A stretch of DNA of 64,000 nucleotides. Origin: Levilactobacillus angrenensis (lineage in GTDB: Bacteria > Bacillota > Bacilli > Lactobacillales > Lactobacillaceae). Both the position numbers and the translations under genes were made by a program. The DNA lies in assembly GCF_003946085.1 (NCBI RefSeq), contig NZ_RHOB01000002.1, forward strand, positions 124,001 through 188,000. The letters are read 5' to 3'. Of the stretch, positions 1 through 64,000 are shown piece by piece (the stretch's first letter is position 1; each line of letters begins with the position of its first letter). A model generated the notes under the pieces. It was not told the DNA's origin. It worked only from the letters and a program-made list of their open reading frames with translations, and made no database searches.

Positions 1-300
1 ACCTAAAGTGGTCCGACGATCTGGCCGAACTTCGATAGGAACTTGGTAGTTTGACCCACCAACACGCCGAGCCTTAACTTCCAAGACTGGCATAACATTC
101 TTCATTGCTTCTTCGAAGACTTCCACTGGATCGTTACCAGTTTCGTTCTTAATGATGTCGAAGGCACCATAAATGATCTTAGTTGAAGTTCCACGTTTCC
201 CATCCATCATCGTGTGGTTGATCAGACGAGTGACCAACTTTGAATTGTAAATTGGATCAGGAAGGACTTCACGCTTTTGTACGTTTCCTTTTCTAGGCAT
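1..300 (-). CDS. rpsG: 30S ribosomal protein S7, N-terminal part (cut by window edge)
   Basis: S7 nucleates assembly of the 30S head and contacts 16S rRNA near the E site. The visible 100 codons begin [16 protein letters not shown] and include the conserved stretches [16 protein letters not shown] and [15 protein letters not shown], typical of bacterial S7. The ATG at 298-300 follows a good GGAGG-type ribosome site. The gene lies 78 bases downstream of rpsL in the classical str-operon order; fusA would be expected next, outside the window. The C-terminal third is missing only because the window ends. Confidence 0.97.
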
Positions 301-329
301 TGTTAATATCCTCCTTGAAATGCTGTTAC

Positions 330-361
330 AGGTCGGTTGACGGCAACCGTGCACCCGACCT
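330..361 (-). promoter_or_regulatory. Intercistronic hairpin between rpsL and rpsG
   Basis: Seven-base arms AGGTCGG (330-336) and CCGACCT (355-361) enclose a second helix ACGG/CCGT (340-343 with 347-350). The hairpin fills most of the S12-S7 gap just before the rpsG ribosome site. In Escherichia coli the S12-S7 spacer is the S7 feedback-repression target; an equivalent role here is inference. There is no T-run, so it is not a terminator. Confidence 0.55.
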
Positions 362-378
362 TAATTTTGAGTCTCGGT

Positions 379-792
379 CTAGCCCTTAGGCTTCTTAGTC
401 CCGTACTTGGAACGACCTTGACGACGGTCAGTAACACCGGCAGTATCGAGAGCACCACGGATAATGTGGTAACGAACCCCAGGTAAATCCTTAACCCGGC
501 CGCCCCGGATCAGCACAACACTATGTTCTTGCAGGTTGTGGCCAATACCAGGAATGTAAGCAGTCACTTCAATTAAGTTTGACAACCGCACACGTGCATA
601 TTTACGTAAAGCAGAGTTAGGCTTCTTTGGTGTCATGGTACCGACACGCGTTGCAACCCCACGCTTTTGTGGAGCTGGATTCTTAACTTGAGCTTTTTTG
701 AAACTGTTATACCCGTAGTTTAAAGCTGGGGCATCTGATTTAGAACTTTTAGATTTACGACCTTTACGCACCAATTGGTTGATAGTAGGCAT
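379..792 (-). CDS. rpsL: 30S ribosomal protein S12
   Basis: S12 sits at the decoding centre of the small subunit and controls accuracy. The 137-residue product has the two conserved loops, [11 protein letters not shown] and [13 protein letters not shown], with the lysines that are altered in streptomycin-resistant mutants both intact, so wild-type sensitivity is expected. Start ATG at 790-792 follows AGGAGG. It is the first gene of the str operon here and is followed by rpsG. A consensus-like promoter lies about 180 bases upstream, giving a long 5' leader. Confidence 0.98.
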
Positions 793-973
793 CTAAATAG
801 TCCTCCTTTCCGTATACTTTCTAGAGTTATAAGTCCACACATCCAGGTGGTTCATTTTCCTGTAAAGAAAAAAGACGACCCAAATGGCGATTTAATTGAA
901 GTGTCCTCCCCGCCGTCAGTCAGCATGTCTGGTAGTAAATACCCGAGACCTGTCTGCGAAAAGCACCTTGAAT

Positions 974-1002
974 AGAATACCATGCCAAAAAGCCCCTGTC
1001 AA
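974..1002 (-). promoter_or_regulatory. Promoter of the rpsL-rpsG operon
   Basis: Reading the minus strand, TTGACA (997-1002) is followed after exactly 17 bases by TATTCT (974-979). It points toward rpsL with a leader of about 180 bases. It lies back to back with comC, whose start is at 1075. Confidence 0.7.
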
Positions 1003-1074
1003 CCAGCCTCTCCGCAATTTTGCAGAAACATTTCGCCCTTTTTTACGGAGTTGATGGATAGAGGTGAAATTTTC

Positions 1075-1722
1075 ATGACGATTATCCTATTCATTTACGG
1101 TGCTTGCCTGGGGTCGTGGTTAACCGCTATGGCCGACCGTTACGCAACTGGCGCATCGCCCATCTACCCAGCATCACACTGCGACACCTGTCAAACACCC
1201 TTGGCTTACTGGCAAATGGTGCCGGTGATCAGCTACCTGCTGTTGCGTGGCCGCTGCCACTATTGTCAGCAGCGAATTCCGCCGACGACACTATACCTTG
1301 AGATTGGTGCGGGGGGCTTGCTGACCATGCTCACGTCCACGACCGTCCGCCCATTACTGTGGCTGGGACTTTGGGGATTCGCGGCGCTGTGTGACGCGCG
1401 GACACAAAACTTTCCCGGTTGGGTAGTCTGGCTGGCCTGGCCACTAACGGTGTGGTCGCTGCCTTGGCCCACCATCATCCTGGCGACCTGCCTCTTACTG
1501 GGAGTTCAATTGCTCTGGCAACGTTGGCCTAATCCCTTGATTGGCGACGGGGATCTGGAACTGATTCTCGCCTACACCCTCTACTGGGGCGTCACCGCCA
1601 CCGCTCAATGGCTACTGGTCGCTAGCCTAGCAGCCTTATGTCGGGCACGCAACTATAAACGACTAGCATTTTTACCTTACTTGGTGAGTAGTGCCGTGGC
1701 CTGGTGGCTGATACGCAAATAG
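1075..1722 (+). CDS. comC: Prepilin peptidase (type IV leader peptidase, A24 family)
   Basis: Membrane aspartic protease that cleaves and N-methylates type IV-like prepilins; in Gram-positive bacteria this is ComC, needed for the competence pseudopilus. The 215-residue protein has two CxxC pairs near residues 35-62 (CDTC and CHYC), a first aspartate in CDARTQNF and the second catalytic motif GDGDLEL, within several membrane segments. I chose ATG 1075 because AGAGGTGA lies 7-14 bases upstream; an in-frame ATG at 982 would add an unrelated hydrophilic extension and overlap the rpsL promoter. It is transcribed alone, away from the ribosomal operon. Confidence 0.9.
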   Translation: MTIILFIYGACLGSWLTAMADRYATGASPIYPASHCDTCQTPLAYWQMVPVISYLLLRGRCHYCQQRIPPTTLYLEIGAGGLLTMLTSTTVRPLLWLGLWGFAALCDARTQNFPGWVVWLAWPLTVWSLPWPTIILATCLLLGVQLLWQRWPNPLIGDGDLELILAYTLYWGVTATAQWLLVASLAALCRARNYKRLAFLPYLVSSAVAWWLIRK

Positions 1723-1723
1723 G

Positions 1724-1952
1724 CTTAAACTCAGAACTGAAGTAGCCTTTATGTGGTAATTCCCGGAACGGCAATATTCTGTCCACTAAAATTAGTGAAA
1801 CCCAGAGCCTGCGTCAACCAGAGATTCCAGCGGGTTGGTGATTATCAGCACCATTGGTTAGTCAAAGGCTGATTGCCAATCCTTACGCCATCAGTCGCGT
1901 AGTGACAATGTTTCTAGCTGATTTTCATCTTTCGACCTTTAGCTCAAATATG
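1724..1952 (-). repeat. Dispersed element copy F (ends only, no structured core)
   Basis: This 230-base spacer shares its left part (CTGTCCACTAAAATTAGTG, AGAGCCTGCGTCA) with the right ends of elements A, B and C. Its right part (reverse strand AAAGATGAAAATCAGCTAG and on to GGCGTAA) matches the left ends of A and B. The roughly 200-base structured core of the other copies is missing, so the two ends are almost joined. The element stops about 12 bases before the U-run of the rpoC terminator. No coding potential is visible. Confidence 0.75.
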
Positions 1953-1961
1953 GTTGCATAG

Positions 1962-1991
1962 AAAAAGGACCCGCCATCTCTGACGAGTCCC
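1962..1991 (-). terminator. Rho-independent terminator of rpoBC
   Basis: On the minus strand GGACTCGUC pairs with GGCGGGUCC (nine base pairs including G-U pairs) and is followed by UUUUUC. It lies 20 bases after the rpoC stop codon. Confidence 0.8.
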
Positions 1992-2012
1992 TGACCAGCA
2001 AGCTAGTTGTCA

Positions 2013-5000
2013 CTAGGCCTGTGAGTCTTCTTGCATTTGTTTTTCTAAGTCGCTGATGGAATAAACGCCTTCGGTTGACGTACCGCCAACTTCTTTGGGC
2101 TTGATCTGACGGTAATCTGGCATCCCAGTCCCGGCAGGAATGATCTTCCCAATAATGACATTTTCCTTCAAACCAACCAGTGGATCGTTCTTGCCCCGAA
2201 TAGCAGCATCGGTCAAGACACGAGTCGTTTCCTGGAAGGATGCGGCTGACAAGAAACTGTTGGTTTCCAAGGCAGCCTTGGTAATCCCCAAGATAACTGG
2301 ACGAGCGGTGGCAGCAATGCCCCCATCGATCAGCGTTTGGTAGTTAGCCCGACGGAAGTCTTGAATATCCATCAAAGTCCCTGGCAACACATCCGTGTCA
2401 CCTGGGTCCATGATGCGGACCTTCCGCAGCATTTGCCGAACCATGATTTCCACGTGCTTATCACTGATAGCCACACCTTGCATCCGGTAAACCCGTTGCA
2501 CTTCACCCAAGATGTAAGTTTCAGTAGACAAGACATCGCGAACCCGCAGTAATTCCTTAGGATCAACAGACCCATAGTTCAAAGCGCCACCACGGTGGAT
2601 AAAGTCGCCTTCACTGACCCGCATCCGAGCCGTGATTGGTAACGTGTAACTCCGCGTATCAGCTTCACCCTTGATGGTAACTTCCTTGGTCCGTTCAGCT
2701 GGGTTTTCTTCGATTGATTCAACCGTCCCAGTAACTTCAGTGATCTCAGCTTTACCTTTAGGGTTCCGAGATTCAAATAATTCTTGAACACGAGGCAACC
2801 CTTGGGTAATATCTTCGTTCCCGGCAACACCACCGGTATGGAAGTTACGCATGGTCAGCTGAGTCCCTGGTTCACCGATTGATTGCGCAGCAACCGTTCC
2901 GACAGCTTCACCAACTTCGACTTCGTCACCAGTAGCCATGTTCCGGCCGTAACAATGTTCACAAACACCATGTTCAGTGTTGCAAGTGAAGGCGGAACGA
3001 ATGGTTACTTCTTCAACACCAGCGTCAACGATTTGTTGAGCAGTGTCTTCGACGATCATTTGGTTCTTAGGAACGATGACGTCCCCAGTCTTTGGATCGT
3101 AGACGGTCTTTTGGGTGTAACGCCCTAAGATCCGGTCGTACAATGGTTCGATCATTTCGTTACCATCAGTGATGGCGCGAATCTTCAAACCACGGTCAGT
3201 CCCACAATCCTTTTCCCGAATGATAACATCTTGGGCAACATCGACCAGCCGCCGAGTCAGGTAACCTGAGTTGGCAGTCTTCAGCGCCGTATCGGTCATC
3301 CCTTTACGAGCACCGTGGGTCGAAATGAACATTTCCATCACAGACAGGCCTTCACGGAAGTTAGACGTGATTGGCAGCTCCATGATGTCACCACTAGGTG
3401 CGGCCATCAGACCACGCATCCCAGCCAGCTGCGTAAAGTTAGAAATGTTCCCCCGGGCACCAGAATCACTCATCATAAAGATAGGGTTCTGTTGGTCGAA
3501 ACTGTGAATCAAGGCGTTTTGAATATCATCCTTGGCATCGTTCCAGATACCAATGACCCGTTCGTAACGTTCATGATCAGTAATCAGACCACGCCGGAAT
3601 TGCTTGGTAACCGTCGCAACCTGCTTGTGGGCAGCGTCAATGATTTCTGGCTTTTCTTTCAAGTCGGTAACATCGACCATCCCCACCGTTAACCCAGACT
3701 TAGTTGATTCGTCATAACCTAAGTCCTTGATCCGGTCAAGCAGCTTGGAAGTTGCGGTCACTTTGTATTGTTGGTAAACTGCCGCGATGATGTCAGACAA
3801 GAAGCCTTTCTTGAATGGCCCAATCAATTCGGCATTTTGCAGGTAATCATGAATGTCTTCGCCCGGTTCCAAGAAGTACTTGTCCGGAACGGCGCCATTC
3901 AGGTTCGTGCTCGTTGGTTCGTTCAAGTATGGGAACGACTTTGGCAGGATGTTGTTGAAAATCAACTTCCCAACGGTCGTAACCATGATCTTGCTACGTT
4001 GTTCATCAGTAAATGGCTTGTCTGGCATTGAAGAAACCTGAACACCAACACGCGTGTGCCAGTGAACCAAACCGTTCCGGTAAGCCAGAACAGCTTCGTT
4101 GAGGTCGGTAAAGATCATACCTTCCCCTTCACGGTTAGCTTCTTCCATCGTCAGGTAGTAGTTCCCGATAACCATATCTTGAGAAGGCGCAACAACTGGC
4201 TTCCCACTGGCAGGTGCCAGGATATGGTGAGCCGCTAACATCAGCAAACGAGCTTCCGCTTGTGCTTCATCAGATAACGGCACGTGGATGGCCATTTGGT
4301 CCCCATCAAAATCGGCGTTGTAGGCTTCACAAGCCAATGGGTGCAACCGCATCGCTTTACCACTAACCAAGACTGGTTCGAACGCTTGAATCCCCAAACG
4401 GTGAAGCGTAGGGGCCCGGTTCAACAGAACAGGGTGTTCCTTGATGACGTCTTCCAAAACGTTAAAGACATCGTCATCTTCACGGTCGATTTGGCGCTTG
4501 GCGTTCTTAATGTTGGAGGCTAAGCCCCGGGCAACCAGTTCCTTCATGATAAATGGCCGGAATAATTCCAAAGCCATTGGGACTGGCAGACCCATTTGGT
4601 TGAACTTGAGGGAAGGACCAACGTCAATAACGGAACGACCAGAGTAGTCAACCCGCTTCCCTAACAAGTTTTGCCGGAACCGACCTTGCTTCCCTTTCAA
4701 CATGTGTGAAAGAGACTTCAGTGGCCGGTTACCTGGGCCAGCAACTGGACGGCCACGACGACCGTTATCGATCAAGGCGTCAACGGCTTCTTGGAGCATC
4801 CGCTTTTCGTTTTGAACGATGATTCCAGGTGCGTTCAGGTCTAATAACCGCTTCAACCGGCTGTTCCGGTTGATAACCCGCCGGTACAAGTCGTTCAAGT
4901 CAGACGTTGCAAAACGCCCACCTTCGAGTTGTACCATTGGCCGTAAGTCAGGTGGAATGACCGGAATTGCGTCCATTACCATCCACTCCGGACGGTTACC

Positions 5001-5660
5001 AGAAGTGACGAAGGCTTCCAAGATGTCCAAACGACGAACGGCACGCGTCCGCTTTTGGCCAGTGGCTTCCTTCAATTCTTCCTTTAATTCTGCAACTTCT
5101 TTATCTAGGTCTACGGCCATCAACAACTTCTTGATGGCTTCGGCACCCATTTCAGCCTTGAAGGCGTCACTACCGTATTCCACGAGCTTGTCACGGTAAT
5201 CGCGTTCGGAAAGCAATTGCTTCTTTTCGAGTGGCGTGTTACCTGGATCTAAGACTACGTAGGATGCAAAGTAGATGATTTCTTCCAAAGCCCGTGGGCT
5301 CATGTCGAGGACCAAGCCCATCCGGCTAGGAATCCCCTTGAAGTACCAGATGTGAGTAACAGGAGCAGCCAGTTCAATATGGCCCATCCGTTCACGACGA
5401 ACCTTAGAACGGGTAACTTCGACCCCACAACGGTCACAAACGACACCCTTGTAACGGATTCGCTTGTATTTTCCACAAGCACATTCCCAGTCCTTAGTAG
5501 GACCGAAAATCCGCTCGTCGAACAGCCCGTCTTTTTCAGGCTTTAATGTCCGGTAGTTGATGGTTTCAGGCTTCTTGACTTCCCCATAAGACCAGCTACG
5601 GATCTTATCAGGTGAAGCCAGCCCGATCTGCATGCTTTCGAACTTATTGACATCGACCAA
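2013..5660 (-). CDS. rpoC: RNA polymerase subunit beta-prime
   Basis: Largest catalytic RNA polymerase subunit, 1215 residues, normal for Lactobacillaceae. Visible landmarks are the N-terminal zinc site with cysteines 60, 62, 75 and 78, the active-site motif NADFDGDQM that holds the catalytic magnesium, the second zinc cluster ([13 protein letters not shown]) and the trigger-loop region. The start codon is TTG (5658-5660) behind GGGAGG. It is 21 bases downstream of rpoB in one operon and ends at a strong terminator. No frameshift or insertion was seen. Confidence 0.98.
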
Positions 5661-5681
5661 AGAAGCGACCTCCCTTATTAA

Positions 5682-8600
5682 TTAGTCTTGCGTGTTTGGT
5701 TGACTTTCATTTTTCGTAGACGTTGATGCAGCCTTGCTATCATCACTTTGCGCAGCAGCCTTACGTTCCTCTTGTTGTTGGGCATACTTGCTCAACGCAT
5801 CCACGTTCACAACATCATCGTCATCGTCGTCCATATCACGGAGTTCGATTTCTTCGTTGTTCCCGTTTAAGACCTTCATATCCAGCCCTAAGGATTGTAA
5901 TTCTTTAACCAGCACGCGGAATGATTCAGGCACACCAGGCTTTGGAATTGGATCGCCCTTGACGATGGCTTCGTAGGTCTTAACCCGGCCAACCACGTCA
6001 TCAGACTTGTACGTCAAGATTTCTTGCAACGTATAAGCGGCACCGTAAGCTTCCAAAGCCCAAACTTCCATTTCACCGAAACGCTGACCACCAAATTGCG
6101 CTTTCCCACCAAGGGGTTGTTGCGTAACCAGTGAGTAAGGTCCAATGGAACGGGCGTGCATCTTGTCGTCGACCATGTGGGCCAACTTCAGGTAGTTCAT
6201 GACACCCACAGCGACCCGCTTGTCGAATGGTTCACCGGTCCGGCCATCGTATAAGACGGTCTTGGCATCGGCAGCCATCCCAGCTTCCTTGATTGCGTCG
6301 GCGATATCTGTATCACGGGCACCATCAAAGACAGGCGTTGCGACATGAATCCCTAATTTACGAGCAGCCATCCCTAAATGCAATTCGAGCACTTGCCCGA
6401 TGTTCATCCGGGAAGGCACACCCATTGGACTCAGCATGATGTCGATTGGTGTCCCATCTGGCATGTACGGCATATCTTCTTCAGGGATAACGACGGAAAC
6501 CGTCCCCTTGTTACCGTGACGACCAGACATCTTGTCCCCAACTTGGATCTTCCGCTTTTGCGCGATGTAGACCCGTACCATCATGTTGACACCAGGTGAT
6601 AATTCATCCCCGTTTTCACGAGTGAAGATCTTAACATCCTGGATGATCCCGCCACCACCATGTGGCACCTTCAGGGAAGTATCCCGTACTTCACGGGCCT
6701 TTTCACCAAAGATGGCATGCAGCAGACGTTCTTCAGCAGATAATTCAGTGACACCCTTAGGCGTAACCTTACCAACCAAAATGTCGCCGTCTTGAACTTC
6801 AGCACCAATCCGGATAATCCCGTCTTCGTCCAAGTTCTTCAAGGCGTCTTCCCCAACGTTAGGGATTTCACGCGTCATTTCTTCAGGTCCCAGCTTCGTA
6901 TCACGTGCTTCTGATTCGTATTCTTCAATATGAATCGACGTGTAAACGTCATCGCGAACCAACCGTTCGTTGATCCCGATGGCATCTTCGAAGTTGTACC
7001 CTTGCCAAGTCATGAAGGCGACTAATGGGTTTTGCCCTAAGGCTAATTCCCCATTTTCCATGGAAGGACCATCAGCCAAAATTTCATCGTTGTCGACATG
7101 GTCGCCGACCTTAACGATTGGCCGTTGGTTGTAGTTCTTCCCACCGTTTGACCGGCGGAACTTCATCAACTTGTAAGTGTCTAAGGCACCATCGTCACGC
7201 CGTACCCGGATTTCCCGTGCATCAACGTATTCAACAGTTCCTTCATGTTGACTGATCAAGGCAACACCAGAGTCATGGGCCGCCTTGTATTCGATACCAG
7301 TCCCAACTAATGGGGCGTGAGGGTCTAGCAATGGCACAGCTTGCCGTTGCATGTTGGCACCCATCAAGGCCCGGTTGGAGTCATCGTTTTCCAAGAAAGG
7401 AATACATGCCGTGGCCACAGCAACTACTTGCTTAGGCGAAACGTCCATGTAGTCGATCCGGTCAGCAGAAGTTTCGATGTTGTTATCTTCGTCACGGGCC
7501 ATGATGGTATCCGTTGCGAATGAACCGTCATCGTTTAACGGCGTGTTGGCTTGAGCCACAACGTAGTTATCTTCTTCGTCAGCAGTCAGGTAATCGATCT
7601 TATCGGTAACCTTGTGCGTATCCCAGGAAACACGACGGTATGGCGTTTCGATGAAGCCATACTTGTTGACCCGGGCGTAACTGGACAGACTGTTGATCAG
7701 CCCGATGTTAGGACCTTCAGGCGTTTCAATTGGGCACATCCGACCGTAGTGGGTGTAGTGCACGTCCCGGACTTCATATCCGGCACGGTCACGCGTCAAC
7801 CCGCCAGGCCCAAGGGCAGACAACCGCCGCTTATGGGTTAATTCACCCAGCGGGTTGGTCTGATCCATGAATTGTGACAATTGAGAAGACCCGAAGAATT
7901 CCTTGATGGAGGCCACGACTGGGCGAATGTTGATCAATTGTTGTGGCGTTACCGTCGCAGCATCTTGAATGGACATCCGTTCACGCACAACCCGTTCCAT
8001 CCGGGATAACCCGATCCGGAATTGGTTTTGCAGGAGTTCACCCACGGAACGAATCCGCCGGTTACCCAAGTGGTCAATATCATCGGTATTCCCAATGCCG
8101 ATTTGCAGATCAAAGAAGTAGTTCATGGAAGCGATGATGTCGGCTGGGCGAATGTGCTTCAGCTTGATATCAATGTTGCCGTTCCCAATCACTGGGACTT
8201 CTTGTTCTGGATCGTCAGGAGATTCAACTTTAATGATTTGTAATTTCAGTGGTTCCGTGACAACGGCTTCGTCTGAAGGTTGGAAAGTGACCATCTTGAA
8301 ATCGTCTTGATCCAAGTATGGTGCCAACGTCTTCATAACGTCCTTGTCAACGACCGTGCCCTTTTGCGCGATGATTTCACCGGTATCTGGGTCAGCCAAC
8401 GTTTCCGCCAAGGTCAAGCCCAATAAACGGGTCTTCAAGCTCAGCTTCTTGTTGGTCTTGTAACGGCCGACAGGCGCCATGTCGTAACGCTTAGGATCAA
8501 AGAACCGTGCCGTCAGTAAGCTCCGTGAAGAGTCTGCCGTCTTTGGTTCACCTGGCCGCAAGCGTTCGTAGATATCCTTTAAGGACTCTTCGACACGGGA

Positions 8601-9293
8601 GTCATCAGTGTTCTTGTGGATATCCTTTTCCAACGTCCGCGAAAGACTTTCGTTGTCACCTAAGATATCTAAGATTTCATCGTCAGAACCAAATCCTAAG
8701 GCCCGAACTAATTCGGTCATTGGGATCTTCCGCGTCCGGTCAATCCGGACGTAGGAGATGTTCTTGGCGTCGGTTTCAAATTCCAACCAAGCACCCCGGT
8801 TAGGAATGACCGTTGCGCCAAAGACGGTCCGGCCATTCTTATCGGTATCTTCATTGAAGTAAACCCCTGGTGAGCGGACTAATTGAGAAACAATTACCCG
8901 TTCTGCCCCATTAATAATGAAGGTCCCTTGGGCCGTCATTAATGGGAAGTCACCGAAGAAGACATCTTGCGATTTGATTTCGCCCGTTTCGTGGTTGGTT
9001 AAACGTAAAGTAACGTGAAGTGGTGCCGAATAGTTGGCATCGTGTTCCCGTGCTTCATCCACGGTATATTTGGGTTCCAGTAACTGATAATCAACAAACT
9101 CTAACGAAAGGTTTCCTTGAAAATCTTCGATTGGCATGATGTCGTCGAACATATCGCGTAAACCTTCGTCGAGGAACCAGTTGTAGGAATTGGTTTGAAT
9201 TTCAATCAAGTTAGGTAAATCAAGAACTTCCTTGATTCGCGAATAGCTACGGCGTGTACGGTGTTTCCCGTATTTAACTAAGTGTCCTGCCAA
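5682..9293 (-). CDS. rpoB: RNA polymerase subunit beta
   Basis: Second-largest catalytic subunit, about 1203 residues. The rifampicin pocket is wild type: [20 protein letters not shown] followed by [10 protein letters not shown] keeps the aspartate, histidine and serine commonly mutated in resistance. The C-terminus carries an acidic run (DDDDDD) and a charged tail, as in other lactobacilli. I prefer a TTG start at 9291-9293, giving [11 protein letters not shown] as in homologues. GGAGAGGTG then lies at correct spacing; a GTG nine bases upstream would overlap the ribosome site. It is co-transcribed with rpoC. Confidence 0.97.
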
Positions 9294-9490
9294 GTTGTTC
9301 ACCTCTCCTATTTATTCTGTGACTGGCCAAACCGAATATTACATTTTGGTTACAAATGCAGTTTTGCCCGGTTTTTTGGCAAAAAAAATCCAAAAACAAA
9401 CTTGGAGCTTGCTTTTGGCTTCTTATAACGAACGCCACCGGACAATAGATCGGCGCGCTCAATTTCAGTTCACAGTTGCATACAAATGAT

Positions 9491-9519
9491 ATAGTACTAA
9501 ATCTATTGGCAAATGTCAA
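9491..9519 (-). promoter_or_regulatory. Promoter of rpoBC
   Basis: Minus strand TTGACA (9514-9519), 17 bases, TACTAT (9491-9496). The leader to rpoB is about 190 bases and contains a T-rich stretch on the transcribed strand (around 9380-9395), but I could not define a convincing attenuator there. Confidence 0.75.
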
Positions 9520-9529
9520 TAAGGAACAC

Positions 9530-10135
9530 TCACTTTTTAACGGCGACCCCAAATAAGATCAACCGAATCAAAGCCAGCGTCTGGTCATGTTGCGAGGCGT
9601 CGGCCGGGCCCACATGATGGAAGCTGTTAAAGAGTGGGCTCAGACTGGTCAGGTAAAATGAAGCCGCGTCTTGTGCCGATAAGCCTGGCTGCAAGGTGAC
9701 GATGCCGAGCTCGAAGAATTTCTGCAGTGGTCCCAGGTAGTCTTGCATGAAGACCATCCCCAGTTGCCGCTTGTTCTCCGGCTTCAGGAATCGGAAGCTA
9801 CTGTGAATCACCGTGAAGACGTCACGAGGATGGACCCCCGTCAGCACCTCTGTCACCGCCGCTAAGGCTTCGACTGGGTCGGGCTGGTCAGTAGCGGCCA
9901 ACCGGTCGTTAACGGCTAAGATGCCCTGCTGGACCTCCTCACCGACGCTCTTGATCACTTCCAGGAAGATGACCTCCTTGTCGCTGAAGTGGTGGTACAG
10001 TGCTGGCTGGGTAATGCCGACTTCCTTGGCGATTTCTCGCGTCGACGTTGCCTGGTATCCCCGTGCCAAGAACTGCTCTCTGGCCGCCTGCAAAATCGCT
10101 GCGTGCGTGTGGCTTAACTGTTCTTCTCTCTTCAT
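9530..10135 (-). CDS. TetR/AcrR family transcriptional regulator
   Basis: One-component repressor of 201 residues. The N-terminal helix-turn-helix is clear at about residues 10-55 (AREQFLARGYQATSTREIA, then GITQPALYHHFSDKEVIF). The C-terminal half is the variable ligand and dimer domain. It stands alone between rpoB and clpC, so its target is not obvious; autoregulation or a distant target is possible. Start ATG at 10133-10135 follows AAAGGA. The ligand cannot be predicted from sequence. Confidence 0.9.
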   Translation of the reverse strand: MKREEQLSHTHAAILQAAREQFLARGYQATSTREIAKEVGITQPALYHHFSDKEVIFLEVIKSVGEEVQQGILAVNDRLAATDQPDPVEALAAVTEVLTGVHPRDVFTVIHSSFRFLKPENKRQLGMVFMQDYLGPLQKFFELGIVTLQPGLSAQDAASFYLTSLSPLFNSFHHVGPADASQHDQTLALIRLILFGVAVKK

Positions 10136-10519
10136 AGCTTTCGTCCTTTCCTGACCTACTGGGATGACTGGTTCGTGGGTTAAGTCATTTAACGAATCAA
10201 CCCAGCAGCAAACGCCCCGCCATCGCGCACAGTAGCTCGACTAGTAACTTTAGTTTACCATATCTCACTTATCACTTGTTAGACCAAGTTGCGGTTCCAC
10301 ACAAACGTAATCTTTTCGCAAAAAAAAGCGCCCGGGACCACTGCTGATTGGCAGTGATTCTGGACGCTTCGTTGTGTTGTTAAAAACTGTTACTTCCAAA
10401 TAACATGGTTTAGACTGGCCGCCTGCAGTTTGCTAGGCAGCTCAGCATGTAGCCAATTAAAGATGGCTTGGCCACCTCACAATTCTGACAAAGCTCTCAA
10501 GCTAAGCAAGAATCTATCA
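10136..10519. other. Intergenic region: TetR upstream region and clpC terminator
   Basis: No gene is supported here. The part next to the TetR gene is AT-rich with a candidate minus-strand promoter near 10240-10290 and a short palindrome AACTTTAGTT that could be an operator. On the clpC side is the terminator listed separately. The stretch 10371-10519 shows nothing clear. Confidence 0.5.
10321..10370 (-). terminator. Terminator downstream of ctsR-clpC
   Basis: Minus strand GAAGCGUCC pairs with GGGCGCUUUU around an inner CACUGCC/GGCAGUG-like helix, then a run of eight U. It lies about 150 bases past the clpC stop. Confidence 0.75.
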
Positions 10520-13018
10520 CTAGTGACTAGCAACCGTCTTCGGTGTCCCTTTGGCGTCAGGAGATTTCACGTTGACCGTGACCTCACCCTTCGTGGCGCC
10601 AATCGTGACTTGGTCACCCGTCTTGATTTCACCGTTCAACAGGGATTCGCTCAACTTATCTTCGACCTGCGTTTGCAGTGCCCGGCGAATTGGCCGCGCC
10701 CCGTATTCAGGATCAAAGCCCGCCTTGGCGACAGCATCGACGGCCGCTGGCGTAATCTTGAGCTTGATGTTTTGTTCTGCGACCCGGTTAACGATGCGCT
10801 TAGCCATCAGCTTCACGATTTCGTGGAGTTCTGGCTTCTTCAAGGAATGGAAGATGACCGTTTCATCGATTCGGTTCAAGAATTCTGGCCGGAACGATTG
10901 CTTCAAGGTCTCACGAATCGTGGCTGCCATGGCTTTGTAGTTATCCGCCATGTCTTCAGCCCCGAAGCCGACCGTCTTTTCATCCCGCAGCTTCGTGGCC
11001 CCTAAGTTAGAGGTCATGATCAAGATGGTATTCCGGAAGTCGACCTTGCGTCCCTTGGAATCAGTCAGGTACCCATCGTCTAAGACTTGTAGCAAAATGT
11101 TAAAGACGTCGGGGTGAGCCTTTTCCACTTCATCGAAGAGGACCACAGAGTATGGCTTTTGCCGAACCTTTTCGGTCAATTGGCCACCTTCGTCGTAGCC
11201 CACGTAACCAGGGGCTGACCCGATCAATCGGCTAGTGGAGTACTTTTCCATGTATTCGCTCATGTCGACACGAATCATGTTGTCTTCAGAACCAAACATC
11301 GCTTCGGCTAAGGCCTTGGCTAATTCCGTCTTCCCGACACCGGTTGGCCCCAGGAACATGAATGACCCAATTGGCCGGTTCGGATCCTTTAAGCCAGACC
11401 GTGCCCGCCGGATAGCCCGTGCAACCGCCGAAACGGCTTCGTCTTGGCCAATGACCCGTTCGTGCAAGATCTTTTCCAAATTAACTAAGCGATCCGCATC
11501 CGTTTGCTTCAGCTGCGTTACCGGTACTCCGGTCCATTCAGCCACCACATCGGCCACGTCTTCGCCAGTGACATTCAAACTGTAGTGTTGGTCATCCGTG
11601 TCTGCCTTAGCAGCAGCCTTGGCTTCTCGGGCATCGACCTTTTCACGCAAGGCCATTTCTTCGGTCCGCAGCTTGGCAGCCCGTTCAAAGTCTTGGTCTT
11701 CAATCGCCTTTTCCTTAGCGTCCGCCAAGTCCTTGAGTTCTTGGTTTTGCTTGGAGGCGGCAGTTGGCTTATCCATTTGGTCGATACGGACCTTGGCTGA
11801 GGCTTCATCCATCAGGTCGATGGCCTTGTCAGGCAAGAACCGGTCACTGATGTAGCGGGTTGACAACTTAACGGCTTGGTCAATCGCGTCATCAGTGATG
11901 TTGACGTGGTGATGGTCCTCATACCGTGGCCGCAAGCCATTCAAGATTTCCTTGGCTTCTTCCGGCGTTGGCTCATTGACTTGAACCGTAGCAAACCGCC
12001 GTTCCAAAGCAGCATCGGATTCAATGTACTTTTGGTATTCATCCAAAGTCGTAGCCCCAATGGTTTGGAGTTCACCACGCGCCAGAGCTGGCTTCAAAAT
12101 GTTAGACGCATCAATGGCCCCCTCAGCGCCACCGGCACCAATCAACGTATGCAATTCATCAATGAAGAGAATGACTTGACCATCGTTGTAAATTTCTTCG
12201 ATGACCTTCTTCAGCCGATCTTCAAATTCACCACGATACTTGGTACCAGCCACCAATGACCCCATATCGAGCATCATTAGCCGCTTGTTCTTCATATCAT
12301 CAGGCACGTTGCCGGCCACGATGCGTTGGGCTAAGCCTTCCGCAATCGCCGTCTTCCCGACACCAGGTTCCCCAATCAATACTGGGTTGTTCTTGGTCCG
12401 CCGACTCAAGATTTGAATGACGCGCTTAACTTCCTTATCGCGCCCGACCGTCGGATCCATCCGACCTTCCTTGGCTGCATCCGTTAAGTTACGGGCCAAA
12501 GAGTCCAGCGTTGGCGTGCCGCCTTGAGGCGTATTGCGCCGCGTACGGTCAGCATTACGCCGCTTCGGTGTGTCGGCAATCCCCAACTTACGCAAGACAA
12601 CCTTGCGGGCATCGGTCAAGTCGACATTTAAATTCTTCAGAATGCGTGACGATAAAATCGTGTCATCACTGAGTAAGGCTAACAGTAAGTGTTCGGTCCC
12701 AATCTTCATTGCGCCTAACCGCTTGGCTTCGTCACCCGCCAAAGCCAGCATTGACTTTGCCTTCGGTGAGTACGGCAGGTAGCTATCCTTATCCAGATTA
12801 GCTAAGGTCCCGTAACCCGTGAACCGTTCGATTTCTTCGCGAACATCATCGTCGCTAACGGAGAATTGTTGTAAAACCTTGTTGGCAATCCCGTTCTTTT
12901 CAATGGTGAGGGCTAGCAGCAAGTGTTCCGTACCGACTGCTTGATGCTTGAAATATTTTGCTTGTTCCTGTGCCAAAACAAGGACGCTCTTAGCACTCGG
13001 TGTAAATAGGTTATCCAT
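10520..13018 (-). CDS. clpC: ATP-dependent Clp protease ATPase subunit ClpC
   Basis: Hsp100 unfoldase that feeds substrates to ClpP and controls stress and regulatory proteolysis. The 832-residue protein has the duplicated N-terminal adaptor domain (about 1-145), a first AAA module with Walker A GEPGVGKT near residue 217, and a middle region with a UVR-type motif ([18 protein letters not shown]). The second AAA module has GPTGVGKT and its Walker B FDEVEKAH. It follows ctsR by 17 bases in one operon, so it should be repressed by CtsR and induced by heat. No McsA/McsB genes are present between them, as is usual for lactobacilli. Confidence 0.97.
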
Positions 13019-13035
13019 TGCAACTCCTCACTTTC

Positions 13036-13503
13036 TTAACTCTCGTAACGTAAGTGGTTTAAAATCGATACCAGAATCTGGGCGCGGACCCGCTCACTAA
13101 TCTGGCGGTCGCCAGTGTGCACGGCATCCTTTTCAATCGCAGCCAAAATGATATTGGCCTCACGCCGATTAATGGTACCAGCCTCAAATAGGCTCCGCAC
13201 GACGGCCAAGCCATCGTGGCGGGTAATGTGATCACCCACCGCGCTAACTAACGAGTCGATAAAATCCAAGTTATCCAGCAACTTGACCTTTTCAATTCGA
13301 ATGTACCCGCCACCACCACGTTTACTCTCCACGACATAACCGTCTTGAATCGTAAAACGGGTCTTGATTACGTAATTGATCTGGGAAGGTACCACGTTGA
13401 ATTGATCAGCGATTTCCGCGCGCCGGATTTCCACCTGCTGAGACTCAGCCAAAATCTGCTTGAGGTAAGACTCAATAATATCTGAAATATTTTGATTCTC
13501 CAT
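13036..13503 (-). CDS. ctsR: Transcriptional repressor of class III heat-shock genes CtsR
   Basis: Dimeric winged-helix repressor of clp genes. The 155-residue protein has the typical N-terminus (NISDIIESYLKQILAES) and the wing glycine patch RGGGGYIRI, which in Bacillus CtsR acts as the thermosensing loop. It is the first gene of ctsR-clpC and its own promoter carries a CtsR-type direct repeat, so autoregulation is expected. ATG at 13501-13503; a weak ribosome site GGGGGG-type purine run lies upstream. Confidence 0.96.
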   Translation of the reverse strand: MENQNISDIIESYLKQILAESQQVEIRRAEIADQFNVVPSQINYVIKTRFTIQDGYVVESKRGGGGYIRIEKVKLLDNLDFIDSLVSAVGDHITRHDGLAVVRSLFEAGTINRREANIILAAIEKDAVHTGDRQISERVRAQILVSILNHLRYES

Positions 13504-13532
13504 TATCGTCCCCCCTTCGGTGCAGTTCTTCT

Positions 13533-13577
13533 GACTAATGTTGACTAATATTATACGAACTTTCCATAAAAATGCAA
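13533..13577 (-). promoter_or_regulatory. ctsR-clpC promoter with CtsR box
   Basis: Minus strand TTGCAT (13572-13577), 16 bases, TATAAT (13550-13555). Immediately downstream is the direct repeat AGTCAAC-ATT-AGTCAGA. It fits the CtsR heptad repeat RGTCAAA with a three-base spacer, allowing mismatches, and overlaps the expected transcription start. Confidence 0.75.
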
Positions 13578-13626
13578 CGGATTAGACCGCAATCCGCACT
13601 AGAAGTCCTGGAAGATAAGCATAACA

Positions 13627-13669
13627 AAAAAACGGCCGACTTCCAAACGATTAGTAAGGAGTCGACCGA
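13627..13669 (-). terminator. Terminator of the tRNA cluster
   Basis: Minus strand CGGUCGACUCC (13658-13669) pairs with GGAAGUCGGCCG (13633-13644) and is followed by UUUUUUU. It lies just past the last tRNA gene. Confidence 0.75.
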
Positions 13670-13703
13670 CAAACAATTTTTATGTAAATTCGGGATAAAA
13701 AAA

Positions 13704-13777
13704 TCGGGAAGACAAGATTTGAACTTGCGACCCCCACGTCCCGAACGTGGTGCTCTACCAAGCTGAGCTACTTCCCG
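13704..13777 (-). tRNA. tRNA-Pro (anticodon CGG)
   Basis: Full cloverleaf: acceptor CGGGAAG/CUUCCCG, anticodon stem CCACG/CGUGG around loop UUCGGGA. The T arm is slightly unusual (CAAGUUCAAAUCUUG, a weaker stem than in the neighbouring tRNA-Pro). The 3' CCA is not encoded. Last gene of the eight-tRNA cluster. Confidence 0.95.
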
Positions 13778-13806
13778 AAATAGCCCGCTGACGTTGCGTC
13801 AGTTAA

Positions 13807-13880
13807 TCGGGAAGACAGGATTCGAACCTGCGACCCCCTGGTCCCAAACCAGGTGCTCTACCAAGCTGAGCTACTTCCCG
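13807..13880 (-). tRNA. tRNA-Pro (anticodon UGG)
   Basis: Acceptor CGGGAAG/CUUCCCG, anticodon loop UUUGGGA in stem CCUGG/CCAGG. It differs from the adjacent tRNA-Pro(CGG) at only a few positions in the anticodon and T arms, so the pair looks like a local duplication. CCA not encoded. Confidence 0.97.
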
Positions 13881-13915
13881 AAAAGTGCTTATGCGGCAAA
13901 CATAAGCAACAAAAA

Positions 13916-13989
13916 TGCACCCAGTAGGAGTCGAACCTACAACCTTCTGATTCGTAGTCAGACACTCTATCCAGTTGCGCTATGGGTGC
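13916..13989 (-). tRNA. tRNA-Arg (anticodon ACG)
   Basis: Acceptor GCACCCA/UGGGUGC, anticodon loop CUACGAA. The A34 is expected to be edited to inosine by TadA to read CGU, CGC and CGA. CCA not encoded. Confidence 0.97.
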
Positions 13990-14009
13990 ATAATTATTAT
14001 TAAGTTAAA

Positions 14010-14095
14010 TGCCGAGGACCGGGATCGAACCGGTACGGTCATCACTGACCGCAGGATTTTAAGTCCTGTGCGTCTGCCAATTCCGCCACCCCGGC
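14010..14095 (-). tRNA. tRNA-Leu (anticodon UAA)
   Basis: Class II tRNA with a long variable arm (CGGUCAGUGAUGACCG). Acceptor GCCGGGG pairs with CCUCGGC, and the anticodon loop is CUUAAAA. CCA not encoded. Confidence 0.96.
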
Positions 14096-14106
14096 AAAAG
14101 GGCAAA

Positions 14107-14178
14107 AGCGGAAGACGGGATTCGAACCCGCGACCCCCACCATGGCAAGGTGATGTTCTACCACTGAACTACTTCCGC
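14107..14178 (-). tRNA. tRNA-Gly (anticodon GCC)
   Basis: Acceptor GCGGAAG/CUUCCGC with discriminator U, anticodon loop UUGCCAU. CCA not encoded. Confidence 0.96.
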
Positions 14179-14205
14179 AAATTGGCTATTAAATTAATGG
14201 AGCCA

Positions 14206-14278
14206 TGCCGACTAGAGGATTCGAACCTCCGACCTCCTCATTACTAGTGAGATGCTCTGCCAACTGAGCTAAGTCGGC
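14206..14278 (-). tRNA. tRNA-Thr (anticodon AGU)
   Basis: Acceptor GCCGACU/AGUCGGC, anticodon loop CUAGUAA. The A34 anticodon reads ACU and, if converted to inosine, ACC. CCA not encoded. Confidence 0.93.
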
Positions 14279-14313
14279 AAAATATTTTTAAAATATTTTG
14301 CAATATTTAATTA

Positions 14314-14395
14314 TGCAGGTGAAGGGACTCGAACCCCCACGTCATAAGACACTAGAACCTAAATCTAGCGCGTCTGCCAGTTCCGCCACACCTGC
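14314..14395 (-). tRNA. tRNA-Leu (anticodon UAG)
   Basis: Class II tRNA: acceptor GCAGGUG/CACCUGC, anticodon stem CUAGA/UCUAG around UUUAGGU, long variable arm. CCA not encoded. Confidence 0.96.
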
Positions 14396-14433
14396 AACGT
14401 TGGCGAACTAACCGCCAGGGACCTTGGTCCCGA

Positions 14434-14506
14434 TGGAGGATACAGGGCTCGAACCTGTGACCCTCTGCTTGTAAGGCAGACGCTCTCCCAACTGAGCTAA
14501 TCCTCC
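14434..14506 (-). tRNA. tRNA-Val (anticodon UAC)
   Basis: Acceptor GGAGGAU/AUCCUCC, anticodon loop CUUACAA. First gene of the cluster, about 50 bases after the promoter. CCA not encoded. Confidence 0.97.
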
Positions 14507-14554
14507 ATGGACTTTCAAGCAAGAAACAATGTCCTCGTTTGAAACAACTATTAT

Positions 14555-14583
14555 AATTTACCATGCCGAGCAAATGATGTCAA
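14555..14583 (-). promoter_or_regulatory. Promoter of the tRNA cluster
   Basis: Minus strand TTGACA (14578-14583), 17 bases, TAAATT (14555-14560), directly followed by TATAAT. Orientation and position fit transcription of all eight tRNA genes as one precursor. The remaining spacer 14584-14908 is AT-rich and shows no gene. Confidence 0.75.
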
Positions 14584-14908
14584 CAACTTTCTTGAAATCT
14601 TTTTGAATAAATATTCGTTAGCTGAATAACTACTCGATAGGCAACAAATAATATTTTAACCTACTAGCGAAGAAAAAGCCAGCTTTTTTTCAAATTAATT
14701 TGAATTAATCATTCACGATGACACGCGGCCACTCCGGTACCAGCCTCACTTGGCTGTCGGAATTAACCAACAAAAACTATTTTATACGAAGGACCCAGAC
14801 GCGTCAATAAGAAATTACAAAAATATTCAAAAAAATGAGTTTTTACCGAAGATTCTTTCTGCAATTCCCCCTATTTCCTTTGGTAGCCGCTGGACTATCC
14901 CTATTAGG

Positions 14909-15546
14909 CTAAGGTTGAAAGATGAAAACTAGCTAGAAGCATTGTCACCACACAACTCATGGCGTAAAAATCAGCCATTTACCGCCTCGTAGTGTGGACT
15001 GGCCGCCTACCGTCCGCCAACTATGGGTTGGAACGCGGTGGGCGGACCGGACCGAGCCTGAGAAGCGGTCTCGGCCTCGCTTTGAGCCGGAAATCGCGTC
15101 TCAAAGACGCCAGTTGCCTAAGCGGCATGAACCCCGCCGCTAAGACAACTCCCACGGCTGAACCCATATTTGGCGGACTCCCGGCTACGAGTGTGTGTGA
15201 TAGTAATGGGTAGCTTAGCCCCAGTTAGCGGTTGATTTAACAACTAGTCTTTAACTAGCGCCATCTTGCTGATAATCACCAACCCGCCGGAGGCAGTCAG
15301 GGATGTAGCCAGCTGTGTCGACGGTGTTGGCTGAGGTCCTTTCTCAGCCTACAGCGTGGGGCGACTCTGGAGACTGGCGAGATTTGCCAGGCTTCAAAGC
15401 GAACCGGAAGACCGCTCTTGGGCTGGAGGTGTCCCCCATAGCAGGCGGAATCTCTGGCTGTCGCAGGCTCTGGTTCCCTCCAATTTTAGTGGACAGAACA
15501 CTTTTATTCCGGGAGTTACTGCGTAAATGCTGATTTCAAACTTCAG
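14909..15546 (+). repeat. Dispersed structured element copy A (full length, about 640 bases)
   Basis: One of two full-length copies (the other is B). Left end AAGGTTGAAAGATGAAAAC and right end (reverse strand) CTGAAGTTTGAAATCAGC form loose terminal inverted repeats. The core has an outer helix, GTCCGCCAACTATGGGTT (15012-15029) with AACCCATATTTGGCGGAC (15161-15178). The helix encloses a CCGAG/CTCGG hairpin, a CTTTGAG/CTCAAAG hairpin and a long hairpin AGTTGCCTAAGCGGC with GCCGCTAAGACAACT. To its right (about 15300-15470) lies a diverged, inverted second core. The right end stops about 6 bases before the U-run of the serS terminator. Confidence 0.85.
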
Positions 15547-15552
15547 CCCAAA

Positions 15553-15582
15553 ACAAAAAGGCCAGGACATTTGCCCTGACCC
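15553..15582 (-). terminator. Terminator of serS
   Basis: Minus strand GGUCAGG (15575-15581) pairs with CCUGGCC (15560-15566) around GCAAAUGU, followed by UUUUUGUUUU. It lies 100 bases past the serS stop. Confidence 0.8.
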
Positions 15583-15680
15583 TGATTATCTAACCACAAA
15601 CACTGTTGCCAGTCTCATGGTTAAAGTTAGTTTTACATGACACTAGTAATCACAGATAATTCCGCCGGTGGTACTAGAAA

Positions 15681-16952
15681 CTACTTCGTGATCTTGGTGA
15701 CGCCGCCCATGTAAGGTACTAAGACGTCTGGAATCGTTACGGAACCGTCAGCGTTTTGGTAATTTTCCAAGATAGCTGCGACCGTCCGCCCAACAGCTAA
15801 ACCAGAACCGTTCAGCGCGTGAACGTATTGGAGCTTGCCGTTGTCATCACGGTACTGGATGTGAGCCCGCCGTGCTTGGAAGTCCGTGGTGTTGGAGCAG
15901 CTGGAGATTTCCCGGTACGTATTTTGTTCTGGGAACCAGACTTCCAAATCATGCGTCATAGCGGCTGTAAAGCTCATGTCGCTAGTCGTTAAGGTAATCA
16001 CGTGGTAAGCCAAGCCCAGCTTCTGTAAGAGGCTCTCAGCGTGCTTCGTCAAGGCTTCCAGTTCATCCCAGGAGTTTTCTGGCTTGCAGAACTTCACCAT
16101 TTCGACCTTGTTGAATTGGTGTAACCGAATCAGACCGCGAGTATCTCGGCCGGCACTCCCGGCTTCAGAACGGAAAGCAGGCGTCAATGCGGTGAACCAG
16201 ACTGGCAGGTCCTCTTCAGGAATCACTTCGTCGCGGTAGTAGTTGACCAGCGGCACTTCAGCCGTTGGAATCAAGGTCATATCTTCATCGCGTAATTGGT
16301 AAACGTCTTCCTTGAACTTAGGAAATTGGCCAGTCCCGTACATGGAGTCATCGTTTACGATGTATGGCGGCAAGACTTCCTTGAAGCCGGCCTTGGTGTT
16401 TTCATCCAAGAAGAAGTTGTAAACGGCCCGTTCCAACCGGGCACCGAGACCCAAGTAGTACAGGTAACGACTACCAGAAACCTTGGCACCTGCTTCAAAG
16501 TCTAAAATCCCCAGGTTTTCACCCAATTCATAGTGGGCCTTGGGCGTGAAGTCCATGTTAGGCTTCTCACCCCACTGGCGTAATTCCACACTGCCGTCTT
16601 CCGTCAAACCAACGGGGACGTTGTCGTTAGGAATATTTGGCAAATGGGCAGCAGCGTCGTGAACCTGGGCCTTTAACGTGTCCAACTGAGCATCGATGTC
16701 CTTGATCTCACCACTGACCTGACGCATCTCAGTGATCTTGTCATTGGCGTCTTGCTTGTTACGCTTCAATTGAGAAATTTCATCAGAAACCGTGTTCCGT
16801 TGGGCCTTCATGGTTTCACTCTTTACGATCAATTCCCGACGCTTGGCATCCAGTGCCAATAAGCTATCGATGTCGGCAGGATCAACCCCACGTGTGGCTA
16901 ATTTTTCTTTGATGAAATCTGGTTCTTGACGAATTAATTTTAAATCTAACAT
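15681..16952 (-). CDS. serS: Seryl-tRNA synthetase
   Basis: Class II aminoacyl-tRNA synthetase charging tRNA-Ser and tRNA-Sec-type substrates with serine. The 423-residue protein has the N-terminal coiled-coil tRNA-binding arm (about 30-105), motif 2 around [20 protein letters not shown] and motif 3 [21 protein letters not shown] 16950-16952 follows AGAGAGGAGC and gives the family start [12 protein letters not shown]. Expression is controlled by the T-box leader directly upstream, so it should rise when uncharged tRNA-Ser accumulates. Confidence 0.97.
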
Positions 16953-16985
16953 CTTGTTTGCTCCTCTCTTTTTTCGCGGATGATA

Positions 16986-17200
16986 CAAAAAAGGCCTCCG
17001 TCACATGGGACGAAGGCCTTCGCGGTACCACCCAAGTTCGTAGCTGGCTTCCCAGTTACACCCTTGAACATGATAACGGTTTGCACCGTGCGGCATTACC
17101 CGCCCACGAATTCATGTGCTGGAATCTTCGACGTCGCGGTTTGCAGCATCCCCCGCTTCTCTGGCCGTCTACTAAATAGGCACAACGTGTTTTTGATTAA
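16986..17200 (-). promoter_or_regulatory. T-box leader of serS
   Basis: The T-box sequence GGGUGGUACCGCG is at 17021-17033 on the minus strand. It is followed by a terminator AAGGCCUUCGUCCC-type helix with GGAGGCCUUUUUUG (16986-17020) that the T-box would disrupt when bound to uncharged tRNA. The upstream part forms a Stem I-like region; UCC in GAUUCCAGC is a plausible Ser specifier codon, tentative because I did not fold it. Confidence 0.93.
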
Positions 17201-17204
17201 TCTC

Positions 17205-17233
17205 ATCATACCGCATTTCTTGTCAGATAACAA
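17205..17233 (-). promoter_or_regulatory. serS promoter
   Basis: Minus strand TTGTTA (17228-17233), 17 bases, TATGAT (17205-17210), just upstream of the T-box leader. Confidence 0.6.
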
Positions 17234-17277
17234 TTGCTAACTTCAGCTAGCGTGATGGTTCTGACACACTTTTCCCA

Positions 17278-17608
17278 TCCGCCTTACCGTTGCACTGGTC
17301 GAAAACAGTTGCCTATGGCTCCTAAGGCCTCTGCCTACTGTGGAGACCGCCTGTAAGCCAGAAGCAGACTTCCAGCTCGCACACAGTTACTGCCAGCAAG
17401 TATTTACGGCAAGCGCTACCGTAAGCCGAGAGTGAAGCGAAAGTTGTGCTCAGCCGTGGGAGTTTCCTTAGCGGCGACCTTTGCCGGTTAGGGAACTGGC
17501 GTCTTTGAGACGCGGGCTTCGGCTCAAAGCGAGGGCGAGACCGCACTTTGGCTCGACCGGTCCGCCCACAGCGTTCCAGCACAACTTTCGCGCAACGGCA
17601 AGGCGGAC
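17278..17608 (-). repeat. Dispersed structured element copy E (divergent outer helix)
   Basis: 331-base element bounded by near-perfect inverted repeats TCCGCCTTACCGTTGC (17278-17293) and GCAACGGCAAGGCGGA (17593-17608; one mismatch). The core is in minus orientation and keeps the CTTTGAG/CTCAAAG hairpin and the AGTTCCCTAACCGGC/GCCGCTAAGGAAACT hairpin. Its outer helix, GCGAAAGTTGTGCT (17437-17450) with AGCACAACTTTCGC (17578-17591), is unrelated in sequence to that of A-D yet a perfect 14-base match. It lies between the serS promoter and the stop of the kinase gene; no ribosome site or coherent reading frame is present. Confidence 0.8.
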
Positions 17609-17626
17609 ATATCTCACCAAAAAAGC

Positions 17627-18259
17627 TTACAGTGAAGCAATCTTTTCGTCGATGAGGTGCAGCACTTGTTGCCGAGCGGCTGGGTCTTCCACGAAGTCCA
17701 GCTTGTCGCCGTCAATTTGCATCTTCGGTGACTTGTCGTAAGCGTTGTACCAATCCACGTAGCGTTGGTCCAGTTCTTGGTAGTACTTGTACAAACTTGG
17801 ATCATGGTCGATTTGTTCGTATGACCGGCCCCGCTTCTTGATCCGTTCCAACATCGTTTCAAACGAAATGTTGATGTGGATCAATAAGTCTGGGTTCTTC
17901 TTGTGGGTCGCGTCTGGCAGTTCTTGCATCATGTTAGCCAGTAAGGAATCGTAAATGTCGACTTCCGTACTCGTTGCCCGGCCCAAGTCAGCGTTTAAAT
18001 GAAAGAGCAAGGAATCCTCAAAGATTGAGCGATCTAAGACACTTTCATCGTCGGCATTGGCAGCTTTGATGCTGTCGAGCCGCTTGTTTAAGAAGTAAAT
18101 TTGTAACAAGAAAGCATACTTCTGCGGGTTCTGGTAGAATAGTGGCAAAATCTTGTTGTCATCCACTGATTCGTAAAATGCTGGTTTGTTCAAGTGTTCG
18201 GCTAATAACGTGGTTAAACTCGTTTTGCCGGCGCCAATAGTTCCCGATAATACAAGCAT
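17627..18259 (-). CDS. Deoxynucleoside kinase (dAK/dGK family)
   Basis: Phosphorylates deoxynucleosides for salvage, in the cytoplasm. The 210-residue product starts MLVLSGTIGAGKTSLTTLL with the P-loop at residues 6-13, has the family motif DRSIFED and the lid region KKRGRSYEQ. Lactobacilli need such kinases for deoxynucleotide salvage; whether it prefers dA, dG or dC cannot be told. ATG 18257-18259 follows AAAGGAGAA; the frame extends upstream but without a ribosome site. Single-gene unit with its own promoter. Confidence 0.92.
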   Translation of the reverse strand: MLVLSGTIGAGKTSLTTLLAEHLNKPAFYESVDDNKILPLFYQNPQKYAFLLQIYFLNKRLDSIKAANADDESVLDRSIFEDSLLFHLNADLGRATSTEVDIYDSLLANMMQELPDATHKKNPDLLIHINISFETMLERIKKRGRSYEQIDHDPSLYKYYQELDQRYVDWYNAYDKSPKMQIDGDKLDFVEDPAARQQVLHLIDEKIASL

Positions 18260-18385
18260 GCAATCTTCTCCTTTAAATAACGACGGGGCCGTGACCACCG
18301 CCACAGCGTTTCCCTATCTCTAACTAAAACGGGTACAGCAGGCATTAGCGCCCACTGACCCACGTTCAAAAATTCAACACCACAT

Positions 18386-18414
18386 ATTGTACCAACCTCC
18401 CGGGTAAAAGACAA
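18386..18414 (-). promoter_or_regulatory. Promoter of the deoxynucleoside kinase gene
   Basis: Minus strand TTGTCT (18409-18414), 17 bases, TACAAT (18386-18391), about 130 bases before the start codon. Confidence 0.6.
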
Positions 18415-18449
18415 TATGTCGTGGCCATTTTCTTAAACTCCTTGACACC

Positions 18450-18489
18450 AAAACGACGCCTAAACTGGCAACCACCAGCTTAGACGCCG
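18450..18489 (-). terminator. Terminator of lysP
   Basis: Minus strand GGCGUCUAAGCUGG pairs with CCAGUUUAGGCGUC around a short loop, followed by GUUUUGG. It lies about 45 bases past the lysP stop. Confidence 0.75.
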
Positions 18490-18533
18490 CGATATTTTTA
18501 TTTAAAATTACGTGTGCCCACACTTAATTTCTG

Positions 18534-20042
18534 TTAATCGTTTGGCGTAGATTCGTGTAATTCCTTCAGCGTGCCATCACGGTGCACTGGGGAAACATCG
18601 ACTTCGCTCAATGGAATCAGCTTCGTGTGCTTCTTGATCTTGTACCCGATGTAGAGAATCAAGACTAATGGCACACTGATGTAAGTGACCAGAACTTGTT
18701 CCCAGTTACCGGAGAAGAAGGATTGTGGGTCTTGCCCAACAATCACAGCCACACACAAGAACAACGCCAGGATTGGCCCAACTGGGAACCACTTTGCATG
18801 GTAGCTCAGTTCAGACAACTTGTGACCCTGCTTGATAAATGCCCGACGGAACCGGTAATGCGATAAGGCAATCCCGAACCAAGCAATGAAGCCGGTTAAC
18901 CCACTAGCAGCCACCAACCACATGTAAATCTGGGGACCGGCGATACTACTGATAAAGGTCAAGGCAGCAACGATGGTCGTTGCAAATAAGGCAGGATAAG
19001 GAATCCCGTTCTTCCCAGTCCGTTCAAACAGCTTGGGTGCGTAACCTTCCTTGGATAAGGAGTACAGCATCCGTGTAGAAGCGTACATCCCAGAGTTCGC
19101 AGCGGAAATGACTGACGTCAAGATAACCGCGTTCATGACACTAGCGGCAGCGGCCAAGCCGGCACGCTGGAAGACCAACGTGAAGGGACTGATGGCAATG
19201 TCACTGGCAGATGAACCCAACAGGTCCTTACTGGTGTAAGGTAAGACAGCGGCGATAACAAAGATAGCTAAGATGTAGAATAAAATGATTCGCCAGAAAA
19301 CAGAATTGATGGCCTTAGGAACACTGTGTGCAGGATCTTCGGATTCACCGGCCGTAATGCCGACCAGTTCAGTTCCTTGGAACGAGAACCCGGCAACCAC
19401 GAAGACACTCAGGATAGCTGGGAAGCCACCGACGAATGGTGCCTTCTTGTAGGTGAAGTTCTCTAAGCCAGTCGCATGACCACCCATGATACCAACAATC
19501 GTCATTAAGCCGACTGCCAAGAAGACGAAGATGGTGACGACCTTGATCAGAGACATCCAGAATTCGGTTTCCCCGAAAGCTTGGACGGCCAAGGCGTTGA
19601 TCAGGAAGACAATCCCTAATGCCACGGCACTCCAAATCCAACTTGGGACCCCTGGTAACCAGAACTTCATGACCAAAGCCGCCGTAGAAATATCAACGGC
19701 CACGGTAATGGCCCAGTTGAACCAGTAGTTCCAGCCCATCGCAAACCCTAAGGCTGGGTCAACATACTTGGCCGAATACGCCGCGAACGAACCAGAGATT
19801 GGCATGTTCGTCGCCATTTCACCCAAGCTGGTCATCAGGAAGTACACCATCAAACCCATGGCAACGTAAGCTGCTAACGCCCCACCAGGACCGGCCGTTG
19901 AGATAGCCGACCCACTGGCAACGAATAACCCAGTCCCGATACAGCCACCTAACGCGATCATGGATACGTGACGCGTCTTGAGTCCCCGCTTGACCTGATC
20001 TGAGGCCGCGCTGGTTGTTGCATTTGTCATATTCTGTTCCAT
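18534..20042 (-). CDS. lysP: Lysine-specific permease (APC family)
   Basis: Proton-coupled amino acid importer with 12 predicted membrane segments, 502 residues from MEQNMTNATT. The first transmembrane segment has the APC signature SMIALGGCIGTGLFVASG, and GTELVGITAGESEDPAHSVPKAI is the conserved cytoplasmic loop of the AAT/LysP subgroup. Lysine specificity is inferred from the riboswitch upstream as well as family resemblance. ATG 20040-20042 follows GGAGGAAAC. The frame stays open upstream to 20402, but that part is the riboswitch RNA, not protein. Confidence 0.92.
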   Translation of the reverse strand: MEQNMTNATTSAASDQVKRGLKTRHVSMIALGGCIGTGLFVASGSAISTAGPGGALAAYVAMGLMVYFLMTSLGEMATNMPISGSFAAYSAKYVDPALGFAMGWNYWFNWAITVAVDISTAALVMKFWLPGVPSWIWSAVALGIVFLINALAVQAFGETEFWMSLIKVVTIFVFLAVGLMTIVGIMGGHATGLENFTYKKAPFVGGFPAILSVFVVAGFSFQGTELVGITAGESEDPAHSVPKAINSVFWRIILFYILAIFVIAAVLPYTSKDLLGSSASDIAISPFTLVFQRAGLAAAASVMNAVILTSVISAANSGMYASTRMLYSLSKEGYAPKLFERTGKNGIPYPALFATTIVAALTFISSIAGPQIYMWLVAASGLTGFIAWFGIALSHYRFRRAFIKQGHKLSELSYHAKWFPVGPILALFLCVAVIVGQDPQSFFSGNWEQVLVTYISVPLVLILYIGYKIKKHTKLIPLSEVDVSPVHRDGTLKELHESTPND

Positions 20043-20094
20043 AATGTTTCCTCCTTCTTGATTAGAAGGACTTCCTCGAAACGACCCAGTCCAA

Positions 20095-20337
20095 TAAAAA
20101 AATCTCCCTCGCCAGAAAAGCCCGCGAAAGAGATTGGAAGTTTCATTATTCCAAGTCAATATCGTTGAAAGCGCCCCGCAACCCATATTTGGCTGCGACA
20201 GTCCCTGATCTGTTAAACCAGGACCCAACCACCACGCTATGTCCTCACGTGTTGATTTCGGCGACCGCCCCTTTAACTTTCCTTCAGCGATGTGACCCAT
20301 CTCCGGAAAGCGACTCTTGTTGGTCGCGCCTCTTCTA
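20095..20337 (-). promoter_or_regulatory. Lysine riboswitch (L box) with terminator
   Basis: The minus strand carries the L-box blocks in order: GAGGCGCGACC, AAGAGUC, GGUCACAUCGCUGAAGG, AAAGGGGCGGUCGCCGAAA, then a long apical arm and closing UUGCGGGGCGCUUUC. They are followed by a terminator helix AAUCUCUUUCGC with GCGAGGGAGAUUUUUUU (20095-20136). Lysine binding would terminate transcription before lysP. Confidence 0.88.
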
Positions 20338-20350
20338 TTCGATACTTTGT

Positions 20351-20378
20351 AGTATACCATCACCAACTCACATTGCAA
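20351..20378 (-). promoter_or_regulatory. lysP promoter
   Basis: Minus strand TTGCAA (20373-20378), 16 bases, TATACT (20351-20356), immediately upstream of the riboswitch and just past the stop of the preceding acetyltransferase gene. Confidence 0.65.
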
Positions 20379-20401
20379 GTTCAAATCCCAGAAAATGCCC
20401 A

Positions 20402-20947
20402 TTAATTTTTGTGAGCAGGCAAATCTAAACGGAAAAGTCGTTCAGGTGTGGCGGCTTTTCCCCCAATATCGGGGGCCACAAAATGCGGTAAAACCACTGT
20501 GAATCCTAGTTTTTCAAGCACCCGTTGAGACTGATGATTGGTCACGAAACAGGTTGCCCAAACGGTCTGCGGTTGTTGCTTTGCCCGTTGAACTAACTGG
20601 AGGCTCCCGTCAATGGCTTCTGGCATGATGCCCTGGCCCCAGTCCTGCGGGTCGAGAAAATACCCCAGGTCATATGCCGTATCGCTGGGGAGCCCCTCTG
20701 CCGTCAGATGACGGTAAAATAAAATGGTGCCCATAAAACGCTGAGTACTCTTATCCTCAATGCTAAAGGCAAACGGGCTTTGCCGGTCGGCCGCTAGCCA
20801 CCGTTTGACCTGATCCGTCGACACGTCTGCCGGTGACCCGTTTGCTGCCGCCACTGCTGGTAAGGTCAATAGCCGCTGGTACCCTGGTAAGTCGCTTTCT
20901 GTCAAAGGGCGTACCCGCACCCGCGCCGTTTCAATAATCCGCTCCAT
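20402..20947 (-). CDS. GNAT family N-acetyltransferase (RimJ/RimL type)
   Basis: Acetyl-CoA-dependent acetyltransferase, 181 residues. It opens RIIETARVRVRPLTESDLPG and has the acetyl-CoA loop region LGYFLDPQDWGQGIMPEAI and the late motif NHQSQRVLEKLGF, which place it in the Acetyltransf_3 subgroup that acetylates N-terminal or small amine substrates. The substrate is unknown. It is upstream of the lysP promoter and probably transcribed alone. Confidence 0.88.
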   Translation of the reverse strand: MERIIETARVRVRPLTESDLPGYQRLLTLPAVAAANGSPADVSTDQVKRWLAADRQSPFAFSIEDKSTQRFMGTILFYRHLTAEGLPSDTAYDLGYFLDPQDWGQGIMPEAIDGSLQLVQRAKQQPQTVWATCFVTNHQSQRVLEKLGFTVVLPHFVAPDIGGKAATPERLFRLDLPAHKN

Positions 20948-21096
20948 TCACTGTTCCCTCTTTTCCTGTTCTGCGCTAAATGCGTTATACTTTAACCATA
21001 CAGCGATGAGCCACCGACCCAACCGAAGCTGAGGCCGAACTCACCGCAGTCAAAACCATTAAATCCTATCATGACTTATTTCAGGAGGTTTCGCAA

Positions 21097-21891
21097 TTGA
21101 AAACAATCACTTTGCCACTGGCCCCGAACTCGCCAGCTTACTTACAAGCCTATTTACGCCAACCCGCAACGGATACGGGAACTTACCCGGCCATCATCAT
21201 CGTGCCGGGCGGCGCTTACACCCACATCCCTGAACAACAAGCTGAAGATCTGGCCCTAGCCTGGTCCGCCCGTGGCTACCAAGCCTTCTTCCTGCGCTAC
21301 ACCTTTGCCGGCGAAAAAACACCGCTACTGCCCACACCAGTTGTGGAACTGGCTAAGAGTGTCGCCCTGTTGCGGCGTAACGCGAATGCTTGGTTGATCG
21401 ACACCGACCACATCTTCGTGGCCGGCTTCTCCGTCGGCGGCCACATCACCGCGTTGTTCAACGACCTGTGGCATGACGACAAATTCAACCAGCTGGCTGG
21501 CACCACGCCTTACGAAATCAAACCGCGCGCCGTCATCCTCAGCTACCCAGTCATCACCCCAGCCGCCGGTTACCCGACTGACGCCGAGACGCTGGCTAAA
21601 TGGACGGATGACCCCGACCAGATTGCGGCCGACCAGCGCGTCACTCCACGCAACGTGGCTACCTTCATTTGGGTCACGGCGGAAGACCCCTTGGTTCCCG
21701 TTCAAAATGCCCTGGCCTACGCGCAGGCGTCGATTGCCAATCACGTGGACACCGAATTACACGTCTTCCATCAGGGGCCACACGGCTTAGCCCTGGCCAA
21801 TCAGGTCACGGCCTGGAAGCCAGGCACCAACCTGCCCCACGTGGCCCACTGGATGGACCTCGCCGAAGAATGGCTACACGAACTGGATTAA
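21097..21891 (+). CDS. Alpha/beta hydrolase (esterase/xylan esterase-like)
   Basis: Cytoplasmic serine hydrolase of 264 residues. The oxyanion motif IVPGGAYTHI is near residue 35, the nucleophile elbow GFSVGGH at about 107-113 (Ser at 109), an acidic residue in TAEDPLVPV and the catalytic His in HQGPHGLAL. This matches the BD-FAE/AXE-like subgroup common in lactobacilli. TTG start at 21097 with AGGAGGT (21083-21089). It is a single gene ending at a clear terminator; the substrate is not predictable. Confidence 0.9.
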   Translation: MKTITLPLAPNSPAYLQAYLRQPATDTGTYPAIIIVPGGAYTHIPEQQAEDLALAWSARGYQAFFLRYTFAGEKTPLLPTPVVELAKSVALLRRNANAWLIDTDHIFVAGFSVGGHITALFNDLWHDDKFNQLAGTTPYEIKPRAVILSYPVITPAAGYPTDAETLAKWTDDPDQIAADQRVTPRNVATFIWVTAEDPLVPVQNALAYAQASIANHVDTELHVFHQGPHGLALANQVTAWKPGTNLPHVAHWMDLAEEWLHELD

Positions 21892-21958
21892 CACCAGCGG
21901 GGACTTGGGTTAGTCCAGTCTCGTCAAGCACGCTTCAAAAATTCTAGTTAATCAGTCA

Positions 21959-21989
21959 ATCCTTTCTCGTCTTGGGAAAGGATTTTTTG
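21959..21989 (+). terminator. Terminator of the hydrolase gene
   Basis: AATCCTTTC and GGAAAGGATT pair around TCGTCTTG and are followed by TTTTTTG. Element C starts within about 10 bases downstream. Confidence 0.85.
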
Positions 21990-21996
21990 TGTCATC

Positions 21997-22452
21997 CTAA
22001 AGGTTCAAAACGAATTAATGCATTAACGCCTGGAGTGACAGCATTGTGCCCACTAAAATTAGCGAAACCAGAAGCCTGCGTCAGCCAGAGATTATCAGCA
22101 ACACTGTGTTAGAGATCAGTGGCTAGATCAGCTGTTACCTGGGGCTAAGCCGATCGTCCTTAGCACACACTCCTGTAGCCGAGAGTCCGTCAAATATGGA
22201 TTCAGCCGTGGGAGTTGCCTTAGTGGCGTGATTCATGCCGCTTAGGCAACTGGCGTCTTTGAGATGTGAACTACGGCTCAAAGCGAGGCGTCGAGACCGC
22301 CCTTTGGCTCGACCCGTCCGCCCACCGCGTTCCAACCCATAGTTGGCGGACGGTAGACGACCAGCTCGAACTATGAAGCTGTAGACGACTAATTGAACGA
22401 GAAAAGTCGCGTGGTCACACCGGTTATAGCTGATTTTTGTCTTTCAGATTTT
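21997..22452 (-). repeat. Dispersed structured element copy C (minus orientation, about 455 bases)
   Basis: Shares both ends with A and B but lacks their inverted second core. Outer helix arms are 22334-22351 (AACCCATAGTTGGCGGAC) and 22185-22202 (GTCCGTCAAATATGGATT), with two mismatches and one G-U pair. The inner hairpin uses TCGAG/CTCGA where A and B use CCGAG/CTCGG. It fills the space between two convergent terminators exactly, about 8 bases from the one on the left and 10 from the one on the right. Confidence 0.85.
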
Positions 22453-22462
22453 AGGTATCAGG

Positions 22463-22498
22463 CAAAAAAAAGACAACCATCCCAGCGGATGATTGTCT
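22463..22498 (-). terminator. Terminator of the PAP2 phosphatase gene
   Basis: Minus strand AGACAAUCAUCC pairs with GGAUGGUUGUCU and is followed by eight U (22463-22470). Confidence 0.85.
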
Positions 22499-22504
22499 CA
22501 TAGT

Positions 22505-23173
22505 CTAAATTTCTGAGCGTTTGAGTAGCGGCCAATTTTGCATGACCGGCGCTAAGCGAATGTAGAGCCCTTCGGCGAACTGTAACCACAGATATGCCAG
22601 TAAGACGGCGCCGATGGTATCCGTTGGGAAGTGGGCGTTTAAGTAGACCCGTGAAATCATGACCAAGCCGAGCCAGACGATCAGCAGGATGCGGGCCAAC
22701 CAGGCCTTCCAAGCCGCCGCAATCATCGGAATCAAGATGACCCAGATCATGGCAATCAGCAAGAACGTCCCGAAAACGTGGCCACTGGGGAAACTATACC
22801 CATCATCAATGGCTAAGTGGGTCGAAGGTCGTGCCCGTTTGACCAGGCTCTTGACCAAACTCGCAATGACATCCCCACCAGCTAAGGTCGCCAGACACCA
22901 CAGCGCAGGAATCTTGAACTTGAAGCCCCACAACAGAAAGGCCAAGATCAGCACCCAAATGATATCTAACTTAGGCTCAGCCAGACTGGTCACTCCCCGA
23001 TACAGCAGTGTTTTCCACTCTGGCTGGTTCTTTTGGATCACGTCGACGATGGATGAATCCAAGAATTCCACGTAAGCGTTCTGCGCTTTTATGTAAATGG
23101 CCACGACCAAGAACAAGGCCGTTGCCAAGGTAAATTTCCACGGCCGGTCACGGTCACGATTAAATAACATCAT
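22505..23173 (-). CDS. PAP2 family phosphatase, membrane bound
   Basis: Integral membrane lipid phosphatase of 222 residues. The three phosphatase motifs are complete: KSLVKRARP, SFPSGHVFG and SRVYLNAHFPTD, with the catalytic histidines outside the membrane. Such proteins dephosphorylate undecaprenyl pyrophosphate, phosphatidylglycerol phosphate or phosphatidate; which one is unknown here. Five to six membrane segments are apparent. Start at tandem ATG codons behind AAAGGAA. Monocistronic with its own terminator. Confidence 0.92.
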   Translation of the reverse strand: MMLFNRDRDRPWKFTLATALFLVVAIYIKAQNAYVEFLDSSIVDVIQKNQPEWKTLLYRGVTSLAEPKLDIIWVLILAFLLWGFKFKIPALWCLATLAGGDVIASLVKSLVKRARPSTHLAIDDGYSFPSGHVFGTFLLIAMIWVILIPMIAAAWKAWLARILLIVWLGLVMISRVYLNAHFPTDTIGAVLLAYLWLQFAEGLYIRLAPVMQNWPLLKRSEI

Positions 23174-23276
23174 AGTTAACTATTCCTTTCGTCATACCCG
23201 ATTCTGGGAAAACCCCTAGCAATGAGTATACCACCCCGGGGCTAAATTTCTAGCGTTCCCGCCAGTATTAACACTT

Positions 23277-23732
23277 TTATAAACGCTTGTGGTGTCGCCA
23301 GAACCGCCGTTGAATCCGGTTGACCAATTCTGACAGCAGAAAGCCAAAGGCAATGGCCCCGGAGATCATAACGACCTGTAGTAAAAAGACAAAGGCCGTC
23401 GAGTTCTGGCCTAACGCGAAGTTCTTGATCATTTGGTAGGCTTGCCCGCCCGGCACCAGTGGCACAATCGCCGGGATGTTGAAGAGAATCATGGGCATCT
23501 TTTTAATTTTGGCCGCTTGTAGCGAGGCGACCCCGATGGCCACGGCGCCTAACAAGTTGCCGACCACGTAACCGCCGCCCCACAGGACCGTGAAACGGTA
23601 GAGGACATACCCCAACACACCAATCCAGCCGCCGACGTTGAGTGCCCGGCGGGGGATGTTGATCAGAATCCCAAAGGCAATCGTGGCCACGTAGGTCCCT
23701 ACCACTTCAATTACAAATTCCAAAATCGACAT
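23277..23732 (-). CDS. Threonine/serine exporter family, small membrane subunit (ThrE_2 type)
   Basis: 151-residue protein with four to five membrane segments, matching the C-terminal half of full-length ThrE (DUF3815-like). Features are the VLGYVLYRF segment, GAVAIGVASLQAAKIKKMP, and the conserved NIPAIVPLVPGGQAYQMIKN. It lies 16 bases after the larger partner, with AGGAGGCGG before its ATG, so the two are translated as a pair and should form one exporter for threonine or serine. Confidence 0.88.
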   Translation of the reverse strand: MSILEFVIEVVGTYVATIAFGILINIPRRALNVGGWIGVLGYVLYRFTVLWGGGYVVGNLLGAVAIGVASLQAAKIKKMPMILFNIPAIVPLVPGGQAYQMIKNFALGQNSTAFVFLLQVVMISGAIAFGFLLSELVNRIQRRFWRHHKRL

Positions 23733-23748
23733 CAGTCCGCCTCCTCAC

Positions 23749-24504
23749 TCATAAGAATTGTAATACCATGGCGATGCCAAACCCGATCGCGGCCGCACTG
23801 ACCAGGGCCTCAACGCCCCGTGCTGGCCCGCTGACCAGGTTGCCAGCCAAGATATCGCGCACCGAATTGGTGATGGGTACCCCCGGGACCAGCGGCATCA
23901 CACCACCAATGATAATGTCATCGACGCTGTTGCCCAGCCCCCAATGCACGAAGACAACCGCCATGAGCCCAATCGCGGCCGCCGAAGTAAACTCAGACAG
24001 GAAGCGAATCTGAATATATTTATTCAATACATAGTAGACCCACCAACCCAGCATCCCCACGACACAAGTAATCCAAAAATCGGGTAGATTGTGCCGAAAG
24101 ACGACTTCCAACGGCCCACTGACCATGGCCGCCGCCAACAGTTGGAGCCAAAACGGGAAGTAGCGGCTGACACTGTCCAAATGGTCCAGCCGGTCCGCAA
24201 ACTGCCGCAAATTAATTTTGCGGTCCGCAAACTGCCGCGATAAGTCATTGACCACGGCAATTTTTTCCAAATCAAAGGTCCGCCGCTTGACGGGTTCAAT
24301 CTGCGCGCCCACCTCGCCGTTGATCGCCATGAGAATGCCCGTAATCATCACGAAGAGCTGACTGGTCTGGGCCCCAGCATTGCGGGCGATTCGCGTCATC
24401 GTGTCCTCGACCCGTTCAATTTCCGACCCGTTCTCAATCATGATTCGCCCCGCGGTTAGCGCGGTATGAAGAATCAACTGGTCGCGCTTCTTTTGACTAC
24501 TCAT
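23749..24504 (-). CDS. Threonine/serine exporter family, large subunit (ThrE_1 type)
   Basis: 251-residue protein: N-terminal cytoplasmic domain (DUF1212 type, with LHTALTAGRIMIENGSEIER and TRIARNAGA) then five membrane segments including GGVMPLVPGVPITNSVRDIL. Start ATG 24502-24504 after GAGAGGG gives MSSQKKRDQL. At 24191-24238 an 18-base sequence is repeated exactly with a 30-base period. This encodes RQFADRKINLRQFADR, a 10-codon in-frame duplication in the cytoplasmic domain. Confidence 0.9.
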   Translation of the reverse strand: MSSQKKRDQLILHTALTAGRIMIENGSEIERVEDTMTRIARNAGAQTSQLFVMITGILMAINGEVGAQIEPVKRRTFDLEKIAVVNDLSRQFADRKINLRQFADRLDHLDSVSRYFPFWLQLLAAAMVSGPLEVVFRHNLPDFWITCVVGMLGWWVYYVLNKYIQIRFLSEFTSAAAIGLMAVVFVHWGLGNSVDDIIIGGVMPLVPGVPITNSVRDILAGNLVSGPARGVEALVSAAAIGFGIAMVLQFL

Positions 24505-24627
24505 CCCGGTCCCTCTCTTCTCACAGGTGTTTTTCTCATTATACGGCATGCCACCGGTTGGGGAAATACGCAATCAGCTTTTTCCGTAAAACTTTTCAAA
24601 TTTGACCGCATCCGCCACGCACGTCTC

Positions 24628-24668
24628 CCAAATTAAAAAGCCCAAGACACGAGGTCTCGGACTCTAAA
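24628..24668 (-). terminator. Terminator after the small secreted protein gene
   Basis: Minus strand AGUCC-GAGAC pairs with GUGUCUUGGGCU, followed by UUUUUAAUUU, five bases past the stop. Confidence 0.7.
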
Positions 24669-24672
24669 CTGA

Positions 24673-25068
24673 TCATTTAACATAATACGACGTGACCGTA
24701 TCAAATGACCACTTCAACGCTGGTTTATTCTTGTAATGGGTCTTGCGTAGCACATTATATTCACCGACCTGTTGGCCCTTCGCAATTTGAAAGACCGAAA
24801 CCGTCTTCTTGCCAATATGTACACCCAGTTGTTTTTTCTGGTAGCTACCGAAATGGCTCTTGAAGGACCGGGCCCCAATTTTAAGCTTAAGGCCTTTCTT
24901 CAAATGCCCTGTCGAATGCTTCAAATGCCAGGTTCCCCGGTAAGCCTTGGGAATCTTCTGGTGCACGTTTTGTTTCGCAGCGGCCGGTTGTGGCTGCTGT
25001 AAAACCGTTGTGGCCCCGACGCCAAGTGTCGCTACCGCTAGCACAGTCAGTAATTTTGGTCGAAACAT
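24673..25068 (-). CDS. Small secreted protein, unknown function
   Basis: 131 residues with a plain signal peptide: MFRPKLLTVLAVATLGVGA core and an AAAK cleavage region near residue 31. The mature part is basic and lysine rich (pattern GTWHLKHS, LKLKIGARSF, KPALKWSFDTV), of the kind seen in many short extracellular Lactobacillaceae proteins. I do not recognise a domain. A ribosome site GGGAG lies before the ATG at 25066-25068. Single-gene unit. Confidence 0.8.
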   Translation of the reverse strand: MFRPKLLTVLAVATLGVGATTVLQQPQPAAAKQNVHQKIPKAYRGTWHLKHSTGHLKKGLKLKIGARSFKSHFGSYQKKQLGVHIGKKTVSVFQIAKGQQVGEYNVLRKTHYKNKPALKWSFDTVTSYYVK

Positions 25069-25132
25069 AGTTATCCACTCCCTTCATTATTGATGATATC
25101 ACGAAACTACTTAGAGTTAGCCAATTTTGCCT

Positions 25133-25167
25133 AAAAAAAGAGTTTGGCCGAAACCGCCCAAACTCTT
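25133..25167 (-). terminator. Strong terminator downstream of element B and mntR
   Basis: Perfect ten-base arms, minus strand AAGAGUUUGG and CCAAACUCUU, enclose a GC-rich loop and are followed by UUUUU. The nearest upstream minus-strand gene is mntR, 660 bases away with element B in between. Confidence 0.85.
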
Positions 25168-25194
25168 GGTGTACTAACTTTCGTTTTATTTCAC

Positions 25195-25829
25195 TGAAGG
25201 TTGAAAGATAAATATCAGCTAGAAGTACTGTCACCACGCGACTGATGGCGTAAATATGAGTCGTTTATAGCATCCTAGTGAGAACTGGCCGCCTGCCGTC
25301 CGCCAACTATGGGTTGGAACGCGGTGGGCGGACCGGACCGAGCCTGGAAAACGGTCTCGGCCTCGCTTTGAGCCGAAAAACACGTCTCAAAGACGCCAGT
25401 TGCCTAAGCGGCATGAACCGCGCCACTAAGGCAACTCCCACGGCTGAACCCATATTTGGCGGACTCTCGGCTACAAGAGTGTTTGCCAGCAAAAGTCGGT
25501 TTAACCCCAGGTATCGGCTAATCTAGCGACTAGTCTCTAGCACAGTGTTGCTGATAATCACCAATCTACCGGAGGCAGACAGAGATGGAGCCAGCTGTGT
25601 CGACGGTGTTGGCTGAGGTCTTTTCTCAGCCTACAGCGTGGGGCGACTTTGGAGACTGGCGGTCTTAGCCAGGCTTTAAAGCGAACCGGAAGACCGCCCC
25701 TCAGGCTGGAGGTGTCCCCCATAGCAGGCGGAATCTCTAGCTGACGCAGGCTCCTGGTTTCACTAATTTTAGCGGACAGAACACTGTCGTTCCAGGGGCT
25801 ATCACGTTAATGCTAATTTCAACCCTTAG
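25195..25829 (+). repeat. Dispersed structured element copy B (full length, about 635 bases)
   Basis: Near-collinear with A throughout, including the inverted second core at about 25590-25720. Outer helix arms GTCCGCCAACTATGGGTT (25298-25315) and AACCCATATTTGGCGGAC (25447-25464). The right end, reverse strand CTAAGGGTTGAAATTAGC, abuts the mntR stop codon directly; the left end is 28 bases from a terminator. So it appears inserted in the 3' region of the mntR transcript, core antisense to it. Confidence 0.85.
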
Positions 25830-26477
25830 TTATTTCACAAAAATATAGTGCGCTGCCTTGTAGCTAACGATCAGCTCGGCATCATCCGTGAGATTTTGTA
25901 CCGTCACGGGGCCTTCGAACGGATCATGCTTGATGATTTTCAGTTGGTCCCCGATGTCTAGCTTTAAGTCGCCCAGGTACGTCAACAGATCATGGTTATC
26001 AATGAACCGATCGACCGAGACAATGTCCCCGTCCGCCGCATCATTGAGCACCGTGTGTGAATCTTCGTGGTAGTGGCCGTAACGGTCAGGAATTACGCCA
26101 CCGTGCGGACAATGCGTGGGATTCCCCAGCATATCGTCCAGCGCGTTGACTAATTTGGCACTCGTCACGTGTTCCAAGACCTCCGCTTCATCGTGAACGT
26201 CCGGCAAATCGTAGTCGAGCTTTTCCACTAAAAAGTCTTCCCAGATCCGGTGCTTGCGGACCAGATCTTCGGCCAGGCGAATGCCCTTATTGGTCAACGA
26301 AATCCCGGCGTAGGGCGTGTGTTCAGCCAGCCCTTCTGCCGCCATTTTGTTGACCATTTCGGTCACAGAACCCGCCGCAATATTCAAGCTGATGGCAATT
26401 TGCTTATTGGAAACCTTTTTCTGTTTCCCACCCAGCTCAAAAATAATTTTTAAATAATCCTCCTTCATCGGAGTCAT
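25830..26477 (-). CDS. mntR: DtxR/MntR family metal-dependent regulator
   Basis: Metalloregulator of 215 residues. The winged helix spans about residues 1-65 (KKVSNKQIAISLNIAAGSVTE). The dimerisation and metal-binding domain follows, with HDEAEVLEHVTSAKL and PTHCPHGGVIPDRYG. A C-terminal SH3-like domain is present, which makes it the long DtxR-type version. Manganese or iron is the usual ligand; which one is not certain. ATG 26475-26477 has GAGGTG upstream. The neighbouring cation efflux gene 61 bases upstream is a possible partner. Confidence 0.88.
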   Translation of the reverse strand: MTPMKEDYLKIIFELGGKQKKVSNKQIAISLNIAAGSVTEMVNKMAAEGLAEHTPYAGISLTNKGIRLAEDLVRKHRIWEDFLVEKLDYDLPDVHDEAEVLEHVTSAKLVNALDDMLGNPTHCPHGGVIPDRYGHYHEDSHTVLNDAADGDIVSVDRFIDNHDLLTYLGDLKLDIGDQLKIIKHDPFEGPVTVQNLTDDAELIVSYKAAHYIFVK

Positions 26478-26538
26478 CACTGTTCACCTCATCTAGATAA
26501 TGCCTCATTTATACCGCGAATCGCGGCAAAACGCAAGG

Positions 26539-27450
26539 CTAGTCATGTCGCCAATCGTTCTGATTGAAAAACAAATCTTCATTCTTCCCCCGTCGACACT
26601 CCGCCTGAATCGTGACGTGATTGATGCCATACTTATGACACAGCAGCGTCTCAATCTGCCGGTAGATTGGTTCGATCTCGCTGAGCGGCAAATTGTCCAT
26701 GTTCACATGAACTGAAAAGGCGATGTTATTTTCGTCAATCAGCCAAGCGTGAATGTGGTGTACGCCTTCGACCTTAGGCAATTGGCAGAGGTCGTGGGCA
26801 ATCGCTTCGTAATCCAACTTCGGCGATGCTTCCATCAAAATGCTAAACGTCTGCTTGATGATCGGCCAGGACTCATAGCTGATATAGCCGGCGACCAAAA
26901 TCGTAATGACCGGGTCGACCCAGCTGACTTGCCACACCGTAATCAAGATGGCTCCAATAATAACCCCGACTGAAGCCAGCGCGTCACTTAACAGATGCAA
27001 ATAAGTCGCGCGAATGTTCAGGTTGTGCTTGGCCCCATGATTTAATAGGACCGTTGAAAATAAATTCGCCAAGAAACTCACGACGGCCACGACCAACATC
27101 ACGTCGCCCTTCACCGGTTCTGGATTTAACAACCGCCGCACGGCTTCCACCGCCAAAATCAGTGAGATGATAATCAAGACGCCCGCGTTCAACAGAGCGG
27201 CTAAAATTTCCGCGCGCCGGTAGCCATAGGTATTGCTCCGGGTCTGGCGACGGCCACCAATGCGGTGCGCCACGTAACTCAGAACAATTGATAAGGCATC
27301 CCCCAGATTGTGGAAGGCGTCTGACAGTAATGACAGACTCCCGGATAACAGGCCACCCAACAATTCAAAAACTGTGATGACCACGTTCAAAACGGTTACC
27401 AGTAAAAACCGGCCCCCAGAGAGACTCTTCTCCAATTGTCTCGCCCCCAT
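26539..27450 (-). CDS. czcD: Cation diffusion facilitator (zinc/manganese efflux)
   Basis: Proton antiporter exporting divalent cations, 303 residues from MGARQLEKSL. Six membrane segments include the metal site FHNLGDALSIVLSYVAHRIGG in TM2 and HLLSDALASVGVII in TM5 (HxxxD motifs), then the cytoplasmic dimerisation domain ending in a histidine- and cysteine-containing tail (HVTIQAECRRGKNE). A TTG 57 bases upstream is possible but has a badly spaced ribosome site. CzcD/ZitB-type zinc export is the likely role. Confidence 0.9.
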   Translation of the reverse strand: MGARQLEKSLSGGRFLLVTVLNVVITVFELLGGLLSGSLSLLSDAFHNLGDALSIVLSYVAHRIGGRRQTRSNTYGYRRAEILAALLNAGVLIIISLILAVEAVRRLLNPEPVKGDVMLVVAVVSFLANLFSTVLLNHGAKHNLNIRATYLHLLSDALASVGVIIGAILITVWQVSWVDPVITILVAGYISYESWPIIKQTFSILMEASPKLDYEAIAHDLCQLPKVEGVHHIHAWLIDENNIAFSVHVNMDNLPLSEIEPIYRQIETLLCHKYGINHVTIQAECRRGKNEDLFFNQNDWRHD

Positions 27451-27548
27451 TGCTTTAACTTCTATTATCGCAGAACTTAGGGGGAATGAAAAGCCGGATT
27501 TCGGCAAACCTCATCGATTTCTTGGTGGCCGAACTTAGCCGCCCAGCA

Positions 27549-27595
27549 AAAAAGGGAATCAGCCTCGCTTGAAAGCGAAACCAATCCCCTTATAA
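27549..27595 (-). terminator. Terminator after the GNAT gene at 27683
   Basis: Minus strand AAGGGGAUUGGUUUCGCUU pairs with AAGCGAGGCUGAUUCCCUU and is followed by UUUUUUG; the fold is long with two G-U or mismatched positions. Confidence 0.75.
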
Positions 27596-27682
27596 TATAG
27601 TAGATTTAAAATAACCAGTAGCCAAAATCTAAGACCTGAGTTGGCCCCAGACTTGCTCTGACAGGCAGTACGATTGGTGACC

Positions 27683-28246
27683 CTACTTAATCGTTTGCGT
27701 TGCCGTCACATGCGCTGGCTTAGCGTTGACCGTCAACCGTTCGTACGCAAAATCTTTGGTCCCGGGCATGCCCGCAGCTGCCAAATCAATCTGACCAGTT
27801 TCCGTGAAACCGTTCTTCTTGATGACGTGTTGCATGGCCATGTTGTGAGGGTGTGTATCGATACGGATGCTTTCGATTGAAGCGGCGTGGTCGATTTGCG
27901 TAAATAGGCGTTGGAACAATTCGCCCGCCAAACCACGGCCGTGATGGTGACTCGACACAGCTACCCGATGAATCGCCAAGTATGGCGCTTGCTCAGTCAG
28001 CCACTGACCCTCAATCTGTTTATAGGTCGGATCCTCTCCGGGAATCAATGCAGCAGTTCCCAAAATTTCATTGTCTTCCTCGAGCACGACGGTCCATCCT
28101 TGGTGAATGTCGTCGACTAAGACAGCCGTGTTGGGGTACGCGCCTTGCCATTGATCAATGTCTTGGGCCGCGAGTAACTCTCGACCATCACGGATAATCG
28201 ATTCAATTTGAGGTAAGTCAGCCATAGTAGCTTGTCGTAACAGCAT
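27683..28246 (-). CDS. GNAT family N-acetyltransferase
   Basis: 187-residue acetyltransferase starting MLLRQATMADLPQIESII. The acetyl-CoA motif is AVSSHHHGRGLAGELFQRLF, followed by IRIDTHPHNMAMQHVIKKNGF, typical of the subgroup annotated as ribosomal-alanine-type or small-molecule acetylases. Substrate unknown. AAGGATG precedes ATG 28244-28246. Single-gene unit. Confidence 0.88.
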   Translation of the reverse strand: MLLRQATMADLPQIESIIRDGRELLAAQDIDQWQGAYPNTAVLVDDIHQGWTVVLEEDNEILGTAALIPGEDPTYKQIEGQWLTEQAPYLAIHRVAVSSHHHGRGLAGELFQRLFTQIDHAASIESIRIDTHPHNMAMQHVIKKNGFTETGQIDLAAAGMPGTKDFAYERLTVNAKPAHVTATQTIK

Positions 28247-29024
28247 GTGTTAACACCATCCTTCTTGTTTTTGGTTTAAAGCGATTTTGTAATCTTAACA
28301 CGTTCGCCAGAGATTACAACCAAAGAGACGCGAATTTCACAAATATTTTTTAGGATGAGTCATGAAAGCCCGTTACCGCGGCGTTTGCATTCACATTTTT
28401 CTGCCACATTCTCAAGTGTTTTTCATTTTTGTGCCGGTTGTTTTCACAACTAAACTTGCTAAGACTTGTCGTTCACGGCCTCCTAGTCAAAACGGACCGA
28501 CTACCGTTGTACGACCAGTTCAAGCAAAGTCGCGTTTCCCCTTGCCACATAGCCGAAACGTGCGCCAACAGGCAGCTGGTTCCGCTTAAACCTGATAACC
28601 AAACAATCCAAGTCCCCGGGATTATTCGGTTATCAGCCTTAATGCTCGCCGGCTAACTGCCTTTTGTCCCACTCTTTTTTAAAAAAAAGGCCACACAAAA
28701 ACCCACCCAAGAACTTTCTAAACTTGAGTGGGTCCCACGGGAACAGCAGACGGCGAGAGAAAAATCACAATTAATTTTCCAGAAAACACGTCGTTTTAGT
28801 TTCACGATCGCTTACGCTGACATATTGCCAACGTAGTCCATGCGCAAGATAAACGCGCTATTACTAATGGTTATTCGCCTGGTTTCACAACACGTCAACA
28901 ACATGATTGACCACCAATCCAGCCAGAAGATCGATTGGTATCGAAAGTTTTTTCTGCCGCCTACGAGAAATGTTCCCGTGACTTCAGATTACCATTGTTA
29001 CCAGCGATAAACAATCAAATCGCC
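28247..29024. other. 778-base intergenic region without a supported gene
   Basis: Open frames here are short, lack ribosome sites and match nothing I recognise. The GNAT promoter lies at the left edge. Around 28670-28690 is an A/T run flanked by the terminator listed separately. The piece 28740-29024 between that terminator and the MerR gene is an unusually long 3' region and could hold a small RNA, but I see no defined structure. Confidence 0.5.
28693..28732 (-). terminator. Terminator, minus strand
   Basis: Minus strand CCCACUCAAG (28722-28732) pairs with CUUGGGUGGG (28702-28711), one G-U pair, then UUUUUGUGUGG. It would end a transcript from the MerR gene 290 bases upstream. Confidence 0.65.
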
Positions 29025-29474
29025 CTAATTCTTGGCGTCAATCAGCTTAAAGTGCCAGTGGTCGTCAATTCTTTCTGCAATTAGGCTTTTACCCGGCTCC
29101 GGATCAAACGGCCCCAGGTCGATACTGGCCTGCTGACTATCCGGATCAATCGCCATATTGACGAAGCGGCCTTCAAAAAATGACCGCAACGTGTCGAAGT
29201 AATTGGACCGGCGTTGGGACTGTTTAGCCGCCCCCACCAAGGTGTAGCCGTCATCGAGGTACGTCTTGATCTGTTGGACCTTCAAGACCGTCTTATAGGA
29301 AAACTTCCGGTTCTTACCGTCATTTGACGCCTCGCTGTGAATGTACCCCTTGCTCTCCCAATACCGAATCTGACTTTGGGAAACACCCGTTGCCGCCGCT
29401 ACGTCGCCGATTCCCAGAATCAAATTTTCAATTGGCATTTTCTTTAATAAGTTCGATGCATCTTCGTCCATCAT
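29025..29474 (-). CDS. MerR family regulator with GlnR-like DNA-binding domain
   Basis: 149-residue regulator. The winged HTH at about residues 17-85 (GIGDVAAATGVSQSQIRYWE, then GYIHSEASNDGKNRKFSY) resembles GlnR/TnrA-type MerR proteins more than mercury or drug sensors. The C-terminal 60 residues are short, without metal-binding cysteines. It is divergent from the MFS efflux gene, and a TGTCA-N7-TGACA palindrome overlaps the MFS promoter. ATG 29472-29474 is behind AAGGTGG. Probable repressor of the efflux operon; ligand unknown. Confidence 0.87.
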   Translation of the reverse strand: MMDEDASNLLKKMPIENLILGIGDVAAATGVSQSQIRYWESKGYIHSEASNDGKNRKFSYKTVLKVQQIKTYLDDGYTLVGAAKQSQRRSNYFDTLRSFFEGRFVNMAIDPDSQQASIDLGPFDPEPGKSLIAERIDDHWHFKLIDAKN

Positions 29475-29609
29475 GGGTAACGCCCACCTTTCTGCCCCAT
29501 TTGTGGGCAAATCCCCGTATGCTATAAATGAAAGCGGTTGTGAAATTTCTGAGTTCTTCTATTATCATTGTATCCTTTTCTCTAACCAGTATAGATATTC
29601 TAAAAAGAA

Positions 29610-29649
29610 TGTCAAGCTAGTTGACAAGGAACTCAAATCTGCGTATAGT
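29610..29649 (+). promoter_or_regulatory. MFS promoter with TGTNA-N7-TNACA operator
   Basis: Promoter TTGACA (29621-29626), 17 bases, TATAGT (29644-29649). The -35 box is the right arm of TGTCAAGCTAGTTGACA (29610-29626), which fits the GlnR/TnrA site formula TGTNAN7TNACA. Its position on the -35 predicts repression. Confidence 0.7.
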
Positions 29650-29689
29650 AGTCACAGAATTAATTTTATGGATAAAGAGGGAATATACA

Positions 29690-31195
29690 TTGGGAACTGC
29701 AATTGATACCAATGGAAAGTCTTATAGCCGGACGCTACTAGTCGTCTTACTATTAGTTGGGACTTTCTGTACGGTGCTGAACCAAACCATTTTAAGTACT
29801 GCCTACCCAACCTTGATGAAGGCCTTTGACGTGTCGACCTCCACCGTTCAATGGTTGACGACTGGCTTCTTGTTAGTCAACGGGATCATGATCCCCATCA
29901 GTGCCTGGTTATTAACGACCATCAGCTCTAAGTGGCTGTATATTGGCGCTATGTCAACGTTCTTACTCGGAACCATCTTATGTTGGTCAGCCGTTAGCTT
30001 CCCGATGCTGTTGATCGGTCGGTTGATCCAAGCCGTGGGTGTCGGGGTCTCCATGCCATTACTGCAGACCTTGATGCTGACTATCTTCCCTGCCAACAAA
30101 CGGGGAACTGCCATGGGCCTTGCCGGTATCGTTATCGGACTGGCCCCAGCGATTGGCCCGACCTTGTCTGGGTGGGTCATTGATAACTGGACCTGGCGTG
30201 ACTTATTCGGCATGATTATTCCTATCGTGGCCATCGTCGTCATTGCCAGCTTCTGGATCATGCACAGCGTTTTGGAAACACACAAAGAACCGCTGGATCT
30301 CTTGTCCGTCGTGTTATCAACGATTGGATTTGGGAGCATGCTATACGGTTTCTCCTCCGTTGGTGACGACGGCTGGGGGAGCACAATCGTCCTGTCGACC
30401 TTAGCCATCGGGTTCATCTTCGTGGGCCTGTTCGTTTGGCGGCAATTGACGATGGAAAAGCCATTCTTGAACTTCCGGGTTTACAAATCCGCTGAATTTA
30501 CTGTTTCTGCCATCCTGAGTTCCGTGGTCAACATGGCCATGGTCGGGGTCGAAATGGTCATTTCCCTTTACCTCCAAATGGTTAAAGGGATGTCAGCCTT
30601 CCACTCTGGGTTAACGCTGTTAGCCGGCGCCCTGATGATGGGGATTATGAGTCCGATCACTGGTCGGGCCTTTGACCGCTTCGGTGCCAAGCGTTTAGCC
30701 ACGATGGGGATGTTCTTACTGACAGTCGGGACCTTACCATTCGTTTGGATTACCAAGGATACGTCAACGCTGTACATCGTCTTGCTGTATGCACTGCGGA
30801 TGTTTGGGATTGCCATGGTCATGATGCCAGCTACGACCGCTGGGATGAACGCCTTACCATTGAACATGATTTCTCATGGGACGGCCGTCAACAACACCCA
30901 GCGTCAAGTCGCCAGTTCCGTGGGGACGGCCATCTTGATCAGTGTCTTGACCAACATTACCAAGGGCCAAATGCCTGCCAAGCACGTCTTGAAGAGTGAC
31001 CCCCTGAGCTATGCCAACAACGCCATCAACGCCACTTTGTCTGGCTACCACGCCGCTTTCTGGATTGCCGTTGGCTTCTGTGTGGTCGCCTTAGTCATCG
31101 CCTTCTTCTTGAAGGGTAGCAACCACTCCATTCATTTAGCTGATAAGAGTGCCGCTGAAGAAAACAAGGCCGCTACTGAAGGAGGTGCCGCATAA
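29690..31195 (+). CDS. MFS multidrug efflux transporter (DHA2, EmrB/QacA type)
   Basis: 501-residue proton antiporter with 14 membrane segments. Motif A-like WLTTGFLLVNGIMIPISAWL, motif C GLAPAIGPTLSGWVID and the 14-TM DHA2 layout are clear. I chose TTG 29690-29692, eight bases after AAAGAGGG, which gives LGTAIDTNGKSYSRTLLVV. Its stop overlaps the start of the following DUF4811 gene by one base. The pair MFS plus DUF4811 is a recurrent lactobacillar arrangement (LmrB-like). Drugs exported are unknown. Confidence 0.9.
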   Translation: MGTAIDTNGKSYSRTLLVVLLLVGTFCTVLNQTILSTAYPTLMKAFDVSTSTVQWLTTGFLLVNGIMIPISAWLLTTISSKWLYIGAMSTFLLGTILCWSAVSFPMLLIGRLIQAVGVGVSMPLLQTLMLTIFPANKRGTAMGLAGIVIGLAPAIGPTLSGWVIDNWTWRDLFGMIIPIVAIVVIASFWIMHSVLETHKEPLDLLSVVLSTIGFGSMLYGFSSVGDDGWGSTIVLSTLAIGFIFVGLFVWRQLTMEKPFLNFRVYKSAEFTVSAILSSVVNMAMVGVEMVISLYLQMVKGMSAFHSGLTLLAGALMMGIMSPITGRAFDRFGAKRLATMGMFLLTVGTLPFVWITKDTSTLYIVLLYALRMFGIAMVMMPATTAGMNALPLNMISHGTAVNNTQRQVASSVGTAILISVLTNITKGQMPAKHVLKSDPLSYANNAINATLSGYHAAFWIAVGFCVVALVIAFFLKGSNHSIHLADKSAAEENKAATEGGAA

Positions 31196-31917
31196 TGATC
31201 GTCTTTACTCTGATTATCTTTGCTGTCCTGTCCTTTGTTTGCAACGTCTACATTTCAAACCGGCGTCTCAGCAACGTTTTGACCGCCATTTCCGTGATTG
31301 GCCTGCTGACCAGTATCTTCTTCATGGTAAAAAATGACCATGACCACTACGGCCTGCACGAAGTCACGCAAACGTCGACGCAAAAAATCTACTCGGCTTC
31401 CCCTTCCAAGCAGTTGCCCATGATGATCTACCAATCTATTGGGACGGCTGATAAGCACCAGGTCTACGTTTACAAGACCAGTGCCAACGCCAAGAAGACC
31501 CAACACACCCGCGCCAAGGTCACGACGAAAAATATCGTCAAGCGGACCACGGGGGCTAACCGAATCGTGACCAAGAAGGTTTACCGTGAATATAAGAACG
31601 GTACCTACAAGTTCTGGTTCGGCCTGTCCGGTAACGGTCACAAGTACGTGAAGGAAACCAATACCATTTACATCAACAAGAACTGGACCGTCTTAAGCAC
31701 GGCCCAAGCCAAGAAGCTCCAGGCATTAAGCAAGTCCAAGAGCTTCCAGGCCAAGCAAAAGGCCGCCGCTACGGCTTACGTCAAGAAGGCCGTTATGGCT
31801 GCCATGACCAAGAACCCTAGCATGTCTGCGGCACAACAAAAACAAGTCACTAAGCAGGCCGCTGCGGCTTACCAAGCCCAAGCAATGAAACAATTGATTG
31901 CTCAGGTCAAGAAGTAA
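31195..31917 (+). CDS. DUF4811 membrane-anchored protein
   Basis: 240 residues: two N-terminal membrane segments (FTLIIFAVLSFVCNVYI and LTAISVIGLLTSIFFMV) then a lysine- and alanine-rich extracellular or surface domain with KTTGANRIVTKK-type patches, ending in an alanine-rich helical tail. Start ATG overlaps the MFS stop (TAATG), so translation is coupled and the protein likely assists the transporter. Function not established. Confidence 0.85.
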   Translation: MIVFTLIIFAVLSFVCNVYISNRRLSNVLTAISVIGLLTSIFFMVKNDHDHYGLHEVTQTSTQKIYSASPSKQLPMMIYQSIGTADKHQVYVYKTSANAKKTQHTRAKVTTKNIVKRTTGANRIVTKKVYREYKNGTYKFWFGLSGNGHKYVKETNTIYINKNWTVLSTAQAKKLQALSKSKSFQAKQKAAATAYVKKAVMAAMTKNPSMSAAQQKQVTKQAAAAYQAQAMKQLIAQVKK

Positions 31918-31934
31918 CCGCTCGTCTCGCTGAA

Positions 31935-31978
31935 AAGGCCCTAGTCACTACCTGATGGTGGTGGCTGGGGCCTTTTTT
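31935..31978 (+). terminator. Terminator of the MFS-DUF4811 operon
   Basis: AAGGCCCTAGTCACTACC pairs with GGTGGCTGGGGCCTT, followed by TTTTTTC. Confidence 0.85.
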
Positions 31979-31989
31979 CTGTTGGGTTG

Positions 31990-32060
31990 GGGACTGGCTG
32001 ACGGAACTGGCCGCAAAATATGAGTTCTCGGCTACACTAGCAACTACCAGCAACCGAACA
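31990..32060 (+). repeat. Remnant G of the dispersed element
   Basis: GGAACTGGCCGC, seen at the left edge of the A/B core, is here followed at once by ATGAGTTCTCGGCTAC, which matches the right edge of the core (ACTCTCGGCTAC). The core itself is deleted. Like C it sits between two convergent terminators. The rest of 31979-32177 shows no gene. Confidence 0.5.
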
Positions 32061-32177
32061 ACACCCTGCCCACCATTGAAAACAATGACAAGACCCGATG
32101 GCGGACACCCGCCTATCTCAACCGTGAGTAGGAGAAGATCTAGACACCAATGACGCAACAGTCCGCAAAAAAGTACA

Positions 32178-32216
32178 GAAAAAAAGCAGCTCACGGCCGA
32201 AAACCGTGGAGCTGCT
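32178..32216 (-). terminator. Terminator of the small MerR-like gene
   Basis: Minus strand AGCAGCUCCACGG pairs with CCGUGAGCUGCU, loop UUUUCGG, then UUUUUUC. Confidence 0.85.
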
Positions 32217-32248
32217 GAGTGGGTCATTTTACCGATTCATTACCTTAA

Positions 32249-32488
32249 CTAGTTCACCTGGGTTAGTTGCGTTTGGCCTTTACGGCAGCGTGGTAACAAC
32301 CCGGACAAGTCGTCTAAAGACGTCCCGTTATCCTGAAAACATTGAATCATGTCGATCCAGTACAAATCTGAATCATCGAATTCCGTTGCGGAGTGGTCCT
32401 TCCCTAATAGTCCATTCTTAACGTAATCCTCAATGCGGCTGGCATCAACGTGTGCTGATGCTGCCAGTTCAGTTAAGTTCATCTTCAT
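32249..32488 (-). CDS. Small MerR-like helix-turn-helix protein
   Basis: 79 residues from MKMNLTELAASAHVDASRIE. It matches only the DNA-binding half of a MerR protein: HTH at about 3-25, then FDDSDLYWIDMIQCFQDNGTSLDDLSGLL, equivalent to the second recognition helix. There is no effector domain. Start at 32486-32488 because GTGAGGG is correctly placed; an ATG 21 bases upstream has no ribosome site. It could bind DNA alone or act as a partner of a larger regulator. Transcribed alone, divergent from azlC. Confidence 0.75.
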   Translation of the reverse strand: MKMNLTELAASAHVDASRIEDYVKNGLLGKDHSATEFDDSDLYWIDMIQCFQDNGTSLDDLSGLLPRCRKGQTQLTQVN

Positions 32489-32676
32489 CGCCCGTACCCT
32501 CACTTTCATTCGTTATCAATGAGAGTATCATACAACCACCTTTACCGAAATGCAACCTTTTCCGACCATAAAATTTCGGTGACTTTTTTGCAAATAAATT
32601 ACGGGTTTACGTGACCATAAGTTAGCGCTAAACTGGAGATTAAAATCACATTAGAATCCAGAAAGGAAGTTTGTCC

Positions 32677-33381
32677 ATGGGGCCTTCTCTAACCTTTAGG
32701 ACCGGCGTTCGTGACGTCTTACCCACCGTCTTCGGTTACATCGGTGTTGGCTTAGCCTTCGGCATCGTTGCCCACACCAGTCACCTGAGTTTATTGGTCG
32801 TCGCCGGTCTATCTTTTATCGTTTACGCCGGTTCCGCCCAATTTATCATTACCAGTATGTTGCTCTTACATGACCCGCTTTCGGCCATTTTTATTTCGAC
32901 TTTTCTAGTCAATTCGCGGATGATTCTGATGAGTACCAGTTTGGCGCAGTATTTCAAACACGAATCCCTACTACGTAACCTGCTGATTGGCACGTTGGTG
33001 ACCGACGAGACCTTTGCCTTAGCCATGAACAAGCAAAACAAGACCCACGGCCGCCTGAGCTTTGCCTGGCAATCCGCCGCTAACTTGGTCGCTTACCTGG
33101 TCTGGGGCGTGGCCACGGTGGTAGGTGCCATGCTGGGGGGCTTGATTGCCGACCCCACCCGCTTTGGCTTTGATTTTGCGCTGACCGCCATGTTCATCGG
33201 GCTGGTCTACCTTCAACTGATTAGCGACAAACACCTGGGGATGTCGCTACAGCTCACGGTCATGCTATTTGTCGCCCTGGCCTATTACTTGTTGATTGCC
33301 GTCATGAGCCAAAATTTTGCCCTGATGGTCGCAACGGTCGCCGGCTGTCTATTTGGAATGGAGCTGAAAAAATGTCGATAA
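32677..33381 (+). CDS. azlC: Branched-chain amino acid exporter, large subunit AzlC
   Basis: Membrane protein of 234 residues with the AzlC signature VLPTVFGYIGVGLAFGIVAH and GLSFIVYAGSAQFIITSMLL, plus the family motif NSRMILMSTSL. Together with AzlD it exports branched-chain amino acids or related compounds. ATG 32677 is seven bases after AAAGGAAG; a TTG at 32671 is too close to it. The next gene, azlD, overlaps by ten bases. Confidence 0.93.
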   Translation: MGPSLTFRTGVRDVLPTVFGYIGVGLAFGIVAHTSHLSLLVVAGLSFIVYAGSAQFIITSMLLLHDPLSAIFISTFLVNSRMILMSTSLAQYFKHESLLRNLLIGTLVTDETFALAMNKQNKTHGRLSFAWQSAANLVAYLVWGVATVVGAMLGGLIADPTRFGFDFALTAMFIGLVYLQLISDKHLGMSLQLTVMLFVALAYYLLIAVMSQNFALMVATVAGCLFGMELKKCR

Positions 33382-33707
33382 GTCTTACTGAACTTTGGGT
33401 CATCCTTGGTTGTGGGGCCATCACCGTGCTGTCGCGGGTATTGCCCTTTGCCTTTGTCAAATCCCTCAACATGCCCGCTTGGCTGATCAGTTTCCTGTCA
33501 TTCGTTCCAATCACCATCATGACTGCCCTGTGCTGTGAGAGCCTCTTCGTCGCCCACGCCGGTCACTTGGCCACGCTGAACGTTGCCAACTGTCTGGCGG
33601 CGATTCCAGCGACGCTAGCGGGTATCTTGACCAAGAGCCTGCTGATGGTGGTCGTCGTGGGCATCATGGCCATGGCCGTTCTTCGCTACTTCGCCATTGG
33701 CGGCTGA
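33372..33707 (+). CDS. azlD: Branched-chain amino acid exporter, small subunit AzlD
   Basis: 111-residue AzlD-type partner with three to four membrane segments; conserved GCGAITVLSRVLPFAF and the proline-rich loop before TM2. The start is inside azlC, so translation is coupled. The downstream terminator lies 350 bases away with element D in between, so the element should be on the same transcript. Confidence 0.92.
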   Translation: MSISLTELWVILGCGAITVLSRVLPFAFVKSLNMPAWLISFLSFVPITIMTALCCESLFVAHAGHLATLNVANCLAAIPATLAGILTKSLLMVVVVGIMAMAVLRYFAIGG

Positions 33708-33732
33708 CCTGGTTATTGGCAACTTCAGTTCT

Positions 33733-33930
33733 TGTTGGCCGCCTTACCGTTCGTCAACTATGAGGCTGGAGCGCGGTGGGCGACCGGGGCGAGCCAAAAA
33801 GCGGTCTCGCCACCTCGCTTTGAGCCGAAAATCACGTCTCAAAGACGCCAGTTGTCTAACCGGCATGAAACCTGCCGCTAAGACAACTCCCACGGCTGAG
33901 CTCATAGTTGACGAACTCTCGGCTACGGTG
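33733..33930 (+). repeat. Dispersed structured element copy D (core only)
   Basis: Core-only copy with a perfect 16-base outer helix: GTTCGTCAACTATGAG (33749-33764) with CTCATAGTTGACGAAC (33901-33916). Inside are hairpins GGCGAG/CTCGCC (33788-33793 with 33806-33811), CTTTGAG/CTCAAAG (33818-33824 with 33838-33844) and AGTTGTCTAACCGGC with GCCGCTAAGACAACT (33850-33864 with 33874-33888). Against copy A the outer helix has three base changes per arm, all compensated. Confidence 0.88.
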
Positions 33931-34059
33931 GGGATGTCATTAATCACCGGTGTCGTCTGTCACTCCGCCAACAATCTCGTAACACTAGATAAGAGATAAC
34001 CGACTGCTGCTAATGAATTTGCCAATAGTTTTTTACAACAAAATCACTAAACCACAATG

Positions 34060-34098
34060 CCAGCCATCCAGATTTTTCTGAATGACTGGTATTTTTTA
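34060..34098 (+). terminator. Terminator after azlCD and element D
   Basis: CCAGCCATCCAG and CTGAATGACTGG pair around ATTTTT and are followed by TATTTTTTA. The hairpin may also serve uraA on the other strand, where the T-run is poorer. Confidence 0.75.
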
Positions 34099-34131
34099 TA
34101 GGCCACTGATAACGATTTTTAAGCGCTCAGC

Positions 34132-35403
34132 TTAATCATTATCCGGCAAGACCAGGTTCAACACGATACCCAACACTGCCGCCACGGCCAGACCGGAGAA
34201 TTCGTATTGGCCGACCTTTAAGTACGCGTTACCAATACCGATGACCAGAATCGCCGAGGCAATCATTAGGTTGCGCTTACGGTTAAAGTCCACGTGTTTT
34301 TCAATCAGGATGCGCATCCCGCTGGAGGCAATCACCCCAAATAACAGGAAACTGATGCCGCCGATGACTGGGTTGGGAATGCTGTCGATCAACGCGCTTA
34401 ATTTACCCACGAAGCTAAAGATGATGGCAAAAGTTGCCGCGCCAATCAGTACGTAGACACTATGTACCCGCGTAATGGCCAGCACCCCCACGTTTTCCCC
34501 GTAAGACGTCACCGGTGGACCCCCGACGAAGCTGGCAATGATTGAGGCCAACCCATCCCCGGCCAACGTATGATGCAGCCCCGGATCTTCGAAAAAGTTG
34601 CGGTGCGTCAATTCGTTTAGCACCGTGATGTGGCCGATGTGCTCCGTCATGGTCACGAAGGCAATCGGTGCCAGACTCACGATGGCTCCCCAGTAGAAAT
34701 GAAGCGGATAGCTCAAGATGGGCACCTCAAAGTTCGGTAGCTGAAACCACGCCGCCGCGAGGACGGGCTTGAAGTTCACCAAGCCGCTGGCCGCCGCAAT
34801 CAAGTAGCCGACAACGATGCCTAGCAAAATCGGAATCAGTGACAAAAAGCCGCGCAAATATAGGTTGAAGCCAACCGTCAAGAGAAGCGTCGCCATCGCC
34901 ACGGCAAAATACTGCCAGTGATACGTCCCCGCACTATCGACCGTAGCCTTTTGCGCCGCACTACCAGCTAACGACAGGCCGATGACCATGACCATCGGCC
35001 CCACCACGATTGGCGGCAGTGCCTTATTGATCCATTCGGACCCAATCAAGGCCACGACCAGCGCCACTACTAGATAAACGGCCCCCACGGCTAGCGTTCC
35101 TTGCGCAATCCCCGGATAGCCGGTGGTCTTCATCAAGGCGACCATCGGCACGATGAACGAAAAGCTCGACCCCATGTACGCCGGGATTTTGCCCCGCGTG
35201 ATCAAGATGTACATCAGGGTCCCCACGCCCGAACTAAAGAGCGCAATCCCGGGATTCAAGCCAACTAAGATGGGCACCAAAACGGTGGACCCAAACATGG
35301 AAAACAAATGCTGAAGCGATAACCCAAACCACTGCCCCCAACTGGGCCGCTCCCAAATATCGATCAGGGCGTCCGGGTTGCGGTAACGCGTCGGTGTTTT
35401 CAT
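34132..35403 (-). CDS. uraA: Uracil permease (NCS2 family)
   Basis: Proton symporter importing uracil, 423 residues with the 14-segment NCS2 fold. It begins with WGQWFGLSLQHLFSMFGSTV and has the signature region PIAFVTMTEHIGHITVLNEL with the substrate glutamate, and VGGPPVTSYGENVGVLAIT. Uracil specificity rather than xanthine fits both the motifs and the PyrR attenuator upstream. ATG behind CTGGAGG. Also named pyrP in some lactobacilli. Confidence 0.93.
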   Translation of the reverse strand: MKTPTRYRNPDALIDIWERPSWGQWFGLSLQHLFSMFGSTVLVPILVGLNPGIALFSSGVGTLMYILITRGKIPAYMGSSFSFIVPMVALMKTTGYPGIAQGTLAVGAVYLVVALVVALIGSEWINKALPPIVVGPMVMVIGLSLAGSAAQKATVDSAGTYHWQYFAVAMATLLLTVGFNLYLRGFLSLIPILLGIVVGYLIAAASGLVNFKPVLAAAWFQLPNFEVPILSYPLHFYWGAIVSLAPIAFVTMTEHIGHITVLNELTHRNFFEDPGLHHTLAGDGLASIIASFVGGPPVTSYGENVGVLAITRVHSVYVLIGAATFAIIFSFVGKLSALIDSIPNPVIGGISFLLFGVIASSGMRILIEKHVDFNRKRNLMIASAILVIGIGNAYLKVGQYEFSGLAVAAVLGIVLNLVLPDND

Positions 35404-35426
35404 AAACTAGCCTCCAGGTTTCAAAA

Positions 35427-35540
35427 TTAAAAAAGGACACGCCGCTCCCATGAGGAAACGCGCGTGCCCACTTTAAGCCTAGACTTAACCCGGCGATTGC
35501 CGAAGCGTGCACCCTTCATTGCCTCACGGGACAACGTTAA
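35427..35540 (-). promoter_or_regulatory. PyrR-dependent attenuator of uraA
   Basis: The minus strand carries UUGUCCCGUGAGGCAA (35519-35534), matching the PyrR binding loop pattern UCCNGNGAGG within a stem. Downstream is a terminator helix GGGCACGC with GCGUGUCC (35435-35469) followed by UUUUUUUAAUU (35427-35434). PyrR bound with UMP would free the terminator, lowering uraA when pyrimidines are plentiful. The segment 35541-35681 shows nothing further. Confidence 0.8.
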
Positions 35541-35681
35541 AGGAACATATTTTTAATTAGTATACCCAGTCCGTCAAGCCAGGTCAACGGACTTTCTCGA
35601 GAATCGTTTTTAGCCACCAAGCCGTTTTGCAGTCGAATAAATGGTCAGTAAATGGCCTAACCCTACCGAACGTTATGGCGG

Positions 35682-36089
35682 TTAATCAACCATCCGCCAA
35701 TTACCCTCGTCGGCCTTAGAAATGTCGTTCAAGAACTTCAGTACCCGCTTGGCCCGGTCGGGTTGCTGCTGATGCAACAGGTTTAGTCCGGCTCCCGTGA
35801 CCATGGGTTGGCTCAGCCGAAAATTACCGTCAGCCGTTTCGCCCGTGGCAAAGGCCATCACGGTCTCCCCCGACTCAATTTGCGTGGTCAAGAAAAACAT
35901 GGTGAAATCATCATCTGCTTGCATGTAGGCCGGCATTGCCCAGATGTCGGGCGCAATCTCCTGCATTTCGCCGGTTTCGGTGCCATCGAGGAACTTGAAT
36001 TCCTTGTGGTTGGCTTGGGTGACCGGTTGCTTTAAGACCAACATCATGTTGGCAAATTCAGTGTCACCCAGTTGAATATTGTCTTTCAT
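35682..36089 (-). CDS. Conserved hypothetical cytoplasmic protein
   Basis: 135 residues from MKDNIQLGDTEFANMML. No membrane segment, no signal peptide, no catalytic motif that I recognise; acidic, with a central stretch GEMQEIAPDIWAMPAYMQAD and a C-terminal helix RAKRVLKFLNDISKADEG. ATG 36087-36089 is preceded by GGAGGAATTT. It follows the GNAT gene by 65 bases on the same strand and may share its transcript. Confidence 0.75.
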   Translation of the reverse strand: MKDNIQLGDTEFANMMLVLKQPVTQANHKEFKFLDGTETGEMQEIAPDIWAMPAYMQADDDFTMFFLTTQIESGETVMAFATGETADGNFRLSQPMVTGAGLNLLHQQQPDRAKRVLKFLNDISKADEGNWRMVD

Positions 36090-36154
36090 CGTTAAATTCC
36101 TCCTAGACGCGCCAGCCACCGGTCAAGTCCGGTTGGCCAGCAACTTATCCACCA

Positions 36155-36673
36155 TTATACCAGCGTCTTGGCCAAAATTAAATCACGTTGCCGGTCTGAA
36201 CCCAATTGAAAGACGTGGTCCCCCACCTGCTGAAAGCCCATCGCCTGATAGAACCGCTGTGCCGCCGGGTTGTGCTCCCATACGCCTAACCAAATGCTAG
36301 TCAGCCCTAACGACTGTGCCTGATCCACAGCGTGTTGGTAGAACTGCCGCCCTAACCCTTGGCGTTTGAACGCTGGCAAAATGTAAATCCGTTCGATTTC
36401 TAATGCCGCGTCACCGCGTTGCTCCGATTGGGTGGGTCCCCAATTTAATTTGAGATAACCCGCCACCTGACCATCGACCCACATCAAGTCATAAGTCGTT
36501 GTCGGTTGACGCATCTCCGCTAATAGCTGGGGTTGGTTGTACGCCGTGTCCAGATAAGCCGCCAAATCGGCCGCCGTATTGTCTGCACCAAAGGTCGCCG
36601 TGAAAGTCTGGCGACACACTGTTTGTAATTGCGCGACATCTGCTGGGGTGCACGCTTTAATTTTTCCAGTCAT
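36155..36673 (-). CDS. GNAT family N-acetyltransferase (PaiA-like)
   Basis: 172 residues. N-terminus with FTATFGADNTAADLAAYLD, the acetyl-CoA loop LPAFKRQGLGRQFYQHAVD and WLGVWEHNPAAQRFYQAMGF place it near PaiA-type polyamine or small-amine acetylases. It lies 11 bases downstream of a MarR gene in the same operon, so the MarR protein probably regulates it. AAGGAG before the ATG. Substrate unproven. Confidence 0.88.
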   Translation of the reverse strand: MTGKIKACTPADVAQLQTVCRQTFTATFGADNTAADLAAYLDTAYNQPQLLAEMRQPTTTYDLMWVDGQVAGYLKLNWGPTQSEQRGDAALEIERIYILPAFKRQGLGRQFYQHAVDQAQSLGLTSIWLGVWEHNPAAQRFYQAMGFQQVGDHVFQLGSDRQRDLILAKTLV

Positions 36674-36684
36674 AAATTAACTCC

Positions 36685-37137
36685 TTAATAATTTCGTGTC
36701 TGTCCTTGCTTAACTGCGCGCCAACTCGCAGCAATATTGTCGTCAACGCGTTGTAAATAAGCGGCTAACTGCTGCGCCTCAGCTGGCGTGAAGCCGTCTA
36801 AGGCCACGCTATTGGAATACGTATTTTCTCGTTGAACCAATGGGTAAATCGCGGCCCCCCTCGCCGTAACGAAGAGCCGTTTGATTTTATGGTTAGTATC
36901 ATCGGGACGCTTCTCCAAAAGCCCGGCCGTTGTCAGCTTTTGGATGGCCCGTGACGCTGTCGTTCGGTCGACTTTTAATAGCTCCGTCAGTCGCTCCAAA
37001 ATAATTCCCGGCTGTTCGGCCACGCGGGCTAAATACAGGTACTGTCCCTTGGTCAACGCGACCTGTTGGAACTCCCGATTGGCAATTGACTCCAGGGCCC
37101 GCGCGATACTGCCGATGGGCCGCAAAACTTCTGTCAC
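36685..37137 (-). CDS. MarR family transcriptional regulator
   Basis: 150-residue winged-helix repressor. GIILERLTELLKVDRTTASR is the HTH and KRPDDTNHKIKRLFVTARG the wing. GTG start behind AGGAGG. No conserved redox cysteine is present, so it is not of the OhrR class. First gene of a unit with the GNAT enzyme; it likely controls this unit. Confidence 0.9.
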   Translation of the reverse strand: MTEVLRPIGSIARALESIANREFQQVALTKGQYLYLARVAEQPGIILERLTELLKVDRTTASRAIQKLTTAGLLEKRPDDTNHKIKRLFVTARGAAIYPLVQRENTYSNSVALDGFTPAEAQQLAAYLQRVDDNIAASWRAVKQGQTRNY

Positions 37138-37258
37138 GCTTCTCGCCTCCTAATGTTACCAGCTAGTCTAACGTATTTTTATTGTATTTGCAACAAAAAT
37201 CATACAAAAAAAGACCGCCCAGCCAAAATGCCAGGCAGTCCCCACATCAAAGTTAAGC

Positions 37259-37846
37259 TTAGTTGGTCACTCGGATTGGTCGGCCAATCTCGAGTTGCAT
37301 GTGGTAATACTCGTGATCCCCAATCATCTGCTTACCGGTGACTTCGTACCCCATGCGCTCATACAATCGCATGGCACCGGGGTTTTCCAAGTCAACGTTG
37401 AGGCCGATAACGGCTTGCCGGTCCCGTTGGGCATAAATCGGTAACGCCCGTAATAACTGGCGGCCGATGCCTTGCCCTTGGTGGTCCGGCGAGACAGCCA
37501 ATGAATCCAAATACCATTCACCGGCTGCGGTCTCTGAATCTAAATCTAATGGTTCGTCGAAAGCGGCACTTTGAGCTGCTAGGCGAGTCATCACGTCATC
37601 TACAACGTCCTCATTTTCACCAGGGTAGCCAAACGCCACCCCCACTACTTGGCCATTGGCCTCGGCCACCACCGTGGTTGCCGCCCCGGACAAGTATGTC
37701 CGCGTGCGGTACGCCGCCGTGATGACCTTCAGTAAGTCGGGGCCTGGAACGTCTTCCAGGTCGGTCAATTCCATTTCGTCGTAGATCAAGTTCATCAACG
37801 GTGCTATCTGAGGCGCATCCGCTGGTCGAGCTTCACGAATTATCAC
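37259..37846 (-). CDS. GNAT family N-acetyltransferase
   Basis: 195-residue acetyltransferase. I chose GTG 37844-37846, seven bases after GGAGGA, because the sequence then opens VIIREARPADAPQIAPLMN, a standard GNAT start; an upstream ATG at 37996 would add 50 unrelated residues. Acetyl-CoA motif: DHQGQGIGRQLLRALPIYA; late motif NPGAMRLYERMGYEV. Substrate unknown. Confidence 0.88.
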   Translation of the reverse strand: MIIREARPADAPQIAPLMNLIYDEMELTDLEDVPGPDLLKVITAAYRTRTYLSGAATTVVAEANGQVVGVAFGYPGENEDVVDDVMTRLAAQSAAFDEPLDLDSETAAGEWYLDSLAVSPDHQGQGIGRQLLRALPIYAQRDRQAVIGLNVDLENPGAMRLYERMGYEVTGKQMIGDHEYYHMQLEIGRPIRVTN

Positions 37847-38261
37847 AAAAAATCCTCCATTTCTAGTTCTATCTCTAAGCCTACCGGAGCCACCCAACTT
37901 TGTCAAAGCATTTGCTGTTTGACCGATTGCTCTGACCGTCTTACCAGTAGCTAGTGCGAACGGCGATGGTAAATGGTTATTCCCCAGCCGCCACAAGTAT
38001 GACTGGCATACTCACCCACGACTAGCATCACTCCCCACGCTCAGCTGCGGATAAGGGGGGACAAGCCGATTGTGCCGACCAGTCACCACCGTAGCCGGGA
38101 GTTGCGCGAAAATAGTGACCAAACCAAAACAGGCCCCGTCGCCAAGGACTGGCAACGGAACCTGTTGATGGCCATGATGGCCGGTGAAACTTGTTTGGTG
38201 TTAGTGGGCAGTACGCCCGGCGACGCGTTGGCCAAAGACCAACCCGACGACAAATAAGAGA
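37847..38261. other. 415-base intergenic region
   Basis: No gene is supported. A 61-codon plus-strand frame at 38072-38257 lacks a ribosome site and has no recognisable features. The plus strand near 38130-38170 can form a stem (ACAGGCCCCGT with ACGGAACCTGT) but without a T-run. Confidence 0.5.
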
Positions 38262-39038
38262 CTAGCGGTGATCCACTTGCTCATGGTGAGACTCCCTTCG
38301 TTCTGCCGAATCCGCAGCGGCCTTGGCCGTCCGCAATTCAGCTAGTTCTTGACGAATTTCACCTAAAATTTCTAACTGAAACCGTTCGACCTCCATGGTA
38401 TGGGGGACCTGGTTTTGCGCCAAGTGGTCGACCTTAGCGTGCAGTAACCGCAGTTCGTGTTCGGACTTGAGGTTCACATGATAGTCGTTTTCGGCCATCA
38501 TCCGGTCCCGGTCTGCGGAGCGATTCTGGCTCATCATGATGATGGGCGCCTGAATCGCTGCGACACAGCTCAGTACTAAATTTAACAGAATAAACGGGTA
38601 GTTGTCAAAGTCCACGCCAAAGACGTGCAGACCATTGACAATCATCCAGCCAATCAAGACGAAGAGGAAAACGAAAATAAAGCCCCAAGACCCCCCGAAG
38701 CGGGCCACATCATCAGAGACTTTTTGGCCAAACGTCAGGCTTTCCTTCAGACTATCGTTCACATCAATGATATCGTAATCGTCGCTCTGCAGGGCCTTGG
38801 TCAATTTATGATTAATTTTTTTCGTCTGTTTCAAATCGGCATTGATCATCGCATCAACGTGATCCAACCGGTATTTCAAGAGGTGATGTCCGCAAATGTA
38901 ATCGCTGGGCTGACTCTGGGGGTAATCGCGCTTGATGCGGTTGCGCAATCCCACTTCCAACTCAGCTAGCTGCAGGCCAGTTTCCAATGAAATGGCCTCA
39001 CCATCGACGAGACAAGTGATCTGTGACTCTTCTGGCAT
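38262..39038 (-). CDS. DUF1003 family membrane protein
   Basis: 258 residues. Central DUF1003 region with two membrane segments (FGGSWGFIFVFLFVLIGWMI and NYPFILLNLVLSCVAAIQAP) and the family hallmark MMSQNRSADRDR followed by a long coiled C-terminus. The N-terminal 110 residues are soluble and contain CLVDG and CGHHL motifs. Role unknown; the family is sometimes linked to stress or membrane organisation. Its ribosome site lies inside the end of the preceding RluA-family gene, so the two are translationally coupled. Confidence 0.88.
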   Translation of the reverse strand: MPEESQITCLVDGEAISLETGLQLAELEVGLRNRIKRDYPQSQPSDYICGHHLLKYRLDHVDAMINADLKQTKKINHKLTKALQSDDYDIIDVNDSLKESLTFGQKVSDDVARFGGSWGFIFVFLFVLIGWMIVNGLHVFGVDFDNYPFILLNLVLSCVAAIQAPIIMMSQNRSADRDRMMAENDYHVNLKSEHELRLLHAKVDHLAQNQVPHTMEVERFQLEILGEIRQELAELRTAKAAADSAERRESHHEQVDHR

Positions 39039-39042
39039 GTGC

Positions 39043-39930
39043 TCACTCCTCAGATAAATTTCTTAATAGCTGCTGCCAATCAGCGGGTGGTTCACTGGTA
39101 AAGGACCGGTCATCCCCCGTAAAGGGATCGGTGAAGGCCAGCGACTGCGCGTGTAAGGCCTGCCGCGTCATGCCACCGATTTGCGGTCCCCCATAAAGTT
39201 CGTCGCCAATCAACGGATGGTCCAACGAAGCAAAATGGGCGCGAATCTGATGGGTCCGCCCCGTGTGCAACTTGACCCGCACCAACGTGGCGTTGGCCCA
39301 CCGCTGGACGACCCAATATTCCGTCTTGGCGGGTTTGCCCGCGGGTGAGACCATCTGATTGTACCCGGCGGGATCGCTGGCTAACGGTGCATCAATGATA
39401 TCGTGATCAGCGACCAATTGCCCACTGACGACGGCTAAATAGCGTTTATCCACTTGATGCGCCGCTTGAAGCTGACTGGCGAGACTGTTGGCCAACCGGT
39501 GACGGGCCACCCACACCACGCCGCTAGTGAACCGGTCCAACCGCGTTAAAATGTGTGGCACCTGGTTCTCGGCCTTTTCTGCTAACCAATGGCCTTTGAT
39601 GCGATTGACGAGGGTATCCGTGCGATTAGCGGGCCCGGGAACCACGTTGAGCCCCGCTGGCTTGTCCACGACCAACCAGTCGCGATTTTCAAATAAAACG
39701 GTGATGGGCGTTTGACTGGTCGCCACTGCGGAATCGGCCAGTTCTGCCGGTAAGACGACCGTGACGGTATCGCCCACCGCTAAGTCAACAGCGGGCGTCA
39801 CCAGGCGGTCATTGACCTTGATACTGCCGTCGCGTTTCAAATCACTAAAGACGCGGTGACTAACGCCCTGTTGATTCAAGAACCGTTTCAAACTGGTGAC
39901 GGGCCGAGTCACCTGCCAACTTAATTCCAT
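39043..39930 (-). CDS. RluA-family pseudouridine synthase
   Basis: Converts uridine to pseudouridine in rRNA or tRNA. 295 residues: an N-terminal S4-like RNA-binding segment (SLKRFLNQQGVSHRVFSDLK), then the catalytic domain with HILTRLDRFTSGVVWVAR (catalytic Asp in LDR) and GRTHQIRAHFASLDHPLIGD. It fits the RluD/YjbO-type group of Firmicutes; the exact target site is unknown. The gene is 12 bases after the GcvH-like gene. Confidence 0.92.
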   Translation of the reverse strand: MELSWQVTRPVTSLKRFLNQQGVSHRVFSDLKRDGSIKVNDRLVTPAVDLAVGDTVTVVLPAELADSAVATSQTPITVLFENRDWLVVDKPAGLNVVPGPANRTDTLVNRIKGHWLAEKAENQVPHILTRLDRFTSGVVWVARHRLANSLASQLQAAHQVDKRYLAVVSGQLVADHDIIDAPLASDPAGYNQMVSPAGKPAKTEYWVVQRWANATLVRVKLHTGRTHQIRAHFASLDHPLIGDELYGGPQIGGMTRQALHAQSLAFTDPFTGDDRSFTSEPPADWQQLLRNLSEE

Positions 39931-39942
39931 ACGCTGTCTCCT

Positions 39943-40260
39943 TTATTCATCGACCAGATCAATCATCCAGTCCAAATCATCATTTCGATTGTTCAACCGT
40001 TCCGGATGCGCCGCCAATTCCTCATTGACCGCGTGAATCCGCCCCGCAAAAGGCGACCGCAACGTCAGGTCTTCTTGCTCGCCGTGCACGACCATGAACG
40101 GCGTCCCCAACTTCACCTTACCGCTGGTCACCAGCCAAGAAATGTGCGTGACGGGGCCCACCAGCTCACGGCCATCATCGGCAAATCCTAAGCGCATCAA
40201 CCCGTCTTCATTGGGTGTCAGCCACAAAGCATCTGCACTTGCTTCAATTCGATCAATCAT
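39943..40260 (-). CDS. GcvH-like protein lacking the lipoyl lysine
   Basis: 105-residue relative of glycine cleavage H protein. FMVVHGEQEDLTLRSPFAGR and IHAVNEELAAHPERLN align without gaps to the H-protein pattern FGVVESVKAxSDIYxPxxG and VNEELEDxPELIN. In that alignment the lipoylated lysine is glutamine (residue 62). Start ATG 40258-40260 with GGGGTG upstream. Without a lipoyl site it cannot act in glycine cleavage. It is the first gene of an operon with an RluA enzyme and DUF1003. Function unknown. Confidence 0.8.
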   Translation of the reverse strand: MIDRIEASADALWLTPNEDGLMRLGFADDGRELVGPVTHISWLVTSGKVKLGTPFMVVHGEQEDLTLRSPFAGRIHAVNEELAAHPERLNNRNDDLDWMIDLVDE

Positions 40261-40444
40261 TGTTGTCACCCCTTACCAAATATTTTTTCTGACGAGTTGG
40301 GACACGCTTTCCAGGCTTTTACGCCAAATGTCCCATACTCTGCAATTAAGTCTCATTTTACCATAGCCAACGAATTCACGGGAGCTATTTCCCCCTTTCC
40401 TGGCAAAACTCTGTATAATGAATGGTAAAAAGGGGGAGATTCAT

Positions 40445-40663
40445 ATGATGCCAGGAAGTTGGCTGACCGGTAGCCTGATCTTATTGACCGGGATTGCTTT
40501 CATTATTTTCTTAGTTGCACGGTTAATTCCGCGAACAAACCACGACAAGGACACCGTCGCGTTACTGGGGGTCTTTACCGTGGTCGCCGTCGGACTGATC
40601 GTTCTCGGTGGTTTTCTCAGCTTGGGGAGCTGGAGTAGCGCCATGGGGATGGGTTGCTGGTAA
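40445..40663 (+). CDS. Small membrane protein, two transmembrane segments
   Basis: 72 residues from MMPGSWLTGSLILLTGIAF. Two hydrophobic segments (about 7-27 and 40-62) flank a basic loop PRTNHDKD; the tail is glycine and methionine rich (SAMGMGCW). ATG 40445 follows AGGGGGAG. Probably expressed alone, with a strong terminator. I do not recognise the family; it resembles short SHOCT-less DUF-type membrane peptides. Confidence 0.75.
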   Translation: MMPGSWLTGSLILLTGIAFIIFLVARLIPRTNHDKDTVALLGVFTVVAVGLIVLGGFLSLGSWSSAMGMGCW

Positions 40664-40678
40664 CCCAGTTCACCATTT

Positions 40679-40718
40679 CAAAAAAAACGGACTCGCCAAT
40701 TGGCTGGGCCCGTTTTTT
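40679..40718 (+). terminator. Terminator (bidirectional shape)
   Basis: AAAAAACGG at the left and CCGTTTTTT at the right of a helix around ACTCGCCAATTGGCTGGGC. Confidence 0.8.
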
Positions 40719-40808
40719 AGTTTCCACGATTAATGATTGTGTGATTCTGAAGTAGCGTAAATTTTCTTGCTCTGCGCCCGTCCTTTGTTTCTAGGACGAT
40801 AGCCCATC

Positions 40809-41372
40809 TTATTTCAAATTCTTAATCACCCGTGCTGGGTTACCACCTACGACCACGTTGTCGCCAAACGACTTGGTCACGACGGCCCCGCCGGCCACGA
40901 TGACGTTGCTGCCTAGAGACACGCCGGGGCAAATGATGGCGCCCCCGCCAACCCAAACATCGTCACCGAGCGTGACCGGTTTGCCAATGCCCATGGCACC
41001 GTTGCGGCGTAGCTTAGGATCTGCCGGATGATTGACCGAGTAGATTTGGACTTTCGGTCCCAACAGGCAGTGTTTGCCAATCGTTACCGGCGCTACGTCT
41101 AGAATCGTGCAGTCATAGTTGGCGAAGAAGTCTTCGCCAACGGAGATGTTGTAGCCGTAGTCACAGCGGAAAGTCGCGTGCACCTCGACGGCATCCCCAG
41201 TAGCGCCAAACAAAGCCTTCACCCGGCGCGTACTCTCCTCAGGGTCGCTTTCACCCAACGCATTCAATGCCTCCACCTGGTCACGCGCAGCGCCGCGTTC
41301 GGCGACTAGCTCTGGATCGTAAACATTAAACAGCTCGCCAGTAACCATTTTTTCTTTTTCTGTCTTAGCCAT
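40809..41372 (-). CDS. maa: Maltose/galactoside O-acetyltransferase family protein
   Basis: 187-residue left-handed beta-helix acetyltransferase. The N-terminal cap MVTGELFNVYDPELVAER and the hexapeptide repeats (CTILDVAPVTIGKHCLLGPK, then VWVGGGAIICPGVSLGSNV) are typical; the catalytic histidine is in IYSVNHPADPKLR. It transfers acetyl from acetyl-CoA to a sugar hydroxyl. ATG 41370-41372 behind GAGGAGG. Physiological sugar unknown. Confidence 0.9.
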   Translation of the reverse strand: MAKTEKEKMVTGELFNVYDPELVAERGAARDQVEALNALGESDPEESTRRVKALFGATGDAVEVHATFRCDYGYNISVGEDFFANYDCTILDVAPVTIGKHCLLGPKVQIYSVNHPADPKLRRNGAMGIGKPVTLGDDVWVGGGAIICPGVSLGSNVIVAGGAVVTKSFGDNVVVGGNPARVIKNLK

Positions 41373-41473
41373 AGTTTTCCTCCTCTTTCTTATGCCCAAT
41401 TTTTAACCGTTAAATTCTCGTGATCCTCAGCAGTTGACCACCTCATCTTTGAGACAGTCAGCGTTTAAACCGA

Positions 41474-41512
41474 AAAGTGGCCGCCCACCAAATACCGGCG
41501 AGCGGCCACTTC
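41474..41512 (-). terminator. Terminator of araBDA
   Basis: Minus strand AAGUGGCCGCUCGCCGG pairs with GGUGGGCGGCCACUUUU; the T-run is short but the stem is long and GC rich. It lies 15 bases past the araA stop. Confidence 0.75.
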
Positions 41513-41526
41513 ATTTCAGAACAAAC

Positions 41527-42951
41527 TTACTTGATGAAAGCCTTGGTCATACCAACCATGGTAGCGTAGTCTTCCATTTGTTCTTCAGTTAAGGAGAAGG
41601 AAAGCATGGTGTGGTGACCACCGCCGGCCTTCATCCATTCCAAAGCACCAGTCTTCAAGCCAACCTTTGGCGTCCAGAGCTGCTTAGCAACTGGCAACTT
41701 AGGCGTTTCGGCTTCTGGCTTGTTAGCATCAACGGCGTAACTGATCATCTTGAAGCCGTCACGGAAGTCCGCAACAGTAACGTCGATGGCGTCACCTTCG
41801 GAACCAGTGAAGACCAACCGAGCTGGGTCAGCCTTGCCACCGATATCCAATGGGTGAACTTCAACCCGTGGCTTGTCAGAAGCGATAGATGGGTCAACTT
41901 CCAGCATGTGAGAACCGAGGATGGCTTCGTGGCCCTTCCGCAGATCCAACGTGTAGTCTTCCATGAAGGCCGTCCGGTCGTTGTGAGACATAATCTTCAT
42001 GACCCGACCCAAGGCAGCAGTCTTCCAGTCACCTTCAGCACCGAAGCCGTAGCCGTCACGAATTAGGAGTTGGGCAGCTAAGCCAGGTAATTGTTCCATG
42101 CCCCAAAGGTCTTCGAAGTTGGTGGTAAAGGCCGTGTAACCGCCCTTTTCCAAGAAACTCTTGATCCCTAAGTATTGCTTTAATTGTACGCGAACGGAGT
42201 GCTTGTATTTGTCAGCATCGTTGTCGCCTTGAACCATTTCGTAGCGTGATTCGAGGTCAGCGTATTCCTTGTCGACGTCGGCGTCAGAGACCTTGCTGAT
42301 TTCTTGAACCAGGTCACCGATACCGTAGTAGTCAACGGTCCAGCCCATCTTGATTTGGGCTTCAACCTTGTCGCCTTCAGTAACGGCTACGTTACGCATG
42401 GTGTCGCCAAACCGAGCAACCTTGACCTTGAAGCTTTCGTTGTAAGCAACGGCAACGTCTTCCCAACGGGCAATTTGTTCTTGCACGTCATCGTCACCCC
42501 AGTAGCCGTAAACGATCTTGTTGTTCTTGTGTAACCGGGCGTTGATGTAAGCATATTCGCGGTCACCGTGGGCACTTTGATTCAAGTTCATGTAATCAAA
42601 GTCGATATCGGCGTAAGGAATGTTGTTTAAGTATTGGGTAGCCAAGTGCAGCAATGGCTTTTGCAATAATTCCGTCCCGCGGATCCAGTTCTTAGCTGGG
42701 GAGAAGGTGTGCATCCAGGTAATAACCCCGGCAACCTTATCGTTGTAGTTGACTTCCTTCATGAAGTTCGTGATGCTTTCAGCAGTAGTCATGACGTCTT
42801 TGAAGACGACCTTGTAAGGCAACTTGCCGCTAGCATTCAACTTGTCAGCGATGTCTTGGGCATCCTTGGCAACGGACTTCAATTGTTCTTCACCATACAG
42901 GTGTTGGGAACCGGTAACGAACCAAAATTCATAATCTGGTACTGATAACAT
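41527..42951 (-). CDS. araA: L-arabinose isomerase
   Basis: Converts L-arabinose to L-ribulose (Mn-dependent), 474 residues, normal length. It opens [20 protein letters not shown], and carries the metal and active-site regions [15 protein letters not shown] [24 protein letters not shown] and [15 protein letters not shown] 42949-42951 is eight bases after AAAGGAG. Last gene of araBDA; the gene order araB-araD-araA is the common lactobacillar one. Confidence 0.97.
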
Positions 42952-43005
42952 AAGTGACACTCCTTTAAGAGATTTTAAATTAATTTTTTAACAGGATTAA
43001 ATGCG

Positions 43006-43737
43006 CTACTCGCGAGCAGCGTGTTCCTTAGACTTGGCGTTGTTTTGGCCGTAGTAGGCGTTAGCGCCGTGCTTGCGCAGGTAGTGCTTGTCCAACAGGT
43101 ATTGAGGTAATTCCCGGTTGGCCCGCGTCAGTTGCAAGGTGTGGTAGTCTTCTTCGGCAACCACTTCGAGCACCTTAGCGTTGTAAACGGCCTTGTCCGG
43201 AGTAGGACCCCAAGCGAAGGGACCATGTTGGCTGACCAACGCAGCGGGAACGGCTTCGTAGTCGATGCCCCGTTCGTTGAAGGTCTTAACGATGGTCTTA
43301 CCCGTGTTGCCTTCGTAGTCTTCTTCGATTTCTGCCTTAGTTAAGGCATCAGCGGCCGGTACATCACCGTAGAAGGTATCGGCGTGCGTGGTGTTCATGG
43401 CTGGAATGTCCATTTTCGCAGCGGCAAAGGAAACGGCCCAAGGTGAGTGGGTGTGGACGATGCCCCCGATATTCGGAAAATGATTGTATAAATACGTGTG
43501 GGTCGGCGTGTCACTGGATGGGTTCAAGTCCCCTTCAACGACCTTACCGTCAGCCAGGTTCACCACGACCATGTCGCTGGCCTTTAACTCATCGTAAGGC
43601 ACCCCAGATGGCTTGATGACATACAGGCCCTTTTCCCGGTCAACGCCCGAGACATTGCCCCAGGTAAATGAGACCAAACCAAGTTGCGGTAACCGCATGT
43701 TAGCTTCATAAACTTCTTGTTTTAAATCTTCAAGCAT
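43006..43737 (-). CDS. araD: L-ribulose-5-phosphate 4-epimerase
   Basis: Class II aldolase-fold zinc enzyme making D-xylulose 5-phosphate, 243 residues. Conserved FTWGNVSGVDRE, SSDTPTHTYLY, HTHSPWAVSFA (zinc histidines) and QHGPFAWG are present, and the late zinc region with Tyr and His near LDKHYLRKHG. It sits 54 bases before araA and 22 bases after araB in one operon. Xylulose 5-phosphate then enters the phosphoketolase pathway. Confidence 0.97.
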   Translation of the reverse strand: MLEDLKQEVYEANMRLPQLGLVSFTWGNVSGVDREKGLYVIKPSGVPYDELKASDMVVVNLADGKVVEGDLNPSSDTPTHTYLYNHFPNIGGIVHTHSPWAVSFAAAKMDIPAMNTTHADTFYGDVPAADALTKAEIEEDYEGNTGKTIVKTFNERGIDYEAVPAALVSQHGPFAWGPTPDKAVYNAKVLEVVAEEDYHTLQLTRANRELPQYLLDKHYLRKHGANAYYGQNNAKSKEHAARE

Positions 43738-43759
43738 GCTATTTCTCCTTTAAGGTTAG

Positions 43760-45364
43760 TTAGTCAGCCAGTAAGTCCACAGCCTTGCCTTCAACTGGTA
43801 AGGCCGCCTTGTAACCGGCGATAAATTCATTGGATCCCTTCACACCAGCAGGGTCAGGGTCGACCGTGGTGCTTTCAGGATTGGCGAAGACCTTGTCATC
43901 CAAGAAGTCTTCGAGCGTTTCGTCAGCCGCTTTATCGGTGACGTAGAAGCCTAGAACGGCCATCCCCCAAGGACCACCCTCGCCGGCATTGTTGGTGACG
44001 GTGATCGGTGTGTTCAGGGAATCGGCTAAGACTTGTTGCCCCACCTTAGGCGTCCGGAACAGCCCACCTTGGGCAATCAAGGAATCCAAATGGATGTGTT
44101 CCTCGTTGGCCAGAATGTCCATGCCAATCTTCAAGGGAGCAAAGGCGGCATACAGCTGCGTCTTCACGAAGTTTGCCAACGTGAAATGGCTGTTAGGCGT
44201 CCGCACAAATAATGGCCGGCCCGCCGTCATCTTGGTGATGTTTTCTCCGGAAAGGTAGCTGTAGTTCAACAGGCCCCCGGCGTTGGCATCCCCTTCAGTT
44301 GACTTATTGAAGAGGGCGCCATACAGTTCATCTGGCTTCAAGTCAACGCCAATCGTTTGGGCAAATTCCTTAAATAAGTTGACCCAGGCGTTGATGTCTG
44401 ACGAACAGTTGTTGGTGTGGACCATGGCAACTGGTAACCCAGTCGGCGTCGTGACCAAGTCGATGTCGCGGTGAACAGCCTTCATTGGTTGGTCCAAGAC
44501 CACCATAGAGAAGGCAGACGTCCCAGCGGAAATGTTCCCAGTCCGTTCGCGGACGGCGTTGGTGCCGACCATCCCGGTTCCAGCGTCCCCTTCTGGCGGT
44601 GCCATCACACTACCAGCAGTCAAGTTGCCAGCGGGATCCAATAATTTGGCTCCGTCAGTGGTCAACTTACCAGCGGGTTGACCAGCTAAAAGCACCTTGG
44701 GCAAAATGTCCTTGATGTCCCAGTGGTACTGCCGCACGGATTTTACGTTGCGGAACTTGTCTAATAACTTTTCATCGTAATCTTTAGTGGCACTGTCGAT
44801 GGGGAACATCCCGGAAGCGTCGCCGATACCGATGACCTGTTCACCGGATAATTGCCAGTGAACATAACCGGCCAGCGTCGTGAAGAACGTGACGTCCTTG
44901 ACGTGGTCTTCTTGGTTGAGGATGGCTTGGTACAGGTGGGCAATGCTCCAACGTTGGGGAATGTTAAAATCAAACAGATCCGTCAACGCATCGGCTGCCT
45001 CGGCCGTGATGTTGTTCCGCCAAGTCCGGAAAGGTACCAGTAGTTGGTCGTTGGCATCAAAGGCCATGTAACCGTGCATCATCGCGCTGACCCCAATCGA
45101 TCCGATCTTGGTCAGGGCCACGCCATATTTATCTTTAACTTCCGCGGCTACGGCTTGGTAACTGGCTTGAATCCCGGCCCAGACGTTAGCTAAACTGTAC
45201 GTCCAAATGCCATTCTTCAATTCGTTTTCCCAAACGTAGCTACCAGAAGCAATCGTTTTAAAGTCGGGCGTTACTAAGACGGCTTTGATCCGCGTGGAAC
45301 CTAATTCGATTCCCAACGAGATGTTACCGCTTTCAACATCCTGAATAATCTTATCCGCACTCAT
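43760..45364 (-). CDS. araB: L-ribulokinase (FGGY family)
   Basis: ATP-dependent kinase making L-ribulose 5-phosphate, 534 residues. GIELGSTRIKAVLV is the phosphate-binding N-terminus, GVSAMMHGYMAF and GTSAFSMVVLDQP are conserved FGGY regions. This is the lactobacillar ribulokinase type, closer to xylulo/gluconokinases than to the E. coli AraB. Start ATG 45362-45364, since GGAGG lies nine bases before it; the upstream ATG would place the ribosome site inside the gene. First gene of the operon, controlled by an AraR-like box. Confidence 0.93.
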   Translation of the reverse strand: MSADKIIQDVESGNISLGIELGSTRIKAVLVTPDFKTIASGSYVWENELKNGIWTYSLANVWAGIQASYQAVAAEVKDKYGVALTKIGSIGVSAMMHGYMAFDANDQLLVPFRTWRNNITAEAADALTDLFDFNIPQRWSIAHLYQAILNQEDHVKDVTFFTTLAGYVHWQLSGEQVIGIGDASGMFPIDSATKDYDEKLLDKFRNVKSVRQYHWDIKDILPKVLLAGQPAGKLTTDGAKLLDPAGNLTAGSVMAPPEGDAGTGMVGTNAVRERTGNISAGTSAFSMVVLDQPMKAVHRDIDLVTTPTGLPVAMVHTNNCSSDINAWVNLFKEFAQTIGVDLKPDELYGALFNKSTEGDANAGGLLNYSYLSGENITKMTAGRPLFVRTPNSHFTLANFVKTQLYAAFAPLKIGMDILANEEHIHLDSLIAQGGLFRTPKVGQQVLADSLNTPITVTNNAGEGGPWGMAVLGFYVTDKAADETLEDFLDDKVFANPESTTVDPDPAGVKGSNEFIAGYKAALPVEGKAVDLLAD

Positions 45365-45426
45365 GCGATAAACCTCCATAGCTCTGTCGGCTAATTAATC
45401 TCTATAACTTATGACTCAACACTAGA

Positions 45427-45455
45427 ATTGTACAATTTTTATTCGTACAAATCAA
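45427..45455 (-). promoter_or_regulatory. araBDA promoter with AraR-like boxes
   Basis: Minus strand TTGATT (45450-45455), 17 bases, TACAAT (45427-45432). ATTTGTACGAAT lies between the boxes (45441-45452) and AATTGTACAATT overlaps -10 (45426-45437). Both resemble the AraR consensus ATTTGTACGTACAAAT known from Bacillus. Confidence 0.75.
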
Positions 45456-45558
45456 GGTGTTTTACATATTTGTCCGGATTATATTTTATCTTTTTCGTTT
45501 AATCATTTGATATTTCCCCTGGATATCCGCGGAGCCACATTCACTGATGCAAAGGCAA

Positions 45559-45572
45559 TGTAACCGCAATCA
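45559..45572 (-). promoter_or_regulatory. cre-like site upstream of araBDA
   Basis: TGTAACCGCAATCA matches the CcpA consensus TGWNANCGNTNWCA with one mismatch. It lies about 100 bases upstream of the promoter. Confidence 0.5.
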
Positions 45573-45603
45573 TAAAACTCATGTAATAATTAGGAGTCTA
45601 AGG

Positions 45604-45615
45604 TTATCCGGATAA
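45604..45615. promoter_or_regulatory. Palindrome TTATCCGGATAA upstream of araBDA
   Basis: Perfect 12-base palindrome between araB and araR. Close relatives of it (TTATCCGAATAA and a variant) lie before the GH51 gene at 53603, which suggests a shared regulator other than AraR or CcpA. Confidence 0.5.
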
Positions 45616-45811
45616 ATAACAATCACTACAGAATATTGCCTAGATTTCCCCGACAAATTAATGATTTAAAAAATTACTGGGAAGTGATCACCCTTATCGA
45701 ATATCGTTTGTGGGTAATTCAAATCCAGATATCATTAAGAAATACTTAAGTTCTGTTATTCAGGGGATACAGATTACCACGGGATTTCGTTTGTAAAAGT
45801 ATCACCCAACG

Positions 45812-45838
45812 CAAAAAGGCCTGGAATGCTCCAGACCC
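45812..45838 (-). terminator. Terminator of araR
   Basis: Minus strand GGUCUGG and CCAGGCC pair around AGCAUU and are followed by UUUUUGC, directly after the araR stop codon. Confidence 0.85.
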
Positions 45839-45843
45839 ATTTT

Positions 45844-46926
45844 TCATTGCTTATCTAATTTGATAGCCGAATGTCGCTTAACAATATCCGGTTGATAAGT
45901 TATATTCTCAACCGGATCACGATTTAATAGCTTAATAATCGCCTTAGCCGCATCAGCCCCCATGCGTTCCTTCTCATGATTCATAGTGGTTAATGAAGGT
46001 GTAAAGTACTCACCAAGTTGATAATTGTCAAATCCTGTAACTGAAATATCCTCGGGCACGCGAATACCCTTCGACTTCAAATAATCAATCACCCGAATTG
46101 CTAGCTGGTCATTGTAACAAACAATAGCAGTTGGCGCTTCTGACTGTTGCAAGTACCCATTGATTCGTTCATAAATCTTATCTGCTGATTCCTTTGATTG
46201 ATACATGATGATATTACTCAAATAAGAATATTCTGGATGCTCTTGGTACGCACGGACAAATCCGTTCATCCGATAAACTCCCTGAATATCATCGACTTGA
46301 AAAATACCTAAAATACTTTGATGCCCTAAATCGAATAAGTACTGCATCATGCGCTGCTCTGCACTTAAATCATCCGTATCTACATACGGAAAATCTAACC
46401 GCGGGTAGTGTGCATTGATAAATAAGGTCGGCAATTCATCATCCTTAATTTCTTGATATAAATCTTCATTCGGATTGGGCAAAGCACTTTGGGTTGGTTC
46501 AATAATCAATCCTGCTACCTTACTATCTAACATATTAATTAGGCTCTTACGTTCCTTGTCATGTGTGTTGTGTGTGTTACTGATAAGGATAGAGTACCCT
46601 GCTTTAGATAATACTTGGTCAATTCCCGAAATAATATTCGGAAAAATGTAATCTGCAATGTGGGTAGTGATGACACCAATTAGTTTAGTATCAGTTGGTG
46701 TAGACCAATTCTTATGCCAATCCTGTACAAACATGCCACCACCCTGAATGCGGTAAATAAAATGATCGCTCTCTAGGTCCCCTACTGCTCGGCGAACCGT
46801 ATAACGACTGACCGCATACTGTTTCATTAACTCGGACTCAGTAGGCAACTTTTCGTCCACCTGATATTTTCCCGAGATGATATCTTCTTTTAAGCCATCC
46901 TTGACTTTCTGATATTTATTCTCCAT
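45844..46926 (-). CDS. araR: Arabinose-responsive repressor AraR (GntR-LacI chimera)
   Basis: 360 residues: GntR-type winged helix at about 1-72 (YAVSRYTVRRAVGDLESDHF, YRIQGGGMFV) joined to a LacI/periplasmic-binding effector domain (IGVITTHIADYIFPNIISGI, and later GIRVPEDISVTGFDNYQLGE). This is the AraR architecture of Bacillus and lactobacilli; L-arabinose releases it from DNA. It is divergent in position from the transport operon and sits between araBDA and the importer genes. The long AT palindrome just upstream could be an extra control site. Confidence 0.93.
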   Translation of the reverse strand: MENKYQKVKDGLKEDIISGKYQVDEKLPTESELMKQYAVSRYTVRRAVGDLESDHFIYRIQGGGMFVQDWHKNWSTPTDTKLIGVITTHIADYIFPNIISGIDQVLSKAGYSILISNTHNTHDKERKSLINMLDSKVAGLIIEPTQSALPNPNEDLYQEIKDDELPTLFINAHYPRLDFPYVDTDDLSAEQRMMQYLFDLGHQSILGIFQVDDIQGVYRMNGFVRAYQEHPEYSYLSNIIMYQSKESADKIYERINGYLQQSEAPTAIVCYNDQLAIRVIDYLKSKGIRVPEDISVTGFDNYQLGEYFTPSLTTMNHEKERMGADAAKAIIKLLNRDPVENITYQPDIVKRHSAIKLDKQ

Positions 46927-46976
46927 GTTAGCACCTCATCAATGGTCCCATTTTACCGGTTTTCAATCTTGTTTAC

Positions 46977-47018
46977 AAATAAATTATGAAATAAATATAT
47001 TTATTTCATAATTTATTT
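46977..47018. repeat. 42-base perfect palindrome upstream of araR
   Basis: Every base from 46977 pairs with its mirror base up to 47018 with no spacer; the centre is AAATA-TATTT, arms ending in ATTATTT-type AT sequence. It lies about 50 bases upstream of the araR start codon, just before a plausible promoter TTGTAA-N17-TAAAAT. No T-run context for termination of araR itself. Confidence 0.7.
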
Positions 47019-47072
47019 ATTCCGCGCTTCCGACTTTTAACCGAGAAAATGATAGCTAATATTCCCCTAACC

Positions 47073-47114
47073 AAAAAGAGACAGTCCCCTCAAGTCTTGA
47101 GGACACTATCTCTT
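47073..47114 (-). terminator. Terminator of the importer-GH51 operon
   Basis: Minus strand AGAGAUAGUGUCCUCAAG pairs with CUUGAGGGGACUGUCUCU, followed by UUUUUGG. Confidence 0.85.
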
Positions 47115-47115
47115 C

Positions 47116-47241
47116 TCATTCCTTAAGTGACAGATGATTCAAAATACGCTTATCACCATAGGATGTCCACGTACTTCTTAAATTTGCTTCAACTCCAACT
47201 CTCGCTGCCGCTTTAGTAAGCATAAGATCATCAGATGGCAT
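47116..47241 (-). CDS. Short open frame, 41 codons, unrecognised
   Basis: Begins 13 bases after the GH51 stop and ends at the terminator, reading MPSDDLMLTKAAARVGVEA then NLRSTWTSYGDKRIL. The composition looks protein-like, but there is no good ribosome site and I do not recognise it. It may be the decayed end of a larger gene once present in the operon. Low confidence that it is expressed. Confidence 0.3.
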   Translation of the reverse strand: MPSDDLMLTKAAARVGVEANLRSTWTSYGDKRILNHLSLKE

Positions 47242-47254
47242 CACCAAGTATCAT

Positions 47255-48772
47255 CTAGTAATTAAAGGTCACGACATTCCATGAATATCCTGCTAACAAA
47301 ACGCTCTGCGATTTACTGCCACTATTGATAGTAGTATCACACGGCTGTAGCGTTAGCATTTCAGGATGTTCACGCGTGTTCATATCCTTTAGATTACCCA
47401 CAATGTGTTCCATATGACCATCTTTTATTACCTTCGGAAGATCAATTGAAACAGTTTGGTTTTCATTTTCACGATTTACCGCGAACACAACAAATGAAGA
47501 ACCTGTATCAACTACAACTTGATCCACCACCGGGACATCTTGATATCGCTCTGTTGAATATCGCTTGCTATCCACCATTGATGTTTTCACAACACTCGAT
47601 GTTTCTGACAAATTACGTAAGAGTGATTGTAAAACATAATAAGTTGGATTAGCCCAAGCGCTACCACCTTCATCGGTCAAAATCAACGGAATCGTATTAA
47701 CCAACAAGGCCTGACATGATAGTTTGACACGATCACCATGTCTAAGAATTGCTAATGCCATTGAGCCGAACAATAACGTATCAGCTAAATTGAAGTAACA
47801 CCAATCTACGGGATTATGTTCACTCCATGGCTGCGATTCTTTTTGTGAAAAGTGATGGACATTCCATTCATCAAACGAAATCTTCATAGTCTTGTCACTA
47901 TGCTTCAATGCCTTTACAGCATCAGCAATTGTTGCAACTTCTTCAATCTGCTTGTCAAATTCAAGCGACCGCGCCAGGTACGTTGGTAAATCATCAGACT
48001 CACGTAAAGATTCTTGGTCCAAATTCTCAGACTGATCACGATCAACATAATCATGCATCGCAATGTAATCAACATTGTCATATGCAGCCATTAAGACCTT
48101 AAAGTCCCATGAAGGATAAGTACTCAGCCGAGGCGTCGAGCTCCCGACTAGAATTGTCTCAATATCCGGGTCCATTAGTTTCATGGCTTTGGCAGTCTCA
48201 TTTGCAAGTAAGCCATACTCTTCTGGTGTCCTACTTGCAACCTGCCAAGGACCGTCTAATTCATTACCCAGGCACCAGTACTTAACACCATACGGATCTT
48301 TATGTCCATTCTGACGTCTTAAATTAGCCCAATCGGTATCATACTTTCCGTTCACATATTCCAATTCGTGAAGGGCATCGTCAATACCACGAGTACCTAA
48401 ATTAACCGTTAAAATCGGATTATCAATTTTAGCTTGCTGAATCCATTGGAAGAATTCATCTAGACCAAATTGATTAGTTTCTAACGACTGCCAAGCGATA
48501 TTCATTCGCTTAGGACGCGTCTTCTTGTCACCAATTGTATCTTCCCAATGATAACTCGACGTGTAGTTTCCCCCGGGATAACGCAATGTTTTTACGCCAA
48601 GGTTGCGTACCAGCTTCAGTACATCCCCACGAAATCCCTCAGGAGTTGCTGAAGGATGTCCCGGTTCATAAATTCCGGTATAAATGACCGTTCCCATATG
48701 CTCTAGGAACGAGCCAAACATACGTGGACGAACATCAAATCGTTGTTCATTGTACAACTTTAATTTTGCCAT
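47255..48772 (-). CDS. Alpha-L-arabinofuranosidase, GH51 (first)
   Basis: Retaining exo-enzyme releasing L-arabinose from arabino- or arabinoxylo-oligosaccharides, 505 residues. RYPGGNYTSSYHWEDTIG is the substrate loop; acid/base Glu171 is in CLGNELDGPW and nucleophile Glu302 in ISFDEWNVHH. No signal peptide, so it works in the cytoplasm on imported oligosaccharides. Last gene of the importer operon; its ribosome site is within the end of the DUF624 gene. It resembles the third GH51 of this locus more than the second. Confidence 0.95.
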   Translation of the reverse strand: MAKLKLYNEQRFDVRPRMFGSFLEHMGTVIYTGIYEPGHPSATPEGFRGDVLKLVRNLGVKTLRYPGGNYTSSYHWEDTIGDKKTRPKRMNIAWQSLETNQFGLDEFFQWIQQAKIDNPILTVNLGTRGIDDALHELEYVNGKYDTDWANLRRQNGHKDPYGVKYWCLGNELDGPWQVASRTPEEYGLLANETAKAMKLMDPDIETILVGSSTPRLSTYPSWDFKVLMAAYDNVDYIAMHDYVDRDQSENLDQESLRESDDLPTYLARSLEFDKQIEEVATIADAVKALKHSDKTMKISFDEWNVHHFSQKESQPWSEHNPVDWCYFNLADTLLFGSMALAILRHGDRVKLSCQALLVNTIPLILTDEGGSAWANPTYYVLQSLLRNLSETSSVVKTSMVDSKRYSTERYQDVPVVDQVVVDTGSSFVVFAVNRENENQTVSIDLPKVIKDGHMEHIVGNLKDMNTREHPEMLTLQPCDTTINSGSKSQSVLLAGYSWNVVTFNY

Positions 48773-48777
48773 ATAGA

Positions 48778-49374
48778 TTAAAACCTCGAAAGTTTTGTAT
48801 TTAGCTTCTTATGGTAAAAGGAAGCAAAGATAAAGTTCAAAAAAGTTAAGCTGAAGAAAATAGTAACTGGGAAAACCATCGCACACAAGATCATAACGAA
48901 CATGATTGCCGCAAATGCTAACGTCATCGGTAGTTCAATAACGATATCAATCATCGCATTCTGGAAGAAACGACTAAAATGAAACTCATCTCTCATCGAA
49001 TATTCCTCAAGTACCATGTAAAACAATGCTGCAACAAACAGAAATAATGAGATGACCAAACTTACGCGAATTGGGACAATTACTCGAGTAAACGCCTTCA
49101 TGTAAACATAATAGAACAGAATTGCCATCGTTGAAGTGACTAATCCAATACCCAATTTTGTCCAAAAATGTCGTTTCAATTCTTCAAAAAACTTTCTCAT
49201 AATCGTTTCATTACCCTGACCATAAATCCGAATTGCAGTGGTAATACATGCACTAATGATTGGATAGGCAAAGAAAACCGTCGCAAAACCCATCGTTGCA
49301 AATACCCCAAGAATCAGATAATTTGTCAGCGGTATCAAGCCCAAATATAAACGGCTGTTAAAAATCCGTGACAT
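48778..49374 (-). CDS. DUF624 membrane protein (YesL-like)
   Basis: 198 residues, five to six membrane segments, with the DUF624 start (FNSRLYLGLIPLTNYLILGV). Family members sit in carbohydrate ABC-importer operons of Firmicutes (YesL next to rhamnogalacturonan transport), with unproven function. Here it lies between the permease and the GH51 gene, in the same operon, 28 bases after the permease stop. An accessory role in uptake or its regulation is likely. Confidence 0.85.
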   Translation of the reverse strand: MSRIFNSRLYLGLIPLTNYLILGVFATMGFATVFFAYPIISACITTAIRIYGQGNETIMRKFFEELKRHFWTKLGIGLVTSTMAILFYYVYMKAFTRVIVPIRVSLVISLFLFVAALFYMVLEEYSMRDEFHFSRFFQNAMIDIVIELPMTLAFAAIMFVMILCAMVFPVTIFFSLTFLNFIFASFYHKKLNTKLSRF

Positions 49375-49402
49375 GCGTAGCTTTCCTCCTTATCTAATAA
49401 AA

Positions 49403-50287
49403 CTATTCCTTCATACCAGACATTGCTGAACCTTGAACAAAGTATTTTTGAGCGAAAATGTAGATAATGAATAATGGCAACATAGAGATAACGGCACCAG
49501 CCATAACAGGACCGTAAAATGAAATATGTTGACCAGTGAAGAGTGCTAAACCAGCAGGTAACGTCCGCATACTTGAGGTCGTCGTCAAAATCAATGGATA
49601 TAGCAAATCGTTCCAGTTGTTGGTCAAAGTGAAGACCGCTAACGCCATCAAGGTCGGCTTGGACAATGGCAACATAATCTTAGTAAAGATCCGCCATTCA
49701 TTTAACCCATCAAGCCGAGCAGCTTCATCCAGGTCTCGAGGCAAACCAACGAAGTTAGAACGCATCATAAAGATCCCAAATGCAGTCGTTGCCCGTGGAA
49801 TAATTAAACCGGTATAGGTATCCAATAAATTCATCTTGTTCATTTCAATAAACAGAGGAATCATGTAAACCATGAATGGAATCATCATAGTAACCATGAC
49901 AAAGTAGTAGAAGGCCGTTTTACCTTTAAATTCCATTCGTGCCAACGCATAACCTGTCATCGAATCTAAGACCAGGGAAATAATCATAGTTGCCCCAGCA
50001 AAGACAACAGTATTTTTAACGTATCCTAGTAAAGGAATGGTATCCCAAACCTTAATGTAGTTTTGGAATGTATACTTTCCAGCAAAAATGTGTGGTGGAT
50101 AAGTAATGATATCCTTTTCATATTTGAACGAAGACAACAGTAACCATAAGAATGGAAAGACAACAATTAAAATCAACAATGACATAACAATTTTGAAAAT
50201 GATTGACTTGATTAACCGACTCCGGTGGTAGTTACTCTTTTTACCAGAGTCAACCAGCTCAGTCGTACTAGCTGTTCGTGCTTCCAT
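49403..50287 (-). CDS. araQ: Sugar ABC transporter permease, MalG/AraQ type
   Basis: Inner-membrane channel subunit, 294 residues, six membrane segments. The cytoplasmic EAA loop is DLDEAARLDGLNEWRIFTKI with LPLSKPTLMALAVFTLTNNW, which docks on the ATPase. It follows the AraP-like permease by 85 bases. Substrate is inferred from its neighbours to be arabino-oligosaccharide; the gene name is by analogy with Bacillus AraNPQ. Confidence 0.9.
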   Translation of the reverse strand: MEARTASTTELVDSGKKSNYHRSRLIKSIIFKIVMSLLILIVVFPFLWLLLSSFKYEKDIITYPPHIFAGKYTFQNYIKVWDTIPLLGYVKNTVVFAGATMIISLVLDSMTGYALARMEFKGKTAFYYFVMVTMMIPFMVYMIPLFIEMNKMNLLDTYTGLIIPRATTAFGIFMMRSNFVGLPRDLDEAARLDGLNEWRIFTKIMLPLSKPTLMALAVFTLTNNWNDLLYPLILTTTSSMRTLPAGLALFTGQHISFYGPVMAGAVISMLPLFIIYIFAQKYFVQGSAMSGMKE

Positions 50288-50372
50288 ACAGATTCATTCC
50301 TTTCGCGTCCTCTACGGACCAAACAAATTTAAAGTCGCCTACCATAAAGGACTTCTTAGTCAAATTGGGTGT

Positions 50373-51299
50373 TTACCGCATTTGCTTTTCCTTATGACTC
50401 ATGTACAAGTTAGAAGAAATAGAAAGAACCGCGATAATCACAAATAAAATAGTTGCAACGGATGACGCATAACCCAATTGATATGGCGCAGAAAATCCTC
50501 GACTATAAATGTACTGAACAGCTGATTCAGTCTTAAATTCTGGTCCACCAGCAGTAGTTACATAGATTTGGTCAAAGACTTGCATTGACCCAATCAAGTT
50601 AGTCATCACACAAAAGCCTAATGAAGGAATAATTTGTGGAATTGTAACATGGAAGAATTGTTGTTTCTTATTGGCCCCATCCATTTCAGCCGATTCATAC
50701 AGACTAGGTGAAATAGCTTGGATAGCTGTCAACATGATCGTCATCGTAACACCAAAGTTCTTCCAAACAGTCATAACAGCAATTGATGGCATTGCCAGCG
50801 TAGCGTCACGGAAAAATTGTGGTGTGCTCATGCCAAATTGGTGTAAAACATAAGGAATCCAACCAATGTTAGGATCAAGCAACATTGAGAAAATGATCCC
50901 ACTAGTAGTTAAAGAGCAGATAACTGGAACGTAAAACACTGATCGAGAAAAGCGATTAAATAGGGTTGTCCGTGACAAAGCAGCGGCAGCAATTGTCCCC
51001 ACGATAACCTGTGTAGGTGTTTCTAGGATTGTAAAGTATACCGTGTGCCACATGGAGTTAATCGCCCGTTGATCGTGGAAGAATTGAATGAAATTATCCA
51101 AACCAACAAACTTTGTTCCTGTGAAGAAAATATTGATATCAAAGAAACTGAGACCCAAGGTCCCGACTAAAGGAATCACCATGAAGAATAGCAGGATGAT
51201 AATAGAAGGTGCCATAAATAAGTAGGCAGCATGCTTCGGTTGATTCCAGAATCGGAAGAACGAACGTTTTTTACTAACTGATGTATCGATCTCTTCCAT
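50373..51299 (-). CDS. araP: Sugar ABC transporter permease, MalF/AraP type
   Basis: 308 residues, six membrane segments, opening with AAYLFMAPSIIILLFFMVIP. EAA loop: SLYESAEMDGANKKQQFFHV and TIPQIIPSLGFCV. Partner of the AraQ-like permease. It is separated from the binding-protein gene by a strong hairpin, which would lower its expression relative to the binding protein. Start ATG behind AAAGGAG. Confidence 0.9.
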   Translation of the reverse strand: MEEIDTSVSKKRSFFRFWNQPKHAAYLFMAPSIIILLFFMVIPLVGTLGLSFFDINIFFTGTKFVGLDNFIQFFHDQRAINSMWHTVYFTILETPTQVIVGTIAAAALSRTTLFNRFSRSVFYVPVICSLTTSGIIFSMLLDPNIGWIPYVLHQFGMSTPQFFRDATLAMPSIAVMTVWKNFGVTMTIMLTAIQAISPSLYESAEMDGANKKQQFFHVTIPQIIPSLGFCVMTNLIGSMQVFDQIYVTTAGGPEFKTESAVQYIYSRGFSAPYQLGYASSVATILFVIIAVLSISSNLYMSHKEKQMR

Positions 51300-51318
51300 T
51301 TAACTCGACTCCTTTATA

Positions 51319-51366
51319 AAACAGATGCTAATTCCAATCGAGATTGAAATTAACATCTGTTTTTTT
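51319..51366 (-). terminator. Hairpin between binding-protein and permease genes
   Basis: Minus strand AACAGAUGUUAAUUUCAAUC pairs with GAUUGGAAUUAGCAUCUGUU, with a minimal loop, and is followed by UUAUAAAG. The T-run is short, so it probably acts as a partial terminator or 3' stabiliser for the binding-protein mRNA. Confidence 0.65.
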
Positions 51367-51392
51367 ATGATTCACATTAACTAGCTTACAAA

Positions 51393-52676
51393 CTAATTAC
51401 CACTTAATGTACTATCAATTTGCTTAGATGCAGACTTCATCACACTCGTAGTATTGTTCCCAGCTAAAACTTTTTCAATAGATGGGTTAATCACGTTAGT
51501 CGTGATGTTACTCATGTTCTTGTTACCTGGGTAGTATGGCTTAGCATACCCAATTTGCTTGTACATCGTAGAAACAAGCTTATCATCCTTGATATCCTTG
51601 TTAGCTGCGACAGACTTCAGGTATGGCGCACACTTGTTTTCAAGGCTCCACTTCTTACCAATCTTAGTCGTGTTCCAGTACTTGACGAATGAGTAAATAG
51701 CTTTAGTCTTGTCATCATTAGTGCTGGTTGGAATACCAAATCCAACACCATCCAAGATAGCCTTTTGGTCTCCTTGCTTAGCTTGAACTAAAGTATTGAT
51801 ACCATAATCAATCTTGTTCTTCTTCAAGCCAGAGTTTAACCAAGGACCGTTGATGTAAATCCCAAGAGAACCGGCAAGCATCAAGTTATCAGCTTCGGCA
51901 CCAGAGATGTTCTTAGGACCAACACCATCTTTGTTGATTAATTGTTGCAGGTAATCAAAACTCTTCTTAGTGGCTGCAGAGTTCAAAGCTGACTTCTTTT
52001 CGCTACTGTTCATTAGCTTAGCGCCGTTATCTTGTAACAAGTTGTACATGATAGCGCTACCATCCTTAGGCATTGCAAACCCTTGGGTATTGTTCCCTAA
52101 CTTAGAAATCTTCTTAGCATCAGTTGCTAATTCGGCCCAAGTCTTAGGTGGGTTATTAGGATTCAAACCGGCCTTCTTAAAGAGTTTCTTGTTCCAGTAG
52201 AGATACATACCTTGCACTTGCATAGGAACGAAGTAAGTCTTCCCATTAATGACACCTAAGTTACGCGCTGTAGTCTGGAAGTTCGACTTGTTAACACCAC
52301 TTTGGTTGTAAAAGTCACCCATTTCCTTCATCGTTCCGTTAGAAACGTATGAAGCCATGTCACCATAGTTCATAGCGACAAAGTCAGGTGCTTTTCTAGC
52401 TGTGATGGCCGTTGGCAACTTCTGGTTGAAGTTGTCCCAAGTCATAATATCCATCTTGACCTTTACGTGATCCTTATTAGTCTTGTTGTAGTCCTTAACA
52501 ATTTGTTTTAAGACATCACCATCGGTTGACGTGAAACCGTTCCAGAACGTAATAGTTGTCGTCTTACCTGAAGAACTACTGCTTGACTTACTGTTGCTCC
52601 CACACGCTGCCAAACTAAGTCCAGCTGCAGCAATCGCAGCAACGACACCAAGCTTTTTAATTAAGCCATGCTTCAT
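51393..52676 (-). CDS. araN: Arabino-oligosaccharide ABC transporter binding lipoprotein
   Basis: Extracellular solute-binding protein (family 1), 427 residues. The signal ends in lipobox SLAACGSNSK with lipidated Cys25 followed by a serine-rich linker; TTTITFWNGFTSTDGDVLKQ is the typical N-lobe. It is first in the operon araN-araP-araQ-DUF624-GH51, behind a leader of about 450 bases with a promoter, cre and AraR-like site. Substrate assignment is contextual. Confidence 0.9.
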   Translation of the reverse strand: MKHGLIKKLGVVAAIAAAGLSLAACGSNSKSSSSSSGKTTTITFWNGFTSTDGDVLKQIVKDYNKTNKDHVKVKMDIMTWDNFNQKLPTAITARKAPDFVAMNYGDMASYVSNGTMKEMGDFYNQSGVNKSNFQTTARNLGVINGKTYFVPMQVQGMYLYWNKKLFKKAGLNPNNPPKTWAELATDAKKISKLGNNTQGFAMPKDGSAIMYNLLQDNGAKLMNSSEKKSALNSAATKKSFDYLQQLINKDGVGPKNISGAEADNLMLAGSLGIYINGPWLNSGLKKNKIDYGINTLVQAKQGDQKAILDGVGFGIPTSTNDDKTKAIYSFVKYWNTTKIGKKWSLENKCAPYLKSVAANKDIKDDKLVSTMYKQIGYAKPYYPGNKNMSNITTNVINPSIEKVLAGNNTTSVMKSASKQIDSTLSGN

Positions 52677-52720
52677 GATTTACACCTCTATGATTAGTAG
52701 TTAATTCCAATACCTTGCTT

Positions 52721-52839
52721 AATGATAGTGGTTTCGCTCTCGAATCCGAGTATCTGCTAACCCCTAAATGATATGAGATGCTCCAATTCTTCATATGTAC
52801 TTAGAATAATGACTGTACTTTACGCAATGCCACTATCAT
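52721..52839 (-). promoter_or_regulatory. Structured 5' leader element of the importer operon
   Basis: Outer helix ATGATAGTGG (52722-52731) with CCACTATCAT (52830-52839), ten perfect pairs, encloses ATATGA/TCATAT (52771-52776 with 52791-52796) and CTCG/CGAG (52739-52742 with 52747-52750), giving a junction-like fold. It lies in the mRNA leader 45 bases before the binding-protein start. No known riboswitch motif is recognised, and no terminator or masked ribosome site is evident. The rest of the spacer to 53128 holds no gene; GACATG/CATGTC near 52940-52957 forms another small hairpin. Confidence 0.5.
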
Positions 52840-53128
52840 ATTAGAACTTTTGAACTGTCATATCCGATTGAAGGACCCCCTTTCATCTATACAGCCATTG
52901 AACACTAGTTAACTCATTGAGAATAAAATCACAAGACATGACACTCATCATGTCTATCTTTCAGACGTCTGCGCATTAACGTGCGATAGATTAACTGTAA
53001 CTATTCTCACTAGTCTGCTCAATGAACAAACGATTCAGCAATAAGTTAGGCCCAGCAACTCCTGAGTTCAGAACAACTAGGGACACTTTCATATCTCTAA
53101 TTATCTATCTAACTCCCTTGCCTTATCC

Positions 53129-53163
53129 ACGTACAAATTTAGCATAAATTGTAAGCGATTACA
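53129..53163 (-). promoter_or_regulatory. Importer operon control region: cre and AraR-like half site
   Basis: TGTAAGCGATTACA (53150-53163) is a perfect match to the CcpA cre consensus. ACGTACAAAT (53129-53138) is a half of the AraR box. A minus-strand promoter TTGTAA-N17-TAAATT overlaps both. This places the operon under catabolite repression and arabinose induction. Confidence 0.75.
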
Positions 53164-53469
53164 ATAGTTATACGGAACAATTTTGATTTTTTCCTTCTTT
53201 TTCTTTAATTTATCACCTGAATATTACGCAATTTTCTCCCTCAACGAAAAGACATACCATTTACTGTCCATAGCTAAGAGCAGAGCTGGTTCTCGTATAA
53301 TCCCTTTTTCACCGCAAAATATCCTCTAATTTATTTGTGTCAACTGTTATTTAGATTTAGTTCATTAACGATTACCGCTAATTCGGTATTGGCTCCTTAG
53401 ATCCCAACTAATGAGCTGATTATCCAGACTAGCTAATCAAGTTCATGTTAATTTAAATACTGCCGTCGC

Positions 53470-53541
53470 TTGATTGAAAGCGCTTAATACTGTAATATTT
53501 ATTCAGATATATTATTCATCCGAATAATGTTATCCGAATAA
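53470..53541 (+). promoter_or_regulatory. Promoter and operators of the second GH51 gene
   Basis: TTGATT (53470-53475), 17 bases, TAATAT (53493-53498), with a cre-like TGAAAGCGCTTAAT between them (53475-53488). Downstream are TTATTC-ATC-CGAATAA (53512-53527) and TTATCCGAATAA (53530-53541), related to the palindrome before araBDA. The spacer 53164-53469 has no gene. Confidence 0.65.
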
Positions 53542-53602
53542 AAATTATTTTAACATAACGTACTGGTACTTTCACTACGCCCTTATTCATGGAGGTAATA
53601 AT

Positions 53603-55060
53603 TTGTCTTACATTGCAATTAATTCGCAAAGAGAAAACGGTAAAATTAGTAAATATATTTATGGCCAATTCTCTGAGCATCTCGGTCATGGTATCTACGA
53701 TGGACTCTGGGTTGGTCCAGAATCAGATATTCCTAATACAAATGGCATCCGTAATGACGTGGTCAATGCGTTGAAGGCTATTAAGGTTCCCGTTCTTCGC
53801 TGGCCAGGTGGCTGCTTCGCTGACACTTATCACTGGACGGATGGTATCGGTCCAACAAATACTCGAAAAAGAATTGTAAATACCAGTTGGGGAAGTGTTG
53901 TTGAAAATAATCATTTCGGGACTCACGAATACTTTGAACTACTAAAGCAACTCGGCGCTGATGCTTACATTAATGGCAATCTTGGCAGTGGAACTGTTCA
54001 AGAGATGTCAGAGTGGGTTGAATACATGACCTTCGACGGTACTTCCCCTATGGCTGATTTGCGTGCTACCAATGGGCATCAGGAACCTTGGAAAGTTAAA
54101 TTCTTTGGGATAGGTAATGAAAGCTGGGGTGGCGGCGGTAATATGCGTCCAGAATACTACGCTGATCTTTACCGCCAGTATCAGACATTTATTAATTCCT
54201 ACGACGCTGACACGCCTATCTATAAAATTGCTTCTGGCCCTAACGTTGATGATTATCATTGGATGGATGTCTTAATGAAGAATGCCGCACCATATATGGA
54301 CGGTATCAGCCTGCACCACTACGCACTGGCTTCCGCTTGGGAAGACAAACGGCCTGCACTGAACTTCCCCGAAAACGAGTGGTTCTCACTTATTAAGAGT
54401 GCGCAAAAGATGGATGAGCTTATCACTAAGCACAGTACCATCATGGATAAATATGATCCTCAAAAACGCATTGGCTTAATCGTTGACGAATGGGGATCTT
54501 GGCTACGCGCCGAAGAGAATACAAACCCTGCCTTTCTTTATCAGCAAAACACGATTCGTGATGCAATGATTGCAGCAATCACGTTACACATTTTCCAAAA
54601 GCATGCTGACCGTGTACAAATGGCCAATATTGCCCAAATGGTAAACGTCCTACAAGCCATGTTACTCACGGATGGCACTAAATTAGTTAAAACACCAACC
54701 TACTATGTATTCAAAATGTTTACTAAACATCAAGATGCTATTGCCATGAACACTTTTGACGAGCTCTCAGATACAACAAGCGCTTCAGTATCTAAAAATG
54801 CTGAAGGCGGCTACTTCATTTCGCTTTGTAATTTTGGGTTAAGCGCTTCTGATGACGTTACTGTGGACGTTGATACTGTCATTAAATCTGTAAATGGGAG
54901 CATGCTTCGTGGATCACGAATGGATGAACACAATGACTTCGAACATCCAAACGAGGTCAAATTAGTAGATTTTTCCGCGGTCAGCTTCCGCTCACATCAA
55001 TTGAAAGCCCAGATTCCACCAATGAGCGTCGTTACTCTACAAGTGAATACGAATAAGTGA
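53603..55060 (+). CDS. Alpha-L-arabinofuranosidase, GH51 (second)
   Basis: 485 residues, cytoplasmic. GQFSEHLGHGIYDGLWVG near the N-terminus, RWPGGCFADTYHW substrate loop, acid/base Glu173 in GIGNESWGGGGN and nucleophile Glu296 in LIVDEWGSW. It differs from the other two GH51 copies at the WxWG regions and is closer to the typical AbfA group, so it may prefer a different linkage (for example 1,5-arabino-oligosaccharides). TTG start at 53603-53605 behind GGAGGT. Followed by a terminator and a regulator gene. Confidence 0.95.
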   Translation: MSYIAINSQRENGKISKYIYGQFSEHLGHGIYDGLWVGPESDIPNTNGIRNDVVNALKAIKVPVLRWPGGCFADTYHWTDGIGPTNTRKRIVNTSWGSVVENNHFGTHEYFELLKQLGADAYINGNLGSGTVQEMSEWVEYMTFDGTSPMADLRATNGHQEPWKVKFFGIGNESWGGGGNMRPEYYADLYRQYQTFINSYDADTPIYKIASGPNVDDYHWMDVLMKNAAPYMDGISLHHYALASAWEDKRPALNFPENEWFSLIKSAQKMDELITKHSTIMDKYDPQKRIGLIVDEWGSWLRAEENTNPAFLYQQNTIRDAMIAAITLHIFQKHADRVQMANIAQMVNVLQAMLLTDGTKLVKTPTYYVFKMFTKHQDAIAMNTFDELSDTTSASVSKNAEGGYFISLCNFGLSASDDVTVDVDTVIKSVNGSMLRGSRMDEHNDFEHPNEVKLVDFSAVSFRSHQLKAQIPPMSVVTLQVNTNK

Positions 55061-55083
55061 TCTACTACATCGCAAGAATAGAA

Positions 55084-55133
55084 AAAGGTCCTTGCAAAAT
55101 TTGTCATTCCGACTAGTTTTGCAAGAACCTTTT
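55084..55133 (+). terminator. Terminator of the second GH51 gene
   Basis: AAAGGTCCTTGCAAAA pairs with TTTTGCAAGAACCTTT; the hairpin ends in TTTTGCG. Symmetric A and T tails. Confidence 0.8.
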
Positions 55134-55196
55134 GCGTTAATATTTAATTGTATTTAAAAATAAATGGCGCATCACACCGAGAGGAACAAATATAGC

Positions 55197-56078
55197 ATGG
55201 AAATTAATAAGCTACTCAGCATCTTTCCAAATGCTGATTTAAAAGACACACCTATATCTAATGAAAACTATTTGAGTATTCCAATCGACTCAAAGTGGCT
55301 AACCCTTTCTCGAAAGAATCTTTCTTCGCGAGAAACTGCACTCTTAAATCTCATAATTGCCGATACGCCTCTACAAAATACTAATTCTGCGAATAGCCAT
55401 ACCTGGTTTAGACGCCTGTTTTTGGGTGAGAAACACTTCCAAGAACCAGTAAAGGGACAACGAGTTCGAATCATTCAAATCAACTTAGTTAGTCATGATA
55501 ACTCAATCCCTGTGAACAATTGGTTGCATGCATTCAAGACTATGTTTAAGCAACCCTTTCTTGATACATTTTTGGTTAACAACCATGAAGCTATTGTTGT
55601 TGAGACCTTGAAAGATAAAATGTATGATAATGAGAATTTCTTAGGTATTAGCCAAGCCTTGGATAGTGACTTTTACTGTACATCCAAGCTATATATCGGT
55701 CAATACTGGCCAAATGATGATACCATTGAGCAGTTATTTTCAAATGAACGAAAACTATTTAAGTTTCAATTACAACAGAACACCAGTGAACGTATTTTTT
55801 CCATTTCGAATAGCATTTTGAAATATTATTTTGAAAAGCAATTGAGTCAAGATCCGCTTATTCTAAAAAGTAATTCGGAACTTTTCAATATGCCTGATGC
55901 TAAAAAAACTGTTACAATTCTCTATCAAAATGGCGGAAACATCAGTATTACCGCTAAAAAGATGTTCTTGCACCGAAACACACTTCAATATCGCATTAAG
56001 AAATTCCAAGAGACTACTGGTTTTAATCTAAGAAATATGGATGATCTACTCTTTTGTTATCTTCTTACTTTTCAATAA
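55197..56078 (+). CDS. PucR/CdaR-like transcriptional regulator
   Basis: 293 residues. The C-terminal 70 residues form the PucR-type HTH: TVTILYQNGGNISITAKKMF, HRNTLQYRIKKFQETTGF. The N-terminal 200 residues have no domain that I recognise and could be an effector or GGDEF-like sensory region. Start ATG 55197 behind GAGAGGAAC. Location between the GH51 and the ATPase genes suggests control of arabinan use; the TTATCCGAATAA motifs upstream of the GH51 gene are a possible target. Sense of regulation unknown. Confidence 0.8.
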   Translation: MEINKLLSIFPNADLKDTPISNENYLSIPIDSKWLTLSRKNLSSRETALLNLIIADTPLQNTNSANSHTWFRRLFLGEKHFQEPVKGQRVRIIQINLVSHDNSIPVNNWLHAFKTMFKQPFLDTFLVNNHEAIVVETLKDKMYDNENFLGISQALDSDFYCTSKLYIGQYWPNDDTIEQLFSNERKLFKFQLQQNTSERIFSISNSILKYYFEKQLSQDPLILKSNSELFNMPDAKKTVTILYQNGGNISITAKKMFLHRNTLQYRIKKFQETTGFNLRNMDDLLFCYLLTFQ

Positions 56079-56080
56079 CT

Positions 56081-56113
56081 AAAAATAGGACCCGCTAAGG
56101 AGTCCTATTTTTT
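56081..56113. terminator. Bidirectional terminator between regulator and ATPase genes
   Basis: AAAAATAGGAC and GTCCTATTTTTT pair around CCGCTAAGGA. Both strands end in a U-run, serving the two convergent genes. Confidence 0.85.
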
Positions 56114-56128
56114 AGTTGATCGCATTAT

Positions 56129-57244
56129 TTATTTCATATAATCTACAGAGACCTCGGTTTCAGGATCAAAGTAATGTGCCTTGTTCAAATCAAAGCCCAT
56201 CTTAACGGTAGAGCCTGGCTTTTCAAAGTCACGTGCATTTACTTTAGAAACAAATTCAGTGTTCCCAACCTTACTATAAAGTTGAGACTCAGCACCCAGT
56301 AATTCAGAAACAATAATTTCAGCATCAACTTCATTTTCAGGGAACGCCTCTAAGAATGCATTTTCCGTATGAATATCTTCCGGACGAACACCTAAGATTA
56401 ACTTCTTACCATTGTAACCGTGCTTAACTAAATTCTTCAGACGACCTTCCGGTACACGAAGATGTAATTCATTCTTTTCGTCAGTCACGATGCCATCATG
56501 CAACGTAACATTAAAGAAGTTCATAGCCGGAGCACCAATAAACCCAGCAACAAAGGCATTTACAGGCTTATCATATACTTCGGATGGTGTGCCAACTTGT
56601 TGCACTTTCCCGTCACGCATAACAACAATCCGATCAGCCATAGTCATGGCTTCTGTTTGATCATGAGTAACATAAATCGTTGTTGTCCCAAGATCCTGAT
56701 GCAACTTAGCAATTTGTGCCCGCATTGAAATCCGTAACTTTGCATCCAAGTTTGACAAAGGTTCGTCCATCAAAAATACAGGTGCATCACGAACGATAGC
56801 CCGGCCTAACGCAACCCGTTGCCGTTGACCACCAGAAAGTGCGGCTGGCTTGCGGTCCAAGTACTCTGTTAAACCTAAAATATCTGCAGCATGTTTAACT
56901 CGCTTATCAATATCTTCCTTTGATTTCTTTTGGATCTTTAACCCAAAGGCCATATTTCCATACACAGTCATATGCGGGTACAAAGCATAGTTCTGGAAGA
57001 CCATGGCAATGTCACGGTCTTTTGGTGCCAAATTATTAGCAACTTTGCCATTAATTACCAGCTTGCCCTTAGTAATATCTTCCAATCCAGCAATCATTCG
57101 TAAAGTCGTTGACTTCCCACAACCAGATGGCCCAACGAAAACCATAAATTCTTTATCTTTAACATCTAGATTAAAATCAGTAACAGAATAATTTTCTGCC
57201 CCATCATATTGCTTATAGATATGCTCTAGGTTGACTTCTGCCAT
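56129..57244 (-). CDS. msmK: Sugar ABC transporter ATPase (MsmK/UgpC type)
   Basis: Cytoplasmic ATPase, 371 residues. Walker [13 protein letters not shown] signature [14 protein letters not shown], Walker [13 protein letters not shown] and a C-terminal TOBE domain typical of multi-sugar ATPases that serve several importers. The AraN/P/Q-type operon has no ATPase of its own, so this gene is its likely energiser. ATG 57242-57244 with AAAGGA 12 bases upstream. A cre site lies in its promoter. Confidence 0.93.
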
Positions 57245-57279
57245 TATGTATAACATTCCTTTCAAGTTTATCTGTATTT

Positions 57280-57302
57280 AGTATATTGTGAAAGCGCATT
57301 CA
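57280..57302 (-). promoter_or_regulatory. msmK promoter with cre site
   Basis: TGAAAGCGCATTCA (57289-57302) matches the cre consensus with one mismatch, just upstream of the minus-strand -10 box TATACT (57280-57285). CcpA binding here would repress msmK. The spacer 57303-57500 shows nothing else. Confidence 0.6.
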
Positions 57303-57501
57303 TTTAAAGCAAATAGTGACCAAAAACCCGCTTTAACTTTGTCAAACATGAACAAAAATATTGATAAATTATGTTTTCTTGATATTTGTTAGGACACGTT
57401 GCAATAGCTCTTCTATCTCCCGCGGGTTCTGTATTACACCTCCTTCTAGCACATATTTATATTATATTTACCCTTGCCATACGATCCAGATGCTTAAAGG
57501 G

Positions 57502-57546
57502 TTGACAGCGTTTTCATACGGTTGTATATTTCAATTGTACGTATTT
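57502..57546 (+). promoter_or_regulatory. GH43-GH51 operon promoter with cre and AraR-like box
   Basis: TTGACA (57502-57507), 17 bases, TATATT (57525-57530). TGACAGCGTTTTCA (57503-57516) fits the cre consensus TGWNANCGNTNWCA perfectly and overlaps -35. AATTGTACGTATTT (57533-57546) resembles the AraR box just after -10. Together they predict repression by both proteins. Confidence 0.78.
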
Positions 57547-57612
57547 ATCAGCATTTATTAGAAGTATTTACCTTAAAGTACTTACAAATATTAAAAAGGA
57601 GAGCTCTATCCT

Positions 57613-60122
<2,510 letters not shown>

Positions 60123-60149
60123 GCTACCTCACAAATAATAACAGCACTA

Positions 60150-60205
60150 ATAATAGGGCCCCAACATCCCACCGCATGACGCGGTTAGACGTTGAGGCCC
60201 TATTG
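60150..60205 (+). terminator. Hairpin between GH51 and recQ (convergent ends)
   Basis: AATAGGGCCCCAAC and GTTGAGGCCCTATT pair around a long loop. The U-runs on both sides are weak, so it is either a bidirectional terminator or a stability element. Confidence 0.6.
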
Positions 60206-60227
60206 TCATACACTTTTAAATTTCTCC

Positions 60228-62024
60228 CTAACTAGCCGACTCCCCCTGCTTCTTCTGCGCCACATACTTGCGGATAATTGCCATAAAGTCTTCGCCATAC
60301 TTATCCAACTTACTCTGGCCGACGCCCTTGACGTCCAGGAAGGATTGGTTATCGACGGGCAGGGCTTCGCAAATGGCGTGGAGGGTCTTGTCTGAGAAAA
60401 TCACGAACGGTGGCTTGCCAATGGCTTCTGCCAATTCCCGCCGCAGGGCGCGCAATTCTGCGAACAGTTCGTCGTCTTCTGGCGCCAGCCGTTTGACCTG
60501 CCGGGCCATTTTCCGAAAGACTTGTGTCTCGCCCTTCAACACGGCGCCGCCCGCAACGGTGACCTTGAGCGTCGGGTATTGCCCGCCGACACTGGCGAGA
60601 TAGCCCGCGGCCGTCAAAAAGTCGATCAGCTCGCCGACCGCCTTTTGCCGCTGACCGCGCATGATGCCATAGGTCGCCACCTCATCTAAATGTTGCTCCA
60701 GGACCCGCTGATTGTACGCGCCCGTCAACACCTGGGCGACCACCGCTTTGCCGTAGCGTGACCGCAAGCGAATCACACAGGACAGAATCTTCTGGGCGTC
60801 CGTGGTAACGTCTTGCGCTTCCCGGTCATCCAAACAATTGCTGCAGCGGCCACACGGCGCCGACTCCTCACCAAAATAATGCAGGATGAACTGCTGTAGG
60901 CAGCCTTGCGTGTTGGCATAGCGGTTCATCACCTGCAACTTCTTATAGGCCCGCTGGCGGTGTTCCTCATCCATTTCCGATTGATCGATAAAGAACCGCT
61001 GAATTTGCAAGTCAGACGCTCGGTAAAGTAAAATCGCCTCACTAGGCAGGCCGTCTCGTCCCGCCCGACCGGCTTCTTGGTAGTAAGCTTCAAGTGTCCC
61101 GGGCACCTGTGCGTGAATCACGAAGCGCACGTTACTCTTGTCGATACCCATGCCAAATGCATTGGTAGCCACCATGACCTGCACCCGGTCATACAGGAAG
61201 TCCTCTTGATTTTGCCGCCGAACTTCCTCGGCCAAGCCTGCGTGGTATGGCGCCACGTCGACGTGATGTCGCTGCAGTAATTTGGTGACCCGGTCGACCT
61301 CCTTGCGCGTGCTGGCGTAAATGATGCCGGCCTCACCCGCATTGACCCTCAGATAGTCTAAAATGTAGCGGTCGGTGTCTTGGTCCTTGACCACCGTTAA
61401 GTTCAAATTGTCCCGGGCAAAACCGGTGTTGACCTCGTTGGCCGCATCGATATTCAGTTGTTGACGAATATCAGTTGCCACTTGCGCTGTTGCTGTGGCC
61501 GTCAATGCCAGTACTTGCGGGTGAGTCGGCAGTTGTTCGATGGCCGTACTCAACGCCAAATAACTCGGCCGGAAGTCGTGGCCCCACTGCGAAATACAGT
61601 GGGCCTCATCGACCGCCAGTAAGTCGATGGGCAACCGGGCCAGGGACTGGATAAAGGCGGCCGAATCCAACCGTTCTGGGGCAATATAGAGTAATTTATA
61701 CTCACCGTTGTGCAGGGCGGCTAGCCGTTCTTGAATGTCCGGCCACTCCAATGAGCTGTTGATGAACGTTGCGGGAATGCCGCTATCATTTAACGCATCG
61801 ACCTGATCCTTCATTAACGAGATCAGCGGCGACACGACCACCGTGATGCCGTCAAAGAGCATCGCCGGAATTTGGTAACACAGGGACTTCCCGCCCCCAG
61901 TCGGCATGATGGCTAGGCTGTTGTCCCCCGCCAAGACGTGTTCGATGACCGCCTGTTGGCCCGGTCGAAATTCATCGTAGCCAAAGACTTGTTTTAAAAC
62001 TTGTTGCGCTGCCGTCAGATCCAT
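60228..62024 (-). CDS. recQ: ATP-dependent DNA helicase RecQ
   Basis: 3'-5' DNA helicase for recombination and fork repair, 598 residues. Walker A PTGGGKSLCYQ at residues 41-51, DEAH box in AVDEAHCISQWGHDFRP, helicase motif VI (QEAGRAGRDG), zinc cluster with cysteines near residue 385-400 and a C-terminal HRDC-like domain. Complete, normal length. Transcribed alone. Confidence 0.95.
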   Translation of the reverse strand: MDLTAAQQVLKQVFGYDEFRPGQQAVIEHVLAGDNSLAIMPTGGGKSLCYQIPAMLFDGITVVVSPLISLMKDQVDALNDSGIPATFINSSLEWPDIQERLAALHNGEYKLLYIAPERLDSAAFIQSLARLPIDLLAVDEAHCISQWGHDFRPSYLALSTAIEQLPTHPQVLALTATATAQVATDIRQQLNIDAANEVNTGFARDNLNLTVVKDQDTDRYILDYLRVNAGEAGIIYASTRKEVDRVTKLLQRHHVDVAPYHAGLAEEVRRQNQEDFLYDRVQVMVATNAFGMGIDKSNVRFVIHAQVPGTLEAYYQEAGRAGRDGLPSEAILLYRASDLQIQRFFIDQSEMDEEHRQRAYKKLQVMNRYANTQGCLQQFILHYFGEESAPCGRCSNCLDDREAQDVTTDAQKILSCVIRLRSRYGKAVVAQVLTGAYNQRVLEQHLDEVATYGIMRGQRQKAVGELIDFLTAAGYLASVGGQYPTLKVTVAGGAVLKGETQVFRKMARQVKRLAPEDDELFAELRALRRELAEAIGKPPFVIFSDKTLHAICEALPVDNQSFLDVKGVGQSKLDKYGEDFMAIIRKYVAQKKQGESAS

Positions 62025-62388
62025 CGAGTCGCTCCTTAATCCATTTTTTCACTAACTTTTTCTGTTCGTCTAATCGTCAAGTGATGTCGCCACCCAGACT
62101 GCTAAATTGTTGGCTGAGCTGACTGCGAGACGGCGATAATGCCCAATCGGTACCGACGAAATTCGCGATATTTTCGCGGTTTTGGCAGCTCTCGGAAAAA
62201 ATTTTTAAACTTTTTTCGGAGGGCGCCGTCAATCGTCAATAAGTCTATTCTACTGGCATTCGGTTTCGGTTACAACCGAACAGAGTGATAATTAATTTTC
62301 ACAATCTCGCCTAAAGATAGTTGACAGGTACGATAAATTCGACTATAGTAAATTCCATCGTACACAACTTAATTGGAGGCATGACATT
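62025..62388. other. Divergent promoter region recQ / ohrR-type gene
   Basis: The ohrR-side promoter is TTGACA (62321-62326), 17 bases, TATAGT (62344-62349), a strong match. A palindrome TTCGGTTACAACCGAA lies at 62265-62280. A possible recQ promoter on the minus strand is TTGACG with TTTAAA 17 bases on, around 62195-62235. No gene is present. Confidence 0.65.
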
Positions 62389-62829
62389 TTGACAGAAGAC
62401 GACTTAACCTTGGCAAATCAACTGTGCTTCTCGACTTACCATGCCAGCCGATTGCTGATTAAACTTTATCAACAGGCCCTTCAGCCCTTTGCGCTCACGT
62501 ATCCGCAGTACCTCGTTTTGCTGGTTCTGTGGGAAAATGACCGTTTACCGCTCCATGAGCTGGGTGACCGCTTGGATTTCGGCAGCAATACCCTGACCCC
62601 CTTGCTCAAACGCATGGAGTTAAACGGGTGGCTGGACCGTGAACCCTTAGTCAGCGACCGACGTCAACTGATCATCACGTTGACCCCCATGGCGTTGCGC
62701 ACCAAGCCTCAGATTTTTGCGGCCGTGCGGGAACTAGTGGCTCACCAGTCATTTGATCAAGTTCAGTACCGTGCCGCATTACAACTGAACCAACAACTTA
62801 TCGAGAAGCTCCAACGACTGTTACCGTAA
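62389..62829 (+). CDS. ohrR: OhrR-type MarR family peroxide sensor
   Basis: 146 residues. ANQLCFSTYHASRLLIKLYQ carries the reactive Cys13 and the two tyrosines that in Bacillus OhrR stabilise the reduced cysteine; TYPQYLVLLVLWENDRLPLH and TLTPLLKRMELNGWLDRE are the OhrR HTH. Organic hydroperoxides would oxidise Cys13 and release DNA. TTG start at 62389 after GGAGGC. No ohr gene is present; the next gene is a flavin disulfide reductase 58 bases on, a likely target. Confidence 0.9.
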   Translation: MTEDDLTLANQLCFSTYHASRLLIKLYQQALQPFALTYPQYLVLLVLWENDRLPLHELGDRLDFGSNTLTPLLKRMELNGWLDREPLVSDRRQLIITLTPMALRTKPQIFAAVRELVAHQSFDQVQYRAALQLNQQLIEKLQRLLP

Positions 62830-62887
62830 TTTTCAGTCGTTCCAATCAATCGTCCACGACTTATTTAGAAAGAGGTATTTCACGTTA

Positions 62888-64000
62888 ATGATACAATATG
62901 ATGTTGCTTTTATTGGAAGTGGCCATGCCAACTGGCACGCCGCTGTCGCCTTGAAACAAGCTGGGAAGTCCGTCGTTATTATTGAAAAGGACTTGCTCGG
63001 TGGTACCTGCACCAACTACGGCTGTGACGCCAAGATTCTTTTGGACGGCCCAGCTGAACTCATCACCCGGATGAACCACTACGCCAATGCGGGGGTCACT
63101 GCCACGACGACCGTGGACTGGCCCGCCTTTATGGCCTACAAGCACCAGGTCATCGACGCCCTCCCCAACCAAATGGCTCAAGCCTTTGACCAATTGGGTA
63201 TCGACGTGATTCAGGGGAGTGGGATCTTAATGGGCGACCATTTGATTCAAGTCGGCAAGCAGGTCATCTCGGCGACCAACATCGTCATCGGCACGGGCCA
63301 ACGGTCTAAACGCTTGGCCATCGTCGGCAAGGAATTCATGCACGATAGCCGGGAGTTCTTGAACCTCCCCGAGCTCCCCAGCCACGTGACCTTCATCGGT
63401 GCCGGCATCATTACCTTAGAATTCGCTTCTCTCGTCATGGCACTGGGTAGTCAGGTCACGATCATTGAACATGGCGACCAGGCCGCTCGGGGTTTTGACG
63501 CCCAACACGTGGGCAAGTTGATCACTCAAATGGAAGCCAACGGCGCGACTTTCCACTTCGGTGAAACCGCTCTGGCCGTTGACGTGACTACCGATGGCTA
63601 CCAAGTCACGACGACTAGTGGTCTGAGTGTCGCCACCCAATACGTGGTCGACGCCACCGGTCGCGAACCCAACGTCACGAATTTGGGACTGGAAAACGCC
63701 GGCATCCACACCAACCAATTTGGCATTGAAGTCGACGACCATTTACGAGCCAATGGCGCCAATATCTACGCCAGCGGTGACGTCATCGCCAAATTACAAC
63801 CGAAGCTGACTCCAACGGCTACCTTTGAGTCCAACTATATTGCGGGGCAAATCCTGGGCGCTACAGCTCCAATCGACTACCCTGCCATCCCCAGCGTGCT
63901 CTTTGCCTTACCGCGTCTGGCCCAAGTCGGCGTGACCACCGCAACGGCAGCCGCTGACCCGCAACGCTATCACACGCAAACGATTCCGTTCGGCCAACTG
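62888..64000 (+). CDS. FAD/NAD(P)-dependent disulfide reductase, N-terminal part (cut by window edge)
   Basis: Class I pyridine nucleotide-disulfide oxidoreductase, 371 residues visible. The FAD fold starts YDVAFIGSGHANWHAAVALK (Asn where the usual GxGxxG has Gly), the redox pair is GGTCTNYGCDAKILLD with Cys41 and Cys46, and THVTFIGAGII-type NAD(P) Rossmann fold follows near 165. GRQPN-like VVDATGREPNVTNLGLENA is typical. The dimerisation domain is beyond the window. It could reduce glutathione, mercury-like or lipoamide substrates; coupling to ohrR suggests thiol or peroxide defence. Confidence 0.88.
   Translation, partial: MIQYDVAFIGSGHANWHAAVALKQAGKSVVIIEKDLLGGTCTNYGCDAKILLDGPAELITRMNHYANAGVTATTTVDWPAFMAYKHQVIDALPNQMAQAFDQLGIDVIQGSGILMGDHLIQVGKQVISATNIVIGTGQRSKRLAIVGKEFMHDSREFLNLPELPSHVTFIGAGIITLEFASLVMALGSQVTIIEHGDQAARGFDAQHVGKLITQMEANGATFHFGETALAVDVTTDGYQVTTTSGLSVATQYVVDATGREPNVTNLGLENAGIHTNQFGIEVDDHLRANGANIYASGDVIAKLQPKLTPTATFESNYIAGQILGATAPIDYPAIPSVLFALPRLAQVGVTTATAAADPQRYHTQTIPFGQL

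Follow-up and report, generated by a model that had tools for sequence, protein, structure and literature searches.

What are the folded, dispersed repeats in this part of the Levilactobacillus angrenensis genome, and is the pairing of their helices maintained as RNA or as DNA? In a first-pass annotation of the window (the whole stretch of DNA that was analysed, 64,000 nucleotides), five copies, A to E, had been described as sharing a core in which an outer helix encloses three hairpins, with base changes on one side of a helix matched on the other.

Five folded copies and the covariation of their helices

Using R1, a covariance model built from 25 copies, five type I cores were detected in the 64 kb window. 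These are the copies A to E, and they fold as had been described (Table 1). The module is ~190 nt long and contains an inner helix in addition to the outer helix around three hairpins. A 17-base core word occurs five times in the window, where 0.02 occurrences are expected. Copy D, folded singly as single-stranded DNA and without an alignment, adopted the outer helix and the three hairpins, with z values of -6.1 for the + strand and -7.8 for the - strand; 0 of 200 shuffles equalled these values.

The individual base changes had been read correctly. Between A and D the 5' arm of the outer helix differs by C to T, C to T and G to A, and each partner base is altered to match. In the first hairpin, copies A and B have C-G as the outer pair, C has T-A and D has G-C. 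One pair of the long hairpin reads C-G in both B and C but T-A in D; copy A has a C.A mismatch at this last pair. At locus D all helices differ, with compensation, between our strain and Levilactobacillus suantsaiihabitans. Ectopic conversion may be the source of this difference, since our copy D is similar to other copies of the family.

Table 1. Positions of the modules, full elements and helices in the window
Feature	Position	Strand	Evidence or remark
Remnant of full element	1740–1942	-	Cores missing
Copy A, full element	14910–15546	+	Terminal inverted repeats 14910–14921 and 15534–15546; no target duplication seen
Copy A, type I module	15002–15190	+	R1, 197 bits
Copy A, type II module	15281–15471	-	R2, 178 bits; tail-to-tail with A type I
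Copy E, type II partner	about 17278–17380		Remains only
Copy E, type I module	17420–17607	-	R1 match
Copy C, type I module plus incomplete type II side	21984–22446	-
Copy C, type I module	22173–22361	-	R1 match
Target duplication TTATTTCAC, left of B	25186–25194	+
Copy B, full element	25195–25829	+	Terminal inverted repeats
Copy B, type I module	25288–25476	+	R1, 196 bits
Copy B, type II module	25563–25754	-	R2, 182 bits
Target duplication TTATTTCAC, right of B	25830–25838	+
Copy D, solo module (type I) plus conserved flanks	33726–33958	+	R1 match; flank conservation (about -12 to +30 around core)
Copy D, core	33738–33928	+	R1, 179 bits
D outer helix P2, 5' arm	33749–33763	+	Covaries in 25 copies; partner 33902–33916
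D outer helix P2, 3' arm	33902–33916	+	Single-copy fold
D hairpin 1	33788–33811	+	Arms 33788–33795 and 33803–33811; one bulged T
D hairpin 2	33817–33848	+	Arms 33817–33824 and 33838–33848
D hairpin 3 (long hairpin)	33850–33888	+	Arms 33850–33865 and 33873–33888

The covariation claimed from these pairs was also found in a plain MAFFT alignment of the 25 copies (A1), which was made without regard to the structure. In A1, 92.7% of 1453 cells were paired and 35 of the 59 pairs had changed on both sides (0 of 500 shuffles). Double-sided cells numbered 173; shuffles gave 50 and slid controls no more than 31. Because the structure had been traced by eye on the same sequences, it favours itself to some extent, for which the slid and shuffled controls partly allow, and cells are not independent events, the sequences being related. 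The richest helix was P2, in which 15 of 18 pairs covary.

Among the copies of our own genome, single-sided changes stayed at 0.047–0.100 per pair over an unpaired divergence of 0.02 to 0.50, while compensated double changes rose from 0.007 to 0.194 per pair with divergence (the lowest bin, a single comparison with 0.020 single and 0.060 double changes, was set apart from these ranges). Mismatches are therefore purged or corrected. In 28 lower-scoring, mostly solo copies, drawn from the best 76 of 133 rows with identical rows of one genome counted once, 186 cells were compensated and 112 single-sided.

Abundance, paired organisation and insertion

R1 matched at least 150 modules in our own genome and at least 150 in Levilactobacillus brevis CD0817 (in each case 150 of 150 scored candidates), making the family an abundant feature of both species; in our own genome the weakest matches probably represent fragments or modules of type II. 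With copy A as query, at least 41 matches were obtained in our own genome, 40 of them of at least 480 bases (40 of 270 candidates scored). In the covariance search of Lactobacillaceae that the first-pass annotation had proposed, the family was found widely, in 86 of 301 sampled genomes and 12 of 40 genera, and the matches are intergenic: among 93 elements, just one overlapped a predicted gene (854 kb of stretches from our own genome, simple gene calls). In a sample of the order, 12 of 295 genomes matched R1, all of them Lactobacillaceae. By BLAST, 25 of 35 Levilactobacillus genomes and 0 of 23 genomes from other families of the order matched, and the core word was located in 27 stretches, all from L. 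brevis CD0817 or L. suantsaiihabitans. Plasmid and phage records gave no blastn match with copy A.

The remaining elements lie between tandem genes (51), convergent genes (33) or divergent genes (4), or at stretch edges (4). Of the intergenic regions between convergent genes, 32 of 96 contained elements; for tandem genes the figure was 51 of 275, and for divergent genes 4 of 92 (R1 matches only, the four stretch-edge elements set aside). The stretches had been picked where R1 already matched, so these densities do not stand for genome averages. Protein coding was considered and rejected. Even the best reading frame is uninterrupted in no more than 24 of 76 copies, and ORFs of 80–116 aa overlap B, D and E, yet none lies within A.

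The core fold had thus been described correctly, but the unit had been drawn too small; it is a larger, mobile and often paired element. Copies A and B each belong to an element of ~635 bp that contains a second, inverted module and terminal repeats. This partner module (type II) is detected by a second covariance model (R2), R1 detecting type I. Of 82 close module neighbours (<700 bp), 78 were arranged tail-to-tail and none head-to-head. The tail-to-tail arrangement accounted for all 39 neighbour pairs of our own stretches, for 27 of the 29 in seven relatives and for 12 of the 14 from a further 20 stretches. For this count, type II modules were the best-scoring R2 rows (45 of 150 and 43 of 119) and R1 rows were screened for type I by score rank (86 of 133, 50 of 73 and 33 of 33); one own-genome pair that overlaps itself by 79 bases (L124) is included.

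Unpaired modules in our own stretches were type I in 42 cases and type II in 9. Solo type I modules had a lower mean identity (0.772, n = 42) than paired ones (0.841, n = 42). In copies classed as solo (32 of 35 used) conservation of the flanks is limited to about -12 to +30, which indicates that the module has its own borders. An extra outer helix in these flanks (P0) had a mean stem score of 6.14, which exceeded each of 60 shuffles, though only slightly (mean 5.65, highest 6.09).

In one Levilactobacillus subfamily the module pair is located inside ~90-bp arms ending in TGAAGGTTGAAAG-like inverted repeats. These ends were present at both sides in 19 of 20 subfamily elements (up to two mismatches allowed) and were absent from the conserved flanks of solo modules. 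A 9-bp target duplication with at least 7 of 9 bases was found for 10 of 19 elements, whereas mismatched end pairings gave one in 6 of 342 cases; the other 9 elements, including A, showed no duplication. Copy B is flanked by TTATTTCAC on both sides. L. suantsaiihabitans lacks B and contains the TTATTTCAC site once, and L. brevis, also without B, contains it once with one change. For solo modules, inspection by eye gave no clear target duplication. The first three bases of the right-hand TTATTTCAC are the stop codon of ORF 25830–26480 (-), an iron-dependent repressor by Pfam.

Derivatives without intact cores keep the terminal repeats, and some of them (L131, L139 and L158) duplicate 7–8 of 9 bases. 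Movement by way of the terminal repeats therefore needs no folded modules, and some other role should account for the conservation of the fold. Three short derivatives (L128, L139 and L153) have lost most of both cores, with a join near query positions 151/499, and apparently form a smaller subfamily; 7 of 9 bases are duplicated at L139. In these three (L128:2018, L139:14888 and L153:17541) the same inner deletion is seen at mirrored positions. Elsewhere in the window, 31992–32166 and 37918–38121 are module remnants from which the palindrome interior has been deleted, and L. suantsaiihabitans retains both modules.

At locus E, the element of L. brevis is inverted relative to that of our strain and of L. 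suantsaiihabitans. An independent insertion, instead of an inversion in place, is unlikely, since the exact outer-helix word of this locus occurs once in our own genome (G000), and in two other genomes of the genus once (G003) and twice (G033). The orientation at locus C also differs between species, and is not discriminating. Two reports describe template switching as homogenising arms and inverting spacers (PMC8604942, PMC8794818). Compensated changes, few intermediates and in-place inversion, being products so described, would all be accounted for if the copies were palindromic mobile repeats of an ordinary kind, with a functionless fold and with arms homogenised solely by template switching. 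However, copying between arms should have erased the bulged T of hairpin 1 (T68) and the unpaired A of hairpin 3 (A119), yet both are conserved without exception in all 25 rows. The presence of the layout in 12 of 40 genera and the rigid pair orientation also argue against this explanation, which we regard as quite improbable.

Pairing at the level of RNA or DNA

The covariation had been attributed to selection on folded RNA or single-stranded DNA. Structure-preserving covariation was confirmed, but the RNA half of this proposal is disfavoured by a near absence of G-U pairs, with no excess over A-C. Selection at the RNA level should replace Watson-Crick pairs by G-U far more often than by A-C. 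In the drawn structure of A1, G-U occupied 25 (1.7%) and A-C 48 (3.3%) of 1453 cells. In the control, made up of 30 copies of the lysine riboswitch from this genus, the figures were 260 (16.1%) and 4 (0.2%) of 1616, with a structure derived from RNAalifold, which favours G-U. One lysine riboswitch is located in the window itself (20161–20342, - strand) and served as RNA control.

When A1 was also folded by RNAalifold, the given strand yielded 22 G-U and 25 A-C of 1241 cells and the reverse complement 44 and 16 of 1366. Type II modules (alignment A7) gave 28 and 22 of 735, and 75 and 24 of 1044 on the reverse complement. The wrong strand of the riboswitch gave 33 G-U and 17 A-C of 930, showing that a G-U to A-C ratio of 2–3:1 is obtainable from RNAalifold alone.

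With a single count per pair and genome, P2 and H1–H3 (170 distinct rows, 43 genomes) gave 72 GT and 135 AC events, from the best-scoring 66 of 99, 76 of 133 and 34 of 73 rows with identical rows of one genome taken once. On the + strand, AC thus exceeds GT about 2:1 (p = 1e-5, with sequences treated as unrelated), and the pattern is not fully strand-symmetric. P1 (GT 18, AC 5) and P3 (GT 34, AC 11), which both lean the opposite way, were kept out of this total because their alignment was distrusted; including them gives GT 124 and AC 151. The pairing thus departs little from strict Watson-Crick rules, and any lean toward the reverse-complement strand is weak at most. Since G-T ranks with the mildest mismatches in DNA, a preference of this kind could arise from a folded DNA strand. 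The covariation does not look like that of RNA, and DNA is the better reading.

Nevertheless, the modules could encode a structured RNA on the reverse complement, or be required, whichever strand is transcribed, as a structure at mRNA 3' ends; a structure required on both strands would also disfavour G-U. Many unpaired positions are nearly invariant, the reverse-complement strand of D folds better, and G-T exceeds A-C on that strand both in the RNAalifold counts above and in the events (135:72). The elements also favour gene 3' ends, as the occupied intergenic regions indicate. Even so, G-U on the reverse strand remains at 3–7% and A-C at 1–2%, far from the riboswitch values, and the riboswitch read on its wrong strand behaves similarly. 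The A region has one promoter-like site where 0.3 are expected, and solo modules between tandem genes are oriented with the genes in 24 cases against 13 (p = 0.10). Nor was an Rfam match obtained. We consider an RNA function unlikely. The family offers a natural case of many copies with compensatory change minus the G-U signature of RNA, and can be used to tell selection on RNA apart from template switching or from pairing kept at the DNA level; it also cautions that covariation alone is no proof of RNA.

The family had not been recognised in the first-pass annotation. In the Rfam search no family exceeded its gathering score at these sites and, at E values up to 10, the A region gave only three unrelated, chance-level hits; a known RNA family was rejected on these grounds.

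Related repeat families and the mobilising enzyme

A literature search on repeats, MITEs, palindromes and structured RNA of Lactobacillus and L. brevis, with subscription papers outside its scope, found no description of the family. In the available text of a 2008 survey of stem-loop repeat families, Lactobacillus is named once, as L. johnsonii (PMC2267715). The structured non-coding RNAs of Rfam share a covarying, multi-branched fold with conserved loops, but differ in their G-U and A-C counts. REPINs and REP-BIME elements of Pseudomonas and E. coli are likewise high-copy, non-autonomous intergenic palindromes, mostly of two inverted copies and a spacer, with more diverged singlets. Here, however, an arm measures ~190 nt and comprises three hairpins within an outer helix, the arms are of two diverged types, and the genome has no Y1/RAYT match. 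Bacterial MITEs such as the Correia elements of Neisseria are also short and non-coding, with terminal inverted repeats and target duplications; more than 120 Correia copies in N. gonorrhoeae, and their inversion, are reported in PMC10969869. Unlike in MITEs, the terminal-repeat form is a single subfamily here, and modules are also present outside this form, with covariation that extends across genera. BOX, RUP and SPRITE of Streptococcus pneumoniae are dispersed Gram-positive repeats, some of them structured (same source). They are probably distinct, R1 having matched nothing outside Lactobacillaceae in the 295 sampled genomes of the order.

We conclude that the family is probably non-coding, non-autonomous, REPIN-like mobile DNA with folded arms, the pairing of which is kept at the DNA level. 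Structure, covariation, the lack of an RNA-like G-U signature, the pair architecture, copy number, terminal repeats and one insertion absent from relatives were counted as observed. A typical unit consists of a type I and a related type II module (~190 nt each) tail-to-tail over a short spacer, with solo type I modules also being common. Each module is a nested palindrome, and in the cell it could adopt its fold either on a single DNA strand or as a cruciform. This fold would most likely be a recognition feature for an enzyme of the host or of a transposon, and we infer that correction of arm mismatches may take place in the DNA itself, through selection on its folded form together with template switching between the arms during replication. 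In one Levilactobacillus subfamily the pair has been captured inside the ~90-bp arms, and its movement produces the 9-bp target duplication.

Movement by a Y1 (RAYT) transposase, as for REPINs or IS200/IS605-like elements, would fit the inverted doublets, the high copy number and the greater divergence of solo than of paired type I modules, which PMC3116915 reports for REPINs. However, our own genome (G000) has no PF01797 (Y1) match. Among 34 Levilactobacillus genomes, 23 have Y1 matches (maximum 8, in G029) and 11 have none, and module carriers occur in both groups, G012 and G032 being carriers without Y1. Moreover, the modules measure ~190 nt and have three hairpins, against 20–40 bp for REPs (PMC3733652). 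This explanation is very improbable.

No clear candidate for an autonomous parent was found between matching terminal repeats in 854 kb of the 2.8 Mb genome. One long span (L147, 2229 bp) was rejected as parent because it contains two separate elements. Among ORFs near modules at 188 loci, no transposase was evident except Y1 genes, some of which had been deliberately included; this check, made by eye, covered the 46 largest clusters and the 70 N-terminal residues of each. Replication-strand bias in L. brevis was not significant under any of five guesses of the terminus (p = 0.07–0.24), the origin being assumed at base 1.

Tentatively, the modules may represent a new class of mobile DNA in 12 of the 40 sampled Lactobacillaceae genera, with ends that would be read as large folded single strands by a non-Y1 enzyme; the strand so read would perhaps be the reverse complement. 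Four loci of one genome (L256–L259, G178) contain type I and type II modules around spacers of 240–378 bp, with no mutual BLAST match of more than 100 bp among those listed, and these spacers are possibly variable cargo.
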